Assembly: GCF_000744785.1 (NCBI RefSeq)
Contig: NZ_JQMO01000003.1
Span: forward strand, 4,588,001-4,652,000
Reading direction: 5' to 3'
DNA: 64,000 nt
Source of the DNA: Kitasatospora azatica KCTC 9699
GTDB taxonomy: Bacteria; Actinomycetota; Actinomycetes; Streptomycetales; Streptomycetaceae
Positions 1 to 64,000 of the stretch are shown here, piece by piece. Each line of letters begins with the position of its first letter. Position 1 is the stretch's first letter. Under the pieces are notes generated by a model, which was not told the origin of the DNA, did no database searches, and saw nothing but the letters and a program-made list of their open reading frames with translations. A program made the position numbers and the translations under genes.

Positions 1-296
1 CTCTCGCCCGGTGCCGGGATCTGTGCCTGCAGCATCACCAGCAGGTCCACCGGCACGCGATCGCACACCAGCGGGGCGGTGAACCCGCCGAAGGAATGGG
101 CCACCAGGATCAGGTCGGCGCGATCACCGATGGCGTCGACCACGGTGTCGGCGTACTCGGCCAGCCCAGCCGAGTCGTCGTCGCACGGCAGGTCCACCGC
201 CACCACGTCATGGCCCCGCCCACGCAGCTCGGCCTCCAGCAGATGCCAGTACCACGGGCCGGACGCGGCACCGGGAATCAACACGTACGTAGCCAT
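1..296 (-). CDS. alpha/beta hydrolase, 3'-truncated by window edge
   Basis: The visible 98 residues are the N-terminal part of an alpha/beta hydrolase of the plant-esterase-like group (AB_hydrolase_6). The first strand and oxyanion region read VLIPGAASGPWYWHLLEAEL, and the nucleophile elbow is AHSFGG with Ser about residue 68. A substrate cannot be named. The ATG ending at 296 is the only sensible start, and the reading frame runs off the left edge, so the acid and histidine of the triad are not visible. It is the first of several hydrolase genes or remnants in the first 12 kb. Confidence 0.8.
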   Translation of the reverse strand, partial: MATYVLIPGAASGPWYWHLLEAELRGRGHDVVAVDLPCDDDSAGLAEYADTVVDAIGDRADLILVAHSFGGFTAPLVCDRVPVDLLVMLQAQIPAPGE

Positions 297-411
297 CGTC
301 AGTGACCCCCTCGGTAGCAGACGCGGTGCCTCAACGCCGTCGCTCGGCCCGTCGAGGCACGGCGAGCGAATGCCCCACCGCTGGGCTGGAGTTGTCCACG
401 CACTCGGGAGG

Positions 412-1394
412 ACTTGGTCCACGCGGTGAGGAGGCGAGGGCATCCATGATCATTGTGTGACGAACAATCTGGACACCCTCGCGACCGCACTCTATGTGAA
501 GACCGACGACTTGCTGAAGGAATCGCCGCAGTTCGCTCCGTGGCGGCCAGCCGTGGGCATCGCGCCGCAGCTCGGCGACGCCGAGCTGGTGACGCTGGCG
601 ATGATGCAGGCGATGCTCGGCTTCACCTCCGAAGCCCGCTGGCTGCGGCACGCCCACGCCCGCCTGCGGCACCTGTTCCCCTACCTGCCCCAGCAACCCG
701 GCTACAACAAGCGGCTGCGCAAGGCCGCCGAATTGATCCGCTACGTCACCCGAACGCTGGCCCGCGATACCACGCTGTGGACCGACGACGTGTGGGTCGT
801 GGACTCCACTCCGGTCGAGTGCGGACGCTCCCGTGAGACCGTCAAGCGCTCCGACCTGGCCGGATGGGCCCAGTACGGGTACTGCGCCAGCCACTCGCGC
901 TACTTCTGGGGGCTGCGGCTGCACCTGGTCTGCACCCTGCACGGCCTGCCGGTCGCCTTCGCACTGACTGGGGCCAAGGCTGACGAACGCGAGACGCTGC
1001 TCGACCTGCTCGCTATCGAGCCGCAGCTCACCGCCGAGCGCCCGGGCCAGACGCTGATCGGCGACAAGAACTACTTCGGCCGGGAGTTCGAGCAGCAGCT
1101 GGCCGAGCTTGACATCCGTCTGCTGCGGCCGGCCCGCAAGGGCGAGGCCGAGCGGGCCGGATTGCAACTGTTCAAGCCGCTGCGGCAGGTCATCGAGTCG
1201 GTCAACGAAACCTTCAAGGGCCAGCTCGACCTCGAACGGCACCGCGGTCGCACGCCCGGCGGCGTGGCCGTCCGCGTCCTGCAGCGCATCCTCGCGCTCA
1301 CCGCCGCCATCTGGCACAACAACCGCACCGGCCAGCCGATCATGCGGGCGTTGACACCCTACGACCACTAAACCTCTTGGAATCGACCATCTAG
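412..1394 (+). mobile_element. IS982-family insertion sequence (ends approximate)
   Basis: One complete transposase gene occupies almost the whole element. Candidate imperfect terminal inverted repeats are 412-431 (ACTTGGTCCACGCGGTGAGG) and, on the minus strand, 1392-1373 (AGATGGTCGATTCCAAGAGG), which match at 12 of 20 positions. The hexamer GGGAGG flanks the element at 406-411 and 1395-1400 and could be the target duplication. About 980 bp is a normal IS982 size. The ends are inferred: the repeats are weak and the right end could shift by two bases. Confidence 0.5.
457..1371 (+). CDS. IS982 family transposase
   Basis: A 304-residue DDE transposase with a full-length reading frame. The catalytic acids are probably D116 (in VVDSTPVECG), D203 (in IGDKNYFG) and E247 (in RQVIESVNETFKG), which is the spacing of IS982-type enzymes. 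It starts at GTG 457; the ATG at 446 is in a different frame. Its stop overlaps the truncated stop of the minus-strand phosphatase, which shows the element lies directly against that gene. No frameshift or internal stop is present, so it could still be active. IS5-group relatives are the main alternative label. Confidence 0.85.
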   Translation: MTNNLDTLATALYVKTDDLLKESPQFAPWRPAVGIAPQLGDAELVTLAMMQAMLGFTSEARWLRHAHARLRHLFPYLPQQPGYNKRLRKAAELIRYVTRTLARDTTLWTDDVWVVDSTPVECGRSRETVKRSDLAGWAQYGYCASHSRYFWGLRLHLVCTLHGLPVAFALTGAKADERETLLDLLAIEPQLTAERPGQTLIGDKNYFGREFEQQLAELDIRLLRPARKGEAERAGLQLFKPLRQVIESVNETFKGQLDLERHRGRTPGGVAVRVLQRILALTAAIWHNNRTGQPIMRALTPYDH

Positions 1395-2792
1395 GGGAGG
1401 TCCCGGCGGCAACTCAGGCAGGGTGGCGGTGCCGTCCGGCCGGACGAGGACCGGCGGGAGGTGACCTGCGCGGGCCAGCGTGCACCGGCGGCTCACCGGG
1501 TCGTAGACGGCGTACAGGCACCTGGCTCCCATGGCGGCGGCGGCCTCCTCCTCGTCCCGGCTGTCCTGTTCCACGAGGCTGATGACGAGGTCGTCCAGAT
1601 GGGCCAGGAGTTCGTCGGGCGGCAGGTCGAGGTCGGCGAGTGTGCGCACGGCCGTACGCAGCCGTCCCATGGTGGCGGCCGCGTGGATGCCATGACCGAC
1701 TACGTCTCCGACGACCAGGGCGACCCGGGCGCCGGACAACGGGATGCTGTCGAACCAGTCACCACCCGCACCGAGTGAGGCGCCCGCCGGAACGTAGCGT
1801 GCCGCCACGTCCACTGCGGTTCCTCCGGTCAGCCCGTGGGGCAGCAGGCTGCGCTGCAACGCGAGGGAGGCCGTGCGCTGCGCCAGTTCCATGGACAGGA
1901 CGGTGGCGCCGTGCTCCAGCGCGATCTGCGCCCGGTCCCCGGCCGTCCCGGCGGGATCCATCAGTACCAGTACGCCGAGTACGTCGGCGCCCGGGCTGGC
2001 GACGGCTATGAGTCTGTCGCCCTCTCTGACCGGTCGGCCCTCCTGTAGGGCCCGGCGGAGAATCCGGTCGCGCCGACTGCGGGGATCCCTCCGGTAGGGC
2101 TCTGGGCGGTCCGGTCCCGCCCAGGCCCGCAGATTTCCGTGACGGTCCTCGACCGCGACCGGGTGGCCGGTGAGCTCGTGTACGGCGCGGGCGATCCCTT
2201 CCTGGCCCTCACCGGCCACGGCGACCTGGGTCAGCCGTTCATGAATGCCGATAGTCCGTTCCAGCGCTTCGACCGCGTCGGCCAGTGCGGCGTTCACGCC
2301 CCGCAACTCCTCGGCCGCAGCCCGCTCCCTGGCATGCAGCCGCACGTTCGCCAGGGCCACCCCGATGTGCTGGACGAGAACACGAAGCAGGAACTGAACG
2401 GCCTCCGACGGCGCCTCCTGTGCGTCCACAACGCAGTAGCCCATGTGCTCCCGAAGACAACGCAGCGGCAGTCCCCAGCCCCACGCCCGGCCCGGAACGT
2501 CGACCGCCCCGCCGACAGGCCCGAGTCCGCGCAGCTGCTCCTCGACGCGGAGCCGTGCCTGTTTCGAGGGAAGGCGTGTGAAGCGATCCTGCCACCTCCC
2601 GTCCAGGTACACGCCCACCATCCGGCAGGAGCTGATCGAGGGAACCGATGTCGTTGCGAGGTCGAGGATCTTCTTCTCGCTGTCACTCTCGGTCATCACC
2701 ATCGAGAGCATGAGCAGCCCGCGCAGGTTCGACAGCTGATCGCGCAGCTGCACGTCCCGGGCCGCTGCATCAGCGGGGCCGCCCACGGTCAC
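1368..2792 (-). pseudogene. SpoIIE/PP2C phosphatase with GAF domains, C-terminus lost at the IS
   Basis: 474 residues remain. A GAF-like domain lies at about 35-150, a second sensory (GAF/PucR-like) segment at about 180-305, and the SpoIIE-type PP2C domain starts near 325 with metal-binding GGDWFD (343-348) and GDVVGHG (362-368). Such enzymes dephosphorylate STAS-type anti-anti-sigma factors. The domain breaks off at LPPGPPL, where roughly 70-80 residues with the last metal ligands should follow. The final codons (DGRFQEV) lie inside the IS right end. The GTG start overlaps the upstream MEDS gene stop by four bases (GTGA), so the two were translationally coupled. The product is probably inactive. 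Confidence 0.82.
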
Positions 2793-3400
2793 TGCCTGAG
2801 GGTGTGCAACTCGTCGGGCTGGAGGTAGTAGGGGTTGTCCAACACCGTGCCCCCGATGAGCATCTTGGGATGGGTCTTAAGTACGTCCACGAGGACATCG
2901 CCGCCGAACTGGTCAAGTTCGTACAGGCATAGACCCACCATCGGGCTGCGCTGCACCACCTGGTTCAAGGCGGCCTCGTATCCCACCAACGCCTCGACGC
3001 CGGGCATCTGGCGCAGGGCCCACTCCATCTCTCCGACCATGCGGGTGAAGCCGAAGCCTGCCTGCTGGGCCTTGTCGATGTTGCGCTCCCAGAAGTCCAG
3101 CACGGTCTGCGCGGAGAACGGGGCGCCGCGCAGGATGCTCTCCGCCGACGTGTACATCTCCAGTTGGTGCCGGTCGAGTGCCGAGGGGACGTCGACCTGG
3201 CTCCGCAACGTGTCGAGAAGTCCTTCGGCGTCGGCGCTGTCCATCGTGCCGACGCACATGTGGCCGGCGTCGAGCCCCTGCCGCAGGTACGGGAGCACGA
3301 CCGCGTCGCGATCCGCCCGGGTCGGGTAGAACACGCATATGTGGTCGCCTGGGAAGATCCGAAGGCCGGAGAGGCCGAGGGCTATGGATTCGGAAGCCAT
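2789..3400 (-). CDS. MEDS-domain sensor protein
   Basis: A soluble protein of about 203 residues made almost entirely of a MEDS domain (the DcmR sensory domain), recognisable by PGDHICVFYPTRAD near the N-terminus, YTSAESILRG in the middle and CLYELDQFGGDVL near the end. In actinomycetes these domains accompany histidine kinases, SpoIIE phosphatases and anti-sigma regulators. Here it precedes and overlaps a SpoIIE-type phosphatase by four bases, so a joint signalling role is inferred. The ATG at 3400 is preferred because GAAGGG lies nine bases upstream; in-frame ATGs at 3406 and 3427 are alternatives. The ligand is unknown. Confidence 0.75.
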   Translation of the reverse strand: MASESIALGLSGLRIFPGDHICVFYPTRADRDAVVLPYLRQGLDAGHMCVGTMDSADAEGLLDTLRSQVDVPSALDRHQLEMYTSAESILRGAPFSAQTVLDFWERNIDKAQQAGFGFTRMVGEMEWALRQMPGVEALVGYEAALNQVVQRSPMVGLCLYELDQFGGDVLVDVLKTHPKMLIGGTVLDNPYYLQPDELHTLRQ

Positions 3401-3875
3401 CTGCATCGTCCCTTCACTGGTCAGCATAATCGCCGGGTCCTGCTACCGCTCGTGCCGGAGAGCGGCACCGGCGGAGGGGCTCGGATACCGGCGATCCTGC
3501 CAAGGTGCGGGTGACGGACGCGGACGCAGAGCAGGGTGGCCTTCCTCGACACCCTCCTCGTCTCCGCCGACCCGGACGCCGCTGAACCCCACGAGGTCGA
3601 GATCTCGAACCGCAGCGGCCGTGCCGGCGTCCGCACCTCGCACGCCACCGAGCTCGTGGCGCGCGGCCGCTGATGGGCTGGGCCCCCGAGAGGGATTGCG
3701 CGACCTCGCAAAGGCCCGGCGGGTCGGCATCCATGCCGCGCTCGGTGGCGCCCAAGGCTGTCGCGTGCGGCTCAGTCTCTATGCTGCGATTGGTGGCATC
3801 CGGCCGCAGTCTGTACGACCACCCACCCCTCCGGCTGAGAGCTGGACAGGCTGGCTCTGTGCATGGTGACTATTG
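3401..3875. other. intergenic stretch with possible gene remnant
   Basis: About 475 bases between two divergent genes without a convincing complete gene. A 45-codon plus-strand frame at 3536-3673 (GTG to TGA, ending in NRSGRAGVRTSHATELVARGR without its first residues) has streptomycete codon use but no recognisable family, and a stop lies just upstream. It may be the tail of a lost gene. The 3' part must carry the promoter of the AraC-type regulator. Confidence 0.3.
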
Positions 3876-4826
3876 GTGACGGTAAGAAAACGACATGACA
3901 GCCCGCGCGAGATCGCGGACGTCGCCTTTGCCCCGCCGGTCGGCATACCGACCGGCGTCGAGGTCATGTCCCTGGCGGAACTGCGTGAGCGGGCCGCCGT
4001 CCGCATGGCCAGGGTGGGGCTGCGGACACCGCAGCGGCCGACGTTCCACCACCTGATCACTATCTCCAGCGGCTCCTTGTGGCACATGGTGGATTTCACC
4101 AGCTACGCCCTCAAACCGGGCTCCTGGCTGTGGGTCCGGCCCGGTCAGGTGCAGCAGTGGGGTGATCTGCACGAGGCCGAGGGCACTCTGGTTCTCTTCG
4201 AGCGCGATGTCGTTGATCCGGGCACCGTGGCAGCCGCGCGTGTGGACGATCCGCACGCACCCGTGCTCCTGGTTCCCGACCCGGAGGACGGCCACGCCTT
4301 GGAGATGGCCGTGCATCATCTGGCATTCGAGTTCCAGGCGCTGCGCGGCATTGCGCTGGAAGCTCATGTGGCGGTGCTGCGCCACCTGCTGGCGGTTCTG
4401 GTGCTGCGCCTTTCGCAGGGCACGGCGGCGGTCGGCAGCCCGGCCCCGGAGCCGGGGGAGACCTTCGTCCACTTTCGTGACGCGGTCGAACGCGACTTCG
4501 CCCGGACGCGCCGCCTGGAGGACTACGCCCGGGCGCTGGGCTACTCGCCCCGTACCCTCTCCCGGGCCACACTCGCCGGCGCAGGGGTGGGAGCCAAGGA
4601 ATTCATCGACCGACGGGTGGTCCTGGAAGCCAAACGCCTCCTCGCGCACGGCGACCAGTCGGCCTCCCGTATCGCGGCACAGCTCGGCTTCACCAGCGCC
4701 ACCAACTTCAGCAAGTACTTCCATCAGCGCACAGGTCAGTCTCCGATCGCCTTCCGCGCAACCGTGCGGGGTCACTCCTCGGAGAGTGGGGAGAGCGGCG
4801 GGGGCGATGGGATCGGTACCGGATGA
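3876..4826 (+). CDS. AraC family transcriptional regulator
   Basis: 316 residues. The N-terminal half is a cupin-like effector domain (LKPGSWLWVRPGQVQQW is typical of the beta-barrel). The C-terminal ~85 residues form the two AraC helix-turn-helices, the second containing SASRIAAQLGFTSATNFSKYF and closing with TGQSPIAFR. GTG 3876 is chosen; TTG 3873 is in frame just before it. The last 118 bases overlap the 3' end of the convergent aquaporin gene. It probably responds to a small ligand; targets are unknown, with the adjacent dsbA-MBL-aquaporin operon the obvious candidate. Confidence 0.85.
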   Translation: MTVRKRHDSPREIADVAFAPPVGIPTGVEVMSLAELRERAAVRMARVGLRTPQRPTFHHLITISSGSLWHMVDFTSYALKPGSWLWVRPGQVQQWGDLHEAEGTLVLFERDVVDPGTVAAARVDDPHAPVLLVPDPEDGHALEMAVHHLAFEFQALRGIALEAHVAVLRHLLAVLVLRLSQGTAAVGSPAPEPGETFVHFRDAVERDFARTRRLEDYARALGYSPRTLSRATLAGAGVGAKEFIDRRVVLEAKRLLAHGDQSASRIAAQLGFTSATNFSKYFHQRTGQSPIAFRATVRGHSSESGESGGGDGIGTG

Positions 4827-5601
4827 CCAGGGCGGGGAGGGCCGCTCCTGCGAGCGGTGCCACCAGGTAGATCCACAGATGTGACCAGTAGACGGGTTGG
4901 TGGGCCCAGACGGCGGGGCCGAACTGGCGGGCGGGGTTGGCGGACCCGCCGGTGAGGGTGCCGAGGATGACGATGACCACGGCCGTGGCGAAGGGCAGGG
5001 CGGCCGGGATCCAGCGTGTCCACGCGGGGCGGGACATCGCCAGCAGGGCGACAGCGAGGATCGCCGCGGTGGCGGCGGCTTCGGCGGTGAACAAGGCGGC
5101 GGCCGACAGGGAGGGAGCGGGCCGGACCGCAGCGTAGGCCATACGATCGCCGACAACCGGGCCCCAGACGAGGCGGGCCAGGCCGGTGCCGGCCAGGGAA
5201 CCTGTGAGCTGGGCGGTCATGTACGGCAGGACGCGGCGGCCGGGGAAGGCGCCGGCCACCCACAGGGCGAGGGTGGCGGCCGGGTTGAGGTGGCCGCCGG
5301 ACCGACGGCCCCACGGTGAGGACAGCGCCCATGCGAGCGCCGCCCCGACGATCACGGCCACGGCCGCGAGCTGGAGGTGCGGGTCGGGCAGGGCCAGGCC
5401 GGGCGGGGAGGCCATCACCCATCGGACGGCGGTGACCAGGACGAACAGCACGCCGCCGGTGAGGGCGAACTCAACGGTGGCCGCGGCCCGGGCGGTCGTG
5501 CCGCCCGAAGGCGCGGGGGTTCCGGCGGCCCCGGCTCTGCCGGTGCCGCCGGACGTCGTCCCGGTGGCCCGCCGCGCGGGCACACGGGCGGAGGTGAGCA
5601 T
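4708..5601 (-). CDS. MIP/aquaporin family channel
   Basis: A 297-residue membrane protein with both family signatures: HLNPAAT (first NPA box, about residue 106) and SANPARQ (second NPA box, about residue 222), separated by the expected hydrophobic segments. It should form a water or small-solute pore in the cytoplasmic membrane. An unusual low-complexity cytoplasmic N-terminus of about 40 residues and a charged C-terminal tail extend the core. The start follows the MBL-fold gene stop by three bases, so it is the last gene of the dsbA-MBL-aquaporin operon. Its 3' end overlaps the convergent AraC gene. Confidence 0.85.
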   Translation of the reverse strand: MLTSARVPARRATGTTSGGTGRAGAAGTPAPSGGTTARAAATVEFALTGGVLFVLVTAVRWVMASPPGLALPDPHLQLAAVAVIVGAALAWALSSPWGRRSGGHLNPAATLALWVAGAFPGRRVLPYMTAQLTGSLAGTGLARLVWGPVVGDRMAYAAVRPAPSLSAAALFTAEAAATAAILAVALLAMSRPAWTRWIPAALPFATAVVIVILGTLTGGSANPARQFGPAVWAHQPVYWSHLWIYLVAPLAGAALPALVIRYRSHRPRRSPHSPRSDPARLRGRRSETDLCADGSTC

Positions 5602-5604
5602 CGC

Positions 5605-6417
5605 TCAGCCCCACGTCATCTCGCCGGTGGCGACCTTGGCGCCCAGGTCCAGGGCCACCAGGAGGCCCAGGTCCGGGTGGCGCTCCAAGAGCGCGGCCTT
5701 CAGCGCCTCGGAGTCGTTGCCGCTCGCGGCCAGCTCCTTCTCGAACTCGGCGAGGTAGTTGCGCGTGTACGCGATCACGGAGGCGTCGGTGGCGGAGTCG
5801 GCGGAGCGGTGGCCGGCCACAACGAAGCGCGGGGCGAGCCGCTCCATCTCGTCAAGCGTCTCCGCCCAGGCGGACCGCTCGCGCGGCTTGGCGGTGTCAG
5901 CGGTCCACACGTGGAGGCCGGCGAAGAGCAATACCCCGCCCACCACCGCGCGGTCCTCGGGCTGCCACAGGTACTCCGTGCGCCAGACCAGGTCCGGGTG
6001 GCCGCCGCGGAGCTCGAAGTCGTGGCCCTCGATGCTGACGCGGTCCCCGTCCAGCACCTCCGGAATGATCACCTCCGTGGGCAGATTCCGGCCCAGGTGC
6101 GCCCAGGTCTTGAGCTTGCCTTCCCAGCTGGCCTTGATCCTCTCCACGGTGGTGACTGTGGCGACGATCCGGACGTCCGGGAACGCCTGGCGGATCACTT
6201 CCAGGCCGAAGTAGTAGTCGGGGTCGGAGGTGGTGACCACCACGGTGGTCAGCTGCTTGCCGCTGTCGATGATGTCCGCCAGCACCCGGTGCTGCTCGGC
6301 CAGTGTGAACTGGCCGTCGACGAGCAGGGCTTCGCGCTCGCCGGTGATCAGGACGGACGACTTGTGCAGGCCGGTGTCGTCGGCGGTGTGGACGGTGTAC
6401 GTCAGGGTGGTCGACAT
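5605..6417 (-). CDS. MBL-fold hydrolase-like protein with degenerate metal site
   Basis: 270 residues with the overall layout of a metallo-beta-lactamase-fold protein: a beta strand ending ALLVDGQFT, then VVVTTSDPDYYFGLEV where the HxHxDH metal motif should be, and VVAGHRSAD late in the chain. At the motif, three histidines are replaced (T63, D65, Y68) while D67 remains. A related subgroup with DPDYYFG exists as far as I recall, so this may be a non-classical site rather than decay. The ATG at 6417 is chosen over upstream codons because it begins the conserved core. It lies between the dsbA-like gene (49-base gap) and the aquaporin gene. Confidence 0.75.
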   Translation of the reverse strand: MSTTLTYTVHTADDTGLHKSSVLITGEREALLVDGQFTLAEQHRVLADIIDSGKQLTTVVVTTSDPDYYFGLEVIRQAFPDVRIVATVTTVERIKASWEGKLKTWAHLGRNLPTEVIIPEVLDGDRVSIEGHDFELRGGHPDLVWRTEYLWQPEDRAVVGGVLLFAGLHVWTADTAKPRERSAWAETLDEMERLAPRFVVAGHRSADSATDASVIAYTRNYLAEFEKELAASGNDSEALKAALLERHPDLGLLVALDLGAKVATGEMTWG

Positions 6418-6466
6418 GGGGTACTGCCTTTCCGGGTGTTGTGGTCGAAGTGTTGTAAGGGTGGGT

Positions 6467-7120
6467 TCAGGCGCCTGTGGCGACGGCCAGGTGCTGGTCC
6501 AGGGCACAGGTGAGCGCGTCGGCCGAGGAGACGGGACCGCCCAGACGGTCGGTGCCGTGGGCGGTGTGCAGCAGCAGTGTCGGGTAGCCGTCAACGCCCA
6601 GACGGCGCACCTTCAGGAAGTCGGCCGCGGCCTCTGCACGGGTGGCGGTCGAGGCGTATGCGGCCGTCACCGCGTCGGCGTTCAGGCCCAGTTCGGCGGC
6701 TATGTCCCGGTAGACCTCGGCGTCGGAGAGGCTACGGCCGTCGACGTACCAGGCGCGCTGCATGGCGGCGGCGGCATCCAGGGCGTTCGCGCCCGGCTGG
6801 CTGCGCAGGGCGACCAGGCCTGTGGCGGCGTCGGCGGAGTCCATGACCACCGTGCCGTCCACCAGCGCGGCACCGTAGCCGTCGCCGAACGTGACACCCG
6901 TCAGCTGGGCGATGCGCTCGTTGGCCCCGGGGATGTGCGGGTAAGCGGACACCGGCAACGCGCGCGTGCCGGTGAACAGGCCGCCGGACAGCACCCTCAG
7001 CTCGATCCGGTCCGCGTTGGCGGCGGCGAACTCATGGAGGGCCGGGCCGAAGCCGTAGCACCACCCGCAGTAGGCGTCGAAGGCGTAGGTCAGTGGAATG
7101 CGCCCCGCGGAGGTCATCAT
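6467..7120 (-). CDS. DsbA/FrnE-type thioredoxin-fold oxidoreductase
   Basis: 217 residues. A thioredoxin strand is followed by CGWC (C18, C21) within YAFDAYCGWCYGFGP, then a helical insertion, and the cis-proline loop GYPTLLL near the C-terminus. This matches the DsbA-like group that includes 2-hydroxychromene-carboxylate isomerase relatives and FrnE. There is no signal peptide, so it acts in the cytoplasm, probably as a disulfide oxidoreductase or glutathione-S-transferase-like isomerase. First gene of a minus-strand operon with the MBL-like and aquaporin genes. ATG 7120 and ATG 7117 are adjacent; the first is used. Confidence 0.82.
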   Translation of the reverse strand: MMTSAGRIPLTYAFDAYCGWCYGFGPALHEFAAANADRIELRVLSGGLFTGTRALPVSAYPHIPGANERIAQLTGVTFGDGYGAALVDGTVVMDSADAATGLVALRSQPGANALDAAAAMQRAWYVDGRSLSDAEVYRDIAAELGLNADAVTAAYASTATRAEAAADFLKVRRLGVDGYPTLLLHTAHGTDRLGGPVSSADALTCALDQHLAVATGA

Positions 7121-7295
7121 GTGTCGTCCTTTCCGAATTCCGTCAGCCAGCTCCCTGTCTCTGCCGGCTGACACCCTCAAAGCTAGGGTCGGAACACGCG
7201 CACCCTCGGATACGAGGACGACAAGCCATGGTAGAAAACTGACACTCTCGTGATTCTCCTCAGCGGCGGACCGGTCTCGACGACGTCGTCGCAAA

Positions 7296-7520
7296 TGTAT
7301 GAGTGGCTGATCGGGCCGGGTGGCGTCGATCCGACGAAGATCGTCGTCGCAGGTGACTCCGCGGGTGGCGGCATGAGCGCCGCGCTGCTTCTCAGGCTCA
7401 GGGACGCCGGTCGGCCGGAGCGTTCCTGATCTCGCCGCACCTGTCGGGGAGACGTTGACGTCACGAGTGGCTGTCGACCCGTTCTTCGGGAACAGCGGCG
7501 TGCTCGCCGCGATCACGGGC
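7296..7520 (+). pseudogene. decayed alpha/beta hydrolase (HSL/esterase family) fragment
   Basis: Plus-strand translation yields [16 protein letters not shown] followed by [17 protein letters not shown], which is the nucleophile region of a hormone-sensitive-lipase-type esterase. It is then interrupted by a frame change, AFLISP in another frame, and later VDPFFGNSGVLAAI in a third. The N-terminal HGGG part and the C-terminus are missing. No start codon, ribosome site or intact frame exists, so it is a relic. It lies between the dsbA-like operon promoter and the RsbW-like gene. Confidence 0.65.
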
Positions 7521-7604
7521 GCGGCGCGGGTGCCAGCGACAGAGCCGGAGCCCCTGTGGCACAGAGAGCAGGGACCATTCGGTTCCATTGAGGGCAGACC
7601 GGGA

Positions 7605-8189
7605 TCACGCCTTCCTCGCGTCGCGTATGAGGGTGACGAGCACCTTCTTGCCGGTGGGCGTCGTTTGGGCGCTGAGGCGCCCGTTGGAGAGATGGCTGAG
7701 CATGGCGAGTCCGCGGCCACGCTCTCCCATCTGCGTCAGTAGCGCGTCGGCGTCGGGTTCGCTGAGGGGCGAGTCGTGAGTCGGCGGTGCCGGACGGGGG
7801 TCGACGGGCGGGAGCGTGCTGCTGTGGTCGTGACACTCCAAGAGGTAGGTGGGCCCAGCGTTGTGGAGAAGGAGGCGGTAGGGGCCTTCGGCGTGTTCGG
7901 TGGCGTTGGCCGCGAGCTCGGAGGCGGCCAGGACGACGTCATCGATGCGGTCCTGCGCGAAGCCGAGCGCGTGCAGGGCTTCGGCGACATGGTGGCGGAT
8001 GTGGACGGTCGGGTGATCCGTCGCCGCCGTCCACTCGCAGGAGAGCACGGCGCCCGCAATCGGTTGGCATGCGGACCTCGTGCGGTCCTCCTGACGAGGG
8101 GGACGGCGGTCGACGGCGGAGGCGAGCGCCTCATGCTCAGGTGCCTGTGTGATCCGACCACCGCGATGGTGCGGGGTTGCGGTAAGCAT
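7605..8189 (-). CDS. RsbW/anti-sigma-type ATP-binding protein (HATPase_c)
   Basis: 194 residues. The GHKL ATPase core is visible as ASELAANATEHAEG (N box with the Mg-coordinating Asn) and ERGRGLAMLSHLS (G box), followed by the last strand TPTGKKVLVTL. The family comprises small serine kinases that bind sigma or anti-anti-sigma factors, usually opposed by SpoIIE-type phosphatases such as the broken one nearby. The first 45 residues are not conserved, and a later start around residue 49 (VLSCEW) is possible. ATG 8189 is used. No partner STAS protein is in the window. Confidence 0.75.
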   Translation of the reverse strand: MLTATPHHRGGRITQAPEHEALASAVDRRPPRQEDRTRSACQPIAGAVLSCEWTAATDHPTVHIRHHVAEALHALGFAQDRIDDVVLAASELAANATEHAEGPYRLLLHNAGPTYLLECHDHSSTLPPVDPRPAPPTHDSPLSEPDADALLTQMGERGRGLAMLSHLSNGRLSAQTTPTGKKVLVTLIRDARKA

Positions 8190-8209
8190 CTGAAGCTCGC
8201 GGTTCGGTA

Positions 8210-9021
8210 TCAGTAGGTGTGGGCGGGTCGTCGCACCTGCCGAGCCCAGTCGAGGACGTCGTCCGCGACGGTCTCCCAGCCCTCGTGCAGGGCCGTGCCG
8301 TGGTCCCGGCCGGCGTACTCCTTGTACTCAGTGAGCGCCTTGGCCCGTCGGTAGCGGCGATGGGTCTCGCGGACCACCGCGGCCGGCACGATGTGGTCGG
8401 CCGTGCCGCCCACGAGCAGCAGCGGTGCGCGGTCGGAGTTGTCGAACCGGATGGCGGTGGCGGCGCTGCGCGCGGGGGTGAAGTTGGCGAAGCCGGCCTG
8501 GAACAGGGGACGGCCCACGCCGGGCACGGACCAGCGGGCGCGCTCGGTGGCGGCCTGCTCCTTGGTGACCGTGTTGGCGAAGGCGTAGCGGAACTGGCGG
8601 TCGGTGAGCTTGACGGTACGGCGCAGGTTGGCGGGGTTGCCGAGAACGGGCCGGGTGGCGAGCAGCGTGGACAGCGGCAGGCGCAGGACGCCCTTGGCCT
8701 GCGCGGGGTGCAAGGCGACGCCGGCGGCGCCGAGACCGCGGTCCAGCAGGATCTGGGTGACCAGGCCGCGAAGGAGTGGCCGATGATGACGGGCTGCTCG
8801 TCCAGGGTGCGCAGGAAACGCTCGTAGTGGTCGGCGATCTCTCGCACACCCAGGCCAGCGGGCGCCCGGTCGTGGTCGAGCGGCTCGTGCAGCTCGGAGA
8901 CGCCGGGCCAGGCCGGGGCGTGGACGGTGTAGCCCTGGGCCTCGTACCGGTCGATCCAGGGCCGCCAGCTGTGCGGGCTCAGCCACAGACCGTGGATCAG
9001 GACGATGGACTTCGTGGACAT
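8210..9021 (-). pseudogene. alpha/beta hydrolase with single-base frameshift
   Basis: From ATG 9021 (preceded by GAAGGAG) the frame reads MSTKSIVLIHGLWLSPHSW and continues to VIIGHSF, the nucleophile elbow. Just there, near 8769-8771, one base appears to be missing: TTCGCGGCCTG stands where TTCGGCGGCCTG would give GHSFGGLVTQ. The rest (QILLDRGLGAAGVAL to the stop at 8210, with LLVGGTADHIVPA and GRDHGTALHEGW carrying Asp and His) is intact in the next frame. Restoring one base gives a normal ~270-residue hydrolase. It may be a recent mutation or a sequencing error. A TetR-type operator lies 19 bp upstream of the start. Confidence 0.8.
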
Positions 9022-9040
9022 GCTCACCACTCCTTCGATT

Positions 9041-9060
9041 GAGACAGACAGTTCTGTCTT
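9041..9060. promoter_or_regulatory. TetR-type operator 1 (hydrolase side)
   Basis: GAGACAGACAGTTCTGTCTT: inverted half-sites AGACAGA and TCTGTCT around CAGT. It lies directly before the ribosome site of the minus-strand hydrolase, in the region divergent with tetR. Nineteen bases are identical to the site at 12051-12070. On the minus strand a perfect TTGACA (9090-9095) is a likely -35 for the hydrolase, with only a weak -10, so a repressor bound here would cover the transcription start region. Confidence 0.7.
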
Positions 9061-9094
9061 GCCTCAAGCAGAGCATCCATGCAGGCCAGTGTCA

Positions 9095-9108
9095 AGACAG
9101 ACCTGTCT
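9095..9108. promoter_or_regulatory. TetR-type operator 2 (tetR side)
   Basis: AGACAGACCTGTCT, an inverted repeat of AGACAG around AC, 14 bases before the tetR ATG. It overlaps the TTGACA (9090-9095) on the minus strand by one base. It shares the AGACAGAC half-site with operator 1, so autoregulation of tetR and repression of the divergent hydrolase are inferred. Confidence 0.6.
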
Positions 9109-9122
9109 GTTACTCTGGGGGC

Positions 9123-9713
9123 ATGGATGCTGTGACCGACCGTGCCGCCCCGAAGTCGCAGCCGCGTGAGCGGCTGCTGGAGACCGCGTCCAAGCTCTTC
9201 TACGCCGAGGGGATCCAGGCCGTCGGGGTGGACCGGCTGATCGCCGAGGGCAGGGTCCCCAAGGCGACGTTCTACCGGCACTTCCGCAGCAAGGACGATC
9301 TGGTGCTGGCGTACCTGCGCGGTCGCGACGCCGCCATCCGGGCCCAGTTCACCGCCGGCGCCGCCGAGGTCGCCTCTCCCGAGCAGGTGCTCGACCTGCT
9401 CGTCGCCGGGATCGCTGAGGAGACCTGCGGCGCCGGCTTCCGGGGCTGCCCGTTCATCAACGCCGCCGCGGAATACCCCGACCCCGAGCACCCCGTCCGC
9501 CGGGCCATCGACGAGCACCGGGCTTGGTTCCGCGACGCCCTCACCTCCCTGGCGGCCGCCTGCGGACACCCCGATCCGTCCGCCGCCGCAGCCATGCTGG
9601 TCCTGCTGCGTGACGGCGCCATGGTCGGCGGCTACCTCGACGGTCCGGCCGTCTCCGGCGCGCTGGCACAGGGCGCACACGCCGTCCTGGGCCAGTCGTC
9701 GTCTGCTGCCTGA
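9123..9713 (+). CDS. TetR/AcrR family repressor
   Basis: 196 residues. The N-terminal DNA-binding domain contains RERLLETASKLFYAEGIQAV and the recognition helix region AEGRVPKATFYRHFRSKDDL. The C-terminal part (GCPFINAAAEYPDPEHPVR) is typical of one common actinobacterial TetR subgroup. ATG 9123 is chosen because it puts operator 2 upstream; an earlier in-frame ATG at 9039 would place both operators inside the gene. It is divergent from the frameshifted hydrolase. Inferred targets are itself, that hydrolase and the secreted hydrolase at 11029-11925. The inducing ligand is unknown. Confidence 0.88.
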   Translation: MDAVTDRAAPKSQPRERLLETASKLFYAEGIQAVGVDRLIAEGRVPKATFYRHFRSKDDLVLAYLRGRDAAIRAQFTAGAAEVASPEQVLDLLVAGIAEETCGAGFRGCPFINAAAEYPDPEHPVRRAIDEHRAWFRDALTSLAAACGHPDPSAAAAMLVLLRDGAMVGGYLDGPAVSGALAQGAHAVLGQSSSAA

Positions 9714-9845
9714 GTTCCCAGGTCGGCGGGCATCCAGGCGTGCCGGAAGGCTTGGGCCGCACCGATGGCCGCAGACGGGGTCCGCCGGACGCCCAGGATC
9801 GAATGGCCGGAACGGCGTGATCGCCTGGAGGCCACACCTTCATGG

Positions 9846-9895
9846 CAAGGCGCGAGGAGCCCCGGGCCGCAGCGCGGCTCGAGGCTCCTCGCCTT
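9846..9895. terminator. bidirectional hairpin terminator
   Basis: GCGAGGAGCC (9852-9861) pairs with GGCTCCTCGC (9883-9892), extended by CAAGG/CCTTG across one bulged base. It stands between the convergent tetR gene and the esterase ending at 9909, so it can serve both. Confidence 0.7.
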
Positions 9896-9908
9896 GTTCT
9901 ACTTCGTC

Positions 9909-10877
9909 TCAGTTGGCGTGCAGGGCCTTGCGCAGGACGTCGACGGCCTGGTTGATGGCTGCCTCGGCGGCGGAAGTTTCACGCAGGGCATTGAGCATCA
10001 CGAAGTCGTGGATGATCCCCTGGTAGCGGACCGCGGTGACGGACACGCCGGCTTCGCGGAGCTTGTTGGCATACGCCTCGCCCTCGTCGCGCAGGACGTC
10101 GGCCTCGGCGGTGATGACCAGCGCCGACGGCAGATCCCCGAGCTGCTCGGTCGTGGCCCGAAGGGGCGACGCGGTGATCTGGGCCCTCTCGGTCTCATCC
10201 GTCGTGTACTGGTCCCAGAACCACTGCATGCCGTCGCGGCGCAGGAAGTAGCCCTCGGCGAACTGGTGGTAGGAGGGCGTGTTGCAGCTCGCGTCGGTCA
10301 CCGGGTAGAACAGGACCTGCTGGACCAGCGGGACATCGCCGCGCTCCTTGGCCATCAAGGTGAGCGCGGCGGCCATGTTGCCGCCGACCGAGTCCCCGGC
10401 GACCGCGATTCGGGTGGCGTCCAGGCCCTTGGCCGCACCGACGCGGACCACCCACTGCGCGACCGCGTAGTTCTGCTCGATGGCGACCGGATAGCGGGCC
10501 TCGGGCGACAGGTCGTACTCGGGGAAGACCACGGCGGCGTTCGCGCCCACGGCCAGCTCACGGACCAGGCGGTCGTGGGTGTGGGCATTGCCGAACACCC
10601 AGCCCGCACCGTGAATGTAGATGATCACCGGGAGAGGGCTCTGGCTCCCGACCGGCTTGACGACGCGGGCCCGGACGGAGCCGGTGGGGCCGCCGTCGAC
10701 GGTGATCCATTCCTCGTCGACGGCGGGCTTGGCGATGTCGCCGGACTGCACCTCGTCGACGGCCTTGCGGCCCTCGGCCGTGGCGAGGTTGAACAGGTAC
10801 GGCGGGTTCGCGGTGGCCTCGGCGAAGGCCTGTGCGGCGGGTTCGAGGACAGGACGGGGCACGGTGTTCTCGGTCAT
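9909..10877 (-). CDS. HSL-type alpha/beta hydrolase (lipase/esterase)
   Basis: 322 residues. IYIHGAGW (residues ~87-93) is the oxyanion-hole motif of hormone-sensitive-lipase-type esterases, and VAGDSVGGNM carries the nucleophile Ser about residue 163. Asp in TAEADVLRDEG and His in GIIHDFVML complete the triad. It is cytosolic, with no signal peptide. The likely reaction is hydrolysis of short-chain carboxylic esters. It starts with ATG, but no TetR-type palindrome was found in front of it, unlike its neighbours. It shares a convergent terminator with tetR. Confidence 0.87.
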   Translation of the reverse strand: MTENTVPRPVLEPAAQAFAEATANPPYLFNLATAEGRKAVDEVQSGDIAKPAVDEEWITVDGGPTGSVRARVVKPVGSQSPLPVIIYIHGAGWVFGNAHTHDRLVRELAVGANAAVVFPEYDLSPEARYPVAIEQNYAVAQWVVRVGAAKGLDATRIAVAGDSVGGNMAAALTLMAKERGDVPLVQQVLFYPVTDASCNTPSYHQFAEGYFLRRDGMQWFWDQYTTDETERAQITASPLRATTEQLGDLPSALVITAEADVLRDEGEAYANKLREAGVSVTAVRYQGIIHDFVMLNALRETSAAEAAINQAVDVLRKALHAN

Positions 10878-10983
10878 GACGACCTTCCATGGATCTTGTG
10901 CAGCGGGGTGAGAGGTGCCGGCGGGCTCCGCAGGGCGCGGTCACAGGGATGCCCTCGGCGGGGATTTGGACCCGGGCGGGGTG

Positions 10984-11015
10984 GGCCTCCGCCGCCCGTG
11001 GAAGCGGCGGAGGCC
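10984..11015 (-). terminator. hairpin terminator after secreted hydrolase
   Basis: GGCCTCCGCCGC (10984-10995) and GCGGCGGAGGCC (11004-11015) form a perfect 12-bp stem with an 8-base loop, 14 bases past the stop of the minus-strand hydrolase gene. Confidence 0.7.
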
Positions 11016-11028
11016 GATGGTAGGCCGG

Positions 11029-11925
11029 TCAGCCCCGGGCGACGACGGCCTTTTCGATGAGGCTCGTCACGGCGCCCGGGTCGGTCAGCGCGACCGCGTG
11101 CGGCGCGTTGACCTCGACGGTGTGGGCGTGGGCGCGCGCGGCCATGAACTTCTCGGCGGCCGGCGGGATGGTGTGGTCGTCGCTCGCGACGAGGTACCAA
11201 GACGGGATCGTCTTCCAGGCCGGGGTGCCGGAGGGCTCGACCAGCCCCTGCGCGGTCAGGGGGCGCTGGGTGGCCGCGAGCTCGGCGGCGGTCGCGTTGT
11301 TGAATCGGCCGCTGAGGAACACGTCGCGGTACTTGTCCGCCTTGAGGTAGAGGTCGATACCGGTGCCGCCGACGCCCTGCGTGAACGGGACGGCGTTCAG
11401 CGCGGTGGGGACCGGCGCCTTCGGGTCGTCGCTGAGGTGGCTGCCGGGGAACTCCGCGCTGATGACCGCGGCGCTCTCGCCCTGGTCCGGGGCCAGGGCG
11501 GCGATGTAGACGAGCGCCTTGACGTTCGGGTTGCCCGTGGCGGCGTTGGTAATGACCTCGCCGCCGTAGGAGTGGCCGACCAGGACGATCGGGCCCTGGA
11601 TCGTCTTGAGGTAGTCGGCCAGGTAGGCGGAGTCGCTCTTCAGGCCGCGCAGCGGGTTGGCCGGGGCGTCGACCTGGTAGCCGGCCGCCTGGAGGCGCTT
11701 GACGACGCCGCTCCAGCTGGACGAGTCGGACCAGGCGCCGTGCACCAGCACGATCGTCGGCTTGACGGCGCGGAGCTGCTTCGCCTGAGCGACGGAGGCA
11801 CTGACGGTGGTGCCGCCCGTGGCGGCGGAGGCGCTCACGGCCACTCCGGCGGCGAGGGCGAAGCCCGCCACTCCGGCGACGGCAACGCTGACCCGGCGGC
11901 GCTTGGCGCTGCGGTTCTTGGACAT
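11029..11925 (-). CDS. secreted alpha/beta hydrolase
   Basis: 298 residues. The N-terminus has a basic stretch (KNRSAKRRRVS), a hydrophobic core and an Ala-rich cleavage region ending near residue 34, so export is expected. The hydrolase domain follows with TIVLVHGAWSDSSSW and nucleophile elbow LVGHSYGGE (Ser about 119), then a late HAVALTDP with the probable catalytic His. Its closest kin are the small RsbQ/EstC-like or haloalkane/methyl-esterase-like hydrolases; the substrate is unknown. ATG 11925 has GGGAGAAAGC just upstream. A promoter with a TetR-type operator lies about 125-175 bases upstream. Confidence 0.85.
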   Translation of the reverse strand: MSKNRSAKRRRVSVAVAGVAGFALAAGVAVSASAATGGTTVSASVAQAKQLRAVKPTIVLVHGAWSDSSSWSGVVKRLQAAGYQVDAPANPLRGLKSDSAYLADYLKTIQGPIVLVGHSYGGEVITNAATGNPNVKALVYIAALAPDQGESAAVISAEFPGSHLSDDPKAPVPTALNAVPFTQGVGGTGIDLYLKADKYRDVFLSGRFNNATAAELAATQRPLTAQGLVEPSGTPAWKTIPSWYLVASDDHTIPPAAEKFMAARAHAHTVEVNAPHAVALTDPGAVTSLIEKAVVARG

Positions 11926-12050
11926 CGGCTTTCTCCCTACAAGTTGGCGGACGGCAAGAGCTGCCCTCCGCAGGAAAGGGCGCAGGACGGCGCCGACAGG
12001 GTGGCGGCGGCACTTCGCAGAGCACGGCAACGGCCGACATGCGATCCTGA

Positions 12051-12070
12051 GAGACAGACAGTTCTGTCTC
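12051..12070. promoter_or_regulatory. TetR-type operator 3
   Basis: GAGACAGACAGTTCTGTCTC, with perfect 8-base arms GAGACAGA/TCTGTCTC around CAGT. Nineteen consecutive bases match operator 1 at 9041-9059. It sits immediately downstream of the predicted -10 of the promoter reading toward the secreted hydrolase, where a bound repressor would block initiation. Confidence 0.7.
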
Positions 12071-12072
12071 CT

Positions 12073-12100
12073 ATAATAGGCAGATCGGTGTCCTGGACAA
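12073..12100 (-). promoter_or_regulatory. predicted promoter for secreted hydrolase
   Basis: On the minus strand TTGTCC (12100-12095), a 16-base spacer, then TATTAT (12078-12073). This is AT-rich for the region. It is followed within two bases by operator 3, giving a leader of about 140 bases to the ATG at 11925. Inference from consensus only. Confidence 0.5.
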
Positions 12101-12161
12101 CCGAGAGCTCCGTGTCATGGCTCACAGGCGAGGGCAGTTCACGAGCCTCTTCCTTTTCCGG

Positions 12162-12640
12162 CTAATCGTCCGCGCCTTCGCCGGCGGTGTCCTTCTCCGC
12201 GTGCCGGTCGCGCAGCGGGCGTCGCCCCTGGGCCGGGCCAGTGGACGAGAAGGCGTAGCGGCCGTGGAAGTTGATGTGGCTGGTAAGCAGCGGCGACAGC
12301 CGCTTCACGTCCTCCTCCGCCACCGGCTCGCCCGTCGCGCGCGCAGGGCGGTGACCGCGGCGTCGAGGTTTCCACAGCACCGCGGCGTTCAGGACCAGCC
12401 CCAGCACCGCGAGCTGGCCTTCTCGGCCGTCTCGGTAGGCCTGCCGGATCTGCCCGTTGCCGCCGTGCGCGATGGCTCGGGCGAGACGGAGGCGAGACTC
12501 CTGCACGGTCAACTGCCGGTTCAGCGAATGCCGGTAGGTGTCGTCGACCGGGTTCGCCCACGCGAGCAGGTGCAGGGTCTTGTCGATGCGCCCGTACTCG
12601 GCGAACGCCGCCCCGACCAGGCTGGGATGGCATGGCCCTC
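12162..12640 (-). pseudogene. Tn3-family transposase, C-terminal remnant
   Basis: The minus strand encodes about 160 residues matching the end of a Tn3 transposase: EYGRIDKTLHLLAW, LNRQLTVQESRLRLARAI, HGGNGQIRQAYRDG, LGLVLNAAVLW, then after two compensating frame changes (NLDAAVTALRA is found in the next frame) ATGEPVAEEDVKRLSPL and HINFHGRYAFSS to the natural end. The first ~830 residues of the usual ~1000 are missing. The broken upstream edge near 12640 abuts the ltrA remnant. It is a fossil of a transposon that entered this stretch. Confidence 0.8.
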
Positions 12641-12739
12641 GCGGCCGAGCATCCGCGCCGAGTCCGACCACGATCGATCCTGGCGCCAAATGCCGCACCG
12701 GTCGACGCTCAAGACAGCCGCGGCCCGTGTTATGGGCCC

Positions 12740-13495
12740 CTGCTCACCCCGCCGCAGGTCGGCGGCGGAGAGAAGGACCAGCACGCGACCTGGACCGAGC
12801 TGTTCTTCGACCTGGTCGTCGTCGCCGGCGTCGGGCAGATCGCCCACGTACTGCACGGCGCCCCGTCACTGGCCGACCTGGCCCTCTACACCGTGCTGTA
12901 CTGCGCCTTCTGGATCGCCTGGACCGGCTTCACCGCCTACGGCAACATCCGGGCCGAGCAGGCCCGAACCTCCACCATCCTGCTCGGAATGCTCGGCATG
13001 GCCGTCCTCGCCGCATCGGTGCCCGGCATCCGCGGCACCCACGCCACGGCCTTCATCATCACCTACGTCCTGCTGCGCTGGCTCGCCGGCCGCATCTGGC
13101 AACGCGGCACCGTCGTTATGGACTGGCCCCTCGCCCAGCTCGGCGGCAGCACCGTGCTCTGGATCGCCTCCCTGTGGACCGACCCGCCCCTGCGGTACTG
13201 GCTCTGGGCCCTGAGCATCGTCCTCGACTTCACCGCCCTGTTCGCGGTCTCCGGCCAACGCCTCATCACTCGGACCCTGGAGCGCGTCGACAAGATCACG
13301 AAACACCGCGGCACACCTCCCGAGGCACCCGCGCGACCAGACCGCCTATGGCCAGGCTCGCACCTCACCGAACGCCTCGGCCTCTCCGCCATCATCGTGG
13401 TCGGCGAAGGCATCATCCAGGCCATCTCCGCCACCGCAGAAATGACCTGGAAACCCGCCGTGATCGCCACCGCGCTAGGCTCCCTCACCCGCCTC
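12740..13495 (+). pseudogene. ltrA (low temperature requirement A) truncated remnant
   Basis: About 245 residues resemble the multi-pass LtrA membrane family: HATWTELFFDLVVVAGVGQI at the start of the family domain, several hydrophobic helices, and RLGLSAIIVVGEGIIQAI. Conservation stops at VIATALGSLT; after it the frame goes on for about 55 unrelated residues to a stop at 13663. Family members are near 380-400 residues, so the C-terminal third is lost. No credible start lies close to the domain; upstream codons run into the Tn3 remnant. Both ends were probably lost in rearrangement. Confidence 0.72.
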
Positions 13496-13572
13496 ATGCC
13501 GAGATCGAACTCAGTGCACTCTCATTTCACATCGCGAGCCCCAGAGCAATCGACACGACTCGGCCAGCCGAT

Positions 13573-13644
13573 GTTTCCGCAGGTCAGAGACGTGCTGACC
13601 TGCGGAAACGATGAGAGATCAAACTGCGTTTCCGCAGGTCAGAG
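13573..13644. repeat. inverted/direct repeat cluster GTTTCCGCAGGTCAGAG
   Basis: GTTTCCGCAGGTCA (13573-13586) is followed by its exact reverse complement (13596-13609), making a 14-bp stem with a 9-base loop. A third copy, direct and 17 bases long with GAG, is at 13628-13644, 55 bases after the first. It lies between the ltrA remnant and the glnA stop, so it may act as terminator for glnA and also mark a recombination junction. Confidence 0.75.
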
Positions 13645-13650
13645 GCACCC

Positions 13651-15063
13651 CTACAGGTCGTAGTACAGCTCGAACTCGTGCGGGTGCGGCCGCAGGGCGA
13701 TCGGGGCGATCTCGTTGGTGCGCTTGAAGTCGATCCAGGTCTCGATCAGGTCGGGCGTGAAGACGCCACCGGCCAGGAGGTACTCGTGGTCCTGCTCCAG
13801 GGCCTCGAGGACGGCGGGGAGGGAGGCGGGGACCTGGGGGACGCTCGCGTGCTCGTCGGGGGCGAGCTCGTAGAGGTCCTTGTCGACCGGCTGGAGCGGC
13901 TCGATCTTGTTCTTGATCCCGTCCAGGCCGGCCATCAGCATCGCGGCGAAGGCGAGGTAGGGGTTGGAGGACGGGTCGGGGGCGCGGAACTCGATGCGCT
14001 TGGCCTTGGCGTTGGAGCCGGTGATCGGGATCCGGATCGCGGCCGAGCGGTTGCGCTGCGAGTAGACCAGGTTGACCGGGGCCTCGAAGCCGGGGACCAG
14101 GCGGTGGTAGGAGTTCACCGAGGGGTTGGTGAAGGCGAGCAGCGAGGGGGCGTGCTTGAGCAGGCCGCCGATGTAGTAGCGGGCGGTGTCGGACAGGCCC
14201 GCGTAGCCCTGCTCGTCGTAGAAGAGCGGTGCGCCCTCGGCCCAGAGCGACTGGTGCACGTGCATGCCGGAGCCGTTGTCGCCGAAGATCGGCTTGGGCA
14301 TGAAGGTGGCGGTCTTGCCGTTGCGCCAGGCCACGTTCTTGATGATGTACTTGAACAGCATCAGGTCGTCGGCGGCGTGCAGCAGGGTGTTGAACTTGTA
14401 GTTGATCTCGGCCTGGCCGGCGGTGCCGACCTCGTGGTGCTGACGCTCCACCTGCAGGCCGGCGGCGGCCAGTTCCAGCGACATCTCGGCGCGCAGGTCG
14501 GCGAAGTGGTCGACCGGCGGGATCGGGAAGTAGCCGCCCTTGTACTTGACCTTGTAGCCGCGCGCGTCGCCCTCGGCGGAGCCGGTGTTCCAGGCGCCGG
14601 CCTCGGAGTCGATGTGGTAGTACGAGGCGTTGGCGCTGGTCTCGAAGCGGACCGAGTCGAAGACGTAGAACTCGGCCTCGGGACCGAAGAAGGCGGTGTC
14701 GGCGATGCCGGAGGAGGCGAGGTAGGCCTCGGCCTTCTTGGCCACGTTGCGCGGGTCGCGGCTGTAGGCCTCGCCGGTGATCGGGTCCTGGATGAAGAAG
14801 TTGATGTTGAGGTGCTTGTCCTTGCGGAACGGGTCGAGCCGGGCCGTGGCCAGGTCCGGCACCAGGGCCATGTCCGACTCGTGGATGGCCTGGAACCCGC
14901 GGATCGACGAGCCGTCGAACATCAGCGTCTCGGCGGGGTCGAAGGTGGCCGCCGGGACCGCGAAGTGCTGCATGACGCCTGGCAGGTCGCAGAACCGGAC
15001 ATCCACGAACTTGATGTCGTTCTCCGCGATGTAAGCCTTGACCTCGTCGGCGTTCTTGAACAT
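13651..15063 (-). CDS. glnA: type I glutamine synthetase
   Basis: 470 residues. It makes glutamine from glutamate, ammonia and ATP as a cytosolic dodecamer. [41 protein letters not shown] and ADP-ribosyl/substrate-site [17 protein letters not shown] are in the expected order. The adenylylation tyrosine is in DKDLYELAP (about Y398), so control by GlnE is expected. ATG 15063 is chosen, since GAGGAGG stands five bases upstream; the codon before it is TTG. A GlnR box lies 76 bases further upstream, as expected for the main nitrogen-controlled GS. It forms the right border of the rearranged accessory stretch. Confidence 0.98.
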
Positions 15064-15138
15064 CAATTCCTCCTCGTACCTGGCGATTCGGTCGGTCGTC
15101 CCAACCGGCCAGGGGTGGGCTCACGATAGGAACCGCCC

Positions 15139-15176
15139 GTTTCCTGGCGGTGACCCTATCGTTTCACCCATGTTAA
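15139..15176 (-). promoter_or_regulatory. GlnR box upstream of glnA
   Basis: Read on the minus strand: TTAAC, six bases, GAAAC, six, GTCAC, six, GAAAC. This is exactly the gTnAc-n6-GaAAc-n6-gTnAc-n6-GaAAc layout known for streptomycete GlnR, with one mismatch in the first base. In S. coelicolor GlnR activates glnA on nitrogen limitation; the same role is inferred here. Confidence 0.85.
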
Positions 15177-15347
15177 CCAGCCTGCTCGGACGGGTCGCAA
15201 AGCCACACGGGAAGGGGCAAAACGCGTCGCCGAATGGGGAGTTCTTCCGAAGTGGTCTGGACCACTTGTCGGGCCGCTGCGACGCGGATTCACCCGCAGG
15301 GGGAGTCGCCGCCGATCCGGGCGGTACGCCCGGCTACTGTGGCTTTC

Positions 15348-15815
15348 GTGGACAGTAGAGAAGCACTGGGATCGTGGCTGGAGGGCCCCAAGGCCGCGGC
15401 CGAGCGGATGGGCGCCGACTTCGGCTACCGCGGTGAGCGGCTCGGCCGCCCGCAGACCGGCTCCGGCTCGGTGGCCGGGCCCGGCCGACGGATCGGCGCG
15501 CTCTTCGTCGACGGTTGGATCGCCAACCTGATCGCCTACGGGCTGCTCGCCCACGGCAACCTGCAGAAGGCCAACCTCTACGGCCTGCCGGTCTTCTTCG
15601 CGATCAACGCGATCCTGCTGGCAACCGCCGGGACGACCTTCGGCAAGCGGCTCTTCGGCCTGCGGGTGGTCCGGCTGGACGGTGGCCGGGCGACCATCCC
15701 GCAGATGCTGCTGCGCACCCTGCTGCTCTGCATGGTGGTGCCGGCCGTGGTCTGGGACCGCGACTCGCGCGGGCTGCACGACAAGGCGGTCGGCACGGTC
15801 GAGGTCCGCAGCTGA
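15348..15815 (+). CDS. RDD family membrane protein
   Basis: 155 residues. After about 45 soluble residues, GPGRRIGALFVDGWIANLIA begins the RDD domain (Arg and Asp in the first helix), followed by two more hydrophobic segments, GKRLFGLRVVRLDGG between them, and WDRDSRGLHDKAVGT at the end, which is the classic RDD tail. Function is unproven; relatives are suggested to be transport-linked. GTG 15348 is chosen to match the start of the conserved sequence. It is divergent from glnA, so the GlnR box lies between them and could influence both. It ends at a shared hairpin. Confidence 0.85.
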   Translation: MDSREALGSWLEGPKAAAERMGADFGYRGERLGRPQTGSGSVAGPGRRIGALFVDGWIANLIAYGLLAHGNLQKANLYGLPVFFAINAILLATAGTTFGKRLFGLRVVRLDGGRATIPQMLLRTLLLCMVVPAVVWDRDSRGLHDKAVGTVEVRS

Positions 15816-15834
15816 TCCCCGGAGAAGAACTGAG

Positions 15835-15866
15835 AAGGCCCGCTGCGGAGATCCGCAGCGGGCCTT
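15835..15866. terminator. bidirectional terminator between RDD and DUF4191 genes
   Basis: AAGGCCCGCTGCGG (15835-15848) pairs perfectly with CCGCAGCGGGCCTT (15853-15866) around an AGAT loop. It stands between convergent stops at 15815 and 15887. Confidence 0.85.
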
Positions 15867-15886
15867 GCTTTGACGTGTGGGAGACC

Positions 15887-16579
15887 TCAGCGAGCCTGCC
15901 CGCCGCCCTTGGGCATCCGGGCGCCCTTCGGCATCGGGCCCTTGGGGATCGGCGCCTTGGAGAGCAGGTCGCCCAGCGCACGCAGCCGGTCGTTGGTCTC
16001 GGTCACCTGGGCCGGCGAGATGGCGCGGGGCAGCCGCATCAGGGTGATCTGCAGCTTCTTCAGCGGCACCTCGCCCTCGCCGTCGCCGACCACGATGTCG
16101 TGCACCGGGATGTCGCCGACCACGCGGGACATCTTCTTCTTCTCGGCCGCGAGCAGCGGGCGCACCCGGTTCGGGTTGCCCTCACCGATCAGCGCGATGC
16201 CGGCCCGGCCCACCGCGCGGTAGACCGCGTCCTGGCTGCGGGTGACCGCCACCGGGGTCGGGTTGGCGCTCCAGCCGCGCTTGATGTTGTTGAGCACGGC
16301 CGCGGCAGCGCCGGGCTGGCCCTCCATCTGCCCGAACGCGGCCCGCTCAGCCCGACGGCCGAAGACGATGGCCGCGGCCAGGAACGCCACGATGAAGCCC
16401 AGGATCCCCAGGTAGATGGGGTGACCGATCAGGAAACCGATGGCGAGGAACACGCCGAAGGTGAGGAGGCCAACGCCTCCGATGATCAGGCCGATCTTGG
16501 TGTCGACCTTCTTGGTCATGATGTACGCCTGGCGGATCTGCTTGAGTCGCCCAGGAGTATCGGATGTTTCCCTCGCCAT
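15887..16579 (-). CDS. DUF4191 membrane protein
   Basis: 230 residues. Two adjacent transmembrane helices at about 28-70 (IGLIIGGVGLLTFGVFLAIG and YLGILGFIVAFLAAAIVFG) precede a cytosolic domain with LIGEGNPNRVRPLLAAEKKK and IPVHDIVVGDGEGEVPL. The C-terminus is Pro/Lys/Gly-rich. This is the actinobacterial DUF4191 family found next to lipA across the phylum; its function is unknown. ATG 16579 (MARETSDTPGRLKQ) fits family N-termini. It ends at the bidirectional hairpin shared with the RDD gene. Confidence 0.88.
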   Translation of the reverse strand: MARETSDTPGRLKQIRQAYIMTKKVDTKIGLIIGGVGLLTFGVFLAIGFLIGHPIYLGILGFIVAFLAAAIVFGRRAERAAFGQMEGQPGAAAAVLNNIKRGWSANPTPVAVTRSQDAVYRAVGRAGIALIGEGNPNRVRPLLAAEKKKMSRVVGDIPVHDIVVGDGEGEVPLKKLQITLMRLPRAISPAQVTETNDRLRALGDLLSKAPIPKGPMPKGARMPKGGGQAR

Positions 16580-16642
16580 GAAGGTCATGGTACGTGGCAG
16601 GGGCGGCGGATAACGAAGCCCGGTCCCGATTCGGACCGAACC

Positions 16643-16730
16643 GTGATCCGTACGGTCCCGCCGCCGTGATCCGTACGGTCGCGCGGCAGTAATTCGTACC
16701 GTCCCGCGGCCGTGATCCGTACGGTCCCAG
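16643..16730. repeat. tandem array, four 23-bp units
   Basis: Units begin at 16643, 16666, 16689 and 16712 with an exact 23-base period; the consensus starts GTGATCCGTACGGTCCCG. The core CCGTACGG is itself palindromic. The third unit has diverged (GTAATTCGTACCGTC) and the fourth is cut short. It lies in the gap between the DUF4191 start and the small gene at 16750-16908. No coding frame runs through it. Confidence 0.85.
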
Positions 16731-16749
16731 CGCTGCTCCTCGCAGCGTC

Positions 16750-16908
16750 CTAGCGACCCTGCACCAGGGCCAGCGCCGCCTCGCGGTCGGCCGCGTGCCG
16801 GCGGTTCTCGCAGACCGCGCTCCAGGCGTTCAGCCGGGCCTGGTTGCGGCCGCCGGCCAGCAGCACGCGATCCGCCAGCCTGATCGCCACTGAGATGGTG
16901 GTACGCAT
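16750..16908 (-). CDS. small conserved hypothetical protein (52 aa)
   Basis: A 52-residue basic protein, MRTTISVAIRLADRVLLAGG to the end EAALALVQGR, with no transmembrane segment. I recall an equivalent small gene between lipA and the DUF4191 gene in streptomycetes, which with normal codon use supports it as real. ATG 16908 is used; a longer frame back to 17034 would run into non-conserved sequence. No function can be assigned. It is flanked by tandem repeat arrays on both sides. Confidence 0.6.
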   Translation of the reverse strand: MRTTISVAIRLADRVLLAGGRNQARLNAWSAVCENRRHAADREAALALVQGR

Positions 16909-17024
16909 GTCGGGCCACTCCCCTCGCCGAGCCTGCTGCCAGTCTCGACGACCGCTGTTACCGGCCGATGACCTGTCGGTCAAGGGCGAATGAAAACGAG
17001 GGCCCGAGCCGCACCCGGCCCGGA

Positions 17025-17104
17025 CCCTCGTCACACAGCGCCCTCGTCACACAGCGCCCTCGTCACACAGCGCCCTCGTCACTCAGCAACCTCGTCACTC
17101 AGCA
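17025..17104. repeat. tandem array, five 16-bp units
   Basis: Five head-to-tail copies starting at 17025, 17041, 17057, 17073 and 17089. The first three are CCCTCGTCACACAGCG; the last two are CCCTCGTCACTCAGCA and ACCTCGTCACTCAGCA. It is located 24 bases past the lipA stop, in a 219-base gap. Non-coding; it may be slippage-prone spacer. Confidence 0.9.
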
Positions 17105-17127
17105 ACCCCACCGAACGCCGCGACCGC

Positions 17128-18081
17128 TCAGACCGCGGACTTCGCCCGGTGCTCCAGCGCCTGCCGGTACAGCCGGCCCGCGCGGTAGGAGGAGCGCACC
17201 AGCGGCCCGGACATCACGCCGGCGAAGCCGAGCTCCTCGGCCTCCTGCTGCAGCTCCACGAACTCCTGCGGCTTGACCCACCGCTCCACGGGGTGATGAC
17301 GCACCGAGGGGCGCAGGTACTGGGTGATGGTGATCAGCTCGCAGCCGGCGCCGACCAGGTCGGCCAGCGCCTGGCTGACCTCCTCGCGGGTCTCGCCCAT
17401 GCCCAGGATCAGGTTGGACTTGGTCACCAGACCGGCCGCGCGGGCCTGGGTGATGACGTCCAGCGAACGCTCGTAGCGGAACGCGGGGCGGATCCGCTTG
17501 AAGATCCGCGGCACCGTCTCGACGTTGTGCGCCAGCACCTCGGGGCGGGACGAGAAGACCTCGGCCAGCTGCTCGGGCACCGCGTTGAAGTCGGGGATCA
17601 GCAGCTCGACACCGGTGCGGCCGGCCTCGCGGGAGGCGGTCATCGCGTGCACCTGGCGGACCGTCTCGGCGTACAGCCAGGCGCCGCCGTCCTCCAGGTC
17701 GTCACGGGCGACACCGGTGATGGTCGCGTAGTTGAGGTCCATGGTGACGATGGACTCGGCGACCCGGCGCGGCTCGTCCCGGTCGAAGTCGGCGGGCTTG
17801 CCGGTGTCGATCTGGCAGAAGTCACAGCGGCGGGTGCACTGGTCACCGCCGATCAGGAAGGTGGCCTCGCGGTCCTCCCAGCACTCGAAGATGTTGGGGC
17901 AGCCGGCCTCCTGACAGACCGTGTGCAGCCCCTCCTTCTTCACCAGCGACTGGAGGGCGTTGTACTCCGGGCCCATCTTCGCCCGGGTCTTGATCCACTC
18001 GGGCTTCCGCTCGATGGGGGTCTCGCTGTTGCGGACCTCCAGGCGGAGAAGCTTCCTGCCGTCGGGTGCGACAGCGGACAC
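17128..18081 (-). CDS. lipA: lipoyl synthase
   Basis: 317 residues. A radical-SAM enzyme inserting two sulfurs into protein-bound octanoyl groups. The auxiliary cluster motif [12 protein letters not shown] and the radical-SAM motif CTRRCDFC are both present, along with the C-terminal RSSYRAG that ligates the auxiliary cluster by Ser. GTG 18081 ([15 protein letters not shown]) is preferred over an upstream start at 18177, which would include the promoter region. It follows lipB by 118 bases. Its product is needed for the E2 protein encoded at 27435-29183 and for GcvH. Confidence 0.97.
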
Positions 18082-18199
18082 ATCGGCTCCTAGAAGTAGA
18101 CGGGGTACCCCCAGGGTACGCCTGTGCTTGTACGGTCTTCGCCGGGCCGGTGCCCCGCAATCGCAGGGCAACAGCACTACCGGACGGTAGATTCCCGGA

Positions 18200-18997
18200 T
18201 CAGTGGGTGAGGGCGGGGTCGGGTAGCTCGGCGAGGACCTCGGCCAGCCGCTTCTCGACCACCGGGACCACCTCGCCGACCGGCACGTCCCGGCCCAGCT
18301 CGGTGGAGAGCGAGCCCACCCCGGCGTCCCGGATCCCGCAGGGGATGATCCGGTCGAACCAGGTCATGTCCGGATTGCAGTTGAGCGCGAAGCCGTGCAT
18401 GGTCACGCCGCGCGCCACCCGGACGCCGATCGCGGCCAGCTTGCGGTCGTCGCCGCGCTGGCCGGCGTTGGACGGCGCGTACTCGGGGCCGGCCAGGCGC
18501 GGGTCGATGCCCAGCGGCAGGCCCATCCGCAGGGTCAGCTTGCCGATGTCGACCACCTGGGCCGGGTCCACCGTCGCGTCCGGCAGCTCCTGGCCGAGCA
18601 CCCAGACGCCGCTGCGGCCCTCGACCCGGGTGGACTCCACGCCCAGGTCGGCGCAGGCGCGGATCAGGGCCTCCTCGAGCCGGCGGACATAGGCGACCAC
18701 GTCCATCGGCTCGGGCAGCTTGACGATCGGGTAGCCGACCAGCTGGCCCGGGCCGTGCCAGGTGCCCTCGCCGCCGCGGTTGACCTGGACCACGGGGGTG
18801 TCGTCCAGCGGCAGGTCCTCGGGCTTGGTCCGCTTGCCGGCGGTGAAGACCGGCGGGTGCTCCAGCAGCAGCACGGTGTCCGGGATCTCGTCGGCCATCC
18901 GCAGCGCGTGCAGCCGCTGCTGCTCCTCCCAGGCCAGCTGGTAGGGGACGGCGCTCTCGCCGATGCCCATCCGGACGAACCGCACGTTCTGACTCAC
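18200..18997 (-). CDS. lipB: octanoyl-[ACP]-protein octanoyltransferase
   Basis: 265 residues. It moves octanoate from acyl carrier protein to lipoyl domains, the step before Lip[19 protein letters not shown], the catalytic Lys in [10 protein letters not shown] and the catalytic Cys in [11 protein letters not shown] are all visible. Two tandem GTG codons (19000 and 18997) could start translation; a GAGCAG lies a few bases upstream and 18997 is used. It lies just before lipA on the same strand. Confidence 0.96.
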
Positions 18998-19062
18998 CAC
19001 TGCTCCTTGCCACGGGCCGACGTAACCAGTGCGACCAACCTCGCCACTGTACGCCTGCTCGT

Positions 19063-21039
19063 TCACCCGTCCGAGTGGCTGTCCGAGAGCAGCTGCAGCC
19101 GCAGTGCCAGCTGCAGCTCCAGCGAGCGCTCCGGGTGGCTCCAGTCGCGGCCGAGCAGCACCTCGACCCGGTCCAGGCGCTGCACCACGGTGTTCACGTG
19201 GACGTGCAGCTCGTCCTTGGCGCGGGTGAGGCTGCCGCCGCAGGCGAAGTAGGCGCGGACGGTGCGGACCAGCTCGGTGCCCCGGCGGGCGTCGTAGTCC
19301 AGCAGAGGGCCGAGGGTGCGCTCCACGAAGCCCGCGACGTCGTGCCCGTCGCCGAGCAGCACGCCGAGGAAGCCGAGCGACTGGGCCGAGGCGCCGTCCC
19401 CCGCCCGCCCCAGGGCCCGCAGCGCCCGCACGCAGCGCACCGCCTCCGCGTGCGCGGCGGCCAGCGCGGCGGGGCCGGCCGCGACCCGTCCGCCGCCGAC
19501 CGTCACCGGCTGTCCGGCCAGCCGGGCCAGTCGTTCGGCGGCGGCCGCCGCGGCGGCGTCGGGGGAGGTGGCGCCGTCGTCCGGCAGCAGCAGCACCACG
19601 GCTTCGCCGTGCTCGGCGCTGACCCCGCGCGAGCCGGCCGGCGCCCGCTGCCCGAAGAGGTACTGCGCGGCGGCCCCGGCGAGGCGGGCCCGGCCGTCCG
19701 GAGCGGTCTCGGCGACCAGCACCAGGTGCCGGCGGGCCAGGTCCACGCCGAGCCGGCGGCCGCGGGCCAGCAGCCCGGCCGGGTCGCGCCCGGGCGCGGT
19801 CAGCAGGTCGGTGAGCAGCTCGCCGCGGACCCGGTTCTCCGCCTCCGCCACCGAGCGGCGCAGCAGCAGGAGCAGCGCGGTGACCACGCCGCCGCGCTCG
19901 AACAACCGCCGGTCGGCGTCGTCCAGTTCGGGCCGGCCGCGGAGCACCAGGCTGCCCAGCGGCTCCTGGCCGGCCAGCACCGCGCAGACCCAGCGGTCGC
20001 CGTGCCGGACCGAGCGGCCCTCGGTCCGCGAGCGCTCCACCGCCTCGGCGAGCCGCTGCGGCGCGGCGGGGCGCCCGGCCAGCGGGTGGCCCTCGGCGTC
20101 GTGCACCGCGATCTCGCACTCGAGCAGTCCGGCCAGCTCGGCGGCCACCTCGGCCACGTCGGCCCCGCGCAGCACCAGGTCGGTGAGCCGGTCGTGGGCC
20201 TGCTCGGCGCGCTGCACCGCGGCGGCGTGCGCCTGGATGACCGTGTTGGCGGCGTTCAGTTCGGCGAGCGCGGCCCGGGTGTCGGCCAGCGCCTTCGCCG
20301 TGTCCAGCGCGATCGCGGCGTGTGCGGCCAGCGAGCAGAGCAGCGCGACCTCGTCGGGGGAGAAGGCGCGTGGCGAGCGGTCGGCGGCGAACAGCACCCC
20401 GATCACGCTCTTGCCGAGCAGTAGCGGCACGCCCAGGATCGCGACCAGCCCCTCCTCCAGCACTCCCGCGTCGATCCGGCCGGTGTGCCGGAACCGGTCG
20501 TCGGTGCGGTAGTCGGGGGTGGCGTACGGGCGGGCGGTCTGCGCGACCAGGCCGCCGAGGCCGTCGCCGAGGCTGAGCCGCAGGTTCTGGAAGAGGGTCG
20601 AGACCGAGCCGTCGGTGACCCGCATGTAGGTGTCGCCGGCCGCCTCGTCCGGCAGGGTCAGATAGGCGGTGTCGGTGCCGAGCAGCATCCGGGCCCGGCG
20701 GACGATCGCCTGGAGGACGGCGTCCAGGTCGCGGGAGGCGGCCAAGTCGGTGGCGGTGTCGAAGAGGGCGGTCAACTCGGTCTCGCGGCGGCGGTGCTGA
20801 CGCAGCGTCCGGTGCACCCGCAGGGCCAGCCAGGTGGCCTCGTCCAGTTCGGCCAGCAACCCCGGGTCGGCGCCCTGGCGGCGGGCCTCGGCGAGCACTT
20901 CGGAGAAGTTCTCGGTGGCCGCCGTGCCGCCGGCGAGCAGGTCGAGCAGCCGGCGCAGCGCGGGAGCGGCGCCGCTCGGCGTCGCCGTGCCGGGTGCGCC
21001 GTCGGACGGCGGGGCGGGGTGGCTCATGGTGCCGGACAT
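19063..21039 (-). CDS. GAF-domain regulator with PucR-type C-terminal HTH
   Basis: About 658 residues. A GAF domain spans roughly 100-260 ([20 protein letters not shown] to [14 protein letters not shown]), followed by a coiled-coil linker ([20 protein letters not shown]), a diverged middle domain, and a PucR-type helix-turn-helix near the end: [20 protein letters not shown] then [20 protein letters not shown]. It is therefore a ligand-sensing transcription factor. Candidate ATGs are 21078, 21039 and 21027; 21039 is used. It is divergent from the HTH/TPR regulator at 21340 with a 300-base shared upstream region; targets unknown. Confidence 0.85.
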
Positions 21040-21339
21040 GGTGTCAGAACCGGCGCGGCGGAGGGAAGGTCTCGGCATGTGCGCCACCGCCACAGTCCCA
21101 AGAGCGGCTGTGGCGGTCGAAACCATGGAGGCGTGAAGGCGCCATAACCGCGCATTTCCAAACCCCGAGCGCCCCACCTTCATCGGATCGGGCGCCGTAG
21201 CTTCACCCGTTCGGGGGATGGCCTGCCCTAATCCGCCCATAGCGCCCGAATGCTCGCTACATTCACGCCGATTCCCGACAGGGGCGTCGCGCAAGGCACC
21301 GGGGGGCCGGACTGCGGCGTCCGAGAGGTGTTGACTGAC
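21040..21339. other. divergent promoter region between two regulators
   Basis: 300 bases between the GAF/PucR regulator and the HTH/TPR regulator. No strong palindrome, hairpin or small frame was found. The right end carries GAGAGG (21323-21328), the probable ribosome site of the downstream gene. Confidence 0.4.
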
Positions 21340-23091
21340 ATGCCCCAACGGCCTGCAACCGACAGCCCGGCCTACGGTCCGCTCGAACCACTGGACCCGC
21401 ACGGACGGCACAGCGAACCCGGATCGCACGGCGAGCCGCTGCTTCCCGGCGCCACCCTGCCCGGGCAGCGCCAGGACCGACCGCTGGCCGAGCACCATCC
21501 GGACGGGCTCGCGGCGGACGCCCCGCACTCCGACCCGAGCCGCGCCCAGAACCCGCTGCTCGCGGCACTGATCGAGGAGGCCGGCTTCTCGCACGCGGGC
21601 CTGGCCCGACGGGTCGACCAGCTGGGCCTGGAACACGGCCTGGACCTGCGCTACGACAAGACCTCGGTGACCCGCTGGCTGCGTGGCCAGCAGCCGCGCG
21701 GCGCCACGCCCGCGCTGATCGCCGAGGTGTTCACCCGCCGGCTCGGCCGTCGGCTCTCCGCCCAGGACATCGGCCTGGACGCCTGCGCGCCGGTGTACGC
21801 CGGCCTGGAGTTCGCCGAGACGCCGCAGGAGGCGGTGGACATCGTCGCCAGCATGTGGCGCAAGGACACCGGGCCGCAGTCCGAGCTGCGGCGGATCGCC
21901 TTCACCCCGGCCGGCCTGGTGGTGCCCAGCCGCGACTGGCTGATCGGGCGCGGCGACGAGCAGGTCGCCCGGGACGGCTCGGCGGGCATCTACGTGCCGG
22001 GCCCGGACGGCCCGCTGTCCCGGCTCGACCCGACGGCCGAGCACGGCGACCAGCCGGCCCGCGCCGGCATCCCGGCGGGCCGGGTGCCCTCGCAGGCCCG
22101 CCGCCCGCTGGTCTCCGGCACCCGGACCGCCGCGCTGCCGCCACCGCGTCCGGAGGACCGCCCCCGGGCGCCGCGTGCCGGGCTGCGGGTGGGACGCGGC
22201 GACATCGCCGCCGTCCGCGCGGTCGGCGACCTGTTCCGCGCGCTGGACAACGCCTACGGCGGCGGCCACGCCCGCCAGGCGCTGGTCCGGTACCTGGAGA
22301 GCGAGGCCGAGCCGATGCTGCGCGGCCGCTACGGCGAGCAGATCGGCCGGGCACTGTTCGCCGCCGTCGCCGACCTGACCCGGCTGGCCGGCTGGACCAG
22401 CTTCGACATCGCCGCGCACGGCCTGGCCCAGCGCTACTTCGTGCAGGCGCTGCGGCTCTCCCAGGCGGCCGGCGACCGGGTGCTCGGCGGCTACGTGCTG
22501 ATCACCATGAGCCAGCAGGCGGTGCACCTGGGCCACGGCCGGGAGGCCGTCCAACTCGCCCGGGTGGCGCAGCAGGGCGTCGGCACGGCGTCCCCCGCCA
22601 CCGTCCAGTCGCTGATGCACGCCGCCGAGGCGCGCGGCCACGGGGTGCTGGGCGACGCCCGCTCCTGCACCACCGCGCTGGTCCGCTCCGAGCGCGCCCT
22701 CGCGCTGGCCCGCCCCGGCGACGACCTGCCCTCCTGGGCCCGCTACTTCGACGAAGCCCAGCTCGCCGACGAGTTCGCACACTGCTACCGCGACCTGCAG
22801 CAGTGGCGCCCGGCCGCCCAGCACGCCGAGAAGTCACTGCGCCTGCGCTCGGCCACCTACGCCCGCAGCAGGGTCTTCTGCCGCATCGTGCTGGCCGCCG
22901 CCCGCCTGGGCCTCGGCGACCTGGACGAGTCCTGCGCCCTCGCCACTGAGGCCCTGCGCGCCGCCGGCGAGATGCGCTCCGCCCGCACCGTCGAATACCT
23001 GCGCGACTTCCACCGCCGCCTCGCCCCCTACCGCGGCAGCCCCGCCGCCCGCGCCTTCGAAGAGGCAGCCCGCCAGGCGGGGGTGATCTGA
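21340..23091 (+). CDS. large HTH/TPR-type regulator, NsdA-like
   Basis: 583 residues. After a disordered His/Pro/Asp-rich ~70 residues, residues ~73-125 form an XRE-like helix-turn-helix (NPLLAALIEEAGFSHAGLAR then KTSVTRWLRGQQPRG). The second half is all-helical with TPR-like repeats (GWTSFDIAAHGLAQRYFVQA, LGHGREAVQLARVA, GDLDESCALATEAL). This architecture is that of NsdA and its paralogues, which repress differentiation and antibiotic production in streptomycetes; orthology to NsdA itself is not claimed. ATG 21340 is used, with GTG 21328 as an alternative. Confidence 0.72.
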   Translation: MPQRPATDSPAYGPLEPLDPHGRHSEPGSHGEPLLPGATLPGQRQDRPLAEHHPDGLAADAPHSDPSRAQNPLLAALIEEAGFSHAGLARRVDQLGLEHGLDLRYDKTSVTRWLRGQQPRGATPALIAEVFTRRLGRRLSAQDIGLDACAPVYAGLEFAETPQEAVDIVASMWRKDTGPQSELRRIAFTPAGLVVPSRDWLIGRGDEQVARDGSAGIYVPGPDGPLSRLDPTAEHGDQPARAGIPAGRVPSQARRPLVSGTRTAALPPPRPEDRPRAPRAGLRVGRGDIAAVRAVGDLFRALDNAYGGGHARQALVRYLESEAEPMLRGRYGEQIGRALFAAVADLTRLAGWTSFDIAAHGLAQRYFVQALRLSQAAGDRVLGGYVLITMSQQAVHLGHGREAVQLARVAQQGVGTASPATVQSLMHAAEARGHGVLGDARSCTTALVRSERALALARPGDDLPSWARYFDEAQLADEFAHCYRDLQQWRPAAQHAEKSLRLRSATYARSRVFCRIVLAAARLGLGDLDESCALATEALRAAGEMRSARTVEYLRDFHRRLAPYRGSPAARAFEEAARQAGVI

Positions 23092-23138
23092 GGAAGCGCC
23101 ATGGGGGACGTCGCCGAACGTCCCCCATGCTGTCGCGC

Positions 23139-24470
23139 TCAGGCCGCCGCCCGGTCCTGGCGGACCTGGGGGACGGTGGCCAGGCCGAGGTCGCGCAGCA
23201 CCGCGTCGGCTGCTCGCCGGCCGGAGACCAGGGCGCCCTGGGCGCTGCTGGTGTCGCGGTGGTCGCCGCAGACGTAGAGGCCGGCGAGGACCCGCACCGG
23301 GCGGCGGAAGTTGTGCGGTGGCGGCATGGCCGGTACCGCGTCCGGCAGGTGACGGACGCTCAGGAACTCCCACTCGCGCGCCGAGACCCCGTACAGCTCG
23401 GCCAGCCGGGCCCGTACCGCGGGCTCGAGTGCGGCCGGCCCGCCGGCGCCGAAGGCCCGGCGGCCGAGCACGGTGGTGGCCACCAGGGAGCGGCCGGCCG
23501 GGGCGTAGGACTCGTGGACCTGACTGAGGACCAGCGAGTGCGAGACCGGGGCCGGGCCGGAGCTGCGGTCGGCGTCCAGCAGCAGCACCGCCTCGTTCAA
23601 CGGCGACTGGGAGGCGGTGTGGTAGTAGGTCGTCACGGAGTGGAAGTCGGGTAGCCGCAGACCGGGCAGCAGCTCGGCCGCCGAGCGGGCGTCGGTGGCC
23701 AGCACCACCGCGCGGGCGCCGATCCGACCGTGCTCGGCGGTGGCCACCCCGTCGGTGCCGACCGCGGTCACCCGCACCCCGAGCCGTACCGTGCCCGGCG
23801 GCAGGGCCCCGGCGAGCTGTCCGGGGACGGCCGCGGTGCCGGCGGCGGGCAGGGCGAGGCGGCCGCGGGCGTAGCCGCGCAGCACCAGGTCGGCGACCCG
23901 GCTGCTGGTGCCCAGTGCGGGGTCGCTGAGCAGCGCGGTGAGCAGGGGGCGCAGGAAGCCTTCCACCACCTTGGGCGGCAGGCCGCGGTCGGCCAGCGCG
24001 CGGGCGGTGGTGGTCTCGGGCCGGGTCAGCAGCCGGGCGACCGGGGTGCCGGCCAGCCGGCCGAGGGTGGCGCCGAGCCGGGCCTTCTCCAGCGGGCTGC
24101 CCAGCGGTGAACGGGCGGCGGCCTGCCTTGCGGTGGGCAGTTGCGGGGCGCCGACCCGGTAGCGGCGGCCGCCGCTGTGCACCAGCACCCCGGGTGCCAG
24201 CGGGCACAGCGCCAGGTCGTCCAGGTCGAGCCGGCGGACCAGCTCGGGAAATCCGGTGTTGAGCAGTTGGCCGCCGTGGTCCAGCCGGTATCCGTCCAGC
24301 TGGTGGCCGGCCATCCGGCCGCCGAGCCGCTCGGTCGCCTCCAGCACCTGGACCTGTAGTCCGGCGGTGGTCAACGAGCGGGCGACCGCGAGGCCGGCCA
24401 GCCCAGCGCCCACCACGACCACGTCGGGGTCGTCGGGGCGGCTGCGGCGGGCTATGTCGTGTGGGGTCAC
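23139..24470 (-). CDS. FAD-dependent amine oxidase/protoporphyrinogen oxidase-like
   Basis: 443 residues. The dinucleotide-binding motif VVVVGAGLAGLAVARSL is followed by the glutamate-ended strand VLEATERLGGRM, and the C-terminal FAD site reads LYVCGDHRDTSSAQGALVSGR. It belongs to the NAD(P)-binding Rossmann/amine oxidoreductase family, which includes phytoene desaturase and HemY relatives. The substrate cannot be read from the sequence. GTG 24470 follows a good AGGGAGGGAG site. The upstream epimerase gene is on the same strand 222 bases away, so co-transcription is uncertain. Confidence 0.85.
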   Translation of the reverse strand: MTPHDIARRSRPDDPDVVVVGAGLAGLAVARSLTTAGLQVQVLEATERLGGRMAGHQLDGYRLDHGGQLLNTGFPELVRRLDLDDLALCPLAPGVLVHSGGRRYRVGAPQLPTARQAAARSPLGSPLEKARLGATLGRLAGTPVARLLTRPETTTARALADRGLPPKVVEGFLRPLLTALLSDPALGTSSRVADLVLRGYARGRLALPAAGTAAVPGQLAGALPPGTVRLGVRVTAVGTDGVATAEHGRIGARAVVLATDARSAAELLPGLRLPDFHSVTTYYHTASQSPLNEAVLLLDADRSSGPAPVSHSLVLSQVHESYAPAGRSLVATTVLGRRAFGAGGPAALEPAVRARLAELYGVSAREWEFLSVRHLPDAVPAMPPPHNFRRPVRVLAGLYVCGDHRDTSSAQGALVSGRRAADAVLRDLGLATVPQVRQDRAAA

Positions 24471-24692
24471 GGGCGAGCTCCCTCCCTGGTCCCGGAGCTC
24501 CGGCCGGCAGACGGCTGCGGGCGTGCCGGGACGGTCCGAGTGGGTGATGCCCCGTCAGAACCTTGATCAGGCAAGGCCATCGGCACGGATCGATGGGTAC
24601 CCTGTCACGCCGGTGGCACGCCGGGGGGCACGCGCCGTCCTCGTGCGCCGTGCCGTGTGCCCCTAGCGCCTGACGGGCTCAGCCGGACCGGC

Positions 24693-25598
24693 TCAGAGCG
24701 CGGCCCGCACGGCGTCGTCCACCTCCGGGTGGGCGAAGCTGAACCCGGCCGCCAGCAGTTTCGCGGGCACCACCCGGTGGCTGCCCACCACCTCCACCGC
24801 CATCTCGCCCAGCACCAGCTTCAAGGCGAACTCCGGGACCGCGAACAGCGTCGGCCGGCCCAGCACCCGCCCCATCGCCGCGGTCAGCTCGGCGTTGGTC
24901 ACCGGGTGCGGCGCCGTCAGGTTGACCGGCCCGCTGACCTGCGCGTTGTCGATCAGGAAGCGCAGCGCCGCGATCTGGTCGGCCAGCGAGATGAAGCTCC
25001 AGTACTGCTCGCCCGAGCCCAGCCGACCGCCCAGCCCCAGCTTGAACAGCGGGAACAGCCGTCCCCCGGCCCCGCCCTCGGCACTCAGCACCAGCCCGGT
25101 GCGCGGATGCACCACCCGGATCCCCGCCTCGGCGGCCGGCCGCGCCGCACCCTCCCAGTCCACGCAGACCCGGGCCAGGAAGTCGTCCCCGGCCGGCGCC
25201 GTCTCGTCGATCAGCCGGTCCCCGGTCTGCCCGTAGTAGCCCACCGCCGAGGCACTGACCAACACCGCGGGCGGGGCGTCCAGTTCGGCCAGCGCGGCGG
25301 CCAGGGTGCGGGTGCCGAGCACCCGGCTGTCGCGGATCTCGCGCCGGTAGGCCTCGGTCCAGCGGCGGTCGGCCACCCCGGCGCCGGCCAGGTGGACCAC
25401 CGCCTCGACGCCCAGCAGGCCGGCCCGGTCCAGCTCGCCACGGGCCGGATGCCAGCCGACACCGACCGTGCCGTCGGGCCGCGGCCCGAGCTCCGAGCGC
25501 CGGCGGACCAGCCGGACCACCTGGTGGCCGTCGGCCAGCAGCGAACGGACGAGGGCGGAGCCGATCAGCCCCGTGGAACCGGTGACAGCGATGCGCAT
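24693..25598 (-). CDS. TIGR01777 family NAD(P)-binding epimerase (YfcH-like)
   Basis: 301 residues. An extended SDR with MRIAVTGSTGLIGSALVRSL at the N-terminus, VVHLAGAGVADRRWT (a hallmark of the TIGR01777/YfcH group), the SASAVGYYG segment with the active-site Tyr position, and a C-terminal DUF1731 region (GEMAVEVVGSHRVVPAKLLA, GFSFAHPEVDDAVRAAL). The substrate is unknown. ATG 25598 is divergent from the DUF2510 gene at 25698. Confidence 0.9.
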   Translation of the reverse strand: MRIAVTGSTGLIGSALVRSLLADGHQVVRLVRRRSELGPRPDGTVGVGWHPARGELDRAGLLGVEAVVHLAGAGVADRRWTEAYRREIRDSRVLGTRTLAAALAELDAPPAVLVSASAVGYYGQTGDRLIDETAPAGDDFLARVCVDWEGAARPAAEAGIRVVHPRTGLVLSAEGGAGGRLFPLFKLGLGGRLGSGEQYWSFISLADQIAALRFLIDNAQVSGPVNLTAPHPVTNAELTAAMGRVLGRPTLFAVPEFALKLVLGEMAVEVVGSHRVVPAKLLAAGFSFAHPEVDDAVRAAL

Positions 25599-25697
25599 GC
25601 CGCCATCCTGGCACCCGGGCGCGGACGAAGCGGCGCTGACCCGCGCTCAGGTCGCCCACGCTGTCTGCACCGCGCGGTCGACCGATACGGTAACGCC

Positions 25698-26744
25698 GTG
25701 AGCAACTCCACTCCTCCCGGCTGGTACCCGGACCCCGCGACGCCCGCGCACGAGCGCTTCTGGGACGGGCGCGACTGGACGACCCGCACCCGGCCGCTCG
25801 GGCCGGTGCAGCCGGTCGCGGTCCCGGTCTCCGACGCCTCGCCCGCGTACGGGCACCCGGCGGTGCCGGAGCCGGTGGAGTCGCTGGGGTACGGGTTTCC
25901 GCCGGCCGCCCCGGTACCGGTACCGGCATCGGCGCCCGCACCCCTGTACGGGTACCAGCCGGCGCCGGGGTACTTCCCGCCGCCACCGGCCCGCAAGCGC
26001 ACCGGGCTGATCGTCGGGATCCTGGCGGGTGCGCTGGTGCTGGTGGTGCTGACGGCCGGGGTCTGCATCGCGGTGCTCAAGGGCTCGGCCCGCCCCGCGC
26101 CGAGCGCCGCCCGGCCGGTGCCGCTCGCCCCTGCGCCCTCGCCCCGGGCGAGTGGCCCGGGCTCCCCGTCGTCCCCGTCGTCCCCGTCCGCTCCGCGCTC
26201 CCCTTCCAGGCCCGCGACCCCGCCGGGCTCGGCCGCTCCGGTCGCCCCGGACGGCGCCTCGGTGCTGGACGCCGCCCATGGCTGGACCGTCCCGCTGCCG
26301 GCCGGCTGGACCTCCGAGGCGCACGACGCGGCCACCTCGGTGCTGCTGGCCACCGGCCCCTACGACTGCCCCACCCCCGGCGGCTGCGTACGCGGCAACT
26401 TCTCCATCGACACCGCCACCACCGCCGGCACCGACGCCCAGACGGTGGCCCGCCAGGCCATGGACTCCTACGCCCCGCAGCTCTTCGGCCCGCTCGCCGC
26501 GCACCAGGAGCTGACCAGTGGCCCGCTCACCGTGGCCGGCCTGCCCGGCTACGCCGTCCGCTGGCACGTGGTGCCGCAGCAGGCCGCCCAGGGCTTCCTG
26601 CTGCTGATCGCCCTCCCGGCCCCCGGCGGTGGCTTCACCACCCTGGTCGGCTCGGTGGACGACGACCCGAAGGCCCCGCTGCCCGCCGTGCTCGACCAGA
26701 TCGCCACCGGACTGCGCTCCGCCACCCCCGCCAACGCGGCCTGA
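25698..26744 (+). CDS. DUF2510 membrane-anchored protein
   Basis: 348 residues. The N-terminus is a DUF2510 WW-like module (PPGWYPDPATPAHERFWDG then RDWT). A Pro/Ala-rich cytosolic segment of about 80 residues and one transmembrane helix (GLIVGILAGALVLVVLTAGV) follow, then a Pro/Ser-rich linker and an extracellular ~170-residue domain starting at DAAHGWTVPLPAGW. This is a typical actinobacterial type-II topology; function unknown. GTG 25698 is chosen because the DUF2510 module begins there; the frame is open much further upstream but antisense to the epimerase. Confidence 0.83.
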   Translation: MSNSTPPGWYPDPATPAHERFWDGRDWTTRTRPLGPVQPVAVPVSDASPAYGHPAVPEPVESLGYGFPPAAPVPVPASAPAPLYGYQPAPGYFPPPPARKRTGLIVGILAGALVLVVLTAGVCIAVLKGSARPAPSAARPVPLAPAPSPRASGPGSPSSPSSPSAPRSPSRPATPPGSAAPVAPDGASVLDAAHGWTVPLPAGWTSEAHDAATSVLLATGPYDCPTPGGCVRGNFSIDTATTAGTDAQTVARQAMDSYAPQLFGPLAAHQELTSGPLTVAGLPGYAVRWHVVPQQAAQGFLLLIALPAPGGGFTTLVGSVDDDPKAPLPAVLDQIATGLRSATPANAA

Positions 26745-26765
26745 GCGAGTGGACCCTCTGATCGC

Positions 26766-27281
26766 TCAATCCCCGTACAGCTCCCACAACTTGGGGAAGC
26801 GCTTCGCCATCACGGCGGGGTCCGAGAAGTCGAACGGGGAGCCCTCCGGCTGTCGCGGCTGATTGTTCCCCAGATCCGGCAGCGGCATCCCGGTGAGCTG
26901 CTCGTGCGCCTCGTCCGCCGCGTACCCGAACTCCTCCGCGTCCCCGTCCTCCTCCTCGTCGAAGTCGGGCACCAGCTCCGCCAGGTCGTCCGGATGGTGC
27001 ACCGCCCCCTCGAAGACCTCCCGCCCCTGCGCGATCAGCCAACACCGGAAGAAGTCGAACGAGTCCTCCGAGGCCCCGCCCAACATCAGCTGAGCCGCCC
27101 CCCACAGCTCCCTGGTGTACGCCCGCTGGAACCGCGCCTCGAACAACCGCGCGAAGTCGATCACCTCGTCCGGCGTCAACTGCGCAAGCCGCTCCACCAA
27201 CAAGTCGGCCTGGTCCTCCGGATCCCCCTCGGCGGCGTCCCGGGTCTCGTCGATGATCTGCCAGAAGTCGGTCTCGTACAT
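26766..27281 (-). CDS. DUF4240 domain protein
   Basis: 171 residues, acidic and without membrane segments. MYETDFWQIIDETRDAAEGD and LARLFEARFQRAYTRELWGA-type helices, then FFRCWLIAQGREVFEGAVHH, identify the DUF4240 family. These are small cytosolic proteins of unknown function, often linked to contact-dependent or WGR-type loci. ATG 27281 has GGAG five bases upstream; the preceding GTG 27284 is less likely. It is convergent with the DUF2510 gene (21-base gap). Confidence 0.83.
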   Translation of the reverse strand: MYETDFWQIIDETRDAAEGDPEDQADLLVERLAQLTPDEVIDFARLFEARFQRAYTRELWGAAQLMLGGASEDSFDFFRCWLIAQGREVFEGAVHHPDDLAELVPDFDEEEDGDAEEFGYAADEAHEQLTGMPLPDLGNNQPRQPEGSPFDFSDPAVMAKRFPKLWELYGD

Positions 27282-27384
27282 CACCGCTCCAGCATCCTCG
27301 CTCCACGGCGCGACTGCATAACATCCGCGCCCGCGCCACTCCCCATGCGCCCCCGATTCGGGTGAACGGGGCAGGGAAAGACAC

Positions 27385-27420
27385 CGCTGGCCGGCACCCC
27401 CGAGGGGATGCCGGCCAGCG
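27385..27420 (-). terminator. terminator after sucB
   Basis: CGCTGGCCGGCA (27385-27396) pairs with TGCCGGCCAGCG (27409-27420). The inner CCCC/GGGG can extend the stem. It lies 15 bases past the sucB stop on the minus strand. Confidence 0.8.
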
Positions 27421-27434
27421 TGCGTGTCCGGACC

Positions 27435-29183
27435 TTACAGGCCGAGCTCGACCTCGAACTCGCCGCTCTCCAGGATCTCCTTGACGGCGACCAGGTAGCG
27501 GGCGGCGTCGGCGCCGTCCACCAGGCGGTGGTCGTAGGAGAGGGAGAGGTAGGTCATGTCGCGGACGCCGATGACGGTGCCCTCGGGGGTCTCGATGACC
27601 ACCGGGCGCTTGACCGTGGCGCCGATGCCCAGGATGGCGGCCTGGTTCGGCGGCACGATGACGGTGTCGAAGAGCGCGCCGCGCGAGCCGGTGTTGCTGA
27701 TGGTGAAGGTGGCGCCGGACAGCTCGTCCGGGGTGATCTTGTTGCCGCGCACCTTGGTGGCCAGCTCGGCGGTCTTCTTGGAGATGCCGGCCAGGTTGAG
27801 GTCGCCCGCACCCTTGATGACCGGGGTCATCAGGCCCTTCTCGGAGTCCACCGCGATACCGATGTTCTCGGTGTCGAAGTAGGTGATGGTGCCCTCGGCG
27901 TCGTTGATCCGGGCGTTGACCACCGGGTGGCTCTTCAGCGCCTGGGCGGCGGCCTTGACGAAGAACGGCATCGGGGACAGCTTCACGCCCTCGCGGGCGA
28001 GGAAGGCGTCCTTGGCCTTGCCGCGCAGCTTCATGATCTTGGTGACGTCCACCTCGACCACGCTGGTCAGCTGGGCCTGCTCGTGCAGGGCCTTCATCAT
28101 GTTGTCGCCGATGACCTTGCGCATCCGGGTCATCTTGACCGTCTGACCGCGCAGCGGGGACGGCGCGGCGGCAGCGGCCTTCGGCGCGGCAGCGGCGGCG
28201 GCCGGGGCGGCCGGAGCAGCGGCGGCGGCCTTCGCGGCCTCGGCGGCGGCGAGCACGTCCTGCTTGCGGATCCGACCGCCGACGCCGGTGCCGGTGACGG
28301 CGGAGAGCGCGATGCCCTGCTCGGCGGCGAGCTTGCGGACCAGCGGGGTGACGTAGGCGTCACCGGCGTCGGCGACCGGAGCCGGGGCGACCGGGGCGGC
28401 CGGAGCAACCGGAGCGGCCACGGGCGCCGGGGCGGCGACCGGAGCCGGAGCGGCCACCGGGGCCGGGGCGACCGGGGCGGCCACCGGGGCCGGAGCCTCG
28501 ACGACCGGGGCCGGCGCGGCCACGGGGGCCGGAGCAGCGACCGGAGCCGGAGCAGGAGCAGCAGCGACCGCACCCGCCGCACCGATCAGCGCGAGCTGCG
28601 CGCCGACCTCGGCGGTCTCGTCCTCGCCGACCAGGATCTTCACCACGACACCGGCGACCGGCGACGGGATCTCGGTGTCGACCTTGTCGGTGGAGACCTC
28701 GAGCAGCGGCTCGTCGACCTCGACGGTGTCACCCTCGGCCTTGAGCCAGCGGGTCACGGTGCCCTCGGAGACCGACTCGCCGAGCGCGGGCAGCAGTACC
28801 GGGGTGGCGTCGCCGGCCGGAGCAACCGGGGCGGCGGCAGCCGGGGCCGGAGCAGCCGGCGCCTCGACGACCGGGGCCGGCGCGGCCACGGGAGCCGGAG
28901 CAGCGACCTCGGCCACCGGAGCGGCCGCGGCCACCGGTGCACCCGAGCCGTCGTCGATGATCGCCAGCTCGGCGCCCACCTCGACGGTCTCGTCCTCGGC
29001 GACCTTGATCGCCGCGAGGATGCCGGAGACCGGCGCCGGGATCTCGGTGTCGACCTTGTCGGTCGACACCTCGAGCAGCGGCTCGTCGGCCTCCACTCGC
29101 TCACCCTCGGCCTTCAGCCAGCGGGTGACAGTACCTTCGGACACGCTCTCGCCCAGCGCGGGCAGCGTTACTGAGACCGCCAT
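27435..29183 (-). CDS. sucB: dihydrolipoamide acyltransferase (2-oxoacid dehydrogenase E2)
   Basis: 582 residues. Two lipoyl domains (about 3-77 and 129-202) carry DKVDTEIP with lipoylated lysines K43 and K167. Long Ala/Pro linkers follow, then a peripheral-subunit-binding domain at 277-313 ([15 protein letters not shown]) and the catalytic core ending with [15 protein letters not shown] (H552, D556). It is named sucB by convention. In actinobacteria this E2 is known to serve pyruvate and 2-oxoglutarate dehydrogenases together, so acetyltransferase activity is possible. ATG 29183 is used. It is preceded by lpd with 65 bases between, which makes an E3-E2 operon. Confidence 0.95.
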
Positions 29184-29248
29184 GGTTTCAGCGACTCCTA
29201 TCAAGTCTTGCGTTCAGGACGTGGGAAAGGGGAGTGGGGCGAGCGCGA

Positions 29249-30637
29249 TCAGTCGTGCGCGTGCAGCGGCTTGCCGGCCAGCGCGAGGTGCGCCTCGCCG
29301 AGCGCCTCGGACTGCGTCGGGTGCGCGTGGATGAGCTGCGCGACCTCGGCCGGCAGCGCCTCCCAGTTGTAGATGAGCTGGGCTTCGCCGACCTGCTCAC
29401 CCATGCGGGCGCCGACCATGTGGACGCCGACCACAGCACCGTCCTTGACCTGGACGAGCTTGATCTCGCCGGCGGTCTTGAGGATCTTGCTCTTGCCGTT
29501 GCCGGCCAGGTTGTACTTGAGCGTGACGACCTTCTCCTTGCCGTACAGCTCCACGGCCTTGGCCTCGGAGATGCCGACCGAGGCGACCTCGGGGTTGGAG
29601 TAGGTCACCCGCGGCACGCCGTCGTAGTCGATCGGCACGGCCTTCAGGCCGGCCAGCCGCTCGGCGACCAGGATGCCCTCGGCGAAGCCGACGTGGGCCA
29701 GCTGCAGGGTGGGGGCGAGGTCACCGACGGCCGAGATGGTGGGCACGTTGGTGCGCATGTACTCGTCGACCAGGACGTAGCCGCGGTCCATCGCGACCCC
29801 GACCTCCTCGTAGCCCAGGCCCTGCGAGACCGGGCCGCGGCCGATCGCGACCAGCAGCAGGTCGGCGTCGATCTGCTTGCCGTTCTCGGTGGAGACCCGG
29901 ACACCGGTCTCGGTGTACTCCACGCCCGAGAAGCGGGCCTTGAGCTCGAACTTGATGCCACGCTTGCGGAAGGCACGCTCCAGCAGCTTGGAGGAGTTCT
30001 CGTCCTCCAGCGGAACCAGGTGCGGCAGCGCCTCGACGATGGTGACGTCGACGCCGAAGGACTTCCAGACGGAGGCGAACTCGACACCGATCACGCCGCC
30101 GCCGAGGATGACGGCCGACTGCGGGATCCGGTCGAGCTTGAGGGCGTGGTCGGAGGAGATGACCCGGTCGCCGTCGATGGTCAGGCCCGGCAGCGACTTC
30201 GGCACGGAGCCGGTCGCCAGCACGATGTGGCGGCCCTCGACGCGCTGGCCGTTGACGTCCACCGAGGTGCCCGAGGAGAGCCGGCCCTCGCCCTGGATGA
30301 AGACGACCTTGCGCGAGGCGACCAGGCCCTGCAGGCCCTTGTACAGGCCGGCGATCACGTCGTCCTTGTACTTGTGGACGCCGTTGATGTCGATGCCCTG
30401 GAAGGTCGCCAGCACACCGAACTCGGCGGCTTCCTTGGTCTCGTCGGCGATCTCGGCGGCGTGCAGCAGCGCCTTGGTGGGGATGCAACCCCGGTGCAGG
30501 CAGGTACCGCCCAGCTCGCCCTTCTCGATCAGGGCCACGCTCAGGCCCAGCTGAGCGGCGCGGAGCGCCGCGGCGTAGCCGCCGCTTCCGCCTCCGAGAA
30601 TGACTACGTCGAAAACGGTGCTGGCGTCGTTCGCCAC
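29249..30637 (-). CDS. lpd: dihydrolipoyl dehydrogenase (E3)
   Basis: 462 residues, the standard length. FAD-binding VILGGGSGGYAAALRAAQLG, the redox disulfide GGTCLHRGCIPTKALLH (C46, C51), the NAD site ILGGGVIGVEFASVW and the interface HAHPTQSEALGE (H439, E444) are all intact. It reoxidises dihydrolipoamide on E2 proteins and passes electrons to NAD. GTG 30637 is chosen by family length. It is upstream of and probably co-transcribed with sucB. Confidence 0.97.
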   Translation of the reverse strand: MANDASTVFDVVILGGGSGGYAAALRAAQLGLSVALIEKGELGGTCLHRGCIPTKALLHAAEIADETKEAAEFGVLATFQGIDINGVHKYKDDVIAGLYKGLQGLVASRKVVFIQGEGRLSSGTSVDVNGQRVEGRHIVLATGSVPKSLPGLTIDGDRVISSDHALKLDRIPQSAVILGGGVIGVEFASVWKSFGVDVTIVEALPHLVPLEDENSSKLLERAFRKRGIKFELKARFSGVEYTETGVRVSTENGKQIDADLLLVAIGRGPVSQGLGYEEVGVAMDRGYVLVDEYMRTNVPTISAVGDLAPTLQLAHVGFAEGILVAERLAGLKAVPIDYDGVPRVTYSNPEVASVGISEAKAVELYGKEKVVTLKYNLAGNGKSKILKTAGEIKLVQVKDGAVVGVHMVGARMGEQVGEAQLIYNWEALPAEVAQLIHAHPTQSEALGEAHLALAGKPLHAHD

Positions 30638-31005
30638 GTCACGTCCTCCATGCAATGGGTGTGGATCGTCCGGGCCCGTTCTGGTCCGCCAGTCTGGTTG
30701 TCCAGCTGTCGGGATGCCCTTGTGAGGCGCCCAGTCGTGCCGGAAATACATCTTCGCACTTGTTCACCGCAGCTGAAGGCCGGGTCCACCCTGTGGGGGG
30801 TCGGGCGACCCGTGGGCGGGGCTTGGTCGACCCTCCAAAGGCCCTGTCTGTGCAGGTCAGAGGCCGTGGTGGCGCGTTGTTCGGCCGGTCTGCGCCGATC
30901 GACGCCGGCGTTGATTCCACTTTGTGGAACAAAGTTTCGCCGGAGGCGAACATGCAGGTGAGTGGCGTCCCGCGCTACCGATGGGTAACCCGGTGTGAAA
31001 GTCAA
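30638..31005. other. intergenic region upstream of lpd
   Basis: About 370 bases without a supported gene. It must contain the lpd promoter. Short frames exist on both strands but have poor codon bias and no recognisable protein. No riboswitch-like structure was noticed. Confidence 0.4.
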
Positions 31006-31035
31006 CAGGGCCCGGTGCCGAAACACCGGGCCCTG
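31006..31035 (-). terminator. terminator after pepA
   Basis: CAGGGCCCGGTG (31006-31017) and CACCGGGCCCTG (31024-31035) form a 12-bp perfect stem around CCGAAA, 70 bases past the pepA stop. Confidence 0.8.
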
Positions 31036-31038
31036 TCG

Positions 31039-31095
31039 GTCGAGCAGCGTGGAGCCAGTTGAGCAGGGTGGAACCAGTCGAGCAGGGTGGAGCAG
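31039..31095. repeat. three 19-bp tandem units
   Basis: Copies at 31039, 31058 and 31077 follow GTCGAGCAGGGTGGAGCCA with one to three differences. They are placed between the pepA stop and its terminator, in the transcribed 3' region. Confidence 0.75.
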
Positions 31096-31104
31096 AGCGG
31101 GTGA

Positions 31105-32598
<1,494 letters not shown>

Positions 32599-32738
32599 GT
32601 AAATGCGTCCTGTTCTTTCGCGGTCCACGGCCGGATGTGCGGCATGGCTACAGCCCCAGCATGCTCCGCCGTGACGGCGCAGGGCTACGGTGCTCCCCGC
32701 ATGGTAGTCCGCATAGTGGGATGGTGTGTCCCCTGGGA

Positions 32739-33485
32739 TCAGGCCCAGAGCGCCAGGCACACCAGGGCACCGGTGGCCGACGTCTCCACCAGGGCGCCGA
32801 GCACGTCACCGGTGATCCCGTCGAACCGCTGCACGCACCGGCGCAGCAGCAGCGCCGCGGCGAGCTGACCGAGGACCAGGGCGAGTGCGTAGCGCGGATG
32901 AAGGACGGTCAGGAGCAGTGCCCCGAGGGCGGTGACGGCGAGCGCCTGCGCCGGGGCGACGGTGGCGGCCACCATCGCGCCCAGCCCACCGGGACGCGCG
33001 GGCGGCACCGAGCGCAGGCAGCCCCAGCCGAGCGCGCACCGACCGGCCACCGCGGCGGTCAGCACGGCGAGCGCGCCGCGCGCGGGGGAGTGGGCGAACT
33101 GACCCGCCAGGCAGGCCACCTGAGCGAACAGCACGAGAACCAGCGTCAGCACGCCGAACGGCCCGATGTCGGACTGCTTCATGATGCGCAGCGCGTCCTC
33201 GGCGGGCTTGCCGCTGCCCAGGCCGTCGGCCACGTCGGCCAGCCCGTCCAGGTGCAGGCCCCGGGTGAGCACCGCCAGTGCGGCGACGGCGGCCACCGCG
33301 CCGAGCAGCGCCGAGCCGCGCCAGGCGAGCAGCGCGCCGAGCCCGCCGGCCAGTGCGCCGAGCACCGCGCCGACCAGCGGCGCGGCGAGCATCGCGCGCC
33401 CGGCCGAGGGACGGTCCCAGCGCTCCACCCGTACCGGCAGCACCGACAGGGTGCCGAAGGCGAACCGCAGGCCGTGAGCCTTCAG
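32739..33485 (-). CDS. cobS: adenosylcobinamide-GDP ribazoletransferase
   Basis: About 248 residues, polytopic. It joins alpha-ribazole to adenosylcobinamide-GDP in the membrane. HGLRFAFGTLSVLPV at the N-terminus, RGLHLDGLADVADGLGSG (the metal-binding signature) and RIMKQSDIGPFGV are conserved. The frame has no ATG, GTG or TTG before 33443, which would cut into the conserved FAFGTLSVLPV. CTG at 33485 overlaps the cobT stop as CTGA and gives the expected N-terminus, so a CTG start is proposed. Last gene of cobU-cobT-cobS. Confidence 0.9.
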   Translation of the reverse strand: MKAHGLRFAFGTLSVLPVRVERWDRPSAGRAMLAAPLVGAVLGALAGGLGALLAWRGSALLGAVAAVAALAVLTRGLHLDGLADVADGLGSGKPAEDALRIMKQSDIGPFGVLTLVLVLFAQVACLAGQFAHSPARGALAVLTAAVAGRCALGWGCLRSVPPARPGGLGAMVAATVAPAQALAVTALGALLLTVLHPRYALALVLGQLAAALLLRRCVQRFDGITGDVLGALVETSATGALVCLALWA

Positions 33486-34597
33486 AGCTGGCCCAGCAGT
33501 TCGGCCGCCGTCGGCAGCTTCGCCGGCTCGCGGGGCGCGGCCGGGGCGGACGGGACGAACGCCTCCTCGGCCAGCGCGTCCGAGGCGGCCTGCAGCAGCG
33601 GCAGCGCCAGCAGCGCGCCGACACCCTCGCCCATGGTGATCTTCTGGTCGTGCAGCGGGGTCAGGGTCAGCCGGTCGTAGGCCTTGGCCAGCGCGGGCTC
33701 ACCGGTCAGCGAACCGGCCCGCCACCACTCGGGCGCGCGGAACGAGATCCGCTGCGCCACCAGCGCACAGGCGGCCGAGACCACGCCGTCCAGCACCACC
33801 GGCAGGCGGCGCACCGCGGCCTGCAGCAGGAAGCCGGTGATCGCGGCGAAGTCGGCGCCGCCGGTGGCCGCGAGCAGCGCCAGCTGGTCGCCGAGCACCG
33901 GACGGGCCCGGCGCAGCGAGTCGCGGACGGCGGCGCACTTGACCATCCACACCTTGTCGTCGATGCCCGAGCCGCGCCCGCAGACCGCGGCCGCGTCGGT
34001 CCCGCAGAGCGCGCCGATCAGCACCGCGGCAACCGTGGTCGAGCCGACCCCGAGGTCGCCCAGGACCACCAGGTCGGTGCCGAGCTCGGCCTCCTCGTCG
34101 GCGATCGCCATGCCGATCGCGAAGGCCTGCGCGGCCTCGGCCGCACTGACCGCGTTCTCCAGGTCGATCCGGCCGGAGCCGCGGCGCACCCGCTGCCGGG
34201 TGACCTCCTCGGGGAACTCCGCCTCGGGGGCGTCGACCGCCAGGTCCACCACCCGCACCTCGGCGCCGAACCGGCGGGCCAGCTTGGCCACCGGAGCGCT
34301 GCCGTCCAGCACCGCGTGCACCCGGCGGGCGGTGCCGCCCTCGGCGGGGAGCTTGGAGACGCCGAGCGAGGCGATGCCGTGGTCGCCGGCGAAGAGCAGC
34401 ACCTTGGGCGCGGTGATCGCCCGGACCGGGGTGGCCCCCTGGACCGAGGCCAGCCAGTTGCCCAGCTCCTCCAACTGCCCGAGGCCGCCGCGCGGCTGGT
34501 CCAGGGCGAGCCAGCGTTCCTCGGCCGCGCGCCGGGCGGCGTCGTCGGGGCGCTCGACGAGCGAGGCGAAGGTATCGAGATCCACGGTGGTGTCCAT
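33482..34597 (-). CDS. cobT: nicotinate-nucleotide-dimethylbenzimidazole phosphoribosyltransferase
   Basis: 371 residues. It forms alpha-ribazole phosphate from dimethylbenzimidazole and nicotinate mononucleotide. KVLLFAGDHGIASLGVSKLP, LGVGSTTVAAVL, GADFAAITGFLLQAA and the catalytic-Glu region ITMGEGVGALLALPLL are in the usual order. ATG 34597 is used. The stop overlaps the proposed CTG start of cobS by four bases, and cobU lies 25 bases upstream, so the three genes form one transcript. Confidence 0.95.
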   Translation of the reverse strand: MDTTVDLDTFASLVERPDDAARRAAEERWLALDQPRGGLGQLEELGNWLASVQGATPVRAITAPKVLLFAGDHGIASLGVSKLPAEGGTARRVHAVLDGSAPVAKLARRFGAEVRVVDLAVDAPEAEFPEEVTRQRVRRGSGRIDLENAVSAAEAAQAFAIGMAIADEEAELGTDLVVLGDLGVGSTTVAAVLIGALCGTDAAAVCGRGSGIDDKVWMVKCAAVRDSLRRARPVLGDQLALLAATGGADFAAITGFLLQAAVRRLPVVLDGVVSAACALVAQRISFRAPEWWRAGSLTGEPALAKAYDRLTLTPLHDQKITMGEGVGALLALPLLQAASDALAEEAFVPSAPAAPREPAKLPTAAELLGQL

Positions 34598-34622
34598 CGC
34601 GGGGAACCTTACCAATCGGGGG

Positions 34623-35255
34623 TCACGGTGTCCGTGGCACGGCGTCGTTCACCGGTACTGCGTCGTTCACCGGTACTGCGTCGTTCACCGGTACTGCGTC
34701 GGTCGGCGCCGCGTCCTTGATGGCCAGCACCTGACCGGCCACCACCAGCAGCACCCGGTCCGCGGCCTCGGCGACCGCCATGTTCAGTCGGCCCAGGGTG
34801 TCCCGGAACCGTCGACCGGCGGCGGTGGCCGGCACCACGCCCATCCCGACCTCGTTGCTGACCAGCACCACCTGACGGTGGGTCAGTCGGACCGCCTCGG
34901 CCAGCTCGGTGCAGCGCTTGGTCACGGCGGCCTCGGAGAAGCGGGCCCAGTTGCCGTCGTCCCAGGCGTTCGCCCGGTCCATCACCGCGGTCAGCCACAG
35001 GCCCAGGCAGTCGACCAGCACCGGCGCCGGGTCCTCGCGGTCGGCCAGGATCCGGTCCAGCTCGACCGTCTCGGCGGTGCGCCACCCGGCCGGGCGCCGT
35101 TCGCGGTGCAGCGCCACCCGCTGCGCCCACTCGACGTCCCCCTCCCGGGTGCCACCGGTGGCCACGTAGAGGACGTCGGGATGTGCGAGCAGCAGCTGTT
35201 CGGCCCGGGTGGACTTGCCGGACCGCGCGCCGCCGAGGATCAGGGTGCGTGCCAT
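34623..35255 (-). CDS. cobU: adenosylcobinamide kinase / guanylyltransferase
   Basis: 210 residues. P-loop LILGGARSGKS, LYVATGGTREGDVEWAQRV with the guanylylated-His region that follows (ALHRERRP), and VLVDCLGLWLTAVM are diagnostic. It phosphorylates adenosylcobinamide and transfers GMP to it, feeding cobS. The C-terminus carries an unusual tail of three six-residue units (AVPVND) encoded by 18-bp tandem repeats. ATG 35255 is used; ATG 35264 is possible. No cobalamin riboswitch was recognised upstream. Confidence 0.93.
   Translation of the reverse strand: MARTLILGGARSGKSTRAEQLLLAHPDVLYVATGGTREGDVEWAQRVALHRERRPAGWRTAETVELDRILADREDPAPVLVDCLGLWLTAVMDRANAWDDGNWARFSEAAVTKRCTELAEAVRLTHRQVVLVSNEVGMGVVPATAAGRRFRDTLGRLNMAVAEAADRVLLVVAGQVLAIKDAAPTDAVPVNDAVPVNDAVPVNDAVPRTP
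34644..34697. repeat. three 18-bp tandem repeats inside the cobU 3' end
   Basis: GTCGTTCACCGGTACTGC occurs three times exactly at 34644, 34662 and 34680, coding for repeated AVPVND in the CobU tail. The length keeps the reading frame, so copy number can vary without inactivating the enzyme. Confidence 0.95.
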
Positions 35256-35348
35256 ACGCTCCATCCTGGCTCACCCGGGTTGAGCGATGCTTACCAGGGT
35301 TGAGCGACGGCACGGCGGGCAGCCTGCCAGCCTAGGAGAGGAGTTCGC

Positions 35349-35549
35349 ATGGTGTGGACGTGGCGGTATGAGGCGGCCGACGGAACGGTGATCACGCCGG
35401 AGGGCGGGGTCGAGGAGTTCTCCAGCCAGGGTGACGCCGAGTCATGGATCGGCGAGGAGTGGAAGCGCCTGCTGGAGGAGGGCGTCGACAAGGTGGTGCT
35501 GCTCGAGGACGAGCAGGTGATCTACCCGATGAGCCTGCACGAGTCCTGA
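35349..35549 (+). CDS. small conserved hypothetical protein (66 aa)
   Basis: A 66-residue acidic protein, MVWTWRYEAADGTVITPEGG to the end, with WIGEEWKRLLEEGVDKVVLL in the second half. AGGAGAGGAG stands just upstream of ATG 35349, an excellent ribosome site. I recognise it as a widespread small actinobacterial protein without known role. It is divergent from cobU with 93 bases between, and convergent with the methyltransferase gene. Confidence 0.8.
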   Translation: MVWTWRYEAADGTVITPEGGVEEFSSQGDAESWIGEEWKRLLEEGVDKVVLLEDEQVIYPMSLHES

Positions 35550-35612
35550 GCCGGTCCGCACGCGGCCGGACACCGTCGTTGCTCGGACACCGTCGGTACC
35601 CGGACACCGTCG

Positions 35613-36560
35613 TTACTTGGTCCCCACCAGGTGCAGCAGTGCGGCCACCTGACGGTACGGGTCCTCGCGGCCGGCCCGGTCCTCGGCGTCGAGCAGCTGG
35701 CCGAGCTGGCGGCCGTCCACCGGCGCGGCGTGGTCCGGCATGGCGTCGGTGAAGACCCGCACGCCGTACCAGGCCTGCAGCGGTACCGAGACCTCGCGCA
35801 GGGTGGTGGCCAGGTCGGCCAGCCGGTCGGCGCGGGCGGTCAGGCCCAGGCGGTTGGCGTAGTGGTCGGAGTCGAAGGCCTGCAGCGCCGCCCGCCAGTC
35901 GCCGCTCAGCCCGGCCCGCATGGCCAGCGCGTCCCGGTTGCGAGCCAGCAGCGAGAGCAGCCCGCCGGGGGCCAGCATCCGGGCCAGCGAGGCGATCAGG
36001 GGGTCCGGGTCGGGCAGGTACATCAGCACGCCGTGGCAGAGCACCACGTCGAAGCTGCCCGGGCCGAACCAGCGGCCGCAGTGGTGTCCGTCCCCGCTCA
36101 GCAGCCGGACCCGCTCGCGCACCTGCGGCGGCTCGGCGGCCAGCACGGCCTGTGCGGCGCCCAGGGTGACCGGGTCGGAGTCCAGACCGGTGATCAGGTG
36201 GCCGGCCCGGGCCAGCCGGACCGCCTGGGTGGCCTGGCCGCAGCCGACGTCCAGGACCCGCAGTGGGGCCGTGGTGGCCCGCTCGCCGAAGTGCGCGGTG
36301 ATCCGCTCGGTCAGCTGGCGGCTGACCATCTCCTGGCGGACCAGGTTGTGCAGGCCGCCCTGCCGCTCCAGCCAGGCCCCGGCGCCGCCGGCGAAGGAGC
36401 CGCTGCGGGCGGGCAGGCCGTGGTGACCGTAGTCGTACCCGGTGGCGCGGTCGTAGCCGTGGCCGCGGTCGTGTTGGCCACCGGCCTGGCCGGGCAGCGC
36501 GTACAGACCGGGTCCCGGCGCGGCGGGGGCCCAGTCGTACGGCAGCGGATCCGCGGTCAG
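35613..36560 (-). CDS. SAM-dependent methyltransferase, probable CTG start
   Basis: About 315 residues. The class-I core is clear from the internal ATG at 36329: VLDVGCGQATQAVRLARAG, GLDSDPVTLGAAQAVL and VVLCHGVLMYLPDPDPL. The frame upstream continues in good codon use for 77 codons (ADPLPYDWAPAAPGPGLYAL, GAWLERQGGLHNLVRQ) without any ATG, GTG or TTG, up to CTG 36560, which overlaps the DUF3043 stop as CTGA. The substrate is unknown; CmoA/SmtA-like enzymes are the nearest that come to mind. Translationally coupled to DUF3043. Confidence 0.85.
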   Translation of the reverse strand: MTADPLPYDWAPAAPGPGLYALPGQAGGQHDRGHGYDRATGYDYGHHGLPARSGSFAGGAGAWLERQGGLHNLVRQEMVSRQLTERITAHFGERATTAPLRVLDVGCGQATQAVRLARAGHLITGLDSDPVTLGAAQAVLAAEPPQVRERVRLLSGDGHHCGRWFGPGSFDVVLCHGVLMYLPDPDPLIASLARMLAPGGLLSLLARNRDALAMRAGLSGDWRAALQAFDSDHYANRLGLTARADRLADLATTLREVSVPLQAWYGVRVFTDAMPDHAAPVDGRQLGQLLDAEDRAGREDPYRQVAALLHLVGTK

Positions 36561-37159
36561 GGGTGCTCGCCCCGCTTCACCTGCGGCTTGGGCAGCCGCA
36601 GTCGGCGCATCTGCAGGTTGCGCATCAGGCCGTAGCCGACCGCGCCGCGCAGGTTCTCGTTCGGGAACCGGTTGGCGAGGGCCTTGCGCAGGCCCAGCCC
36701 CAGGCGCAGGAAGTCGATCACGACCAGCACGAAGAAGAGCAGGAAGAGCACCGTGGAGAGCAGCTGCAGGGTCTGCACCCGGACCACGCTGAGCACCAGG
36801 ATCACCACCGCGAACGGCAGGAAGAACTCGGCCAGCGACCAGCGCGAGTCCATGTAGTCGCGGGTGAAGCGGCGCACCGGGCCCTTGTCACGTGCGGGCA
36901 GCGCCCGCTCGTCACCGTTGAGCAGTGCCATCCGCTGCTTCTCGCGCTCGGCGCGCATCCGCTCGCGCGACTGCTTGGCGGCCTCCTTGCGGTCCTTGGG
37001 CACGGTCACCCTGGTCCGTCGGTGGGCCTCTGCCTCGCTGCGCTTGGGCGTCGGGCGGCCCTTCTTGGCCTGCGGGTCGCGGGCGTTACTGGCTGCGTCA
37101 TCCTGCTCGGCCAGCGCGGTGGCGGAGGAGGGCGCTTCATCTGAACGGCGTCGGAACAC
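36557..37159 (-). CDS. DUF3043 membrane protein
   Basis: 200 residues. A long, highly charged N-terminus (KGRPTPKRSEAEAHRRTRVT, KDRKEAAKQSRERMRAEREK) precedes two transmembrane helices (FFLPFAVVILVLSVVRV and LLSTVLFLLFFVLVVIDFLR) and the short tail RLRLPKPQVKRGEHP. This is the actinobacterial DUF3043 family, of unknown function. GTG 37159 (VFRRRSDEAP) is chosen from family N-termini. It is divergent from pspA, which suggests shared regulation with envelope stress, though that is conjecture. Confidence 0.87.
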   Translation of the reverse strand: MFRRRSDEAPSSATALAEQDDAASNARDPQAKKGRPTPKRSEAEAHRRTRVTVPKDRKEAAKQSRERMRAEREKQRMALLNGDERALPARDKGPVRRFTRDYMDSRWSLAEFFLPFAVVILVLSVVRVQTLQLLSTVLFLLFFVLVVIDFLRLGLGLRKALANRFPNENLRGAVGYGLMRNLQMRRLRLPKPQVKRGEHP

Positions 37160-37396
37160 ATGACAAGCGTACGTGCTGGCCGCACAATGCCGCGTCCCCC
37201 GGTTCTGCCGGGGTTCGGCCCTGTCAGGGGAAGGGCCTGCGGATCCACCCGTGGGATGAGGCAGGAACGGGTGTGGTCGTAGCAGTCTTGTTGCAGGTAG
37301 GTGTACTGCGGTGAGGGCCTCGCTACCCATACACTCGCAGTAGATTTCGGTACGAGATAGCAACCACAGCCCGGTAGAAGGGGGCACCCGAGGCCC
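37160..37396. other. divergent promoter region DUF3043/pspA
   Basis: 237 bases, somewhat less GC-rich than its surroundings. No clear operator or hairpin was found. GAAGGGGG near 37376-37383 is the probable pspA ribosome site. Confidence 0.35.
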
Positions 37397-38221
37397 ATGA
37401 GCGACGGAATCATGAAGCGTATGGGGCTGATCTTCCGGTCCAAGGCGAACAAGGCCCTGGACCGGGCGGAGGACCCGCGCGAGACGCTCGACTACTCGTA
37501 CCAGAAGCAGCTCGAACTGCTGCAGAAGGTGCGCAGGGGCGTGGCGGACGTCGCCACCTCGCGCAAGCGCCTGGAGCTCCAGCTGACCCAGCTCCAGCAG
37601 CAGTCCGCGAAGTACGAGGACCAGGGCCGCAAGGCGCTCTCGCTCGGCCGTGAGGACCTGGCCCGCGAGGCGCTGACCCGTAAGTCGGCGATGCAGTCCC
37701 AGATCAACGATCTGCAGGTGCAGTACCAGCAGCTGCAGGCCGAGGAGGAGAAGCTCACGCTCGCCTCCCAGCGCCTGCAGGCCAAGGTGGACGCCTTCCG
37801 CACCAAGAAGGAGACCATCAAGGCCACCTACACGGCTGCCCAGGCGCAGACCCGGATCGCCGAGTCCTTCTCCGGGATCTCGGAGGAGATGGGCGACGTC
37901 GGCCTGGCGATCCAGCGGGCCGAGGACAAGACCGCGCAGATGCAGGCCCGGGCCGGTGCGATCGACGAGCTGCTGGCCTCCGGCGCGCTCGACGACAACA
38001 GCGGGCTCGGCCGCAAGGACGACATCGAGGCCGAGCTGGAGCGGGTGGCCGGCGGCAGCGACGTCGAGCTGGAGCTGGCTCGGATGAAGGCCGAGCTCGG
38101 CGGTGGCGGGTCCGGCCCGGCCGCGATCGAGCAGGGCAACGGCGGCGCCGCGCAGCAGCACCAGGGTGGCCAGGGGGGCCAGCAGGACACCCCGCCGCCC
38201 ACCATCAACTACCAGAAGTAA
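37397..38221 (+). CDS. pspA: PspA/IM30 family envelope-stress protein
   Basis: 274 residues, almost all coiled coil: MKRMGLIFRSKANKALDRAE with the amphipathic N-terminal helix, LDYSYQKQLELLQKVRRGVA, and long Gln/Leu-rich helices to residue ~220. A Gly/Gln-rich disordered tail (QQHQGGQGGQQDTPPPTINY) follows that most proteobacterial PspA proteins lack. It is an ESCRT-III-like membrane-binding protein that supports damaged membranes. ATG 37397 is used. It is followed by pspAA 34 bases later on the same transcript. Confidence 0.93.
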   Translation: MSDGIMKRMGLIFRSKANKALDRAEDPRETLDYSYQKQLELLQKVRRGVADVATSRKRLELQLTQLQQQSAKYEDQGRKALSLGREDLAREALTRKSAMQSQINDLQVQYQQLQAEEEKLTLASQRLQAKVDAFRTKKETIKATYTAAQAQTRIAESFSGISEEMGDVGLAIQRAEDKTAQMQARAGAIDELLASGALDDNSGLGRKDDIEAELERVAGGSDVELELARMKAELGGGGSGPAAIEQGNGGAAQQHQGGQGGQQDTPPPTINYQK

Positions 38222-38255
38222 CCCCCCCGTCTCGACAGCAGGGAGATACACCGGC

Positions 38256-38549
38256 ATGATCATGCGGATCATGGGTGAGGGCCAGTTCGAGGTGGCGGAC
38301 GAGCACCTGAACCGGCTGAACCAGCTCGACGACGAGCTGCTCGCCGCACTGGATTCGGGGGACGAGACGGCCTTCCGCGGCACCCTGGGCAAGCTGCTCG
38401 GTGCGGTGCGTGAGGTCGGCGCCCCGGTGGCCGACGACTACCTCGGTCCGTCGGACTCGATCCTGCCGCAGGACGGCGCGACCATCGAGGACGTCCGGCA
38501 GCTGCTGCGGACTGAGGGCGACGGGCTGATTCCGGGGATCCCGGAGTAG
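38256..38549 (+). CDS. pspAA: PspA-associated protein PspAA
   Basis: 97 residues. MIMRIMGEGQFEVADEHLNR then LNQLDDELLAAL are the N-terminal signature of the PspAA domain, a small partner found downstream of PspA in actinobacteria and archaea. GGGAG ten bases before ATG 38256 supports that start; ATG 38262 is also possible. It ends just before a strong bidirectional hairpin. Confidence 0.88.
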   Translation: MIMRIMGEGQFEVADEHLNRLNQLDDELLAALDSGDETAFRGTLGKLLGAVREVGAPVADDYLGPSDSILPQDGATIEDVRQLLRTEGDGLIPGIPE

Positions 38550-38562
38550 GTCGGCGGACATA

Positions 38563-38600
38563 CGAGAGGGCGGCACCCCGGTCGGGGTGCCGCCCTCTCG
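38563..38600. terminator. bidirectional terminator pspAA/nadA
   Basis: CGAGAGGGCGGCACCCC (38563-38579) and GGGGTGCCGCCCTCTCG (38584-38600) form a perfect 17-bp stem with a GGTC loop between convergent stops at 38549 and 38614. Confidence 0.92.
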
Positions 38601-38613
38601 CGTACGGCCGGGA

Positions 38614-39795
38614 CTACGGCAGCGCCAGCATCCGGTCCAGCGCGGCCTTGGCGTACTTCTCGGTCTCCGGGTCGACCGTGATCACGTTCGGCACCCGGCC
38701 CTCGACCAGCGACTCCAGCGCCCAGACCAGGTGCGGCAGGTCGATCCGGTTCATGGTCGAGCAGAAGCAGACCGAGCGGTCCAGGAAGACGATCTCCTTG
38801 TCCGGGTGCGCCTTGGCGAGCCGGCGGACCAGGTTGAGCTCGGTGCCGATGGCCCACTTGGAGCCGGGCTCGGCGGCCTCCAGGGCCTTGATGATGTACT
38901 CGGTCGAACCGACCTGGTCGGCGGCGGCGACCACCTCGTGCTTGCACTCGGGGTGCACCAGCACGTTGACGCCGGGGATCCGCTCGCGGACCTCGTTGAC
39001 CGAGTCCACGGTGAAGCGGCCGTGCACCGAGCAGTGCCCGCGCCAGAGGATCATCTTGGCGTTCCGCAGCTGCTCGACGGTCAGGCCGCCGTTCGGCTTG
39101 TGCGGGTTGTAGAGCACGCAGTCGTCGAGCGAGAAGCCCATGTCCCGCACCGCGGTGTTGCGGCCCAGGTGCTGGTCGGGCAGGAAGAGCACCTTCTGGC
39201 CCTGCTCGAAGGCCCACTCGAGGGCCCGCTTGGCGTTGGACGAGGTGCAGATGGTGCCGCCGTGCTTGCCGGTGAAGGCCTTGATGTCGGCGGAGGAGTT
39301 CATGTACGAGACCGGGACGGTCTCCTCGGCTATGCCGGCCTCGGTCAGCACGTCCCAGCACTCGGCGACCTGCTCGGCGGTGGCCATGTCGGCCATCGAG
39401 CAGCCGGCCGCCAGGTCGGGGAGGATCACCTGCTGGGCCGCGCTGGTGAGGATGTCGGCGGACTCGGCCATGAAGTGCACGCCGCAGAAGACGATGTACT
39501 CGGCCTCCGGGCGGGCCGCCGCGTCCCGGGCGAGCTTGAAGGAGTCGCCCGTGACGTCGGCGAACTCGATCACCTCGTCGCGCTGGTAGTGGTGCCCCAG
39601 GATGAAGACCCGGTCGCCGAGCGCGGCCTTGGCGGCGCGGGCGCGCTCGACCAGGTCGGGGTCGGAGGCAGGCGGCAGGTCGCCGGGGCACTCGACCCCG
39701 CGCTCGCTGTTCGGGTCGGCGTTGCGGCCGAGCAGCAGCAGGGCAAGCGGCGTCTGGGTCGGCTCGGCGAACGTGGTGTCAAGGGTGGTGGTCAC
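38614..39795 (-). CDS. nadA: quinolinate synthase
   Basis: 393 residues. It condenses iminoaspartate with dihydroxyacetone phosphate in NAD biosynthesis, using a [4Fe-4S] cluster. The three cluster cysteines lie in VFCGVHFMAES, RGHCSVHGRF and SVCFCSTMN; ILGHHYQRDEVIEFAD and PDQHLGRNTA are substrate-binding segments. GTG 39795 is used. No nadB or nadC is adjacent in the window. It is divergent from an Lrp regulator across a region with a perfect inverted repeat. Confidence 0.96.
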   Translation of the reverse strand: MTTTLDTTFAEPTQTPLALLLLGRNADPNSERGVECPGDLPPASDPDLVERARAAKAALGDRVFILGHHYQRDEVIEFADVTGDSFKLARDAAARPEAEYIVFCGVHFMAESADILTSAAQQVILPDLAAGCSMADMATAEQVAECWDVLTEAGIAEETVPVSYMNSSADIKAFTGKHGGTICTSSNAKRALEWAFEQGQKVLFLPDQHLGRNTAVRDMGFSLDDCVLYNPHKPNGGLTVEQLRNAKMILWRGHCSVHGRFTVDSVNEVRERIPGVNVLVHPECKHEVVAAADQVGSTEYIIKALEAAEPGSKWAIGTELNLVRRLAKAHPDKEIVFLDRSVCFCSTMNRIDLPHLVWALESLVEGRVPNVITVDPETEKYAKAALDRMLALP

Positions 39796-39890
39796 GGGCG
39801 GGTGCCCTCCTGTGCGGCCGGACGCTCCCAGCCTTCTCGTCTATCTGACGCTATCTATGATAACCCGTTCGCGTCACTCTGACGATGGAC

Positions 39891-39911
39891 ATCGCGTCGA
39901 TGTGACGCGAT
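39891..39911. promoter_or_regulatory. inverted repeat in nadA/lrp divergent region
   Basis: ATCGCGTC (39891-39898) and GACGCGAT (39904-39911) flank GATGT. It lies 96 bases before the nadA start and about 130 before the lrp start. It could be an operator for the adjacent Lrp protein or for a NAD regulator. Inference from symmetry alone. Confidence 0.45.
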
Positions 39912-40039
39912 CGGCTGGACGCTACGTCACCTGGGCCTTCGTCGGACCGTCCGTTCCGGACAATGGACTGATCAACGCGGTTCGAGAGAATGGGAGCGCT
40001 GAAAGCGTCCGCAATCCGAACCGTGGAGACCTCGCACCG

Positions 40040-40504
40040 ATGGGCACCAACAGAACTCCCGATGCGGGTGGGGTTTCCCTGGACGAGACCGACCGGCTGC
40101 TGCTGGCCCATCTGGGCCGCGACGGACGGGCCTCGTACGCCGAGATCGGCCTGCTGGCCAACCTCTCCGCCACCGCCGTGCGCCGGCGGATCGACCGGCT
40201 GCGGGCCCGCGGCGTGGTGCGCGGCTTCACCGTGGTGCTCGACCCCGAGCTGCTCGGCTGGCAGACCGAGGCCTTCGTCGAGGTCTACTGCCGGGAACGG
40301 ACCGCGCCCGAGGAGATCCTGGCCAGCCTGCGGCAGTTCCCCGAGGTGGTGGCCGCCTGGACGGTCACCGGCGACCCGGACGCGCTGGTCCACCTGCAGG
40401 CCGCCGACACCCGCCATCTGGAGGCCGTGATTGAACGTATCCGCAAGGAACCAGGCGTCCAGCGCAGCCGCAGCTCGGTGGTGCTCTCCCGGCTGATCGG
40501 CTAG
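40040..40504 (+). CDS. Lrp/AsnC family transcriptional regulator
   Basis: 154 residues. The N-terminal helix-turn-helix (LDETDRLLLAHLGRDGRASY then SATAVRRRIDRLRARGVVRG) is followed by the RAM ligand domain (TEAFVEVYCRERTAPEEILA, VTGDPDALVHLQAADTRHLE). It is likely to bind an amino acid; its position just before an aromatic amino-acid decarboxylase gene suggests that gene as a target. ATG 40040 is used. The gap to the decarboxylase is 160 bases. Confidence 0.92.
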   Translation: MGTNRTPDAGGVSLDETDRLLLAHLGRDGRASYAEIGLLANLSATAVRRRIDRLRARGVVRGFTVVLDPELLGWQTEAFVEVYCRERTAPEEILASLRQFPEVVAAWTVTGDPDALVHLQAADTRHLEAVIERIRKEPGVQRSRSSVVLSRLIG

Positions 40505-40664
40505 GGCCCCGCCGGTGCACGGCCCGTGCGGGCCGACGCAGGATTCCTGCGCCCCACCCGCCGAACACGCTCGAAACCGGCCCGGACCGGCGCATTCGGA
40601 CGCGCGGACGAAAGCCCCCGCTGCCTAGGCTGATCATGCAGTTGGACAGCCGAAGGAGCACCCA

Positions 40665-42032
40665 GTGACCACCGCCCCGCACCGCATGCACCAGCCGGAC
40701 AACGAGCTGGTCGACCTGGTCTTCGGCTACATGCGCGACCGGCTCCAGTACGACCCGGTGCCCCTGGACCACCCCGGGGACGGCGAGCAGCTCCGGGCCC
40801 ACCTGGCCGGCCTGCTGAACGAGCACGGCAACGCCCCGGCCGACGTGCTCAAGCTCTACGACCACGAGCTGTCCCGCGCGGTGATCTCCGCCGACAGCCC
40901 GCGCTACCTGTCCTTCATCCCCTGCGCGCCGACCAAGGCCGCACTGCTCTTCGACATGGTGGTCTCCTGCGCCTCGCTGCAGGGCATCTCCTGGCTGGAG
41001 GCGGCCGGAGCGATCGCCGCCGAGAACCAGGTGCTGCGCCTGATAGCCGACCGGGCCGGGCTGCCCGAGACGGCCGGCGGCACCTTCGTCTCCGGCGGCT
41101 CGGCGGGCAACCTCTCCGCCCTGGTGGTCGCGCGCGACGTGGCCCGCCGCAGGCTTGGCGTCGGGCCCGAGGCCCGGCTGCGGATCGCGGTGGCCGACCA
41201 GGTGCACTCCTCGGTCAAGAACACCTTCAACATCATCGGCGTGGAGGCCTTCAAGGTCCCCACCGTCGACCGCCGCTTCACCGGCGAGGCGCTGCGCGCG
41301 GCCCTGGCCGCCGACCCCAACCCCGAGACCGTGATCGCCGTGGTCGGCACCGCCGGCACCACCAACGAGGGCATCGTCGACGACCTCCAGGGCCTGTCCG
41401 AGGTCACCCGCGAGCGCGGCATCTGGTTCCACGTGGACGGCGCCTACGGCGGCGCGGGCCTGTTCGCCCCCTCGGTGCGCGAGCGCTACAACGGCATCGA
41501 GCACGCCGACTCCTTCGTGGTCGACCCGCACAAGTGGCTCTTCGCGCCCTTCGACTGCGCCGCGCTGATCTACCGCGAGCCGCGGCTGGCCAAGGCCGTG
41601 CACACCCAGGACGCCGGCTACCTGGACGTGCTGCACCACGAGGGCGACGAGTGGAACCCCACCGACTACGCCTACCACCTGACCCGCCGGGCCCGCGGCC
41701 TGCCGCTCTGGTTCTCGCTCGCGGTGCACGGCACCCAGGCCTACACCGACGCGATCGAGGCCGGTCTCGAGCTCGCCCGGGACACCGCCCACCTGATCCG
41801 CGAGAGCGAGCACCTGGAGCTGCTGCACGACCCGCAGCTCTCCGCGGTCTGCTTCCGCCGGGTCGGCTGGACCGAGGAGCAGTACTACGCCTGGTCGCGG
41901 CAGCTGCTCGCGGACCAGATCGGCTTCGTCACCCCGACCGGCTGGGACGGCGAGACGGTGGCCCGGTTCGCCTTCCTGCACCCGGGGACCACCATGGAGA
42001 TGGTCCGCGAGATCCTGGACACCATGGTCTGA
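40665..42032 (+). CDS. PLP-dependent aromatic/amino acid decarboxylase
   Basis: 455 residues. A group-II decarboxylase with PLP Lys about K290 in VVDPHKWLFAPFDC, FHVDGAYGGAGLF with the Asp that holds the pyridine ring, and FVSGGSAGNLSALVVAR in the cofactor-phosphate region. Candidate substrates are tryptophan, tyrosine or DOPA, which cannot be settled from motifs. GTG 40665 follows GAAGGAG. The stop is 12 bases from the end of the convergent acetyltransferase gene. Confidence 0.92.
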   Translation: MTTAPHRMHQPDNELVDLVFGYMRDRLQYDPVPLDHPGDGEQLRAHLAGLLNEHGNAPADVLKLYDHELSRAVISADSPRYLSFIPCAPTKAALLFDMVVSCASLQGISWLEAAGAIAAENQVLRLIADRAGLPETAGGTFVSGGSAGNLSALVVARDVARRRLGVGPEARLRIAVADQVHSSVKNTFNIIGVEAFKVPTVDRRFTGEALRAALAADPNPETVIAVVGTAGTTNEGIVDDLQGLSEVTRERGIWFHVDGAYGGAGLFAPSVRERYNGIEHADSFVVDPHKWLFAPFDCAALIYREPRLAKAVHTQDAGYLDVLHHEGDEWNPTDYAYHLTRRARGLPLWFSLAVHGTQAYTDAIEAGLELARDTAHLIRESEHLELLHDPQLSAVCFRRVGWTEEQYYAWSRQLLADQIGFVTPTGWDGETVARFAFLHPGTTMEMVREILDTMV

Positions 42033-42044
42033 CCGGCCCTCGCC

Positions 42045-42914
42045 CTACAGCAGACCCCCGCTCGGCAGGTACGCCACCGGCGGCCGCAGCCCGCGCAGCG
42101 CGAGGTAGCCGCGGTTCTCCAGGGTCAGCCCCAGTTCCAGGCCGACGTCCACCGCCCACTCCTGCTCGGCGGTGAGCCACTCCACCTTGGCGTCGGCGCC
42201 CTCGGGCACCCGGGCCAGCGCCTCGCGCAGCAACCGCACCGCGAGGCGCTTGGAGGTGGCGGCCAGCAGCTTGACCGTGCCGGCGTCGCGGTAGCAGTAC
42301 CCGCTGCCGGCCAGCGTGTCCACCACCAGCAGCTCGTCGTAGTGGGCCAGCATCAGCTCGTGGTCCACCCCGTGCGCGGCGCCGCGCAGCCGGCGGTCCA
42401 CCGAGTCCAGCAGGTGCAGGTGGCCGGCGTTGCCCGGGTGCACCGGGATGTCCCCGCTGTCCAGCAGGCCGGAGCGGTCCACCGGCCCGGACAGCCGCAT
42501 GGTCGGGTACAGGGTGAACCCGGCCTTGCGGTAGCGGCGGGCGGCGGCCGGGTCGATCGACACGGTCATCATCCCGCGCAGGCAGCCGCGCCCGTGCTCG
42601 GCGGCCCGGTCCAGCAGCAGCCGGCCGACCCCCTTGCCCTGGTACTGCGGCAGCACCGCGGTGAGCGACAGGATCCAGACGCCCTCGCGACGCGCCGACA
42701 GCGCGAAGCCGACCGGCTGGCCGTCCTGCACCGCCAGCCAGCAGCCCTGCGGGTCGGTGCCGGCCAGGTGCCGGGTCCGGGCCAGCTGGAAGATGTTCTC
42801 CCGCTCGGTCGGCAGCCGGCCGGAACCCGGGGTGAGGGCGCTGAAAGCGGCCGCCGATATCTCCCGGACGGCTTCGGCATCGGCTGGGCTGTCTCGGACC
42901 TGACGCAGAATCAT
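42045..42914 (-). CDS. GNAT family N-acetyltransferase
   Basis: 289 residues. Two GNAT-like halves: the first contains VLPQYQGKGVGRLLLDRAAEHG, a full acetyl-CoA pyrophosphate-binding loop (Q/RxxGxG/A); the second (DSVDRRLRGAAHGVDHELML, KLLAATSKRLAVRLLREAL) is diverged. The acceptor is unknown. ATG 42914 is used. Convergent with the decarboxylase gene. Confidence 0.87.
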   Translation of the reverse strand: MILRQVRDSPADAEAVREISAAAFSALTPGSGRLPTERENIFQLARTRHLAGTDPQGCWLAVQDGQPVGFALSARREGVWILSLTAVLPQYQGKGVGRLLLDRAAEHGRGCLRGMMTVSIDPAAARRYRKAGFTLYPTMRLSGPVDRSGLLDSGDIPVHPGNAGHLHLLDSVDRRLRGAAHGVDHELMLAHYDELLVVDTLAGSGYCYRDAGTVKLLAATSKRLAVRLLREALARVPEGADAKVEWLTAEQEWAVDVGLELGLTLENRGYLALRGLRPPVAYLPSGGLL

Positions 42915-43153
42915 CCGTCCATCCTGGCCGCTCAGCCGGCCGCGTGGGCCCGATTTTCGTGATCAGAAGCACGGGCCGGCCCACCGATCAGCCGGTTACC
43001 GCTTCCGCCGCGGTGTGCGAGCATGGACGGACAGGGAGCGGGTCAGCGCCCGAGCCCAGGATTCACCACAGTGGATCCACTGCCCGGAATCAAACCGGGC
43101 GGCCGCTGGTTGGCACTTGCGGCAGTATGTCGTCACAGACCGGGAGTAAGCAG
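42915..43153. other. intergenic promoter region
   Basis: 239 bases upstream of the Fe-S carrier gene. No supported small gene or hairpin terminator was found. GTAAGCAG precedes ATG 43154, so the ribosome site is weak. Confidence 0.3.
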
Positions 43154-43507
43154 ATGACCGTCCAGGACGAGACCACCGTCGAGAGTGGTCTGCTCCTTAC
43201 CGACGCGGCCGCGGCCAAGGTGAAGGGCCTGCTGGATCAGGAGGGCCGCGACGACCTCGCGCTGCGCGTCGCCGTGCAGCCCGGTGGCTGCTCGGGCCTG
43301 CGCTACCAGCTCTTCTTCGACGAGCGCTCGCTCGATGGCGACGTCGTCAAGGACTTCAACGGCGTCAAGGTCGTCACCGACCGGATGAGCGCCCCGTACC
43401 TCGGCGGTGCCACGGTCGACTTCGTCGACACCATCGAGAAGCAGGGCTTCACGATCGACAACCCGAACGCCACCGGCTCCTGCGCCTGCGGCGACTCGTT
43501 CAGCTAA
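43154..43507 (+). CDS. A-type iron-sulfur cluster carrier (HesB/IscA/ErpA)
   Basis: 117 residues. The three cluster-binding cysteines are in PGGCSGLRYQLFFDE and GSCACGDSF at the C-terminus, the standard CxnCxC pattern. LTDAAAAKVKGLLDQEG opens the domain. It delivers Fe-S clusters to client enzymes; quinolinate synthase, lipoyl synthase and the Rieske protein in this window are plausible clients. ATG 43154 is used. It corresponds to the single conserved ErpA-like protein of actinomycetes. Confidence 0.93.
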   Translation: MTVQDETTVESGLLLTDAAAAKVKGLLDQEGRDDLALRVAVQPGGCSGLRYQLFFDERSLDGDVVKDFNGVKVVTDRMSAPYLGGATVDFVDTIEKQGFTIDNPNATGSCACGDSFS

Positions 43508-43542
43508 GACCGGTCGGCCCAAGGCCGACTGCGCCTCGCTCC

Positions 43543-43587
43543 GACGGCGGCGGCCCCCCGGAACCACTCCGGGGGGCCGCCGCCGTC
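43543..43587. terminator. strong bidirectional terminator
   Basis: GACGGCGGCGGCCCCCCGGA (43543-43562) pairs with TCCGGGGGGCCGCCGCCGTC (43568-43587) over 20 bp with an ACCAC loop, between the Fe-S carrier gene and the convergent lipoprotein gene. Confidence 0.93.
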
Positions 43588-43616
43588 GTCATGCGCGCAC
43601 GTGTGTGGCGACTGGC

Positions 43617-44306
43617 TCAGTTGTCGGCGCTGACCGGGCCGCCGTTGGGCACCGACTCCAGCGGCACGTCCGAGCCGTCCCGCAGGTTGATCACGGTGCG
43701 ACCCTGCAGCGGCTGCGACAGGTCGGCCGTCACGGACTGGCGCTTGACCAGCGCGGGGCACATCTGGCCCACCTTGGCGGGCACGGTGATGACCACGTCC
43801 ACGCCGACCTGGCCGGGCTTGGTCTCGTTCAGCTTCAGGCCGTACTTGTCGCAGGTGCCGCCGAAGAAGAAGACGGTCAGCTGGTTGTTCTGGGTCAGGT
43901 AGCTGAGCGGCTTGAGGTTCGCCTTGGCGTCGTTCGGGTTGTCGGGCGGGGTGGCCCCGGCCGGCGGGGCGGTGGTCGGCTTCAGCGGGGCCGAGGTGGC
44001 GGGCGGGTTGCCACCGCCGGCGGGCGTCGAGCTGCCGGCCGCGCCCGGGGTGCTCGCGGAGTCGGAGCTGCCGCCGGTCGAGGCCGCACCCGAAGGCGAG
44101 GCGGAGGCGCTGCCCGAGGCGGAGGCGGAGGCGGACGCAGCGGCCGAGGCGGAGGACGACGCACCGGCGGAGTTCGCCGAGCTCGCCACGGTCTTCGTCC
44201 CGCTGCTGCCGCCGCAGGCGCTGACCGCCGCCGTGACCGAGAGCAGCAGGGCGGCGGCCGCCAGGCGACGCCGGGCCGGGCGGGTGGCGGTGGTCTTGTC
44301 GTCCAT
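43617..44306 (-). CDS. putative lipoprotein with Ala/Ser-rich linker
   Basis: 229 residues. A signal peptide with lipobox AAVSACGGSSG (Cys about 31) predicts a lipid-anchored exported protein. Residues ~35-115 are a low-complexity Ala/Ser/Thr/Pro stretch, probably a wall-spanning tether, then a compact C-terminal domain (LTVFFFGGTCDKYGLKLNE, GQMCPALVKRQ) with two cysteines that could form a disulfide. ATG 44306 (MDDKTTATRPARRRL) is chosen for the signal peptide. Function unknown; conserved in streptomycetes as far as I recall. Confidence 0.8.
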   Translation of the reverse strand: MDDKTTATRPARRRLAAAALLLSVTAAVSACGGSSGTKTVASSANSAGASSSASAAASASASASGSASASPSGAASTGGSSDSASTPGAAGSSTPAGGGNPPATSAPLKPTTAPPAGATPPDNPNDAKANLKPLSYLTQNNQLTVFFFGGTCDKYGLKLNETKPGQVGVDVVITVPAKVGQMCPALVKRQSVTADLSQPLQGRTVINLRDGSDVPLESVPNGGPVSADN

Positions 44307-44405
44307 GTGCGACATCCTCCAAGGTCAGAATCCGTACGGCAGCGGTGGCTGCCCGGATCTGACGTGTCACGGAGGAATCCGGTTCCCGTCGCGACAGGAG
44401 GGGAT

Positions 44406-44660
44406 CTAGAGGCCGTACTCGGCCATCCCCGCGACCAGCGCGCGAGTCCGGTCCGGGACGGTGATCGAGCCGCTCGCGGGGTTGCCGGGCTGCGGGCCGC
44501 CGTCCAGCAGCGGCCAGAAGACGCCGAGCCGGCGGGACGAGTCCAGCAGCGCGTCGAGGGTGTCCGGATCGGCCTCGCCCAGCGGCGTGCCGGATACGCC
44601 GGGTACGCCGGGGATATGGACGGGGGAAAGACTGGGCAGCACCTGTGCTTCTCGCTCCAT
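44406..44660 (-). CDS. small hypothetical protein (84 aa)
   Basis: 84 residues, MEREAQVLPSLSPVHIPGVP through LLDSSRRLGVFWPLL to VAGMAEYGL, soluble and Pro/Gly-rich in its first third. Codon use fits the surroundings and ATG 44660 is clear. No family is recognised. It is divergent from the PfkB kinase gene by 110 bases and upstream of the lipoprotein gene on the same strand. Confidence 0.6.
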   Translation of the reverse strand: MEREAQVLPSLSPVHIPGVPGVSGTPLGEADPDTLDALLDSSRRLGVFWPLLDGGPQPGNPASGSITVPDRTRALVAGMAEYGL

Positions 44661-44770
44661 AGCGCGACCCTAGGCCGACTGCTCGGGCCCGGCCAGACCT
44701 ACCCGCAGGTAGTCCCCCGGACGGTACCGTAGGGGGGTTGTCCTGCGTTCCCCTACCGAGGAGTCCACCC

Positions 44771-45745
44771 GTGCGCATCGCCGTCGCCGGCTCGATCGCC
44801 ACCGACCATCTGATGACCTTCCCCGGTCGCTTCGCCGACCAGCTGGTCCCGGAGCAGCTGCACACGGTCTCGCTCTCCTTCCTGGTCGACACCCTGGACA
44901 TCCGGCGCGGCGGGGTGGCGCCGAACATCACCTACGGCATGGGCCTGCTGGGCCTGCGCCCGGTGCTGGTGGGCGCGGCCGGCGCGGACTTCGCGGAGTA
45001 CCGCTCCTGGCTGCAGCGGCACAACGTGGACACCGACTCGGTGCACATCTCGGAGACCCGGCACACGGCCCGGTTCATGTGCACCACCGACGAGGACCAC
45101 AACCAGATCGCCTCCTTCTACACCGGCGCCATGGCGGAGGCCCGCAACATCGAGCTGAAGCCGATCGCCGACCGGATCGGCGGCCTGGACCTGGTGCTGA
45201 TCGGCGCCGACGACCCGCAGGCGATGGTCCGGCACACCCAGGAGTGCCGCACCCGCGGCTACGCCTTCGCCGCCGACCCCTCGCAGCAGCTGGCCCGCCT
45301 GGAGGGCGACGACATCCGCGAGATCGTGGACGGCGCCGCGTACCTGTTCACCAATGAGTACGAGGCCGCGCTGATCGAGTCCAAGACCGGCTGGAGCGCG
45401 GAGGAGATCCTGGACCGGGTCGGCATCCGGGTCACCACGCTGGGCAGCAAGGGCGTGCGGATCCAGCGCAAGGGCGAGCCGGACATCACGGTGCCCTGCG
45501 CCCCCGAGCTGAAGAAGGCCGACCCGACCGGGGTCGGCGACGGCTTCCGGGCCGGCTTCCTGGCCGGGCTCTCCTGGGAGCTGGGCCTGGAGCGGGCCGC
45601 GCAGATCGGTTGCATGCTGGCCACCCTGGTGATCGAGACCGTCGGCACCCAGGAGTACGAGCTGCGGGCCGGCCACTTCCTGGAGCGCTTCACCGCCGCC
45701 TACGGCGAGCAGGCCGGCGCCGAGGTCCGGGCCAAGCTCGGCTGA
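44771..45745 (+). CDS. PfkB family carbohydrate kinase
   Basis: 324 residues. A ribokinase-fold sugar or nucleoside kinase: MRIAVAGSIATDHLMTFPGR opens the fold, RRGGVAPNITYGMGLLG is the first signature, and KKADPTGVGDGFRAGFLAGL carries the catalytic Asp (DTxGAGD class). Ribose or adenosine are candidate substrates; the related streptomycete gene is often annotated as adenosine kinase. GTG 44771 follows GAGGAG. It is convergent with the desulfurase-TusA gene. Confidence 0.92.
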   Translation: MRIAVAGSIATDHLMTFPGRFADQLVPEQLHTVSLSFLVDTLDIRRGGVAPNITYGMGLLGLRPVLVGAAGADFAEYRSWLQRHNVDTDSVHISETRHTARFMCTTDEDHNQIASFYTGAMAEARNIELKPIADRIGGLDLVLIGADDPQAMVRHTQECRTRGYAFAADPSQQLARLEGDDIREIVDGAAYLFTNEYEAALIESKTGWSAEEILDRVGIRVTTLGSKGVRIQRKGEPDITVPCAPELKKADPTGVGDGFRAGFLAGLSWELGLERAAQIGCMLATLVIETVGTQEYELRAGHFLERFTAAYGEQAGAEVRAKLG

Positions 45746-45772
45746 CGCCGCGGCCGGCTCGGCTGACGCCGC
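45736..45772. repeat. two 16-bp direct repeats at the PfkB stop
   Basis: GCTCGGCTGACGCCGC at 45736-45751 covers the PfkB stop codon and recurs exactly at 45757-45772, a 21-base step. It looks like a small tandem duplication of the gene end. Confidence 0.8.
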
Positions 45773-45775
45773 TGC

Positions 45776-47197
45776 TCAGCTGAGCCGTCGGACCAGATAG
45801 GCGAAGCCCCGGTCGCCGCCGTACTCGGCGGCCGGGGCTTCGCCCTCGTACGCCTGCTCGCGCATCTCGCACCAGGCGGGGATGTCCAGCCGGGCCGCCT
45901 CGTCGTCGGCGAGCACCACCACCAGACCGCCCACCGGCACCTCGCCGAAGTGCTTGGCCAACTCGATCACCGGCAGCGGGCACCGCTTACCCAGCGCGTC
46001 CACTCGCACGACGAGCTCCGAGGAGGCGGCTGCCGGCGCGGGCAGGTCCAGCCCCAGCGGTGCCCGGACGTCGGCCACCAGTTGGGGGAGGACGGTGAGG
46101 AAGCGGTCCACCTGGGCGGCGGTGGTCCCGGTGGGCAGGGAGAGTCGGATGTTGCCCTCGGTCAGCACGCCCATCGCCGCCAGCACGTGACTGGGGGTCA
46201 AGGTGCTCGAGGTGCAGGAGGAGCCGGAGGAGACCGCGAAGCCCGCCCGGTCCAGCTCGGTCAGCAGCACCTCGCCGTCCACGTAGAGGCAGGAGAAGGT
46301 GACCAGGTGCGGCAGCCGGCGCACCGGATCCCCGACCACCTCCACCTCCGGCACCAGCCGGGGCACGGCGGCCCTGATCCGCTCCACCAGTGCGTGCAGC
46401 CGGGCGTTCTCGGTCTGCGCCTCCAGCCGCGCGGCGCGCAGCGAGGCGGCCGCCGCGACGATCGCGGGGACGTTGACGTAGCCGGGGACCCGCCCGCTCT
46501 CCCGCTCGTCGGCCGGCAGCGCGGAGGCGAACCTGACGCCCTTGCGGACGGCGAGTACCCCGACGCCGGCCGGGCCGCCCCACTTGTGCGCACTGGCGGT
46601 CAGCGCCGCCCAGCCGCTCGGGACTTCGAGCCGGCCGACGCTCTGCGCGGCGTCCACCAGCAGCGGCACGCCGGCCTCGGCGCACCGCACGCCGACCTCG
46701 GCGACCGGTTGCAGGGTGCCGACCTCGTGGTTGGCGGACTGGAGCACCGCGAGCGCGGTGTCCGGGCGCAGCGCGGCGGCGAACTCCTCGGCCGACACCC
46801 GGCCGGTGCGGTCCACCGCGACCTCGGTCAGCTCGCCGCCGGCGGCCGCGTGCTGCTCGGCGGTGTGCAGCACGCTGGAGTGCTCCACCGCGGAGTGCAC
46901 CAGGTGACGGCCGGTCCGGCGCCGCCCGGCCAGCGCGCCGAGCATGCCCAGCTGCACCGCCTGGGTGCCGCTGCTGGTGAAGGAGACCTCGTCCGGCCGG
47001 GCGCCGAGCAGCTCGGCCACCGTCTCGCGGGCCGCGTCCAGCAGCATCCGGGCCTGCCGGCCCGACCGGTAGAGCCGGGCCGGGTCGGCCCATCCCTCGT
47101 CCAGCGCGGCGGCCAGCGCCTGCTTGGCGACGGGGTGCAGCGGAGCGGTGGAGGCCGCATCGAAGTACACGTTCTCTGGGGACGACACACCCGACAC
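45776..47197 (-). CDS. cysteine desulfurase fused to TusA-type sulfur carrier
   Basis: 473 residues. The first ~375 are a NifS/IscS-type desulfurase: PLP Lys in TASAHKWGGPAGVGV and the persulfide Cys in SSGSSCTSSTLTP. The C-terminal ~75 are a TusA domain with its sulfur-accepting Cys in ALGKRCPLPVIELAKHFGEV. Sulfur taken from cysteine could thus pass directly to the carrier within one chain. GTG 47197 is used; GTG 47188 is in frame. I recall annotations of this fusion in other actinobacteria. Convergent with the PfkB kinase, divergent from ctaC. Confidence 0.92.
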   Translation of the reverse strand: MSGVSSPENVYFDAASTAPLHPVAKQALAAALDEGWADPARLYRSGRQARMLLDAARETVAELLGARPDEVSFTSSGTQAVQLGMLGALAGRRRTGRHLVHSAVEHSSVLHTAEQHAAAGGELTEVAVDRTGRVSAEEFAAALRPDTALAVLQSANHEVGTLQPVAEVGVRCAEAGVPLLVDAAQSVGRLEVPSGWAALTASAHKWGGPAGVGVLAVRKGVRFASALPADERESGRVPGYVNVPAIVAAAASLRAARLEAQTENARLHALVERIRAAVPRLVPEVEVVGDPVRRLPHLVTFSCLYVDGEVLLTELDRAGFAVSSGSSCTSSTLTPSHVLAAMGVLTEGNIRLSLPTGTTAAQVDRFLTVLPQLVADVRAPLGLDLPAPAAASSELVVRVDALGKRCPLPVIELAKHFGEVPVGGLVVVLADDEAARLDIPAWCEMREQAYEGEAPAAEYGGDRGFAYLVRRLS

Positions 47198-47538
47198 CGT
47201 ATCCGGGTCTCACGGTCCGTCAGTCGAGTACCGAGCTGCCATGCCATATGTCCGGTTCGTCCGTACCCGACGGACCGTCACCCGGTCGCCACAACGCCAT
47301 CCCCCGATCGGGTGTACGGACCCCTAAAGCCTGCTATGACCAGGGAGTCCGCGTCCCCGGCGGCTGATCGGGTAGCGGGGCGGCGCGTTACTGGGACCTG
47401 CCCGTCAGGTGCGCATAAGGCTGGAGTAGGGTTTGGCCCGCATAAGCATTCAAACCGTGCCCGTGGACGGGTCGCTCGGGAGGCGCACAGCCCCCAGGGG
47501 GCGGCGCGATCGCGGGCGAGACTTCGGGAAGGCGCTAC
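47198..47538. other. upstream region of the ctaCDF operon
   Basis: 341 bases with no convincing gene. It contains CCCCCGATCGGGTG (47301-47314), whose CCCGATCGGG core (47303-47312) is a perfect 10-bp palindrome. TAGGGT near 47434 could be a -10 element. The ribosome site of ctaC is probably GGGAAGG just before 47539. Confidence 0.4.
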
Positions 47539-48393
47539 GTGAGTCCCAACGGCTCCGACCGCTCGCCGCGGCGCACGATGCGGCGGAAGCTGCCTCAGGC
47601 GCTGGCACTGGGCCTCGTCATCGCGACCGCTACCGGCTGCTCGGCCAACGACCTGCCCAGGCTTGGCCTCCCCAGCCCCGTCACCACGGATGGACATCTC
47701 GTCCTTCAGATGTGGCAGGGGTCCTGGATCGCGGCGCTGGTGGTCGGCGTACTGATGTGGGGTCTGATCGTCTGGAGTGTGATCTTCCACCGGCGCAGCC
47801 GCACCGGTATCGAGATCCCCACGCAGACCCGGTACAACATGCCCATCGAGGCGCTCTACACCGCGGTCCCCATCGTCATCGTCTCGGTCCTCTTCTACTT
47901 CGTCGCCCGCGACGAGGCGAAGCTGACGTCCGTCTCCGCCAAGCCGCAGCACTACGTCAACGTGGTGGGCTTCCAGTGGAGCTGGGCCTTCAACTACGAG
48001 AACACCGAGACGCCGGACCCGGCCAACCAGCTCGCCGCGTACGACGTGGGCACGCCCAAGGACATCCCCGTGCTCTGGCTGCCGGTCAACGAGTCGGTGC
48101 AGTTCCGGCTGACCTCCCGTGACGTGATCCACGACTTCTGGCCCGTCAACTTCCTGATGAAGATGGACGTCGTGCCGGGCGTGGTCAACAAGTTCGAGGT
48201 CACGCCGACCGTGCTGGGCACCTTCGACGGCAAGTGCGCGGAGCTCTGTGGTGTCGACCACTCCCGGATGCTCTTCAAGGTGAAGGTCGTCTCGCACGAC
48301 GACTACGTGAAGCACCTGCAGGACCTGCGGGCCATCGGCCAGGCCGGTGCGGTGCCTTCGGGCGTCATCAGCATGGGAAGTGAAGCGAAGTGA
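47539..48393 (+). CDS. ctaC: cytochrome c oxidase subunit II
   Basis: 284 residues. Lipoprotein signal with [10 protein letters not shown] (Cys about 34), two transmembrane helices ([20 protein letters not shown] and [19 protein letters not shown]), and an extracytoplasmic cupredoxin domain with [11 protein letters not shown] and the CuA ligands [12 protein letters not shown]. It accepts electrons from the cytochrome bcc complex in the actinobacterial supercomplex. GTG 47539 is used. The stop overlaps the ctaD start as GTGA. Confidence 0.97.
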
Positions 48394-50177
48394 CCATCCT
48401 CAACGAACCCGCCGCGGCCGGTGGGGCGCATGGGGGCACCGTCGCGGCGGGCGGGGCCCAGCAGCGCACCCGCAAGCCCGGCGCCACCATCATCAAGTGG
48501 CTGACCACCACCGACCACAAGACGATCGGCACGCTGTACCTCGGTACCTCGTTCGCGTTCTTCCTGATCGGTGGCATCCTCGCGCTGGTGATGCGCGCCG
48601 AGCTGGCTCGTCCCGGGACCCAGATCCTGTCGAACGAGCAGTTCAACCAGGCCTTCACCATGCACGGCACGATCATGCTGCTGATGTTCGCGACCCCGCT
48701 CTTCGCGGGCTTCGCGAACTGGATCATGCCGCTCCAGATCGGTGCGCCCGACGTCGCCTTCCCGCGGCTGAACATGTTCGCCTACTGGCTCTACCTGTTC
48801 GGCTCGATGATCGCGGTCGGTGGCTTCCTCACCCCGCAGGGCGCTGCCGACTTCGGTTGGTTCGCCTACTCGCCGCTGTCCGACGCGGTCCGCTCGCCGG
48901 GCATCGGCGCGGACATGTGGATCATGGGTCTGGCCTTCTCCGGCTTCGGCACCATCCTCGGTGCGGTCAACTTCATCACCACCATCATCTGCATGCGCGC
49001 GCCCGGCATGACGATGTTCCGGATGTCGATCTTCGTCTGGAACGTCCTGCTGACCGCCGTGCTGGTGCTGCTGGCCTTCCCGGTGCTCGCCGCCGCGCTG
49101 TTCGCCCTGGAGGTGGACCGCAAGTTCGGGGCCCATGTCTTTGATCCGACGAACGGTGGAGCCCTGCTGTGGCAACACCTGTTCTGGTTCTTCGGTCACC
49201 CCGAGGTGTACATCATCGCGCTGCCGTTCTTCGGCATCGTCTCCGAGATCATCCCGGTCTTCAGCCGCAAGCCGATGTTCGGCTACTCCGGTCTGATCGC
49301 CGCGACCATCGGCATCGCCGGCCTCTCGGTCACGGTGTGGGCGCACCACATGTACGTCACCGGCCAGGTGCTGCTGCCGTTCTTCTCCTTCATGACCTTC
49401 CTGATCGCGGTCCCGACCGGTGTGAAGTTCTTCAACTGGGTCGGCACCATGTGGAAGGGCTCGCTGAGCTTCGAGACCCCGATGCTCTGGACGGTCGGCT
49501 TCCTGGTCACCTTCCTCTTCGGTGGTCTGACCGGTGTGCTGCTGGCTTCGCCGCCGATCGACTTCCACGTCTCGGACTCGTACTTCGTCGTCGCCCACTT
49601 CCACTACGTGGTCTTCGGCACCGTCGTCTTCGCGATGTTCGCCGGCTTCCACTTCTGGTGGCCGAAGATGAGCGGCAAGATGCTGGACGAGCGCCTCGGC
49701 AAGATCACCTTCTGGACGCTCTTCATCGGCTTCCACTCCACCTTCCTGGTGCAGCACTGGCTCGGCGCGGAGGGCATGCCCCGCCGCTACGCCGACTACC
49801 TGGCCTCGGACGGCTTCACCACCCTGAACACCGTCTCGACCATCGGCTCCTTCCTGCTCGGCCTGTCGATCCTGCCGTTCCTCTACAACGTCTGGAAGAC
49901 CGCCAAGTACGGCGAGAAGGTCGAGGTCGACGACCCGTGGGGCTACGGCCGCTCGCTGGAGTGGGCGACCTCCTGCCCGCCGCCGCGGCACAACTTCCTC
50001 ACCCTGCCCCGGATCCGTTCGGAATCCCCGGCGTTCGACCTGCACCACCCGGACATCGCCGCGCTCGACTACCTCGAGTACCACGGCCACCCGGCCAAGC
50101 ACCTCGAGGGCGTCATCCCGGCGGAGTACGACAAGCCCGAGCTGAGCCGCGGCAACAAGAAGGAGGGCGACGCCTGA
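48390..50177 (+). CDS. ctaD: cytochrome c oxidase subunit I
   Basis: 595 residues, twelve transmembrane helices. Haem a ligand in MHGTIMLLM, the CuB His and cross-linked Tyr in [13 protein letters not shown], the His pair in [11 protein letters not shown], and the haem ligands in [12 protein letters not shown]. It reduces oxygen to water and pumps protons. GTG 48390 is coupled to ctaC and the stop overlaps the ctaF ATG by one base (TGATG). Confidence 0.98.
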
Positions 50178-50593
50178 TGAAGGAACAGGGCAAGATCTTC
50201 GCCGGTTTCGCCGCGTTCATCCTGATCATGGCCGTCGTGTACGGCCTGTGGACCACGCACAGTGGCCACGGCACGGAGGCGGCCGGCACCACCGCGCTCT
50301 TCCTGGCCTTCGGCCTGTGCGCCTTCATCGCCTTCTACCTGGGCTTCACGGCCCGCCGGGTGGACCTGGGCGCGGGCGACAACCCCGAGGCCGAGGTCTC
50401 CGACGACGCCGGTGAGATGGGCTTCTTCGCCCCGCACAGCTGGCAGCCGCTCTCGCTGGCCCTCGGTGGCGCCACCGCTTTCTGCGGTGTCATCTTCGGC
50501 TGGTGGCTGATGTTCTGGGCGGCGCCGTTCATCGCGGTCGGCCTGTTCGGCTGGGTGTTCGAGTTCTACCGTGGCGAGAACCAGAACCAGTAA
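50177..50593 (+). CDS. ctaF: actinobacterial cytochrome c oxidase subunit IV
   Basis: 138 residues with four predicted transmembrane helices (FAAFILIMAVVYGLW, ALFLAFGLCAFIAFYLGFTA, LALGGATAFCGVIFGWWL and FWAAPFIAVGLFGWVFEFY). This small subunit is found only in actinobacterial aa3 oxidases and always follows ctaD. ATG 50177 overlaps the ctaD stop. It ends the plus-strand operon, 23 bases before a hairpin terminator. Confidence 0.95.
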   Translation: MKEQGKIFAGFAAFILIMAVVYGLWTTHSGHGTEAAGTTALFLAFGLCAFIAFYLGFTARRVDLGAGDNPEAEVSDDAGEMGFFAPHSWQPLSLALGGATAFCGVIFGWWLMFWAAPFIAVGLFGWVFEFYRGENQNQ

Positions 50594-50616
50594 CGGTCGA
50601 ATCGCCTCGCAGTACC

Positions 50617-50648
50617 AGGCGGGATCCCTCTTCGGAGGGGTCCCGCCT
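50617..50648 (+). terminator. terminator after ctaF
   Basis: AGGCGGGATCCCTC (50617-50630) and GAGGGGTCCCGCCT (50635-50648) form a 14-bp stem with one wobble pair and a TTCG loop, closely after the ctaF stop; TTCTGTTGC follows. Confidence 0.88.
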
Positions 50649-50770
50649 GTTCTGTTGCTGCTACCGGGGGGTGGATTCACCCGCCCGGCCGCAGTGGGGT
50701 GCGCGTCCCCCGTCCGGGTGCGGTGATGTTCCTACGATCTGATGCACCGTTCGAACCTCAGGAGGCTCCG

Positions 50771-52027
50771 GTGGCCCAGAGACGTGAAATCCGGTTCGTG
50801 CTCACCACGCTGCTGTTCGCCCCAGTGGCCGCCTGTTCCGGCGGCGGCGACGGCTCCGGAACGGCGGCGGTGGCCCCACCGCACCTGATCGACGCAAGCC
50901 ACCTGGTGCACACCTCGGCAGCGGCCGACGCGGACCCGGGCAAGCCCTTCACGGTGACCGCCGAGCGCGGCACCAGCCTCACCGACGTCACCCTGAGCGG
51001 GCCCGACGGCCGCCAGGTGGCCGGCGCCCTCGACCCCGACGGGCACGGCTGGCACAGCACCGGCGCGCTCGCCGCGTCCACCCACTACACCGCCCGGATC
51101 GCCGCCAGCGACGGCCACGGCGGGCGCGGCGAGACCACCGCCGAGTTCAGCACCAAGCAGGCCGAGCGGCTGCTCACCGCAGCACTCGGCCCGGACCTCG
51201 GCCGGGACACCTACGGGGTGGGCGAGCCGCTCACCGTGCAGCTCTCCGAGGCGGTCACCGATCCGGCCGCCCGCCAGCAGGTGGAACGCTCCCTGACGGT
51301 CTCCTCGGAGCCCGCCGTGACCGGTGCCTGGCACTGGGTGGACGGCAAGAACCTGCACTTCCGCCCGCACGACTACTGGCCGGCCGGAGCCAAGGTGAAG
51401 CTCACCTTCGACGGCCAGGGCCGCGCGATAGACGGGAAGCTCTACGTCGGCGCACCGAGCAGCCTCGCCTTCAAGGTCGGCGACCGGGTGGAGGCACTGG
51501 TGGACGCCGCCACCGACCAGCTGACCTTCAAGCGCAACGGCCAGGTGGTCAACACCATCCCGGTGACCACCGGCAAGCCCGGCTTCGACACCCGCAACGG
51601 CATCAAGGTGGTGCTGGGCCAGGAGCGCTCGGTGCAGATGAAGAGCGAGACCATCGGCATCTCGCAGGGCAGCACCGAGGCCTACGACCTCAAGGTCGAG
51701 TGGGCCACCCGGGTGACCTGGAGCGGCGAGTACGTGCACGCGGCGCCCTGGTCGGTGGCCTCCCAGGGCGCGGAGAACGTCAGCCACGGCTGCACCGGGA
51801 TGAGCACGGACAACGCCAAGTGGTTCTACGAGCAGACCCGAGTGGGTGACATAGTCCAGGTGGTCAACAGCAAGGGCCACCAGATGGAGCCGTTCGGCAA
51901 CGGCTTCGGCGACTGGAACCTGAGCTGGGACGACTGGGTCAAGGGCAGTGCCCTGGGCAAGCCGGTCAGCACCGACGCCCCGGCGCCCGCCGCGATCGCC
52001 GCCGCGACCCTGCGGCCCCAGCTCTGA
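50771..52027 (+). CDS. L,D-transpeptidase lipoprotein
   Basis: 418 residues. Signal peptide with lipobox PVAACSGGG (Cys about 23), two Ig-like domains (FTVTAERGTSLTDVTLSGPD onward, LTVQLSEAVTDPAARQQVER onward), and a YkuD catalytic domain with VHAAPWSVASQGAENVSHGC, which carries the catalytic His/Ser-His-Gly-Cys. It forms 3-3 peptidoglycan cross-links or attaches proteins to the wall. GTG 50771 is fixed by AGGAGG five bases upstream. Convergent with the GntR gene after 12 bases. Confidence 0.94.
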   Translation: MAQRREIRFVLTTLLFAPVAACSGGGDGSGTAAVAPPHLIDASHLVHTSAAADADPGKPFTVTAERGTSLTDVTLSGPDGRQVAGALDPDGHGWHSTGALAASTHYTARIAASDGHGGRGETTAEFSTKQAERLLTAALGPDLGRDTYGVGEPLTVQLSEAVTDPAARQQVERSLTVSSEPAVTGAWHWVDGKNLHFRPHDYWPAGAKVKLTFDGQGRAIDGKLYVGAPSSLAFKVGDRVEALVDAATDQLTFKRNGQVVNTIPVTTGKPGFDTRNGIKVVLGQERSVQMKSETIGISQGSTEAYDLKVEWATRVTWSGEYVHAAPWSVASQGAENVSHGCTGMSTDNAKWFYEQTRVGDIVQVVNSKGHQMEPFGNGFGDWNLSWDDWVKGSALGKPVSTDAPAPAAIAAATLRPQL

Positions 52028-52039
52028 GGCAAGAGCCCG

Positions 52040-52411
52040 TCAGGAAGGACCGTAGACGAGGTCCAGCGCGCCGCTCACGGCCGCCAGGGCCTCGTCTCGC
52101 GTCACCCCGAGCCGCCTGGCCCGTTCCGCGAACTCGGCGGCGGCACCGGCCGCCAGCCGGTGGGCGGTGTCCCCGACGGCGGCCACCAGGGTGCCGCGCC
52201 GCCCGTGGGTCTCCACCACTCCGTCCGCCTCCAGCTCCCGGTAGGCGCGGGCCACCGTGTTGGCGGCCAGGCCCAGCTGCTCGGCCAGCGCCCGGACGGT
52301 GGGCAGCTTCAGCCCGGCCGGCAGGGTGCCGGTCCTGGCCTGGTCGGCGATCTGCGAGCGCAGCTGCTCGTACGGGGGAGTGGCGGCGGCGTGGTCGATG
52401 CTCAAGTGCAC
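52040..52411 (-). CDS. GntR family regulator (YtrA-type, short)
   Basis: 123 residues, basically a GntR winged helix with a short tail. PYEQLRSQIADQARTGTLPA and LPTVRALAEQLGLAANTVAR then AYRELEADGVVETHGRRGTL form the domain; the remaining ~45 residues are a dimerisation helix of the YtrA subfamily. It usually controls an adjacent ABC transporter, but none is adjacent here. ATG 52411 is used. It lies between the two halves of the respiratory cluster. Confidence 0.9.
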   Translation of the reverse strand: MHLSIDHAAATPPYEQLRSQIADQARTGTLPAGLKLPTVRALAEQLGLAANTVARAYRELEADGVVETHGRRGTLVAAVGDTAHRLAAGAAAEFAERARRLGVTRDEALAAVSGALDLVYGPS

Positions 52412-52474
52412 CTGTGAATCTCCTCACTGACGGACGATCAGCCCATTGTGGCGGGTTCGTCGGCGAATATGCCA

Positions 52475-52510
52475 AGGGCCCCTGCCCGGCGGATGCCGGG
52501 CAGGGGCCCT
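52475..52510 (-). terminator. terminator after qcrB
   Basis: AGGGCCCCTGCCCGGC (52475-52490) and GCCGGGCAGGGGCCCT (52495-52510) form a perfect 16-bp stem with a GGAT loop, 38 bases past the qcrB stop. Confidence 0.9.
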
Positions 52511-52548
52511 CAGGTGGCTGACTGAGCGTCAGTGATCAGTGTCGGTGA

Positions 52549-54201
52549 TCAGTGGTGGCCGTGGCCGCTGGTGATCTCCTGGTGCTCCTCGACGGTCGGC
52601 TTGGGGATCTGGCTGCCCTCGCCGAACATGCCCTCGGAGAGCTTGGCCCGGGTCTTGGTGACCAGGCCGACCTTGCGCGCGACACCGTTCTCGTCGGTCT
52701 CGGCCGGCAGCTCAACCGGCTCGTACTGCTCGTGCGAGGTGAGCGTGTGCAGCCGCTCCTGCGGGAGCTGGGCGTGCACCTCGATGAACTCGCCGTGCGG
52801 CAGGCGCTTGATGACGCCGGTCTCGCGACCGTGCAGCACCTTCTCCTTGTCGCGGCGCTGCAGGCCGAGGCACCAGCGCTTGGTGACGATGTAGACGATC
52901 ACCGGGACCACGAAGGAGCCAACCCGAACGAAGTACGTGATGTCGTTCAGCGACAGGTGGAAGTGGGTCGCGATCAGGTCGTTGCCACCACCGGAGAGCA
53001 GCACCAGGTAGAGGCTGATCCAGGCGGCGCCGAGCGCGGTACGCACCGGGGCGTTGCGCGGGCGGTCCAGGATGTGGTGCTCGCGCTTGTCGCCGGTGAT
53101 CCAGCTCTCGATGAACGGGTAGACCGCGATCGCGACCAGCACCAGCGGGAAGAGCATCAGCGGGATGAACACACCCAGGTTCAGGGTGTGGCCCCAGGCG
53201 CGGACCTCCCAACCCGGCATGACACGGATCAGACCCTCGGCGAAGCCCATGTACCAGTCGGGCTGCGCGTCGGTGGAGACCTGGTCCGGACGGTACGGGC
53301 CGTACGCCCAGACCGGGTTGACCGAGGCGATCGCGGACATCGCCGCGATGATGCCGAAGACCAGGAAGAAGAAGCCACCGGCCTTGGCCATGTAGACCGG
53401 CATCAGCGGCATGCCGACGACGTTCTTCTCGGTCCGGCCCGGGCCCGCCCACTGGGTGTGCTTGTGGTAGAAGACCAGGATCAGGTGCGCCACCAGCAGG
53501 CCGAGCATGACGCCCGGGATCAGCAGCACGTGGATGGTGAAGAACCGCGGCACGATGTCGGTGCCGGGGAACTCCCCGCCGAACAGGAAGAACGAGATGT
53601 AGGTGCCCACCAGCGGGACGGCCAGGATCGCGCCCTCCATGAACCGGATACCGGTGCCGGAGAGCAGGTCGTCGGGGAGCGAGTACCCGAGGAAGCCGTC
53701 GAAGAAGCCCAGGAAGAGCAGCAGGAAGCCGAAGATCCAGTTGATCTCACGGGGCTTGCGGAACGCGCCGGTGAAGAAGACGCGCATCATGTGCACGAAC
53801 ATCGCGGCGACGAAGACGATGGCGGCCCAGTGGTGGATCTGACGGATCAGCAGACCACCGCGGACCTCGAAGCTGATGTTCAGCGTCGAGGCGTAGGCCT
53901 CCGACATCTTGATGCCGTTGAGCGGGGCGTAGGAGCCGTTGTAGACGACCTCGCCCATGCTGGGCTTGAAGAAGAGCGTCAGGTAGACGCCCGTCAGGAT
54001 GATGATGATGAAGGTGTAGAGGCAGATCTCGCCCAGCATGAAGGACCAGTGGTCCGGGAAGATCTTGCGCAGGTTGGCCTTGGCCAGGGAGTAGATCCCC
54101 AGCCGGCCGTCCAGGTAGTCCGCGGCGGCCTCGGCCTTGTTGGCGGGCTTGGCGCGGGTGCTGGCCGGAGCGGCCTGCTTGGCACTGGTCGAGGAACTCA
54201 T
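52549..54201 (-). CDS. qcrB: cytochrome bc1 complex cytochrome b subunit
   Basis: 550 residues. Eight transmembrane helices with haem b ligands in LIRQIHHWAAIVFVAAMFVH (helix B) and FFTIHVLLIPGVMLGLLVAH (helix D). PVWAYGPYRPDQVSTDAQPD is in the quinol-oxidation region. The actinobacterial-type C-terminal extension after helix H ends in His-rich TSGHGHH. ATG 54201 overlaps the qcrA stop by four bases. Quinol oxidation feeds electrons through QcrC to the aa3 oxidase. Confidence 0.97.
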   Translation of the reverse strand: MSSSTSAKQAAPASTRAKPANKAEAAADYLDGRLGIYSLAKANLRKIFPDHWSFMLGEICLYTFIIIILTGVYLTLFFKPSMGEVVYNGSYAPLNGIKMSEAYASTLNISFEVRGGLLIRQIHHWAAIVFVAAMFVHMMRVFFTGAFRKPREINWIFGFLLLFLGFFDGFLGYSLPDDLLSGTGIRFMEGAILAVPLVGTYISFFLFGGEFPGTDIVPRFFTIHVLLIPGVMLGLLVAHLILVFYHKHTQWAGPGRTEKNVVGMPLMPVYMAKAGGFFFLVFGIIAAMSAIASVNPVWAYGPYRPDQVSTDAQPDWYMGFAEGLIRVMPGWEVRAWGHTLNLGVFIPLMLFPLVLVAIAVYPFIESWITGDKREHHILDRPRNAPVRTALGAAWISLYLVLLSGGGNDLIATHFHLSLNDITYFVRVGSFVVPVIVYIVTKRWCLGLQRRDKEKVLHGRETGVIKRLPHGEFIEVHAQLPQERLHTLTSHEQYEPVELPAETDENGVARKVGLVTKTRAKLSEGMFGEGSQIPKPTVEEHQEITSGHGHH

Positions 54202-55292
54202 GCGCTGCGCTCCCAGAAGCTCGGTCCGACGGGCGCGTTGAAGCCCTGGGTGGCGATCAGGTAGCCCGAGGCATCGGTGGTGATCTTCAGCTGCGGCAGC
54301 GGGTGCCCGGCCGGGCCGAAGATGACGCGGGCACCGTCCGACAGGTCGAAGGTCGACTGGTGGCAGGGGCAGAGCGCGTGGTGGGTCTGCTGCTCGTACA
54401 GCGAGATCGGGCAACCGACGTGGGTGCAGATCTTGGAGTAGGCGAGCACGCCCTCGAAGCCGAGCGCCTTGGAGTTCGCGTCCTTGATGTCGTCCGGCTG
54501 GATGCGGATCAGCATGAGCGCGTCCTTGGCGATGGCCTGCTGGAAGTCCTCGTCGGACTCCTGCAGACCGGCCGGGCGGCTGGCCGACGGGCCGGGCTTC
54601 GCGAAGGTCAGCGAGCCGACCGCGACGTCCTCGGCCTTGAGCGGCTCGTCGGTGTTCATGTTGACCAGGCGGATCGGGGCGGCCGGGGTCGCCTCGTTCC
54701 AGGCGGTGACGTCCAGCTTCTTCTCGGGCAGCGGGCCGAGGTCGCGCAGCAGCACCACGCCGGACAGCGGCACCAGGGCCATCGAGCCGATCAGGGTGTT
54801 GCGGATCATCTTGCGGCGGCCGAAGCCGGACTCGGCGGCGCCGGTCTTGAACTGCTCGATGACGTCCGCGCGGACCTCGTCGTCGGCCTCGATCGGGTGG
54901 CGCTCGGCCGGCAGCTCGACGTCCGACATCAGGGTGCGGGCCCAGTGGACCGCGCCCGCGCCGATGCAGAACAGCGCCACGCCCAGGGTCATGCCGAGCG
55001 CGAAGTTGAGCGCGCTGATGTGGCCCAGCGGGAAGATGTAGACGATCTTGTCGGGGTCGATCGCCACGTAGGAGGCGATGAAACCGACCGTGGCCAGCAT
55101 CGAGACGAGGAACATCAGCGACACCTGACGCTCGGCCCGCTTGGCGGCCCGCTCGTCGATGTCGGTCCGGCGCGGCTGGTGGGCCGGCAGGCCCGGGTCC
55201 GCGAACGGGTTGTCGGTCACGGCGACGTCGCCGTGTGCGTCGGAGGCGTCGTGCGCCTGCGGCAGCTTGTCGTCTGACATGTCGTGGCTCAT
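54198..55292 (-). CDS. qcrA: cytochrome bc1 complex Rieske iron-sulfur subunit
   Basis: 364 residues. Three transmembrane helices in the first half (SLMFLVSMLATVGFIASYVA, ALNFALGMTLGVALFCIGAG, IGSMALVPLSGVVLLRD) rather than one, a known actinobacterial trait. The Rieske [2Fe-2S] motifs CTHVGCPI and CPCHQSTFD follow. ATG 55292 overlaps the qcrC stop (ATGA); ATG 55280 is also in frame. Part of ctaE-qcrC-qcrA-qcrB. Confidence 0.96.
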   Translation of the reverse strand: MSHDMSDDKLPQAHDASDAHGDVAVTDNPFADPGLPAHQPRRTDIDERAAKRAERQVSLMFLVSMLATVGFIASYVAIDPDKIVYIFPLGHISALNFALGMTLGVALFCIGAGAVHWARTLMSDVELPAERHPIEADDEVRADVIEQFKTGAAESGFGRRKMIRNTLIGSMALVPLSGVVLLRDLGPLPEKKLDVTAWNEATPAAPIRLVNMNTDEPLKAEDVAVGSLTFAKPGPSASRPAGLQESDEDFQQAIAKDALMLIRIQPDDIKDANSKALGFEGVLAYSKICTHVGCPISLYEQQTHHALCPCHQSTFDLSDGARVIFGPAGHPLPQLKITTDASGYLIATQGFNAPVGPSFWERSA

Positions 55293-56098
55293 GACTTCTT
55301 GGCCTTGGTGGTGTGAGCGGCGACCCAGATCGCGATGGCGATCAGGGCACCGAGCCCGAAGATCCAGCCGAACAGACCCTCGGTCACCGGACCGAGGCTG
55401 CCGAGCGAGAGACCGCCGGGGTTGGGCGCCTCGTTGGCCTGGTAGCGGACGAAGGCGACGATCTCCTGCTTCTGCTTCTCCGGCATGGTGCTGTCGGGGA
55501 AGGAGGGCATGTTCTGCGGGCCGGTCTGCATGGCCTCGTAGATGTGCTTCTCGTCCACGTTCTCCAGCGAGGGGGCGAACTTGCCCTGGGTCAGGGCACC
55601 GCCGGCACCCTCGAAGTTGTGGCACTGACCGCAGTTGGTCCGGAACAGCTGGCCACCCTTGGAGATGGCGTCGGTCTCGGTCGCGGTGTACTGGTCCTTG
55701 GTCGGGGTCACCGGGCCGGGACCCAGCGAGGCGACGAAGGCAGCCAGCTTGTCGATGTCGTTCTGGCTGTAGATGTTCTTCTTGCGCGGGACCTGGGCAC
55801 CGGGCTGCTGAGCGGGCATCCGACCGGTGCCGACCTGGAAGTCGACCGCGGCGGAGCCGACGCCCACCAGGCTCGGACCGTCGCTGCTGCCCTCGCCGTT
55901 GAGGCCATGGCAGGAGGAGCAGCCCACGGCGAAGAGCTTCTTACCCTCGTCGATCTTGAGTGACTGCGCGGAGCTGTCGGCCTGCGCAGCCTCGGCGGGC
56001 GCGAACGCGGCGTACAGCCCCCCGATGGCCACGAGGGCGAAGAGTAGGACGACCAGCGCCGCCAGTGGGTGGCGCCGTCGTGCGGAGAGCTTTTTCAC
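55289..56098 (-). CDS. qcrC: dihaem cytochrome c subunit of the bcc complex
   Basis: 269 residues. N-terminal membrane anchor (HPLAALVVLLFALVAIGGLY), two c-type haem sites CSSCH and CGQCH in separate domains, distal Met candidates in GRMPAQQPGAQ and NMPSFPD, and a C-terminal helix (GLFGWIFGLGALIAIAIWV). It replaces soluble cytochrome c and links the bcc and aa3 complexes. GTG 56098 is used. Overlaps qcrA by four bases. Confidence 0.97.
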   Translation of the reverse strand: MKKLSARRRHPLAALVVLLFALVAIGGLYAAFAPAEAAQADSSAQSLKIDEGKKLFAVGCSSCHGLNGEGSSDGPSLVGVGSAAVDFQVGTGRMPAQQPGAQVPRKKNIYSQNDIDKLAAFVASLGPGPVTPTKDQYTATETDAISKGGQLFRTNCGQCHNFEGAGGALTQGKFAPSLENVDEKHIYEAMQTGPQNMPSFPDSTMPEKQKQEIVAFVRYQANEAPNPGGLSLGSLGPVTEGLFGWIFGLGALIAIAIWVAAHTTKAKKS

Positions 56099-56257
56099 GG
56101 ATACCCCGAGTTTCAGGATCTGGCCGGTGTCATGATCTGGTCTCTGGTCTGGTGGGCCCGGTGCCGGTCGATGATCGGCAGGGGGCCAGGCACGGGCAGA
56201 TGACCCGGCGCCGGTGGAGGCTACGGGTCGGGCCGGCGGCCAGCGACCTGATCCGGG

Positions 56258-56875
56258 TTACTTGATCAGGTAGATGGTCGCGAAGAGGCCGATCCAGACC
56301 ACGTCGACGAAGTGCCAGTAGTACGACACGACGATCGCCGCGGTGGCCTGCTCGTGAGTGAACCGCTTCGCGGCGTAGGTCCGCCCCAGCACCAGCAGGA
56401 AGGCGATCAGACCGCCCGTCACGTGGAGGCCGTGGAAGCCGGTGGTCAGGTAGAACACCGTGCCGTACGGGTCGGAGGACAGCGACAGGCCGTCGTCCTT
56501 CACCAGCGAGGTGTACTCGTAGATCTGCCCGCCGATGAAGATCGCGCCCATCACGAACGTGATCGAGAACCACGAGCGGAGCTTCTTCACGTCACCGCGC
56601 TCGGCGGCGAAGACGCCGAGCTGGCAGGTCAGCGAGGAGAGCACCAGGATCGTGGTGTTCACCGAGGAGAAGGGGACGTTGAGGGCATGCGCCTTCTCGG
56701 CCCAGAAGTCTGGTCCCTTCACGGAACGCGCCGTGAAGTACATCGCGAAGAGGGCCGCGAAGAACATCAGCTCGGAACTCAGCCAGACGATGGTTCCGAC
56801 GCTGGTCATGTTCGGTCGGTTGACCGATCCATGTGCGTGCCCGGTTTCTACTGTTGCTGTCGCCACGACCGACAT
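56258..56875 (-). CDS. ctaE: cytochrome c oxidase subunit III
   Basis: 205 residues with five transmembrane helices, as in the short bacterial form: [77 protein letters not shown] and [20 protein letters not shown]. It stabilises subunit I. ATG 56875 is used. It opens the ctaE-qcrCAB transcript, with 159 bases before qcrC. Confidence 0.96.
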
Positions 56876-57196
56876 TATGTCGGTCCCTTATTCCGTCTTC
56901 ACGCCGGGGGGTCTTCCTCGGAGTGTCCGGTGCGTGCGGTATGCCCGGATGGCCGCACCCGCGCCCGGACTCACGACCGGTCACCTCGAACGGGCCGTCA
57001 GACGGGAGTTGTGGGGCGCGGGTGACGGCCCCTCGCTCGGGAGGGTGACGGCGGTTCCCGGGACCGGCGAACCGGAGCGGGAAGGAAGGGGAAGAGATCG
57101 CGCCGCAGGCTCACCGGGACGGGTGATCGGGAGTAGCATCCGGAGGTGGTGGACGTGGTCCGGATCACATTCCTCTGACATCTGGGAGCAGGGCCC
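56876..57196. other. divergent upstream region ctaE / receiver-like gene
   Basis: 321 bases carrying the promoters of ctaE (minus) and the 57197 gene (plus). Short overlapping frames here lack family resemblance. GGGAG eight bases before ATG 57197 is the ribosome site. No regulator site was recognised. Confidence 0.35.
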
Positions 57197-57619
57197 ATGA
57201 CGCACAGCAGCGACGAGACGCTCACCGTCCTCGTCTACAGCGATGACCGCAACACCCGTGCGCAGGTCACGGCGGCGCTCGGCAGCCGCCCGGCCGCGGA
57301 CCTGCCCGAGCTGACCTACCTGGAGTGCGCCACCACCCCGGCCGTACTGCGTGCCCTCGAGAAGGGCGGCGTGGACCTCTGCGTGCTGGACGGCGAGGCG
57401 GTGCCGGCCGGTGGCCTGGGCCTGGCCCGGCAGGTGAAGGACGAGATCTACGGCTGCCCGCCGGTGCTGGTGCTGATCGGCCGCCCGCAGGACAGCTGGC
57501 TGGCCGCCTGGAGCCGGGCGGACGCCGCGATCTCCCAGCCGGTGGACCCGGTGGCGCTGGCCGAGGCGGCCGCCACCCTGTTGCGGGCCCGGCTCGGCGC
57601 ACGCAGCCTGTCCCGCTGA
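57197..57619 (+). CDS. pseudo-receiver (CheY-like) protein
   Basis: 140 residues with a CheY-like fold: TLTVLVYSDDRNTRAQVTAA with the acidic pair, VDLCVLDGEAVPAGGLGLAR with Asp about D65 at the phosphorylation position, and ADAAISQPVDPVALAEAAAT where the conserved Lys before Pro is Gln (Q114). The Thr/Ser of strand 4 is also not evident (VLVLIGRPQD). It stands alone with no output domain or kinase nearby. Phosphorylation is therefore doubtful. ATG 57197 is used. Confidence 0.78.
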   Translation: MTHSSDETLTVLVYSDDRNTRAQVTAALGSRPAADLPELTYLECATTPAVLRALEKGGVDLCVLDGEAVPAGGLGLARQVKDEIYGCPPVLVLIGRPQDSWLAAWSRADAAISQPVDPVALAEAAATLLRARLGARSLSR

Positions 57620-57668
57620 TCGGGACGGCCCCGCGGGTGCCGCGGGAGTCGGTGTCTCAGCAGGAGAG

Positions 57669-57700
57669 AAGGGTCGCCGTCGGCGGGACGGCGGCCCCTT
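57669..57700 (+). terminator. probable terminator before trpD
   Basis: AAGGG and CGCCGTC (57669-57681, separated by one base) pair with GACGGCG and CCCCTT (57687-57700) around GGCGG. It lies 50 bases after the pseudo-receiver stop; TAGGCT near 57710 may be the trpD -10. Confidence 0.5.
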
Positions 57701-57763
57701 CCCGCTCGCTAGGCTGGCCGCGTTCCTGTCCATCTGTACAAGAGACGCGAGCTGGAGTCGGCC

Positions 57764-58831
57764 ATGGCGAACGTGAACCCCGCTCAGGACCCCGCGCCGG
57801 CGGCGGTCCACAGCTGGCCCGACCTGCTGACCGCGCTGCTCGGCGGCAGTGACCTGAGCCGGGCCGACGCGGCCTGGGCGATGGACCGGATCATGAGCGG
57901 CGAGGCCAGCCCGGCCCAGGTGGCCGGCTTCATGGTGGCGCTGCGGGCCAAGGGCGAGACGGTGGACGAGGTCTCCGGCCTGGTCGAGGCGATGTACGCG
58001 CATGCCGAGCCGCTGCACATCCCGGGTCCGGCGGTGGACATCGTCGGCACCGGTGGCGACCGGGCGAAGACCGTCAACATCTCCACCATGTCGGCGATCG
58101 TCGCCGCCGCGGCCGGTGCCAAGGTGGTCAAGCACGGCAACCGGGCGGCCTCCTCGGCCAGCGGCTCCTCCGACGTGCTGGAGCGGCTCGGGATCCGGCT
58201 GGACCTGGCCGCGAACCGGGTGGCCGAGGTGGCCGAGGAGGTCGGCCTCACCTTCTGCTTCGCCGCCAAGTTCCACCCCGCGATGCGGCACGCCGCCACC
58301 GCCCGGCGCGATCTCGGAGTGGCCACCGCCTTCAACATCCTCGGCCCGCTGACCAACCCGGCCCATGTCACGGCACACGCGGTCGGCTGCTTCGACACCC
58401 GGCTGGCCGGCCTGATCGCCGGCGTGCTGGCCGAGCGCGGCTCCACCGCGCTGGTCTTCCGCGGCGACGACGGCCTGGACGAGCTGACCGTCTGCACCAC
58501 CTCGCGGGTCTGGGTGGTCCGTGCCGGTCAGGTCACCGAGACCGTGCTCGACCCGCGCGAGCTGGGCATCGAGCTGGTCGGCATCGAGGCGCTGCGCGGC
58601 GCCGACGCCGAGTACAACGCCGACGTGGCCCGCCGGGTGCTGGCCGGGGAGCGCGGTGCGGTGCGGGACGCGGTGGTGCTCAACTCGGCGGCCGCGCTGG
58701 TCGCGCTGGAGCTGACCGAGGCGCCGCTGGTCGAGCAGCTGGCCGCCGCGATGGAGCGCACCGCGGCCGCGATCGACTCGGGCGCGGCGCAGGACCTGCT
58801 GAAGCGCTGGGCGGCGGCCACCGCGCACTGA
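57764..58831 (+). CDS. trpD: anthranilate phosphoribosyltransferase
   Basis: 355 residues. It attaches phosphoribose to anthranilate, the second step of tryptophan synthesis. [20 protein letters not shown] (PRPP site), [20 protein letters not shown], and [20 protein letters not shown] then [17 protein letters not shown] are the family landmarks. ATG 57764 is used. It stands apart from other trp genes, as in other streptomycetes, and is followed by a SAM-IV-controlled gene. Confidence 0.96.
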
Positions 58832-58873
58832 GGCCTGGTCGGCGCGGGGCCCGTCCGGATGGTGGAACGCTGT

Positions 58874-58903
58874 TTGACCACTCCTCGATCGTCTGCATAG
58901 AGT
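58874..58903 (+). promoter_or_regulatory. predicted promoter for riboswitch transcript
   Basis: TTGACC (58874-58879), 18-base spacer, TAGAGT (58898-58903). A start near 58910 would place the first riboswitch base at the 5' end of the RNA. Confidence 0.6.
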
Positions 58904-58910
58904 CTGCGAC

Positions 58911-59031
58911 AGGTCATGAGTGACAGCGCGACTAGCCCCAGCTTGCTGTCCGGCAACCCTCCGTCCGTGGCGGGGTGCCCTGGGTGAAGACCAGGCCAGG
59001 CGGCGACAGGTCCGCGTGGCAAGCGCGGACC
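58911..59031 (+). ncRNA. SAM-IV riboswitch
   Basis: The stretch AGGTCATGAGTGACAGCG, then TAGCCCCAGCTTGCTGTCCGG, CAACCCTCC, GGCGGGGTGCC and GGGTGAAGACCAGG reproduces the conserved blocks of the actinobacterial SAM-IV aptamer. GGTC (58912-58915) pairs with GACC (58989-58992) as the closing helix. Downstream GGTCCGCG (59009-59016) and CGCGGACC (59024-59031) form a hairpin with the conserved GGCAAG loop. It ends 51 bases before the start of the class-V aminotransferase gene. S-adenosylmethionine binding should turn that gene off, as for known members. Confidence 0.87.
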
Positions 59032-59082
59032 ACCGGCATATCTGCACCTCCGGGGTCCTGACCCCAGGAGGAGTGCATCTCC

Positions 59083-60468
59083 ATGTCTGCCACCGAACTG
59101 TCGCTCGCCTTCCGCGCCCCGCTCGCCGTGCTCGGCGCCGATGTCCAGGTCCCGCTGGTCTCCGGGGAGAAGGTCGGCTACGCCGCCCTGGACTACGCCG
59201 CCAGCTCGCCCGCCCTGCAGCGGGTCTGGGACGACGTGGCCGCCTACGCCCCCTACTACGGCAGCGTGCACCGCGGCGCCGGCTACCTCTCGCAGCTCTC
59301 CACCGACCTGTTCGAGCAGAGCCGGCGCACCGTGGCCGACTTCCTCGACCTGCGCGAGGACGACCAGGTGGTCTTCACCCGGGCCACCACCGACTCGCTC
59401 AACCTGCTGGCCGGCGCGGTGCCGGCCGGCACCCGGGTGTTCGCCTTCGAGACCGAGCACCACGCCTCGCTGCTGCCCTGGCGGCACGCCGGACTGCCGG
59501 TCAGCTACCTGCGGGCGCCGCGCTCGCACGCCGAGGCGGTCGCCGCACTGGACGAGGCACTCGCGCAGACCTCCCCGCACGGGGACCAGGGCGAGGGCCC
59601 GCGGCTGTTCTGCGTCACCGGAGCCTCCAACGTGACCGGTGAGCTGTGGCCGGTGGCCGAGCTGACCCGGGTCGCGCACCGGCACGGCGCCCGGGTGGTG
59701 CTGGACGCCGCCCAGCTGGCGCCGCACCACCGGGTCTCGGTGCGGGAGCTGGACGTGGACTGGGTCGCCTTCTCCGGGCACAAGCTCTACGCGCCGTTCG
59801 GCGCGGGCGTGCTGGCCGGGCGCAGCGACTGGCTGGACGCGGCCGAGCCGTACCTGGCCGGCGGCGGCGCCAGCCGGACGGTGGCCCGCGAGGCGGACGG
59901 GTCGGTGGCCGTCGAGTGGCACCAGGGCCCGGCCCGGCACGAGGCCGGCTCGCCCAATGTGATCGGCGCCTACGCCATCGCCTCCGCCTGCCGGGCGCTC
60001 GGCGAGGCCGGCTTCGACGCCCTCGAGGCGCGCGAGCAGCGGCTGATCGAGCGGCTCAAGGCCGGGTTGGCCGAGATCCCCGAGGTCAAGGTGCTCAGCC
60101 TGTTCGGGACCGACGCCGCGCGGGTGGGCGTGCTCTCCTTCGTGGTGCAGGGCTGGAACAGCTCGCACTTCGCGGCGGCGCTCTCGGCGGAGTACGGGAT
60201 CGGGGTGCGGGACGGGCTGTTCTGTGCGCACCCGCTGGTGCGGACGCTGCTGGGCTCCGAGGAGGCGTCACCCTCGCAGTGCGGTGCGCCCGAGCCCTCG
60301 CTGCCGGGCGAGCGCAGCCTCAACGCGATCCGGGTCAGCTTCGGTGCCGGGACCCCGGAGGAGCACCTGGACCGGTTCCTCGGCGCCGTGCGCGAGCTGG
60401 TCAGTGACGGCGCCCGCTGGAGCTACCGCAACGAGGGCGGGCGCTGCGTCGCCGACACCCGCCGCTGA
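59083..60468 (+). CDS. class V aminotransferase / cysteine desulfurase-like PLP enzyme under SAM-IV control
   Basis: 461 residues. Type-V fold with PLP Lys about K234 in WVAFSGHKLYAPFGAGVLAG, the Asp holding the pyridine N in VVLDAAQLAPHH, and FAFETEHHASLLPWRHAG. Relatives are annotated as SufS/CsdA-like desulfurases or aminotransferases. GVRDGLFCAHPLVRTLLGSE holds a Cys near the usual desulfurase position. Control by a SAM riboswitch points to sulfur or methionine metabolism. ATG 59083 has AGGAGGAG about ten bases upstream. Confidence 0.87.
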   Translation: MSATELSLAFRAPLAVLGADVQVPLVSGEKVGYAALDYAASSPALQRVWDDVAAYAPYYGSVHRGAGYLSQLSTDLFEQSRRTVADFLDLREDDQVVFTRATTDSLNLLAGAVPAGTRVFAFETEHHASLLPWRHAGLPVSYLRAPRSHAEAVAALDEALAQTSPHGDQGEGPRLFCVTGASNVTGELWPVAELTRVAHRHGARVVLDAAQLAPHHRVSVRELDVDWVAFSGHKLYAPFGAGVLAGRSDWLDAAEPYLAGGGASRTVAREADGSVAVEWHQGPARHEAGSPNVIGAYAIASACRALGEAGFDALEAREQRLIERLKAGLAEIPEVKVLSLFGTDAARVGVLSFVVQGWNSSHFAAALSAEYGIGVRDGLFCAHPLVRTLLGSEEASPSQCGAPEPSLPGERSLNAIRVSFGAGTPEEHLDRFLGAVRELVSDGARWSYRNEGGRCVADTRR

Positions 60469-60507
60469 GGCAGCGAGCCGCTGGGCGGTTGAGCCGCTGA
60501 GCGGGCG

Positions 60508-60789
60508 TCAGCCGTCCAGGCCCAGCGCGAAGGCGGCCTCCAGGTCGTGCTGGGAGTAGGTGCGGAAGGCGATCTGGGTCTCGGTGTGCTCGACGCCCGG
60601 GACCTTGTTGAGCCGGCCGGGGATCACCTCGGCCAGGTCGTCGTGGTGGCGGACCCGGACCATCGCCACCAGGTCGTACCCGCCGGTGACCGAGTAGACC
60701 TCGCTGACCCCGTCGATCGCGGCGATCGCCTCGGCGATCTCGGGGATCCGGTCGACGCTGGTCTTGATGAGCACGATGGCGGTGATCAC
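60508..60789 (-). CDS. stand-alone AsnC/Lrp ligand-binding (RAM) domain protein
   Basis: 93 residues: ITAIVLIKTSVDRIPEIAEA, VSEVYSVTGGYDLVAMVRVR, and VPGVEHTETQIAFRTYSQHD make a complete RAM domain, with no DNA-binding part. Such proteins bind amino acids and may modulate full-length Lrp proteins; one is encoded at 40040-40504. The GTG start overlaps the upstream rhomboid stop as GTGA, so the two are coupled. Confidence 0.9.
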   Translation of the reverse strand: MITAIVLIKTSVDRIPEIAEAIAAIDGVSEVYSVTGGYDLVAMVRVRHHDDLAEVIPGRLNKVPGVEHTETQIAFRTYSQHDLEAAFALGLDG

Positions 60790-61598
60790 TGGGGGGCTCC
60801 CTGATAGGTCGTGGGATCAGCGTATCGGGCACGCCTGCTCCCGACCCACACCGCCAGGAACCCCGCCGCGAAGCCGATCACATGGGCCAGGTAGGCGACC
60901 CCCGGGAGGGCGTCGTGCGCGGACCACCACTGGACGGCGAACCAGAGGCCGAGCACCAGCCAGGCCGGGAAGCGCAGCGGCAGGAAGAACAGCAGCGGCA
61001 CCAGCGCGGTGACCCGGGCCTTCGGATAGAGCCGCAGGTAGCCGCCGAGCACCCCCGCGATCGCCCCGGAGGCCCCGACCAGCGGCCGCAGCGCCTCCGG
61101 CCCGTTGCCGGTGGTCAGCGCGTACCCGTAGGCCGCCAGCGCGCCCGCCGCCACATAGAAGAGGAGGAAGCGCACCCGTCCGAGCCGCTGCTCCACCCCC
61201 GGGCCGAAGACGAAGAGGAAGAGCATGTTGCCCAGCAGGTGCAGCCACCCGCCGTGCACGAAGAGCGAGCTGAACACCGAGACGGCCGGCAGCTTGCCCG
61301 GGGTGGGCCGCAACGGGCAGTCCGGCAGCGGTGCGGCGGCCCCGGCCAGCTGAGCCGCGGTCAGCGGACGGTTGCTCAGCAGCTCCGCCGGGACGGCTCC
61401 CCAACGCTGCTGGTAGCGCTGCGCCGCACAGGCGCGCTCGGCGGTGGTCCGACCTCCCCCAGCCTCCGGCCGGGCTGATCCCCATTCCGAGTTGAGCCCG
61501 CTCGGTCCGGCCAGGAAGACCAGGCAGTTCAGGCCGATCAGCAGATAGCTGACCAGCGGGGCCGACTGCGTCCTCGGGAGCGCCATGGCCGGATCCAT
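60786..61598 (-). CDS. rhomboid family intramembrane serine protease
   Basis: 270 residues, with six or seven transmembrane helices. The catalytic Ser is in LVGASGAIAGVLGGYLRLYP and the His in GVAYLAHVIGFAAGFLAVWV. VSVFSSLFVHGGWLHLLGNM is the conserved HGGxxHLxxNM-type motif. A large periplasmic loop after helix 1 contains four cysteines. It cleaves transmembrane substrates; those substrates are unknown. ATG 61598 is used, with ATG 61586 as an alternative. Confidence 0.93.
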   Translation of the reverse strand: MDPAMALPRTQSAPLVSYLLIGLNCLVFLAGPSGLNSEWGSARPEAGGGRTTAERACAAQRYQQRWGAVPAELLSNRPLTAAQLAGAAAPLPDCPLRPTPGKLPAVSVFSSLFVHGGWLHLLGNMLFLFVFGPGVEQRLGRVRFLLFYVAAGALAAYGYALTTGNGPEALRPLVGASGAIAGVLGGYLRLYPKARVTALVPLLFFLPLRFPAWLVLGLWFAVQWWSAHDALPGVAYLAHVIGFAAGFLAVWVGSRRARYADPTTYQGAPQ

Positions 61599-61787
61599 TC
61601 CGCGCGGTGCGGGTGCCGACACAGCGGTGTACGGCGACTGGGTGAACCAACCGGTCGGCTGTTCGAGCCGTCCGGATGCTGGTCGGGACCGGTATCCGGT
61701 GCCTGCGGTCGCAGGTCGAGGCCCTAGGCTTGAGGCCTGGCCGGAGCATCGGCCCGGACCAGGGACCAGCCGAGAGGACCCCGCCCC

Positions 61788-62033
61788 ATGACTGTCCCCG
61801 TGCCCACTGCCGAGACCCGCTGGCGCTGCACGCTCTGCGGAAACCTGACCCGCTTCGACGTGACCCGGTCCTCCAAGGTGGTCGAGTACGTCCATCTGGA
61901 CCTGGCGGGCGAGGCCAAGGTGGAGGAGCGCGAGGTGCTCAGCGAGAGCGTGGAGTCGATCCGCTGCCGCTGGTGCAACGCGGTCGACCAGGTCGAGCTG
62001 GTGGCACGGCCGGACGCCGAGAACGCGAGCTGA
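61788..62033 (+). CDS. small zinc-ribbon protein (81 aa)
   Basis: 81 residues. Two CxxC knuckles, CTLCGNLTRFDV near the N-terminus and RCRWCNAVDQVEL near the C-terminus, predict a zinc ribbon. The acidic middle (LAGEAKVEEREVLSESVESI) is typical of this small actinobacterial family, whose function is unknown. GAGAGGACC lies upstream of ATG 61788. It is divergent from the rhomboid gene and precedes the NYN-domain gene on the same strand. Confidence 0.83.
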   Translation: MTVPVPTAETRWRCTLCGNLTRFDVTRSSKVVEYVHLDLAGEAKVEEREVLSESVESIRCRWCNAVDQVELVARPDAENAS

Positions 62034-62142
62034 CCGGCTGACCCTCCGGGTCGACCGGGGCGTGGTGTTCCTCGCGGCGCCACGCACGAGACAATTGCAC
62101 CGAGTGGTGAGTCAGCAGACCAGGATCGGAGCCGAGGACGCG

Positions 62143-63603
62143 ATGGACGCAGCGAGGGAGGCCGCCGAGCCCCAGGGGCAGCCGCCTGCTGCCGAGGACG
62201 CGCCCGACACCGGGACGTCCGGCAACGACGCGCCCCAGAGCGGTGCGGCCGGCCATGGTGCACCCGACGGCGGTGCGGCTGACGAAGGCGCGGCCGAGCA
62301 GCTGGAGCGTCCGCTCCCCGAGGGCGTCCGCCGCCGGGTGGTCGGCCTGGCCGCCGACGCGCTCGGCGGGCTGCCGGCCGCCGAGCTGCCGACCACCCTG
62401 CGTCCGTACGCCAAGTTCACCCCGGCCCGCCGCGCCAAGTACGCCGGCACCGCGCTGGCCGCGGCGCTGGAGGCCGAGCCGGTCTTCCGGCTGCGGATAG
62501 CGGACCGGCTGCGCCTGGGCCAGCCGGACCTGGTCAAGGCCCTGGAGGCCGGCCAGGTCCCCGGCGCAGCCGAGCCGCTGGACGTGGCGGCCGCCGCCTA
62601 CCTGCTGCGCCCGCGCGGCTGGACCAGGTTGGTGGCCGAGGCCGGCGAACAGGCCGAGCGGGCCGGCGTCGAGGACGCCGCCGCGGAGGCCGCCCGGCTG
62701 GTGGAGAAGCTCCAGGAGGAGCTGGCCACCACCCGGGCCGCCGCCCGCACCGACCTGGAGCGTCAGCGGGCCGAGTCGGAGGGCACCCGCAAGGAGTTGG
62801 AGTCGCTGCGCAAGAAGCTGCGCAGCCTGGAGAGCGACACCCGCCGGGCCCAGGCCGAGAGCCGCAAGCTGCAGGGCGAGCTCACCGAGGCCAAGGCGGC
62901 GGCGGCCACCGAGCGCGGCGCCGCCGAGAGCGAGAACCGCCGGCTCAAGCACCGGGTGGCCGAGCTGGAGAGCGCGCTGGAGACCGGCCGGCGCACCGCC
63001 CGCGAGGGGCGCAGCGTGGAGGACATGCGGCTGCGGCTGCTGCTGGACACCGTGCTGCAGTCGGCCCAGGGCCTGCAGCGCGAGCTGGCGCTGCCGGTCA
63101 CCCAGCTGCACCCGGCCGACCTGGTGGACGCCGTGGTGCCCGGCTCGGCCTCGCCGCACGACGTGGCCCGGCGCGGCCTGGCGGAGGACGACCCGGCGCT
63201 GCTGGACCAGCTGCTGGCGATCCCTCAGGTGCACCTGGTGGTGGACGGCTACAACGTGACCAAGACCGGCTACCCGACGCTGCCGCTGGAACAGCAGCGG
63301 CTGCGGCTGCTGGGCGGTCTGGCCATGCTGGCCCAGCGCACCCAGGCCGAGGTGACCTGCGTCTTCGACGGCCAGGACCTGGACGTGCCGGTGATCATGG
63401 CGCCGCCGCGCGGGGTGCGGGTGCGGTTCAGCCGCACCGGGCAGACCGCCGACGAGCTGATCCGCCAGCTGGTCCGGGCCGAGCCGCAGGGCCGCCCGGT
63501 GGTCGTGGTGTCGGCCGACCGGGAGGTCGCCGACGGCGTGCGCAAAGTCGGCGCACGCCCGGTGGCGTCGACCCTGCTGTTGAACCGGTTGTCGCGTCCC
63601 TGA
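62143..63603 (+). CDS. NYN (YacP-type) RNase-like domain protein with coiled coil
   Basis: 486 residues. A disordered acidic/Ala-rich N-terminus leads into a helical domain (RPYAKFTPARRAKYAGTALA), a long coiled coil at about residues 175-310 (TRKELESLRKKLRSLESDTR, SRKLQGELTEAKAAA), and a C-terminal NYN/PIN-like nuclease domain (VHLVVDGYNVTKTGYPTLPL, VTCVFDGQDLDVPVIMAPP, RPVVVVSADREVADGVRK) with conserved acidic residues for metal binding. An RNA-processing role is inferred. ATG 62143 is used; GTG 62104 or 62107 are in frame upstream. Confidence 0.87.
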   Translation: MDAAREAAEPQGQPPAAEDAPDTGTSGNDAPQSGAAGHGAPDGGAADEGAAEQLERPLPEGVRRRVVGLAADALGGLPAAELPTTLRPYAKFTPARRAKYAGTALAAALEAEPVFRLRIADRLRLGQPDLVKALEAGQVPGAAEPLDVAAAAYLLRPRGWTRLVAEAGEQAERAGVEDAAAEAARLVEKLQEELATTRAAARTDLERQRAESEGTRKELESLRKKLRSLESDTRRAQAESRKLQGELTEAKAAAATERGAAESENRRLKHRVAELESALETGRRTAREGRSVEDMRLRLLLDTVLQSAQGLQRELALPVTQLHPADLVDAVVPGSASPHDVARRGLAEDDPALLDQLLAIPQVHLVVDGYNVTKTGYPTLPLEQQRLRLLGGLAMLAQRTQAEVTCVFDGQDLDVPVIMAPPRGVRVRFSRTGQTADELIRQLVRAEPQGRPVVVVSADREVADGVRKVGARPVASTLLLNRLSRP

Positions 63604-63638
63604 AGTACCGTTCGGGTACTGACCGGGGTTCACCCGGT
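63604..63638 (+). terminator. twin hairpins after NYN gene
   Basis: AGTACC/GGTACT (63604-63609 with 63615-63620, loop GTTCG) and ACCGGG/CCCGGT (63622-63627 with 63633-63638, loop GTTCA) stand back to back directly at the stop codon. Weak individually; possible terminator. Confidence 0.4.
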
Positions 63639-63749
63639 GAAGAGTCGGTGAAAGGCGCTGCGCCAAAGGTAGTTCGCACCGGCGGGGGAGTGGCGCGAAG
63701 ATGTGATGTTCACTAGGGTCTGGCGTCAAACCTATTTTTCCGGTCACTT

Positions 63750-63763
63750 CACCCGATCGGGTG
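63750..63763. promoter_or_regulatory. 14-bp perfect palindrome before NlpC/P60 gene
   Basis: CACCCGATCGGGTG lies 27 bases upstream of the TTG start, between an AT-rich stretch (CCTATTTTTCC, 63731-63741) and the ribosome site GAAGAAGGAG. Its position suggests an operator or a 5'-UTR structure. Confidence 0.45.
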
Positions 63764-63789
63764 AGCCCGGTAGAAGAAGGAGCTGTCCC

Positions 63790-64000
63790 TTGGCGTCCCA
63801 CCGCCGTCCCAAGCAGCCGAGCCGCGCGCGGGTGTCCGTGCTCACCGCCGCTGCGGCGACCGCGGTCGCCCTCTCCGCACAGACCGGAGCCTGGGCCGAC
63901 CCCAAGCCGTCGAAGGAAGACGTCAAGGCGCAGATCGACGACCTGAACGGCCAGCAGGAAGCCGCCACCGAGAAGTACAACGGTGAGAAGGAGCGCGGCG
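63790..64000 (+). CDS. secreted NlpC/P60 family hydrolase, N-terminal part
   Basis: The first 70 residues are visible before the window ends. ASHRRPKQPSRARVSVLTAA through AVALSAQTGAWADPKPSKED is a typical export signal with cleavage near AWA-DPKP. The beginning of a coiled coil (VKAQIDDLNGQQEAATEKYN) follows. In streptomycetes this N-terminus belongs to NlpC/P60 peptidoglycan endopeptidases; the catalytic domain lies beyond the edge. TTG 63790 is used, supported by GAAGAAGGAG upstream and by family N-termini I recall. Confidence 0.82.
   Translation, partial: MASHRRPKQPSRARVSVLTAAAATAVALSAQTGAWADPKPSKEDVKAQIDDLNGQQEAATEKYNGEKERG

Follow-up and report, generated by a model that had tools for sequence, protein, structure and literature searches.

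A probable autoregulated TetR-type repressor with near-identical operators at two hydrolase genes of Kitasatospora azatica belongs to the SCO4454 subfamily

How are the alpha/beta hydrolase genes around a TetR-family regulator gene of the soil actinobacterium Kitasatospora azatica KCTC 9699 controlled, and which signal would release them? The question arises in a window of 64,000 nucleotides, i.e. the whole stretch of DNA that was analysed (contig NZ_JQMO01000003.1, positions 4,588,001 to 4,652,000), in which near-identical short sites recur around tetR (Table 1). Our analysis of the sequences makes it highly probable that the locus encodes a TetR repressor that regulates its own gene, with a pair of operators between tetR and hydrolase 1 (H1) and a single operator at an exported hydrolase (H3) 3 kb away. 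The sites, their rarity and conservation, their association with TetR and hydrolase genes elsewhere and their covariation with the DNA-reading helix were established directly. A regulon with near-identical operators at tetR, H1 and the exported hydrolase had been proposed in a sequence-only reading of the locus; it is now supported by genome comparison.

Table 1. Features of the tetR region, in window positions
Feature	Position	Strand	Remarks
Hydrolase 1 (H1), alpha/beta hydrolase	8210..9021	-	Divergent from tetR; reading frame broken here
Site A, putative operator	9041..9059 (18-mer 9042-9059)	+	H1/tetR gap; 18/18 bases kept in G277
Site B, putative operator	9095..9112 (core AGACAGACCTGTCT 9095-9108 on +)	-	18/18 bases kept in G277
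tetR, 196 aa TetR-family regulator	9123..9713	+	TetR_N PF00440, E 1.2e-12
Hydrolase 2 (H2), hormone-sensitive-lipase-type esterase	9909..10877	-	Downstream of H3
14-bp GC hairpin between H3 and H2	10984..11015	-	Possible terminator, without T run
Hydrolase 3 (H3), alpha/beta hydrolase	11029..11925	-	Behind site C; signal-peptide-like N-terminus (by eye)
Site C, putative operator	12051..12069 (18-mer 12052-12069)	+	At predicted transcription start of exported hydrolase
Promoter-like match TTGTCC-16-TATTAT for H3	12073..12100	-	1 found vs mean 0.0 (50 shuffles)
Tn3-family transposase fragment	12162..12698	-	Beside site C

The 19-mer GAGACAGACAGTTCTGTCT is present in exact copies at 9041-9059 and 12051-12069 (spacing 3010), as had been claimed, and the related site described as standing 14 bases before tetR is indeed found, as AGACAGACCTGTCT at 9095-9108 with the tetR ATG at 9123; the end coordinate 12070 of the earlier description overshoots site C by one base. 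Two of the sites also front alpha/beta hydrolases as stated, namely the out-of-frame H1 and the predicted exported H3. The operator unit is best read as a palindrome of 18 bp (AGACAGACAGTTCTGTCT), although the 18-mer and the 14-bp core imply two overlapping palindrome registers. Allowing up to three mismatches, the 19-mer has three matches in the whole window, where 100 shuffles averaged 0.01, and sites A, B and C are its sole matches in the entire genome (8,272,299 bases, 3 contigs), where the reversed pattern yielded none.

Sites A and B, 53 bp apart from start to start, lie within the 101 bp that separate the divergent start codons of H1 and tetR, with 19 bp between the 19-mer of site A and the H1 ATG. 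This gap is inside the <200 bp rule of PMC3511530, which reports that all five tested TetR-family regulators with such a gap repressed their divergent neighbour. Palindromic sites are placed at both the tetR and the H1 promoters, and they are conserved and specific, with exceptions. In G277, a genome of a second genus whose TetR and H1 proteins are 80% and 86% identical to those found here, all 36 bases of the two sites are kept (18/18 each); of the other 65 columns of 9025-9122, 27 are identical when gaps are treated as differences.

Searching for AGACAGAMMGTTCTGTCT with at most one mismatch, we found it in 18 of 394 family genomes, including the own genome and its near relative G002, while the reversed control gave 0 in the same 394 genomes. 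Apart from these two there were 17 sites in 16 genomes, 14 of them with a TetR relative within 1.5 kb; an alpha/beta hydrolase stood beside eight. Three of the 17 sites have no TetR relative nearby, and a fourth exception (L144) lies 0.6 kb past the TetR gene, beside an SsgA-like gene. A scatter of sites unconnected with tetR or hydrolases, which had been named as evidence against the regulon, was seen neither in this genome nor in the family genomes. In the converse search, starting from TetR genes, 30 of 104 non-redundant loci had the strict motif within 260 bp upstream and 74 lacked it; 100 shuffles averaged 0.08 such loci and never exceeded 2. These loci comprise the best 80 of 426 stretches plus 30 loci among those matched (L004-L033), i.e. 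110, less the two own and G002 loci and four duplicates; flanks of the genus loci cover only 1.5 kb.

Could sites A and C be direct repeats left behind by a mobile element, with no regulatory role? An exact 19-bp repeat 3 kb apart and a Tn3 transposase fragment beside site C would fit such an origin. However, the sites are palindromic, A and B are kept in G277, and sites of this kind recur across 16 further genomes, for the most part next to a TetR relative; we consider that this explanation can scarcely be right. An origin as terminal repeats or target duplications of Tn3 is ruled out because other genomes have the same sites next to their TetR genes, and none of the six listed inverted pairs falls at site A, B or C.

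In the proposed mechanism the tetR product would be a homodimeric TetR-type repressor that binds the 18-bp inverted repeat, and sites A and B would together silence both divergent promoters. Site B appears to overlap the likely tetR -10 at its edge and to touch the likely H1 -35, and site A would cover the expected H1 start. Site C would sit on the predicted start of H3, 3 kb away, and one repressor would therefore control both hydrolases and itself, with a small molecule or an oxidant lifting the repression. That the sites lie over transcription starts, as was suggested earlier, agrees with one promoter-like match at the exported hydrolase, from which a start about 7 bases past TTGTCC-16-TATTAT is predicted to fall within site C. 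For H1 the suggestion gained no such backing, as the promoter-search tool found none in the tetR/H1 gap. By eye, a TTGACA hexamer on the H1 side and a TAnnnT hexamer on the tetR side are conserved in six aligned genomes.

H1 is intact in G002 and G277, but a full H1 protein cannot come from the present assembly. Membership of H2 in the regulon is doubtful. The hairpin between H3 and H2 lies in a stretch (157 nt, whole) with a z-score of just -1.24, 19 of 200 shuffles folding equally well, and a T-run terminator rule found none in this interval.

H3 might have arrived with its own operator, site C then being bound by a different, paralogous TetR. H3 was matched in 124 of 297 genomes, and 30 listed loci, including those of the own genome and G002, were inspected. 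Among the matches listed, four of the five closest non-self relatives of H3 are preceded by a related palindrome, imperfect in one case, and followed by a TetR relative, matched in part in one case, and a related site is present at just 7 of the 28 non-self loci. The TetRs beside the closest H3 relatives among these matches are about 54% identical to the one described here, three being placed in another clade, and the sites there are AGATAGAACGTTCTATCT or AGACAGAACGTTCTGTCT. Site C, unlike these, equals site A over 19 bases, and of two paralogues inspected in the own genome, L115 shows by eye an operator-like sequence of another kind, and at L117 there is none. A separate regulator for site C is accordingly judged very unlikely. 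Around the 104 TetR genes, an H1 relative lies within 1.5 kb in eight loci and an H3 relative in ten; both occur together, one behind the other, in L050 and L068. Since G277, which carries the closest TetR outside G002, lacks H3, H2 and site C over the 16 kb examined of its locus, the tetR-H1 pair combined with an H3 that has its own site was seen only here and in G002.

Returning to the single repressor, its sequence combines the N-terminal helix-turn-helix and the all-helical ligand domain of the TetR family: nine helices are predicted (mean pLDDT 90.6), and the structures that Foldseek ranks highest belong to the TetR family. SCO4454 of Streptomyces coelicolor (PDB 3g7r) is 50% identical over 177 columns and matches the predicted fold with a TM of 0.87 on the query; the FRGC motif is common to both, and the reading helix is RATLYRHF in SCO4454 and KATFYRHF here. 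Full-length similarity and the motif FRGCxFxNAxAEYPDP, present in most members, place the protein in the SCO4454 subfamily. The regulator is a member of a little-known actinobacterial TetR branch, and the switch itself is well-made but of an ordinary kind. Full-text literature searches for SCO4454 and 3G7R returned no paper; in the literature on TetR with Ohr, peroxiredoxin or chloroperoxidase nothing on the subfamily was recognised among the matches listed. In a separate full-text search for operator sequences, the three 18-mers and the 14-mer had no occurrence among the papers listed; two operator 12-mers matched mouse or cell-biology papers there, which we took as noise.

Over the 104 TetR loci the reading helix appears to track the operator type, albeit imperfectly. 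The helix GRASFYRHF goes with a CGGTACCGATCGGTACCG-type operator in 11/11 and KVTFYRHF with an ACTAGT-type in 6/6. RATxYRHx is found with the AGAMCGA-type in 34/47, the AGACAG-type also occurring in 18/47. Outside the SDR clade, KATFYxHF is accompanied by the AGACAG-type in 12/19, the AGAMCGA-type in 4/19 and the ACTAGT-type in 2/19; in the KATFYxHF clade beside SDR genes the four types occur in 0/21, a class that includes L071 and L082, assigned without an SDR match. Plain shuffles gave 0.0 for each type. As the four types were defined after the data had been seen, this is a description and not a blind test; the sequences are related to each other, and there is overlap between the K and the R types.

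As to the signal, a substrate or product of the hydrolases, making this a substrate- or product-induced esterase regulon as first proposed, stands a little short of an even chance. Two or three alpha/beta hydrolases surround the one TetR; three sequence types of them (H1, H3 and the L135/L139 type) recur beside subfamily TetRs, and H3 weakly matches pyrethroid hydrolases (best E 2.8e-9). However, nothing specific favours such a ligand, the TetR partners in sister clades are non-hydrolases, and Ohr, peroxiredoxin, SDR and membrane-protein genes are neighbours besides the hydrolases.

Ohr and peroxiredoxin genes accompany sister TetRs, which makes an oxidant or electrophile a serious rival signal, although on balance a somewhat unlikely one; it would act perhaps via Cys109 (and Cys102), and the hydrolases would then serve detoxification rather than substrate use. 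Of the 104 loci, 8 have Ohr and 12 an AhpC/TSA peroxiredoxin within 1.5 kb of the subfamily TetR; SDR (19) and a membrane protein (23) are partners too, and 22 loci lack any partner sought. These counts were obtained by tblastn with selected queries, as a simple gene finder missed the TetR in 13 of 90 loci, and cover the queried partner types. Among the sites found by the motif search, those of G038 and G049, which have no TetR nearby, precede peroxiredoxin genes by 23 bp, and that of G028, likewise without a TetR, precedes a quinone-oxidoreductase-like gene by 45 bp. Among 105 proteins, position 109 is occupied by Cys in 84 and by Ser in 21: Ser in 19/19 with an SDR partner, Cys in all with an Ohr, peroxiredoxin or hydrolase partner. 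The change to Ser is confined to one clade, however, and is therefore probably a single event. Distant TetRs (3jsj, 3qbm, 8z6d) carry the Gly-Cys pair as well, so the pair, wider than redox sensors, may be structural.

NemR of E. coli (4yze), an electrophile and hypochlorite sensor of the TetR family, controls nemA and gloA, and its response to hypochlorite has been linked to Cys106 (PMC7464077); it is a distant match in sequence and, at rank 9 with 22% identity, in fold. The cysteines of CssR, a stress-responsive TetR of Corynebacterium, are in contrast described as being without redox activity (PMC8176726). AtsR of Corynebacterium glutamicum, likewise actinobacterial and with a palindromic operator (TGCAA-N2-TTGCA), represses a drug-exporter operon and is released by hydrogen peroxide (PMC9210681); we set it beside our TetR by description. 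Judged in the same way, CssR and AtsR were rejected as the same system, their operators being different (PMC8176726, PMC9210681). The TetR/TetA pair of tetracycline resistance is also divergent, with two palindromic operators serving both promoters (PMC3511530), but its target is an efflux pump, whereas here the predicted targets are hydrolases and a third putative operator lies 3 kb away.

A wider scenario, which we regard as quite unlikely in its entirety, would make this large actinobacterial TetR subfamily a group of thiol-type oxidant or electrophile sensors, in which helix and 18-bp operator changed together while the target genes were exchanged (Ohr, peroxiredoxin, quinone reductase, several alpha/beta hydrolases, SDR). 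Here an exported hydrolase would have been gained next to a Tn3 remnant, and an operator that now matches the resident one exactly would have brought it into the regulon.

The local switch being ordinary, the value of the locus lies in the subfamily. Four helix types that correspond to four operator types, with exceptions, put a recognition rule for TetRs within easy reach of testing, and since peroxidases and hydrolases both figure among the partners, the sensed signal could be tested directly using one protein and three short DNAs.

The putative operators studied here lie within the first 13 kb of the window (C3:4588001-4652000 of the 8.27-Mb genome), and the features around them are listed in the table.

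Features around the putative TetR operators (sites A, B and C), in window coordinates
Feature	Position	Strand	Remark
Alpha/beta hydrolase 1 (H1)	8210-9021	-	followed by site A, then site B
TTGACA	9095-9090	H1 strand	tetR/H1 gap
TAnnnT	9111-9116		before tetR
tetR	9123-9713	+	after site B
Hormone-sensitive-lipase-type esterase (H2)	9909-10877	-	between tetR and H3
Exported-type hydrolase (H3)	11029-11925	-	followed by site C
TTGTCC-16-TATTAT	12100-12073		promoter-like match of H3
Tn3 transposase fragment, C-terminal	12162-12698	-	adjoins site C
LtrA-like gene	12632-13663	+	last of the described order
17-bp direct repeat	13573-13589 / 13628-13644		3' end of LtrA-like gene
16-bp inverted pair	13595-13610 / 13627-13642		3' end of LtrA-like gene

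A 19-mer, for which 0.01 matches are expected by chance in the window, is present exactly at sites A and C and, with 3 mismatches and on the opposite strand, at site B. Genome matching bore out the exact repeat and the related site before tetR described in the sequence-only reading; nor are the sites scattered, as at up to 3 mismatches nothing else in the whole genome matches. The core ACAGACAGNNCTGTCT is found exactly only at these three sites, and at 2 mismatches in four other places versus five for the reversed control. The near relative G002 (same genus) is 99.4% identical over 7601-13700 and has all three sites; it also has a 178-aa frame equal in length to the Tn3-family fragment. The frame after the repeats of the LtrA-like gene (13573-13644) is presumably glutamine-synthetase-like.

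In G277, which belongs to another genus, TetR is 80% and H1 86% identical, and the counterparts of sites A and B are again 53 bp apart. In the 101-bp tetR/H1 gap, 36/36 bases of these two sites agree with G277, compared with 27/65 columns elsewhere. By eye, TTGACA is present in all six aligned genomes, as is TAnnnT, 6 or 7 bases upstream of the start codon of tetR. These elements would suit tetR being transcribed without a leader and H1 transcription starting under site A; no good -10 for H1 was seen in the six-genome alignment, and a rule-based promoter scan of the gap found none. The same type of scan gave the H3 match TTGTCC-16-TATTAT (shuffles, mean 0.0), whose position places the predicted H3 start inside site C.

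Judged from comparison across the family, the putative operator is 18 bp long and predates the source genome. AGACAGACCGTTCTGTCT, AGACAGAACGTTCTGTCT and AGACAGACCTGTCTGTCT are found directly upstream of TetR relatives. The AGACAGAMMGTTCTGTCT form is rare: at up to 1 mismatch, 18 genomes of the 394 in the family have it, and none has the reversed control pattern. The pattern search, with the source genome and G002 left out, gave 17 sites spread over 16 genomes. Fourteen of them have a TetR relative within 1.5 kb, and 11 of these stand upstream of the TetR gene; at L124 and L133 the site precedes a neighbouring gene running towards the TetR gene, and at L144 the link is looser, the site lying 0.6 kb past the TetR gene. 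The adjoining gene encodes an alpha/beta hydrolase at 8/17 sites (L125, L126, L133, L135-L139), AhpC/TSA peroxiredoxin at three (L131, L132, L140), Ohr at two (L127, L141), and a quinone-oxidoreductase-like protein (L130), a membrane protein (L124), an SsgA-like protein (L144) and another product (L134) at one each. The proposed link of the sites to tetR and hydrolases recurs in related genomes. At L131/L152 (G038) and L132/L153 (G049), both from the window's genus, 23 bp separate the putative operator from the peroxiredoxin gene behind it, and no TetR relative was found in the 15 kb examined.

Starting from TetR instead, 104 non-redundant loci were gathered (the best 80 of 426 plus 30 further loci, minus the source genome, G002 and duplicates). 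The strict motif occurs within 260 bp upstream in 30 of them (100 shuffles: mean 0.08, maximum 2). Four operator types, including the AGACAG, AGAMCGA and ACTAGT types, together cover 69/104 upstream regions; 21 of the 35 uncovered regions, two of them assigned by us, belong to a TetR clade beside SDR genes, which has none of the four types upstream. With types defined after data inspection and among related sequences, the DNA-reading helix occurs with its operator type in 11/11 cases for GRASFYRHF, 6/6 for KVTFYRHF, 34/47 for RATxYRHx and 12/19 for KATFYxHF (SDR clade excluded); the K and R types overlap, the AGACAG type being found also in 18/47 RATxYRHx cases. The window TetR has the helix VPKATFYRHF and an operator of the AGACAG type, and this agreement is the best sign that it would itself read sites A, B and C.

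Several other TetRs were observed. Eleven of the same genus (L023-L033) have the GRASFYRHF helix and CGGTACCGATCGGTACCG-type palindromes upstream, and none of the sought partner genes was found beside them. A paralogue in the source genome (L115, C3 near 4,909,879; ~55% identical) is preceded by a differing operator-like AGAACGTTCGTTCT, seen by eye. L116 (G002) and L117 (source genome) have a helix nearly that of the SDR-linked clade, whose members at L057, L063, L065, L069 and other loci have Ser for Cys109 and face SDR genes.

Within 1.5 kb of the 104 TetR genes, some loci being counted twice, the partners were a membrane protein (23), SDR (19), peroxiredoxin (12), H3-type (10), H1-type (8) and Ohr (8) proteins, and aldehyde-dehydrogenase-like (4), ketopantoate-reductase-like (4) and chloroperoxidase-like hydrolase (2) proteins, the last three names being presumptive, from the look of the sequence; 22 loci lacked every partner that was looked for. 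A family search identified the Ohr, AhpC/TSA, SDR, zinc-type dehydrogenase and alpha/beta hydrolase partners and matched no family to the membrane protein. Residue 109 is Cys in 84/105 TetR proteins and Ser in 21/105, including 19/19 SDR-linked ones. Together with the partner genes, this pattern fits a TetR that would sense an oxidant or electrophile, but it proves nothing, since a single clade accounts for the Cys-to-Ser change and distant TetRs have the Gly-Cys pair too.

As the sequence-only reading's frameshift implied, the assembly copy of H1 cannot give a full protein; intact copies are present in G002 and G277. In the TetR tree the window protein and its G277 counterpart form a pair (support 0.993), which joins four more H1-facing TetRs in a six-member node with a support of 0.099 only. 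H1 and H3 relatives stand in tandem at L050 and L068 and together at L168-L170 (H1 of L170 partial). H2, at most a possible member of the regulon, follows H3 by 151 bp with a 14-bp GC hairpin between, and no terminator was found there by rule-based search.

Of the closest five non-self H3 relatives (L163-L167), four are preceded by a related palindrome and followed by a TetR relative (palindrome of L163 imperfect, TetR match of L164 partial); the three of these TetRs included in the tree fall in a different clade from the window TetR. H3 is thus seen elsewhere with an operator, yet only 7/28 non-self loci examined have a related site, and H3 is absent from the 16 kb examined in G277. From this we infer its history: H3 looks like an addition in the window's lineage, with the Tn3 fragment beside it.

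The nearest structure to the window TetR is SCO4454 (3g7r; 50% identical, TM 0.87), for which no paper was found in the open-licence literature. The arrangement matches that of tetR/tetA apart from the distant third operator, and the predicted system is best filed as a TetR autoregulatory regulon of an already known kind.
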